NCBI GenBank assembly: GCA_003132865.1
Contig: PKYZ01000804.1
Coordinates: forward strand, 291 to 10,655
DNA length: 10,365 nt
From: Bryobacterales bacterium
Lineage (GTDB): Bacteria > Acidobacteriota > Terriglobia > Bryobacterales > Bryobacteraceae
Direction of reading: 5' to 3'
The position numbers and the translations under genes were made by a program. This document shows positions 1 to 10,365 of the stretch, one piece after another. The notes beneath the pieces are model-generated. The model was not told the DNA's origin. It worked only from the letters and a program-made list of their open reading frames with translations, and did no database searches. Positions within the stretch are counted from its first letter, which is position 1. Each line of letters begins with the position of its first letter.

Positions 1-2
1 CG

Positions 3-704
3 GAGAAGGAGAATCAGATCTGCGTTCTGGTCGGGCGAAACCCGGGTCCGGTGGAAAGAACCGTTCCGGGCAAAGAGATGAACCCGCCACCAACCGTTCC
101 CGCAGGAATCCCTTCGCAACTGTTGGAGAGGCGGCCCGATATCCGCGAGGCGGAACAGAATCTCAGAAGCGCATCCGCGAGAATCGGCATCGCGAACGCA
201 AATTTCTTCCCACGCTTTGGATTGACAGCGCTTTTGGGAAGGGTCAGCCCGGAACTCAGTTCGCTGAGCGGCGGGACCGCGGACATCTGGGCCCTTGCCG
301 CTTCTTTTTCGGGTCCTATCTTCACGGGGGGCCGGCTCACCAACGAGTATCGAGCGGCGGTCGATGTTTTCGATCAGGCCAAATATCAGTATTCACAGAG
401 CGCACTGAGAGCGTTTCGGGAAGTTTCGGATGCTCTCATCGCTTCGCAGAAGCTGTCCGCCATCGAAGAACAACAGAAGCGTGAAGTGGCGGCTCTTGCC
501 GATTCCGTCTCCATTGCCAGACGCCGCTATCTCGGTGGCCTTGCCAGCTATTATGAGGTCTTGGAAGCGCAGCAACTGCTCTACCCTGCTGAAATCAGCC
601 TTTCTGAGACTTCCCGGGACCGGCGGCTTGCGATCGTTCAGCTCTATCGAGCGCTCGGAGGCGGTTGGAATTTTGATAACACGCAGTGGACGAATGGGCG
701 ATAG
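3..704 (+). CDS. RND efflux outer-membrane factor (NodT/OprM type), 5'-truncated by window edge
   Basis: This is the C-terminal part of a TolC-fold outer-membrane channel lipoprotein, which exports substrates together with an inner-membrane RND pump and a periplasmic adaptor. The frame is open from base 3, so the gene begins before the window. Reading in from the edge gives the family's LVGRNPGP stretch, then the hallmark VPAGIPSQLLERRPDIREAE, the ARIGIANANFFPRFGLT strand, GPIFTGGRL, and the terminal REVSDAL, RRRYLGGLASYYEVLEAQ and LYRALGGGW motifs. A GTG at 51 lies inside the conserved domain and is not the true start. The adaptor and pump genes would normally lie upstream, outside the window. 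The stop codon at 702-704 sits within a few bases of where a truncated aldolase-like gene on the other strand loses homology. The last residues after ALGGGW could therefore be native or altered by a junction. The identification is secure; the exact C-terminus is less so. Confidence 0.9.
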   Translation, partial: EKENQICVLVGRNPGPVERTVPGKEMNPPPTVPAGIPSQLLERRPDIREAEQNLRSASARIGIANANFFPRFGLTALLGRVSPELSSLSGGTADIWALAASFSGPIFTGGRLTNEYRAAVDVFDQAKYQYSQSALRAFREVSDALIASQKLSAIEEQQKREVAALADSVSIARRRYLGGLASYYEVLEAQQLLYPAEISLSETSRDRRLAIVQLYRALGGGWNFDNTQWTNGR

Positions 705-1260
705 TGGCGTCCCCGTGCAGCAGGTCGCCCGGATTCACCCGCAGTCCTCCGACCTCGACCGGCTCGCCAAAATCCACCACGTGCGCGTAAGCGTGCGACA
801 CCGAAACGCCCCGCGCAAAGAGATGAAAACCGGTGCGCTCGATGCCGGCCAGGTCGCGCACGGCGCCATTCGTGACGTATCCGATGCACCCCAGCGCGCG
901 GCCGATTTGGGCGTGGACTTCGCCGAACAGCGCGCCGAATCCCGGCCTTTTATCCATGTCTTCGAAAACGATCACGCGCGGTGCGGGGATGGTCGCCAGG
1001 TATTCCCACCAATCCAGCCGGTCGTGGTACCAATACCGCGCTGTGGGAGCCGACATAGTGCGAATCCGGCCGGTGGCGGCATAGCCCACCCTGGGAGGCA
1101 GGCTGGGCGACAGGCATCGCACCGAAATATCGCTAAACCCCTCGTTGCGCAGCCTTACGTCCAGCCGCTCGATGGCGTTGGATACGGTGCGCGCATCCAG
1201 AGTCCGTAGCTGCTCCAGGACTCCGGGGGCAACTTGCCTGATCGTCTGGTCGGTGGTCAC
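595..1260 (-). CDS. RraA / HMG-aldolase family protein, C-terminally truncated
   Basis: This matches the RraA-like family, which includes 4-hydroxy-4-methyl-2-oxoglutarate aldolases and the RNase E regulator RraA. Members are cytoplasmic and metal-dependent. Visible motifs are TVSNAIERLDVRLRNEGF (about residues 25-42), WWEYLATIPAPRVIVFED, GEVHAQIGRALGCIGYVTNGAVRD (113-136, with the metal/substrate-binding R135-D136) and SHAYAHVVDFGEPVEVGGL, ending in PGDLLHGD at residue 184. Family members continue after this point with a conserved helical tail. Here residues 185-221 are instead an antisense reading of the efflux gene end and have no family character. The open frame therefore includes about 37 spurious residues, and the protein probably lacks its C-terminal helix. 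The start is a GTG at 1260 with no clear ribosome site. It is divergent from the CocE-like gene. Substrate cannot be assigned. It may be a pseudogene or a chimeric-assembly artefact. Confidence 0.75.
   Translation of the reverse strand: MTTDQTIRQVAPGVLEQLRTLDARTVSNAIERLDVRLRNEGFSDISVRCLSPSLPPRVGYAATGRIRTMSAPTARYWYHDRLDWWEYLATIPAPRVIVFEDMDKRPGFGALFGEVHAQIGRALGCIGYVTNGAVRDLAGIERTGFHLFARGVSVSHAYAHVVDFGEPVEVGGLRVNPGDLLHGDATIAHSSTACYQNSNRLRALDRAERSQAAGPGKSQKG
695..712. other. Probable sequence junction between two truncated or abutting genes
   Basis: The RraA-like homology (minus strand) ends at the codon for D184 at 709-711, and the efflux gene (plus strand) stops at 702-704. Two unrelated genes thus meet within about 10 bases, and one has lost its conserved C-terminus. 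To the left the codon usage is visibly less GC-biased than in the genes to the right. This fits a deletion, a rearrangement or a chimeric contig join. No insertion-sequence ends or target duplications were seen here. Confidence 0.5.
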
Positions 1261-1366
1261 TACGACGTGTGCCGCAGGGTATTACCCGGGGCGGGTATTT
1301 TAGGCCAGGACGTACGGTACAGCACAGGTGATGGGTGATATGTTATGGGTGATAGGTGGCTAACGC
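1261..1366. promoter_or_regulatory. Divergent intergenic region, with short repeats and the CocE gene's ribosome site
   Basis: These 106 bases lie between two divergently transcribed genes, so promoters for both should be here, although no convincing -35/-10 pair could be picked out. GGGTATT occurs twice in the left half. The 10-base word ATGGGTGATA occurs exactly twice, at 1331-1340 and 1345-1354, with a 14-base period. AGGTGG at 1354-1359 lies 7 bases before the ATG at 1367 and is a reasonable ribosome binding site. The repeats could be an operator or simple slippage; nothing here decides between them. Confidence 0.4.
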
Positions 1367-3199
1367 ATGACCGCTCGCTTACGTTCATGGTTTACCCTGA
1401 CCCTTCTTTGTTGCGCGGCGGCGTGCGCGCAAGACGATTCGCCGTTCACCAAGACCGAAGCGATGATTCCGGTGCGCGACGGCGTGAAGCTGCACACCGT
1501 GATCTTCGCGCCACGCGACGCGCGCGAGCGCCTGCCCATCCTGCTGGAACGCACGCCTTACGGTGCGATGGCGGATGAGAAAGACTTGCGGGCGCGCTAT
1601 GCGCACCTGATCGCCGATGGGTACATCTTCGCATTCCAGGATATCCGCGGACGCTTCACGTCCGAGGGCCAGTTCGTGATGCAGCGGCAGGTGCGCGACA
1701 AGCGCGATCCCAAAGCCATCGACGAAAGCACCGATACCTACGACACCATCCAATGGCTGCTCGACAACGTGAAGGGTCACAACGGACGCGCCGGCATCCT
1801 GGGGATTTCCTACGGCGGCTGGCTGACTACCATGGCCTTGCTCGATCCGCACCCCGCGCTGAAGGCGGTCTCCGAGCAAGCCTCTCCCGCCGACATGTTC
1901 CTGGGCGACGACTTCCATCATAACGGCGCGTTCCGGCTCAGTTATGGGTTCGAGTATGCCGCGCTGCTGGAAACATCCAAAGAGACCAACACCAACTTCG
2001 CGTTCGACCGCGCCGACACCTATCAGTGGTATCTCACTCTGGGCGCGCTGCCGAATGCCGATGAGAACTACTTTCATGGCAAGATACCCACCTGGAACGA
2101 CTTCGTCAACCACCCGAACTACGACCAGTTCTGGCAGAAGCAGGCGTTCGCGCCGTACATTGGTGCAGGCATTGGCGCAGTGAGGGTTCCGAATCTGAAC
2201 GTGGCAGGCTGGTGGGACCAGGAAGATTTCTACGGTCCGGTGAAGATCTACGAGCTGTTCGAAAAGAACGATCCCGATCGTCTGAACTACCTGGTGGCCG
2301 GCCCTTGGAATCATGGCGGTTGGGCGCACCGCGACGGCAGCAAACTTGGCGAGATTTCTTTCGACAGTAACACGAGCAAGTACTTCCGCACGCACATCGA
2401 AGCGCCCTGGTTCGCTTACTGGCTGAAAGACAAAGGCGCGCGCGACTTTCCCGCAGCCATGGTCTTTCAGACCGGGTCGAATCGCTGGGAGAAGTACGAT
2501 GCGTGGCCGCCGCGCAATGCCCGGAACCGCAATCTGTATCTGCGCGAGAGTGGCGCGCTGTCTTTCGATTCGCCCGCGGACGCCGGCGAGGCGTTCGACA
2601 GTTACATCTCCGATCCGGCGCACCCAGTGCCCTACCGGCATCGGCCGATCAGCCCGACCTATCCGGGCGGCGGTTGGCCTGTGTGGCTGGTGGAGGATCA
2701 GCGGTTCGTGGACAACCGCCCCGACGTGCTGACATGGGAGACCGAGCCATTGAAGGACGATCTGAAGATCGCCGGTGATATTGCCGCCGAGTTGTACTGC
2801 TCGACCACGGGCACGGATAGCGACTGGGTCGCGAAGCTGATCGACGTTTATCCGGAGTTCAATCCGGACGATCGGGCGCTCGACGGATACGAACTCATGA
2901 TCGCGGACGAGATCCTGCGCGGGCGTTTTCGCGAGAGCTTCGAGCATCCCAAGGCCATCGTGCCCAATGAGGTCACGCCATACCGCATCGATCTGCACAG
3001 CAACGATCACGCGTTCCTGAAGGGGCATCGCATCATGGTGCAAGTGCAGAGCACGTGGTTTCCGCTCTACGACCGCAACCCACAAACGTTCGTCGAGAAC
3101 ATCTTCAAGGCGCATGCGGCCGATTACAAGGCGGCTATGCAGAAGGTATTTCGCTCGAAGACCTACCCGTCGCACGTGGTCCTGCCGGTGGCGCCGTAA
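1367..3199 (+). CDS. Secreted CocE/NonD-family hydrolase (peptidase S15-like, alpha-amino acid ester hydrolase type)
   Basis: This is a 610-residue alpha/beta hydrolase of the X-Pro dipeptidyl-peptidase (S15)/CocE superfamily, whose members cleave esters or amides of acyl and amino-acid compounds. Residues 1-21 form a signal peptide with a probable cleavage after A-C-A; AAAC at 17-20 is a weak alternative lipobox. The catalytic triad is visible: Ser148 in GISYGG, Asp284 in GWWDQED and His316 in GPWNHGG. The S-D and D-H spacings (136 and 32) closely match those of the alpha-amino acid ester hydrolases (about 133 and 32), and the WDQED wording is typical of them. The C-terminal half (from about 380) is the jelly-roll domain of this family, including the GDIAAELYCSTTGTDSDWVA region. 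ATG 1367 is preceded by AGGTGG and yields an intact signal peptide. The stop overlaps the next gene's ATG by one base. The natural substrate is not predictable. Confidence 0.9.
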   Translation: MTARLRSWFTLTLLCCAAACAQDDSPFTKTEAMIPVRDGVKLHTVIFAPRDARERLPILLERTPYGAMADEKDLRARYAHLIADGYIFAFQDIRGRFTSEGQFVMQRQVRDKRDPKAIDESTDTYDTIQWLLDNVKGHNGRAGILGISYGGWLTTMALLDPHPALKAVSEQASPADMFLGDDFHHNGAFRLSYGFEYAALLETSKETNTNFAFDRADTYQWYLTLGALPNADENYFHGKIPTWNDFVNHPNYDQFWQKQAFAPYIGAGIGAVRVPNLNVAGWWDQEDFYGPVKIYELFEKNDPDRLNYLVAGPWNHGGWAHRDGSKLGEISFDSNTSKYFRTHIEAPWFAYWLKDKGARDFPAAMVFQTGSNRWEKYDAWPPRNARNRNLYLRESGALSFDSPADAGEAFDSYISDPAHPVPYRHRPISPTYPGGGWPVWLVEDQRFVDNRPDVLTWETEPLKDDLKIAGDIAAELYCSTTGTDSDWVAKLIDVYPEFNPDDRALDGYELMIADEILRGRFRESFEHPKAIVPNEVTPYRIDLHSNDHAFLKGHRIMVQVQSTWFPLYDRNPQTFVENIFKAHAADYKAAMQKVFRSKTYPSHVVLPVAP

Positions 3200-3987
3200 T
3201 GCCGCGCGTTCGAGTCATTCACTGGAAGGCGAGCGAAGCCGCGGATTTGCTGGCGAACCTGCGCGCGGCAGGGCACACCGTGGACTACGACGAAAAGGTG
3301 GCGTCCGGCGGATTCCGCTCGATTCGCGAATCCCCGCCGGATGTCTTCGCGATCGACCTTTCGCGGCTGCCCTCGCATGGCCGCGAGGTGGCCACATTCT
3401 TCCGGGGTCGGAAGGCGACGCGGCACATCCCGATCGTTTTCGTGGGCGGCGCGCCGGAGAAGGTCGCAGCCATCCGCAAGCTGCTGCCCGATGCGGTGTA
3501 CACTGCGCCCGATGCGGTGTACACTGCGCCCGGGCGGCTGCGATCCGCGTTGCGCGCGGCGTTCGCGAACCGGCCTGCGAGTCCGGTCGTCCCTGCGCAA
3601 ATGATGGCGCGCTATGCGTCGCGGAACGCGGCACAAAAGCTCGGAATTCGCGAAGGCTCGACGGCGGCGCTGATCGATCCGCCGCGAAACTACGCGAGCG
3701 TGATTGGGGAACTCCCGGCCGGCGCCTGCTTAGAAGAGACGCCCGACGCTGCCTGCCCCATCGCTCTCTGGTTCGTACACGATGCCGCGGCTTGCCGGGA
3801 GGCCCTGCCTGGCATGCGTAAACTCGCCGCGCGCACGAAGCTTTGGATCCTGTGGCGGAAAGGCTCCACCGTCACGCAACCGTTCCTGCGGGAATCCGCC
3901 GCGGAGGTGGGCCTGGTGGACTACAAGATCTGCTCCGTGGACGCGACGTGGAGCGCCATGCTGTTCGCCCGCCGGAAAGCAGTTTGA
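3199..3987 (+). CDS. Receiver-like domain fused to a DUF3052-like domain
   Basis: The predicted protein has 262 residues. Residues 1-125 look like a response-regulator receiver: alternating hydrophobic strands, an Asp53 at the end of the third strand (VFAIDLSRLP) where a phosphoacceptor would sit, and IPIVFVGG as strand four. The acidic pair normally found after strand one and the conserved Lys of strand five are not evident, so it may be a pseudo-receiver. Residues 137-262 resemble DUF3052: AQKLGIREGSTAALIDPP, IGELPAG, KLWILWRKGS and VGLVDYKICSVDATWSAMLF. The start chosen is the ATG overlapping the stop of the preceding gene (TAATG), which gives translational coupling; an upstream alternative would lie wholly inside the other gene. 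A 7-residue motif, DAVYTAP, occurs twice in tandem at 98-111. The function is unknown; a small-molecule or regulatory role is only a guess. Confidence 0.8.
   Translation: MPRVRVIHWKASEAADLLANLRAAGHTVDYDEKVASGGFRSIRESPPDVFAIDLSRLPSHGREVATFFRGRKATRHIPIVFVGGAPEKVAAIRKLLPDAVYTAPDAVYTAPGRLRSALRAAFANRPASPVVPAQMMARYASRNAAQKLGIREGSTAALIDPPRNYASVIGELPAGACLEETPDAACPIALWFVHDAAACREALPGMRKLAARTKLWILWRKGSTVTQPFLRESAAEVGLVDYKICSVDATWSAMLFARRKAV
3486..3532 (+). repeat. Exact 21-bp tandem duplication inside the receiver-like gene
   Basis: A 21-base unit (3490-3510) is followed at once by an identical copy (3511-3531). The match extends a few bases either side, so period-21 identity spans 3486-3532. Being a multiple of three it keeps the frame and duplicates the peptide DAVYTAP at residues 98-104 and 105-111. 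Each unit contains the palindrome GTGTACAC. The absence of any base difference suggests recent slippage. Confidence 0.95.
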
Positions 3988-4054
3988 TCGGCCTGCGTGC
4001 TGTCCGGGGCCTTTCCACCCGGTTTAGTCGTATATTCATAGAAGCTGTCTGCCT

Positions 4055-5653
4055 ATGACCCCACAATCGCCATCCCGAACCACCCTCGCCGCACTAGCCG
4101 TCGCCGCCTGCTTCGGGCTCCCATCCGCGGCGCACGCGGCCCAGACTTGCGAAACCCTGAATAAGCTGGACCTCCCCGCCACCTCCATCACCCGCGCGGA
4201 GTCCGTGCCGGCCGGCAGTTTCACGCCGCCTGCCGGCAAGGCCCTGTCCAACCTGCCGGCCTTCTGCCGCGTTGCCGGACTCATCAAGCCATCGTCCGAC
4301 TCCGATATCCAGTTCGAGGTCTGGATGCCGGCCTCCAACTGGAACGGCAAGTTCCAAGGCGTGGGCAACGGCGGCTTCGCCGGCTCCATCGGCTACGACC
4401 AAATGGGCAACGCCGTCGCGCACAACTACGCCACCGCCGCCACAGACACCGGTCACCATGCAGGCGGGACGGATGCCGCTTGGGCGCTCGATCACCCCGA
4501 GAAGATTGCCGACTTCGGCCATCGCGCCATTCACGAAACGGCCGTGAAAGCCAAGGCCATCCTGCACGCCTTCTACGGCGAGGACGCCAAGCGCTCGTAC
4601 TTCAGCTCCTGCTCCAACGGCGGCCGCCAGGCGCTGATGGAAGCCCAACGCTACCCCGAGGATTACGATGGCATCATCGCGGGCGCGCCCGCCAACTATT
4701 GGACGCACCTGCTGGCCAACGCCGCTTGGGACAATCTGGCTCTGCTCGGCGAAAAGGACAGCTACATTCCGCCGAAGAAACTGCCCGCCATCCAATCCGC
4801 CGCCCTGGCCGCTTGCGACGCGATGGATGGCGTGAAGGATGGCGTCATCGAAGATCCGTCGCGCTGCCACTTCGATCCCGCCGTTCTCCTATGCAAGGCC
4901 GCCGAGTCCGATAGTTGCTTGACCGCGCCGCAAGTGGCCGCGTTGAAGAAGCTGTACGCGGGCGGGCGCACCTCGCACGGCCAACTCTTCCCCGGTTACG
5001 CCCCGGGCGGCGAGGCCGAACCGGGCGGCTGGACCGTCTGGATCACCGGACCTTCCCCCGAGCACAGCCTCATGTACGCCTTCAGCACGCAGTTCTTCAA
5101 AAACATGGTGTTCGACAACGCCGCCTGGGACTACCACACCTTCAACACCGACCGCGACACCAAGGCCGCCGACGACAAGCAAACCCGCAACCTTAATGCC
5201 ACCGACCCCGACCTCGGCGCCTTCCGCAAACGCGGCGGCAAGCTGATCCTGTATCACGGATGGAGCGACGCCGCCATCGCGGCCCAGAACACCATCGATT
5301 ACTACGGTAACGTTGCCGCGAAGATGGGCGCGCAACAGACGGCCACCTTCGTCCGGCTCTTCATGGTGCCGGGTATGCAACATTGCGGCGGCGGCTCCGG
5401 CACCAACACTTTCGGCCAGTTTAGCGTCGCTTCCGGCGATGCCGATCGCGACATGGATGCCGCACTGGAGCGGTGGGTTGAAAAAGGCGTCGCGCCCGAG
5501 CGCATCGTCGCGGCCAAGCGCAAGAGCGACCTGGATCCCGCGAGCGCCATCGTTCGCACCCGCCCCTTGTGCGCGTATCCAATGGTTGCGCGCTACGAGG
5601 GCAGCGGCAGCACCGATGATGCCGCCAACTTCGTGTGTGCCAAACATGACTAA
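4055..5653 (+). CDS. Secreted tannase/feruloyl esterase-family hydrolase
   Basis: This is a 532-residue member of the tannase/feruloyl esterase family (PF07519), whose enzymes release aromatic acids such as gallate, ferulate or terephthalate from esters, usually outside the cytoplasm. The signal peptide ends AHA after residue 28. The CS-D-HC arrangement typical of the family is visible: Cys186-Ser187 in SCSNGG, Asp405 in HGWSD and His443-Cys444 in MQHC. The two cysteines are expected to form the disulfide that joins nucleophile and histidine. The lid carries a calcium site, with D255, D258, V260, D262 and V264 in CDAMDGVKDGVIEDP; this spacing equals that known for MHETase. The lid (S187 to D405, 218 residues) is shorter than in MHETase. 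The start has no strong ribosome site, but the signal peptide begins naturally there. A 67-base gap precedes it, with a weak TATATT box at 4031-4036. Family is certain; substrate unknown. Confidence 0.93.
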   Translation: MTPQSPSRTTLAALAVAACFGLPSAAHAAQTCETLNKLDLPATSITRAESVPAGSFTPPAGKALSNLPAFCRVAGLIKPSSDSDIQFEVWMPASNWNGKFQGVGNGGFAGSIGYDQMGNAVAHNYATAATDTGHHAGGTDAAWALDHPEKIADFGHRAIHETAVKAKAILHAFYGEDAKRSYFSSCSNGGRQALMEAQRYPEDYDGIIAGAPANYWTHLLANAAWDNLALLGEKDSYIPPKKLPAIQSAALAACDAMDGVKDGVIEDPSRCHFDPAVLLCKAAESDSCLTAPQVAALKKLYAGGRTSHGQLFPGYAPGGEAEPGGWTVWITGPSPEHSLMYAFSTQFFKNMVFDNAAWDYHTFNTDRDTKAADDKQTRNLNATDPDLGAFRKRGGKLILYHGWSDAAIAAQNTIDYYGNVAAKMGAQQTATFVRLFMVPGMQHCGGGSGTNTFGQFSVASGDADRDMDAALERWVEKGVAPERIVAAKRKSDLDPASAIVRTRPLCAYPMVARYEGSGSTDDAANFVCAKHD

Positions 5654-5711
5654 GGGCCTGTTCACGAAATCACCTGCCAAGGTCTGCAGCGTCGAATGGC
5701 GAGGTTAATTC
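5654..5711 (+). promoter_or_regulatory. Short intergenic spacer with ribosome binding site for the M28 peptidase gene
   Basis: These 58 bases separate the esterase stop from the peptidase start. GAGG at 5701-5704 lies 7 bases before the ATG at 5712 and supports that start. No clear terminator hairpin or promoter was seen, so read-through from the esterase gene is likely. Confidence 0.5.
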
Positions 5712-8048
5712 ATGACGAGCCCGAAGCCACGCACTTTCTCCCCCGGCAGGGCCGCCGCCCTCACGCTGGTCTTCCTTGTGGCTGTTTCCTGGTGGAGCGT
5801 ACTGCAGGTGAGCCCGCCGCCGGCAGTCCCCGCTACTGCCCCGCCGACGGATTTCTCCGCGGCGCGCGCCCTGGCACATTTGCGGGTGTTTGCCCGTGTG
5901 CCGCACCCCGTCGGCACCGCGGCCCACGATACCGTGCGCGACTACATTGTCGAGCAGCTCTCTACGTTGGGCGTGCAGCCGGAGGTGCAAACTGCTACCG
6001 TGGTCAGCCCGCGTTGGGGTTCTCCCTACAACGCCGCCACCGTATACAACGTCCTTGCCCGATTGCCCGGCGCTGCCAGCACCAAAGCCGTGATGCTCGC
6101 CGGCCACTATGATTCCGTCTCCGCCGGCCCCGGCGCCAGCGACGACGGCCATGCCGTGGCCCTGGAACTCGAAACCCTGCGCGCCTTGCTGGCCGGCCCG
6201 CGCCTGCGCAACGACGTCGTGTTCCTGTTCACCGACAGCGAAGAATCCGGCTCGCTGGGGGCTGAGGGCTTTCTGGAGCATCACCCTTTGGCCAAACAAA
6301 TCGGCCTGGTTATGAACTTCGAAGCCCGCGGCACCAGCGGCCCGGCCATGATGTTTGAAACCAGCGAGGGCAACGGCAAGATCGTGCGCGAATTCGCCGC
6401 CGCCGCGCCTCATCCGGTGACTTCCTCGCTCAGCTACGAAGCCTACAAGCTGCTCCCCAACGATACCGACCTCACGTTCTTCAAGCAGGGCGGACTCGCC
6501 GGACTGGGCTTCGCCTATGTCAACGATGTGGCCTACTATCACACGCAGTATGACGATGTGGCGCACCTCGATCCGCGCAGCCTGCAGCAGGAGGGCGCTT
6601 ACGCGCTGGCCCTTGCGCGGCGCTTTGGCAACCTCGATCTCAGCGATCTGAAGAGCGCCGACGCCACTTACTTCGTCCTCCCGTTCTTCGGTTGCATCGT
6701 CTATCCGGTGAGCTGGAGCGTGCCGCTGGCTGGCTTCGCCGCGCTGCTGTTTGCCGCCGTCGTGGCGCTCGGCATCTGGAAAGGCCGGCTCACGCTGGGC
6801 GGAACGCTGGCGGCTTTTTTCGGATTTCTGCTGGCGATCGTAATCGCCAGCGCCGCTGTGGCGGTGATGTGGTCGCTCGCCAAAGGCCAGGCTGCCGGAT
6901 TCTGGCAAGCCTTCGCCGGAGATCCTTATCATCCCGGCGTGTATCGCCTGGCGAGCGTCGCATTGGCCGTGGCCGTGACCGCGGCGCTCTTTGCGCTATT
7001 CCAAAGGCGTGCGCGCGTGCTGAACCTGTGGGCCGGCGCGTTGCTCTGCTGGCTGCTGCTCGCGCTGGCCACCAGCGTCTACATACCCGGAGCGACCTAC
7101 CTGTTTCTATGGCCGATGCTCTTCTCGACCATTGCGCTGAGCATTTTCGCCATGCGCCCGGAGCGCGGCGCGACCGTCGGCAGCGTCATCCTGCTGTGTG
7201 GCTTCGCGCTGCCCGGACTGATAATGATGGCGCCCACCATCGAGCTGCTGTTCCAATCCCTGACGATGCGCATGGCCTTCGTGGGCGCATTCGCCACCGT
7301 GCTCCTGTTGGGCCTGCTGATTCCCTGTCTGAACCTGATCGCCGCCGCCGGCCGTTGGCGCCTCCCCGGCGCTGCCGCGCTGGTCTCGGCCGGCTGCCTG
7401 ATCGCGGGAGCGTCCATGTCCGGCTTCAACCGCGACAACCCGCGCACCAACAGCATCTATTACGGCCTCGACACCGACACCGGCAAAGCCGCCTGGTTCA
7501 GCCTCGATTTGCAGGAAGACGACTGGACCGCGCATTACCTGGGCGCCAACCCGCAGCGCTCCACCTTGTCGCCATTCGTGCCGTTCATGCATTGGCAATA
7601 CCTGATTCACGAAGCGCCTGCCGTGGCCTTGGCTGCGCCGCTGATCGAGCGGCTCGACGGCGCGCCCGATACGCTGCACCTGCGCGTGAGCTCGCCCCGC
7701 CAGGCCCCGCGCATGTACCTCTACGGCGACGAGCGCAACCCGGTGCTGGAGGCCACAGTGGACGGCACGCCCATCGACGCCGCCAAGGCTTACGCCGGTT
7801 TGAAGCCCGGCCAGAAAGCGTACGCCTTCCGCATGCAGCGCTGGGGACTCTGCTATTTCAACGTGCCGAAGCAGGGCATCGAGCTGCGTATGCGCTTGCG
7901 AGACCCCGCCGCGGGTTATCGCATGGAGGTGGTCGATCAATCTTACGGCATCGCCGGCCTGCCCGGCGTCGCGCCGCGTCCCGATAGCATGATCCCGTTC
8001 CCGCTGATGATGGATTCCGTGTGGGTGCGGAAGCAGTACACTTTTTAA
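5712..8048 (+). CDS. Membrane-anchored M28-family zinc aminopeptidase with multi-pass C-terminal region
   Basis: The protein has 778 residues. A hydrophobic segment at about 13-33 is an uncleaved signal or anchor. Residues 50-305 form the M28 metallopeptidase domain with two zinc sites: His132 in GHYDS, bridging Asp144 in GASDDG, the Glu177 base and Glu178 ligand in DSEESG, Glu204 in NFEARG, and His277 in YYHTQYD. Roughly eight hydrophobic segments follow between about 334 and 570, then a soluble C-terminal region of about 200 residues with no domain I recognise. This layout resembles the Fxna/ERMP1 type, with the peptidase domain expected on the outer face. An aminopeptidase role is inferred from the family. 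The ribosome site GAGG supports the start. Only one base separates its stop from the following peroxiredoxin-like gene, so the two are probably co-translated. It is the longest gene in the window and appears intact. Confidence 0.92.
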   Translation: MTSPKPRTFSPGRAAALTLVFLVAVSWWSVLQVSPPPAVPATAPPTDFSAARALAHLRVFARVPHPVGTAAHDTVRDYIVEQLSTLGVQPEVQTATVVSPRWGSPYNAATVYNVLARLPGAASTKAVMLAGHYDSVSAGPGASDDGHAVALELETLRALLAGPRLRNDVVFLFTDSEESGSLGAEGFLEHHPLAKQIGLVMNFEARGTSGPAMMFETSEGNGKIVREFAAAAPHPVTSSLSYEAYKLLPNDTDLTFFKQGGLAGLGFAYVNDVAYYHTQYDDVAHLDPRSLQQEGAYALALARRFGNLDLSDLKSADATYFVLPFFGCIVYPVSWSVPLAGFAALLFAAVVALGIWKGRLTLGGTLAAFFGFLLAIVIASAAVAVMWSLAKGQAAGFWQAFAGDPYHPGVYRLASVALAVAVTAALFALFQRRARVLNLWAGALLCWLLLALATSVYIPGATYLFLWPMLFSTIALSIFAMRPERGATVGSVILLCGFALPGLIMMAPTIELLFQSLTMRMAFVGAFATVLLLGLLIPCLNLIAAAGRWRLPGAAALVSAGCLIAGASMSGFNRDNPRTNSIYYGLDTDTGKAAWFSLDLQEDDWTAHYLGANPQRSTLSPFVPFMHWQYLIHEAPAVALAAPLIERLDGAPDTLHLRVSSPRQAPRMYLYGDERNPVLEATVDGTPIDAAKAYAGLKPGQKAYAFRMQRWGLCYFNVPKQGIELRMRLRDPAAGYRMEVVDQSYGIAGLPGVAPRPDSMIPFPLMMDSVWVRKQYTF

Positions 8049-8049
8049 G

Positions 8050-8571
8050 ATGCTCGCCGAATCGCTTGCGACTATCGTGCTGCCCGATGCGGATGGCAGC
8101 CAGATCCGCCTGGGCTCGCTTTGGGAGCGGCAGCCGGCCGTGGTGGTCTTCCTGCGCCACTACGGTTGAATCTTCTGCCGCGAGCACGTCGCGCGGTTGC
8201 GCGCACACGAGCGGGCCTTCCGCGAGCGGGGCGCCAACCTGGCGGCCATCGGACTCGGCGACGCGAACTACGCGCGCCAGTTCCGGGAGGACACCGGCAT
8301 CGCGTTCCCGCTGCTGATCGACGAGCAACGCCAGGCGTACCGCGCCGCTGGCCTGCGCAACGCGAACCTTCTGCACATGCTCCGGAGCGAGAACAAGACG
8401 GCCCGCGCCCGCGCCCGCTCCGCCGGCCACCGCCAGCATAAGCTGGGGCAGAATCCGTTTCAGCTTGGGGGCAGCTTCGTCTTCGGGCCGGGCAACGTGG
8501 ACCGGTACGCGCACGTCAGCCGCACGTTTGGGGATAATGCGTCCGTCGAAAATCTGTTCGCCGCGCTTTGA
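8050..8571 (+). CDS. AhpC/TSA_2 peroxiredoxin-like protein, candidate selenoprotein (in-frame TGA at codon 40)
   Basis: Read through one TGA, this frame gives a 173-residue thioredoxin-fold protein of the AhpC-TSA_2 (PF13911, PRXL2/SelU-related) family. Motifs run end to end: VVVFLRHYG, then the TGA, then IFCREHVARLRAHE, GANLAAIGLGD, FPLLIDEQRQAYRAAGLR, QLGGSFVFGPGNVDRYAHVSRTFGDNA and VENLFAAL. Relatives have Cys at the TGA position (GCIFC), so the TGA replaces the N-terminal redox Cys and gives U40-x-x-C43. No other lesion is present. Known family: vertebrate SelU carries Sec in this domain. I infer Sec insertion; the alternative is a single-base nonsense change (TGC to TGA) or a base-calling error. 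If TGA is a stop, only a 39-residue stub is made, and a TTG at 8197 is the first fallback start, which lacks the active site. The ATG follows the peptidase stop by one base, with no clear ribosome site, suggesting coupling. Probable role: thiol redox or peroxide defence. Confidence 0.75.
8167..8169 (+). other. Candidate selenocysteine codon (TGA)
   Basis: This in-frame TGA is codon 40 of the AhpC/TSA_2 gene. It stands where relatives encode the first cysteine of the active-site CxxC; the second cysteine is TGC at 8176-8178. The frame is open on both sides with family homology, which fits Sec decoding better than random decay. The rest of the window uses TGA as a normal stop, so general reassignment of the codon is unlikely. 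Confidence 0.6.
8184..8212 (+). promoter_or_regulatory. Candidate bacterial SECIS hairpin downstream of the TGA
   Basis: A five-pair GC stem, 8191-8195 with 8200-8204, closes a GUUG tetraloop at 8196-8199. After a small asymmetric internal loop, the pairs CGU/ACG (8187-8189 with 8207-8209) extend it, and GC/GC (8184-8185 with 8211-8212) may extend it further. The loop starts 26 bases after the TGA and has G in its first position followed by U. This fits the usual bacterial SECIS spacing and the loop G/U read by SelB. An alternative CCGCG/CGCGG hairpin (8178-8182 with 8192-8196) overlaps it. GC-rich coding DNA gives such hairpins by chance, so this is supportive only. Confidence 0.4.
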
Positions 8572-8574
8572 CAA

Positions 8575-9192
8575 TTACGCACTCGGAACGGTTCTAGACG
8601 CCGCCGATACAACATCGGCCCAAGTTTGCTTATCGAGTGCCGCCGCCTGCAAATCGACGAGCTGACTTCGGTAATATGCAAAGCTCTGAAAGATCTGCAA
8701 AGGTGACGGCACCGGGTCAAGGAAGTCTTCTTGCGTCCTGAGCCAGGCAGACACCTCGCGGATAATGGATGGCACCGATGAGTCGTGTCTCCCAGGATCG
8801 AAGCCGGCGAGATCGGAAATGAAGCTCTGATAGGCATAGCCGTCCGGCACGAGGGCGAGCCATCGGTGCGGTCGACGCGAACCCTCGCGTTCAAAACGAA
8901 AGGCTGCCGCCATGCCCAGTTCAAGGGGCATATTGAACCTCGCGAGATTGCCGCCGTCCTCTCCTGTCGAGCGCGACAGGTCGTGAATGGAGTATTTTGA
9001 CCCTGCGATGGCGCCCAGAATTCTAGAGAAGCGCGGTTCCGGGTCCCCCTCCGTCTCCCTTGCACTTCGAGGCAGGAGGCGGTGAGCGGCCACGGAGAAG
9101 ACTATAGCGAGCATAAGATCCTGGTAGTCCCGGTCGAAAGGACAATTGATGAAAACGGACTTCTCGTACGCCGACGGCGATCGGACCGCCAT
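8575..9192 (-). CDS. TIR/deoxyribosyltransferase-like Rossmannoid protein (hypothetical family)
   Basis: This 205-residue protein carries motifs of a widespread uncharacterised family: SVFINCPFD (12-20) then DYQDLMLAIVFSV, RFSRILGAIAGSKYSIHDLSRS (54-75), ARFNMPLELGMAAAF (84-98) and YQSFISDLAG. The order (an N-terminal strand ending in CPFD, an IHDLSR strand, then a Glu in PLELG at position 91) resembles the active-site layout of nucleoside 2-deoxyribosyltransferases and TIR-like enzymes, where a Glu before G-x-A acts on the N-glycosidic bond. That fold assignment is my inference from motif shape; biochemical activity is not known to me. The start ATG directly abuts the stop of the TIR gene (TAAATG), so the two are surely co-translated. 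Its stop lies 3 bases from the stop of the converging peroxiredoxin-like gene. A nucleotide- or NAD-directed effector or sensor in the same defence-like operon is plausible. Confidence 0.72.
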   Translation of the reverse strand: MAVRSPSAYEKSVFINCPFDRDYQDLMLAIVFSVAAHRLLPRSARETEGDPEPRFSRILGAIAGSKYSIHDLSRSTGEDGGNLARFNMPLELGMAAAFRFEREGSRRPHRWLALVPDGYAYQSFISDLAGFDPGRHDSSVPSIIREVSAWLRTQEDFLDPVPSPLQIFQSFAYYRSQLVDLQAAALDKQTWADVVSAASRTVPSA

Positions 9193-9777
9193 TTATGGTT
9201 TGGCCTCGCCGCCCGATCCCTCTTCTTTCAGGGCGAGAGCGTAATCCTGGATCTCTCTTAGACGTTCCTTCTGTTCGGCCCGCGTCTGTTCGTCGTGTGT
9301 GTGATCGAGGGCTTCCGCAGGATGCTGCACCAGATACTGCAAGTCGTCAATCACGGCGTCAAAGTTTGTCGTACAGATTGCCTTTCGGTGCCGCAGGAAG
9401 GGAGGCAAGTCCTTAGATGCGATGCCATGTGCGGCGATCACTGGCACCAAAGGCTTCGTCGAGTCCCAATCGTTTCGTAGGAATGCGCGCCACTCGGCCT
9501 GCAGTTGAGGATTTGCGGAAAAACCGGCTCCAAGCAAGAAAACGAATCCGTCTGCCTGGGCGCTTTCCCGATCCACTAGCCGGTTCCACTCTTCCGCCGA
9601 AGGTACATCCAGCCTTGACCACACTTGGATATTGTGACGCCGCAACGCCGCCTCGAGTTGAGCGGCCAATTCTGCGTCACGTTGAGCAAAGGAGATGAAA
9701 AGGCGCATATTAGAACCATCTTCAGTTTCGCACAAAGATCCGCCTGAAAGACGGCTGGTCGCGAGTTGTGCGCTCAC
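9193..9777 (-). CDS. TIR-domain protein, probable NADase effector
   Basis: The frame encodes 194 residues. A TIR domain begins at MRLFISFAQRDAELAAQLEAAL (from residue 24), followed by IQVW, a loop region around RLDVPSAEEW, ADGFVFLLGAGFSANP and QLQAEWRAFL, with Glu95 in the place of the catalytic Glu of NAD+-cleaving TIR domains, then KPLVPVI. A charged helical tail follows. No membrane segment or other sensor domain is visible. Two starts are possible. GTG at 9777 overlaps the stop of the RES gene (GTGA) and adds 23 residues without family character. ATG at 9708 begins right at the first strand and may be the real start, giving 171 residues. The gene abuts the Rossmannoid gene downstream. Bacterial TIR proteins commonly deplete NAD+ in anti-phage systems; that role here is inferred from family and neighbours. 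Confidence 0.82.
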   Translation of the reverse strand: MSAQLATSRLSGGSLCETEDGSNMRLFISFAQRDAELAAQLEAALRRHNIQVWSRLDVPSAEEWNRLVDRESAQADGFVFLLGAGFSANPQLQAEWRAFLRNDWDSTKPLVPVIAAHGIASKDLPPFLRHRKAICTTNFDAVIDDLQYLVQHPAEALDHTHDEQTRAEQKERLREIQDYALALKEEGSGGEAKP

Positions 9778-10236
9778 TTTTTCATCTGCGCGCGACCCAA
9801 TCGATCATCGAAGTAGAACGGCTCCGGACTGAAGAACCGCATCCTCTGGAAGTCCGGATGATGCGGATTCACTATGTGGTTGCACTCTCTCGGAATCACC
9901 ACCGAGGGGACCACAAGGACAACCGTGGTTAGGCTCTTCGCCCACTCTGTACCGATATCACGGGTGTCATTCGTGGGCTCTCCGGCGTCCCAGTTTGGCG
10001 GCAGTGTTTCGATGGGTCGCGTCGTTACCGGGAGATCGTCGGGTAATTCGAGTGGAGTAATGCATAGTCGGCGCCCAACTCGTCGGCATTCGCGAGCACC
10101 TCGAGAGCACAAAGTGCCCGGCTCGCCGCTGTGTAGATAACAGACGTTCCTTTGTGATTCGAGCGGCCGCTGTAAAGGCTTGCACCCAATCCGTCTTGGC
10201 TGGGTACCGGGCGCTCCCGAGCCGATAGACGATCAT
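9774..10236 (-). pseudogene. RES-family toxin gene disrupted by two frameshifts
   Basis: RES toxins degrade NAD+ (MbcT) or ADP-ribosylate targets (ParT) and are held by a MbcA/ParS antitoxin. Here the family sequence is spread over three frames. MIVYRLGSARYP reads from the ATG at 10236. A shift near 10195-10206 leads to DGLGASLYSGRSNHKGTS, then VIYTAASRALCALEVLANAD. A second shift near 10050-10066 leads to LELPDDLPV, LPPNWDAGEP, VVLVVPSVVIPRECNHIVNP and the end at 9774. The signature Arg, Tyr and Glu keep the family spacing (10 and 11 residues), and the Ser of VPS is present, but the usual GRWN reads GRSN. An open frame at 9774-10112 covers only the C-terminal part. The ATG abuts the antitoxin stop and the final stop overlaps the TIR start. 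Either it is a recent pseudogene or there are base errors near the contig end; retained residues and perfect junctions make errors a real possibility. Confidence 0.75.
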
Positions 10237-10365
10237 CTACCAGACGCCGTGTTCAACCCGGCCGAGCGTGTCTAGCACCCGGGCCAGACCTTCCGGGGTG
10301 TTCAGAAGCGATATGGGTGTCTTATCACCGAGAGATCGGACGGGTCTTCGGCGGCGCAAACGGCA
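10237..10365 (-). CDS. MbcA/ParS/Xre-type antitoxin, C-terminal fragment (DUF2384), cut by window edge
   Basis: The minus-strand frame is open from the right edge to a TAG at 10237-10239 and encodes 42 residues ending TPISLLNTPEGLARVLDTL then GRVEHGVW. This is the characteristic end of the toxin-binding domain of RES antitoxins (PF09722): a 'TP..LL.T.EG...V...LGRIEHG' pattern. In this family the C-terminal segment blocks the RES active site, while an N-terminal Xre-like domain binds the operon promoter; that domain would lie outside the window. The stop touches the ATG of the RES gene with no spacing, as usual for this toxin-antitoxin pair. It is too short to be in a standard ORF list but is well supported by motif and position. 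Confidence 0.78.
   Translation of the reverse strand, partial: CRLRRRRPVRSLGDKTPISLLNTPEGLARVLDTLGRVEHGVW

Follow-up and report, generated by a model that had tools for sequence, protein, structure and literature searches.

Introduction

SelL proteins carry a UxxU motif with two selenocysteine (Sec) residues and occur in aquatic animals and marine bacteria. The original SelL paper reportedly described a UxxU diselenide in marine bacteria and fish, together with SelL-like forms having Cys in place of one or both Sec. SelU, on the other hand, has a UxxC motif in some vertebrates, and the SelU-type selenoproteins of eukaryotes have their SECIS element in the 3' UTR. A passage of PMC2398784 names SelL among the families with Sec in bacteria as well as in eukaryotes. 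An AhpC/TSA family selenoprotein of pfam13911 with UxxS appears in a table of PMC9312934, and cd02970 with UxxS in tables of PMC13188914, the text of which contains no word beginning with SelL. For the Acidobacteria, three selenoprotein families were tabulated in 2006 (PMC1794560), and three known selenoprotein genes are tabulated for one Acidobacteriota genome (PMC12013277).

Here we describe a gene with an in-frame TGA in a 10,365-nucleotide stretch of DNA from a Bryobacterales bacterium (the window). Its product belongs to a UxxC subfamily for which no paper was found by title or start of abstract in a literature composed mostly of papers outside subscription; that NCBI curators know the family is clear from their profile model NF040769.

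Reading frame and protein family

The gene and its predicted active site are as follows.

8050..8571, + strand: predicted SelL-related/PRXL2-like selenoprotein frame; ATG start, 173 residues, Sec at 40, terminal TGA 8569-8571
8167..8169, + strand: UGA, predicted to be recoded (Sec40), first position of UxxC; TGA in 48/50 sequences of at least 45% identity; aligns with Cys44 of human PGFS
8176..8178, + strand: Cys43 (TGC), second residue of UxxC; column invariant in a 25-row alignment; aligns with Cys47 of human PGFS

The TGA at 8167-8169 (codon 40) is the sole internal stop of the frame 8050-8571, with the ATG 39 codons 5' of it and 133 codons 3' of it. It stands in the context LRHYG(TGA)IFCREHVA, where relatives carry the first Cys of GCxFC, and several full-length relatives at about 65-73% identity have GCIFCR at the motif. 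An earlier note on this DNA had described the TGA as the only interruption of the gene, placed at the first Cys of GCxFC so as to give UxxC, with homology and frame intact on both sides. The reading of the frame and the Cys of full-length relatives agree with the first of these statements, and the profile scores and the purifying selection found before and after the TGA agree with the second.

For profile scoring of the full product the TGA codon was translated as Cys. Scores above the curated cut-offs were obtained for PF13911 AhpC-TSA_2 (62 bits, cut-off 27), PF00578 (54.9 bits, cut-off 26), PF08534 (35.7 bits, cut-off 26.6) and, over residues 10-172, NF040769 SelL-related redox protein (125.9, cut-off 120). 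The designation SelU-like AhpC/TSA_2 in the earlier note is right in that the protein falls inside PF13911, where SelU is placed as well, but the best name is "SelL-related", from the NF040769 model. The protein resembles SelL in passing the NF040769 cut-off and in being a thioredoxin-fold redox protein; it differs from SelL proper in that residue 43 is TGC, so that the motif is UxxC and not UxxU. The Sec protein of pfam13911/cd02970 in print is likewise bacterial and of the same Pfam family, but has UxxS, and can be likened to the present protein at the Pfam-family level only. Prx-like thiol:disulfide oxidoreductases (UxxC/UxxU) and ResA-like proteins have the thioredoxin fold with UxxC or CxxC in common with it; ResA was a secondary PDB match, but with the NCBIfam ResA model, whose cut-off is 170, the score was 24.

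Among proteins of solved structure, sequence and fold both point to human prostamide/prostaglandin F synthase (PGFS, also named PRXL2B) as the best match, with TM-scores of 0.83/0.88 to an AF2 model computed from the 25-row alignment (mean pLDDT 94.1). Residue 40 immediately precedes helix 41-52 in the model, and Sec40/Cys43 align with Cys44/Cys47 of PGFS, the positions of the PF13911 CxxC-type motif. Set against PRXL2/SelU/PGFS, the window protein shares the PF13911 match and the position of the redox pair, but it is only 22-25% identical to PGFS, is bacterial, and would have its SECIS within the coding region. We class the product as a thioredoxin-fold redox enzyme with UxxC, akin to PRXL2, SelL and SelU, and predict that it is cytosolic. 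We also observed a distant relative (L119, genome G251) with two in-frame TGAs at the UxxU spacing of SelL proper and a 7-bp AGUU hairpin.

Conservation of the in-frame UGA

Homologous loci were collected from GTDB species genomes with the patterns PFQLGGSF and GIxFPLL[IV]D[EA], both lying clear of the UGA, giving 54 loci. The site is covered in 53 sequences including the window (L048 and L051 do not reach it): TGA in 49, GGA in one, TGC in one, and unrelated codons in L052 and L053, which are at 22% identity; L054, with 25% identity, has TGA too. Among the 50 sequences with at least 45% identity, window included, the codon is TGA in 48, GGA in L017 and TGC in L047, which favours the selenoprotein reading of the earlier note, where sharing of the TGA by relatives had been proposed as a check. 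Following the TGA, 45 of the 48 frames reach a stop 133-143 codons on with no further early stop and one (L036) runs off its contig; the other two have frameshifts, in L010 near codon 143 and in L046 just after the UGA. As to scattered nonsense and frameshift changes in close relatives, which the earlier note held would speak against its reading, the 45 intact frames are on its side, but of the two frameshifts one is in the closest relative. A separate set of 396 genomes from the phylum included 20 with a match at E 1e-25 or better, at 21 places, and at least one TGA lies inside 20 of these 21; L117 has a TAG besides the TGA, and L108, the sole place without a stop, has Cys.

The closest relative, L010, comes from a Bryobacterales draft genome. 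Its protein is 86% identical over 145 residues, and its DNA is 86.8% identical over 7733-8571, a range that includes the end of the upstream M28 peptidase gene. Ka/Ks between the window and L010, calculated with a Nei-Gojobori script, was 0.105 for the 39 codons before the UGA and 0.152 for 100 codons after it, the latter equal to that of the M28 peptidase piece (0.152). These ratios indicate that both sides of the UGA are under purifying selection and, to judge from the alignments, the sharing of the TGA exceeds chance and is not random decay.

A 99-row tree, in which several long branches and L046 with its frameshift are included, places Cys forms here and there between Sec forms; it requires 15 changes, at least seven of them forced by well-supported branches. 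Sec and Cys thus appear to replace each other at this site, a replacement known in other Sec families. Gly occupies the Sec position in L017 (GGA, 10115-10117) and in the database protein P0014, and Arg in P0010. L017 retains the hairpin described below, and its genome all four Sec parts, which suggests that Sec was lost recently or that there is an error, perhaps of assembly. Five sequences labelled Planctomycetota, Deltaproteobacteria or Acidimicrobiia (L019, L028, L041, L043, L046) fall among acidobacterial rows of the tree; horizontal transfer, mislabelled bins and contaminating contigs are alternative accounts of their placement.

A SECIS-like hairpin inside the gene

A hairpin that the earlier note had not described follows the UGA.

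8190..8203, + strand: SECIS-like hairpin; stem CGCGC 8190-8194 / GCGCG 8199-8203, loop GGUU 8195-8198, 25 nt after the UGA

In the window it reads CGCGC-GGUU-GCGCG, with five pairs; most relatives have UCGCGC-AGUU-GCGCGA, and the window lacks the two outermost pairs of the stem seen in relatives. Codon choice after the UGA was compared with the rest of the same genes in 47 genes, L046 being dropped from the hairpin counts because of its frameshift. Leu is TTG in 46/47 against 12.8% elsewhere, Ala GCG in 46/47 against 31%, Gln CAG in 45/45 against 70%, Val GTC in 32/36 against 40%, and Arg CGC in 40/44 against 53%. The nearly fixed codons are those at +5 and +7 to +11 after the UGA, and the bases of +7 to +12 form the hairpin; His at +6 is unbiased and +2 to +4 and +12 are weakly biased. 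Binomial figures for this bias ignore shared descent. Glu at +5 (8182-8184 in the window) is GAG in 41/44 against 51% elsewhere, though it lies outside the hairpin; a lower stem or some other constraint may perhaps account for this.

The core four-pair stem is present in 46 of 50 sequences (the 47 genes plus L076, L077 and L107; it fails in L015, L018, L026 and L036) against 9.6% of 20,000 synonymous recodings, and stem and loop together occur in 1.7% of 20,000 such recodings. Pairing in register was found in 296 of 357 cells, against at most 199 with slid partners, and in the 18 distant UGA homologues in 96 of 126 cells against at most 80. For covariation we used 60 sequences, the 50 and those 10 of the 18 distant UGA homologues whose hairpin keeps the register and has a loop of 4 nt; because these 10 were picked for having it, the count leans towards the hairpin. 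Changes on both sides were seen for pairs 22-39 (5), 23-38 (3), 24-37 (5), 25-36 (1) and 26-35 (2), that is, for five of the seven pairs, and the inner pairs 27-34 and 28-33 showed no compensatory change in these 60 sequences. Pair 22-39 is formed in only 19/60. A first count over 68 UGA sequences had given changes in all seven pairs, partly from displaced hairpins (L096, L099, L100, L113), and was discarded; the recount also leaves out L112, L114, L115 and L118, and the five-pair result is the one used.

Variant hairpins include CUCACGC-AGUU-GCGUGAG (L085), GCGGUGC-AGGU-GCAUCGC (L109) and GCGGCGC-AGUU-GCGCCGC (L119). The other 8 of the 18 distant UGA homologues have a hairpin whose first two loop bases include G, placed elsewhere or re-formed: shifted by one base with loop AGUUA in L112 and L115, with loop CGGGCU in L114 and L118, and moved upstream in L113, L096, L099 and L100. 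None of the 18 Cys-form sequences (16 class-sample paralogues, L108 and L047) has an AGUU, GGUU or AGGU loop, and 14 of the 18 have some hairpin under a looser rule. AGUU-loop hairpins were also noticed in two other Prx-like groups of the class sample with an in-frame TGA (L080, L085, L092, motif GUxFY, and L096, L099, L100, motif WUxFC), in the second of which the hairpin lies 16 nt after the UGA; the AGUU loop looks like a local SECIS style common to these groups.

Published bSECIS rules call for a loop of 3-9 nt, a stem of 4-16 bp, G in the first two loop bases, a distance of 16-37 nt and an MFE of at most -7.5 (PMC13188914). The window hairpin falls within these limits (GGUU, 5 bp, 25 nt; -9.7 kcal/mol for an 18-nt piece, -7.5 for the 14-nt hairpin alone), but 64% of synonymous recodings pass the rules without the energy rule, so that they are weak evidence alone. 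When 66 nt of the window were folded, the hairpin was not in the minimum-energy structure (z-score 0.16), and 8.4% of 4000 synonymous recodings of the window are equally stable over nt 22-39. Rfam gave one match in the window, far below its gathering score and away from the gene. What carries the case for a selenoprotein is the stem, together with the fixed codons, the conservation of the UGA and the Sec machinery.

Selenocysteine machinery in relatives' genomes

The Sec machinery was sought in the 50 genomes of L001-L050, with tRNA-Sec counted at 62 bits or more. A cut-off of 47 bits was passed in 47/50 of these genomes but also in 5/14 control genomes, and matches of 52 bits or less were therefore not counted. 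By this measure tRNA-Sec is present in 44/50; selA passes its cut-off in 47, selB in 44 and selD in 43. All four parts were found in 36 genomes, three in 9, two in 3 (G013, G015, G033), one in one (G049, selA) and none in one; the shortfalls in G049, G013, G015 and G033 probably reflect incomplete drafts. The genome without any part, G047, is also the sole one of the 50 whose copy has Cys. The anticodon of tRNA-Sec was TCA in 12/12 loci scanned with ARAGORN, and the selD frame itself has one in-frame TGA in 35 of the 43 genomes. The earlier note had suggested a search for this machinery; with at least three of selA, selB, selD and tRNA-Sec in 45/50 genomes, the search as run on relatives favours Sec.

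The genome of the closest relative, G010, has all four parts and a TGA in selD, from which we infer that the window organism would possess the machinery and insert Sec as well. Among 200 genomes of G010's class, selB is over its cut-off in 146, including 8/8 with a strong family match; presence in all 8 adds little because the base rate is 73%.

Database relatives and alternative readings of the UGA

A search of about 5.8 billion proteins gave 3161 matches, of which the best 120 were examined. Among these 120, 89 are fragments: 67 start 3' of FC (66 and P0067) and 22 start about at the UGA with FC kept. The remaining 31 are full-length, 23 with Cys, 6 with Trp, 1 with Arg and 1 with Gly at the Sec position. 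The Trp entries are P0004, P0007, P0013, P0015, P0022 and P0024; five keep FC, and P0024 has FS, its second Cys being replaced by Ser. Fragments are most often 124 residues long (44/89), and 65/89 fragments start exactly at a TTG codon matching 8197, which in the window is the following.

8197..8199, + strand: Leu TTG lying partly within the SECIS loop; used as a start codon it would yield a fragment of 124 residues, 8197-8571, which is among the listed ORFs

Many relatives are thus headless in the databases because gene finders take the UGA as a stop, although the TGA upstream of the fragments was seen only in relatives for which DNA was fetched. Truncation by gene callers with loss of the active site, as predicted in the earlier note, is in keeping with these 89 fragments. 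Phage records gave no match, and plasmid records gave three matches at 28-32% identity.

The habit of gene callers of ending at the TGA, together with the frameshifts in two relatives, one of them the closest, is what could be said for a true stop, either in a pseudogene or through a sequencing error in a Cys-coding gene. We give this very little credence: in 48/50 sequences from separate genome records the codon is TGA, never TAA or TAG, purifying selection acts on both sides of it, and 45/48 TGA frames continue to a stop 133-143 codons later. It is also highly improbable that the TGA ends a short peptide and that a separate 124-residue protein is initiated internally at TTG 8197, the TTG being conserved as a start. 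The near invariance of the TTG (46/47) and the 65/89 fragments that begin there are compatible with such a start, but adjacent synonymous sites are fixed as well, in a stem pattern. What is more, distant UGA relatives have TTA (L112, L115), CTG (L114, L118) or TTC (L113) there, or GTG, itself a possible start, in L109 and L117, with the hairpin kept or moved; and the internal product would be without UxxC, while the best 120 matches include 23 full-length Cys relatives.

Decoding of the UGA as some residue other than Sec, by Trp insertion or suppressor read-through, seems to us extremely unlikely. The six full-length proteins with Trp would point that way, but they are most simply explained as gene calls in which TGA was read as Trp; the usual residue in full-length relatives among the best 120 is Cys (23/31), the tRNA-Sec anticodon is TCA in all 12 loci scanned, and a SECIS-like hairpin would be needless. 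All three explanations were rejected on this evidence, and it is all but certain that the in-frame UGA specifies an active-site selenocysteine.

Genomic neighbourhood

The genes around the selenoprotein gene in the window are listed below.

3-701, upstream: outer membrane efflux gene
595-1260, - strand, upstream: RraA-like gene
1367-3199, upstream: S15-type hydrolase
4055-5653, upstream: tannase/feruloyl esterase
5712-8048, upstream: M28 peptidase gene; the selenoprotein gene begins 2 bases past its stop
8575-9192, - strand: 205-residue protein without Pfam match
9193-9777, - strand: TIR_2 domain protein (PF13676, 55 bits; weak PADLOC SAVED_TIR match, 23 bits)
9774-10112, - strand: RES-domain ORF (32.6 bits, C-terminal part of the profile)

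The upstream neighbourhood is ordinary, and the genes at 8575-10112, downstream of the selenoprotein gene, form a possible defence or toxin-antitoxin island. By eye, a TIR-looking ORF also lies downstream in L010. No conserved operon partner was found: no neighbour cluster within 3.5 kb was common to more than 3 of the 50 loci, many of which have short flanks, the exception being a group of ORFs on the opposite strand of the selenoprotein gene, in 19/50 loci.

Discussion

The earlier note had proposed a selenoprotein from the position of the TGA; the conserved TGA, the Sec machinery of relatives and the constraint on both sides now support that proposal, and the hairpin is added to it. What the sequences show is the frame, a UGA conserved in relatives, compensatory changes in the hairpin, selection before and after the UGA, and the relatives' Sec machinery, and we are highly confident that this is a genuine bacterial selenoprotein gene, in which SelB and Sec-tRNA would decode the UGA at 8167-8169 by way of the hairpin at 8190-8203 to give a UxxC thioredoxin-fold protein. 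SelB carrying Sec-tRNA would bind the hairpin, and decoding of the UGA as selenocysteine would yield the 173-residue protein, with UxxC (Sec40, Cys43) at the N-terminal end of a helix. Judging from CxxC family members, the protein most likely alternates between a reduced selenol/thiol pair and an Se-S bond. The pair may reduce a peroxide or a disulfide, with thioredoxin or some similar donor restoring the reduced state; in chemical terms this would probably be thiol/selenol-disulfide or peroxide reduction, with substrate and reductant suggested by the same comparison.

This kind of protein is itself already known, and the UxxC subfamily is apparently widespread and often misannotated. We think it probable that there is a UxxC SelL/PRXL2-like subfamily, centred on Acidobacteriota and found across the phylum, with repeated exchange of Sec and Cys and a near-invariant AGUU-tetraloop SECIS shared with other acidobacterial Prx-like selenoproteins, and that it has escaped notice because gene callers begin at the UUG in its SECIS loop, giving 124-residue headless entries. 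Its interest lies in this breadth, in the nearly invariant SECIS and in the systematic misannotation. The SECIS consensus (AGUU loop, 5-7 bp stem) could help to find more members, and, as Sec, Cys, Gly and Arg all occur naturally at one position, the advantage of Sec over Cys can be put to the test. With selB in 146 of the 200 class genomes, Sec decoding looks common in the class, and selenium use in the Acidobacteriota is suggested to extend to a redox family in which Sec has scarcely been annotated.
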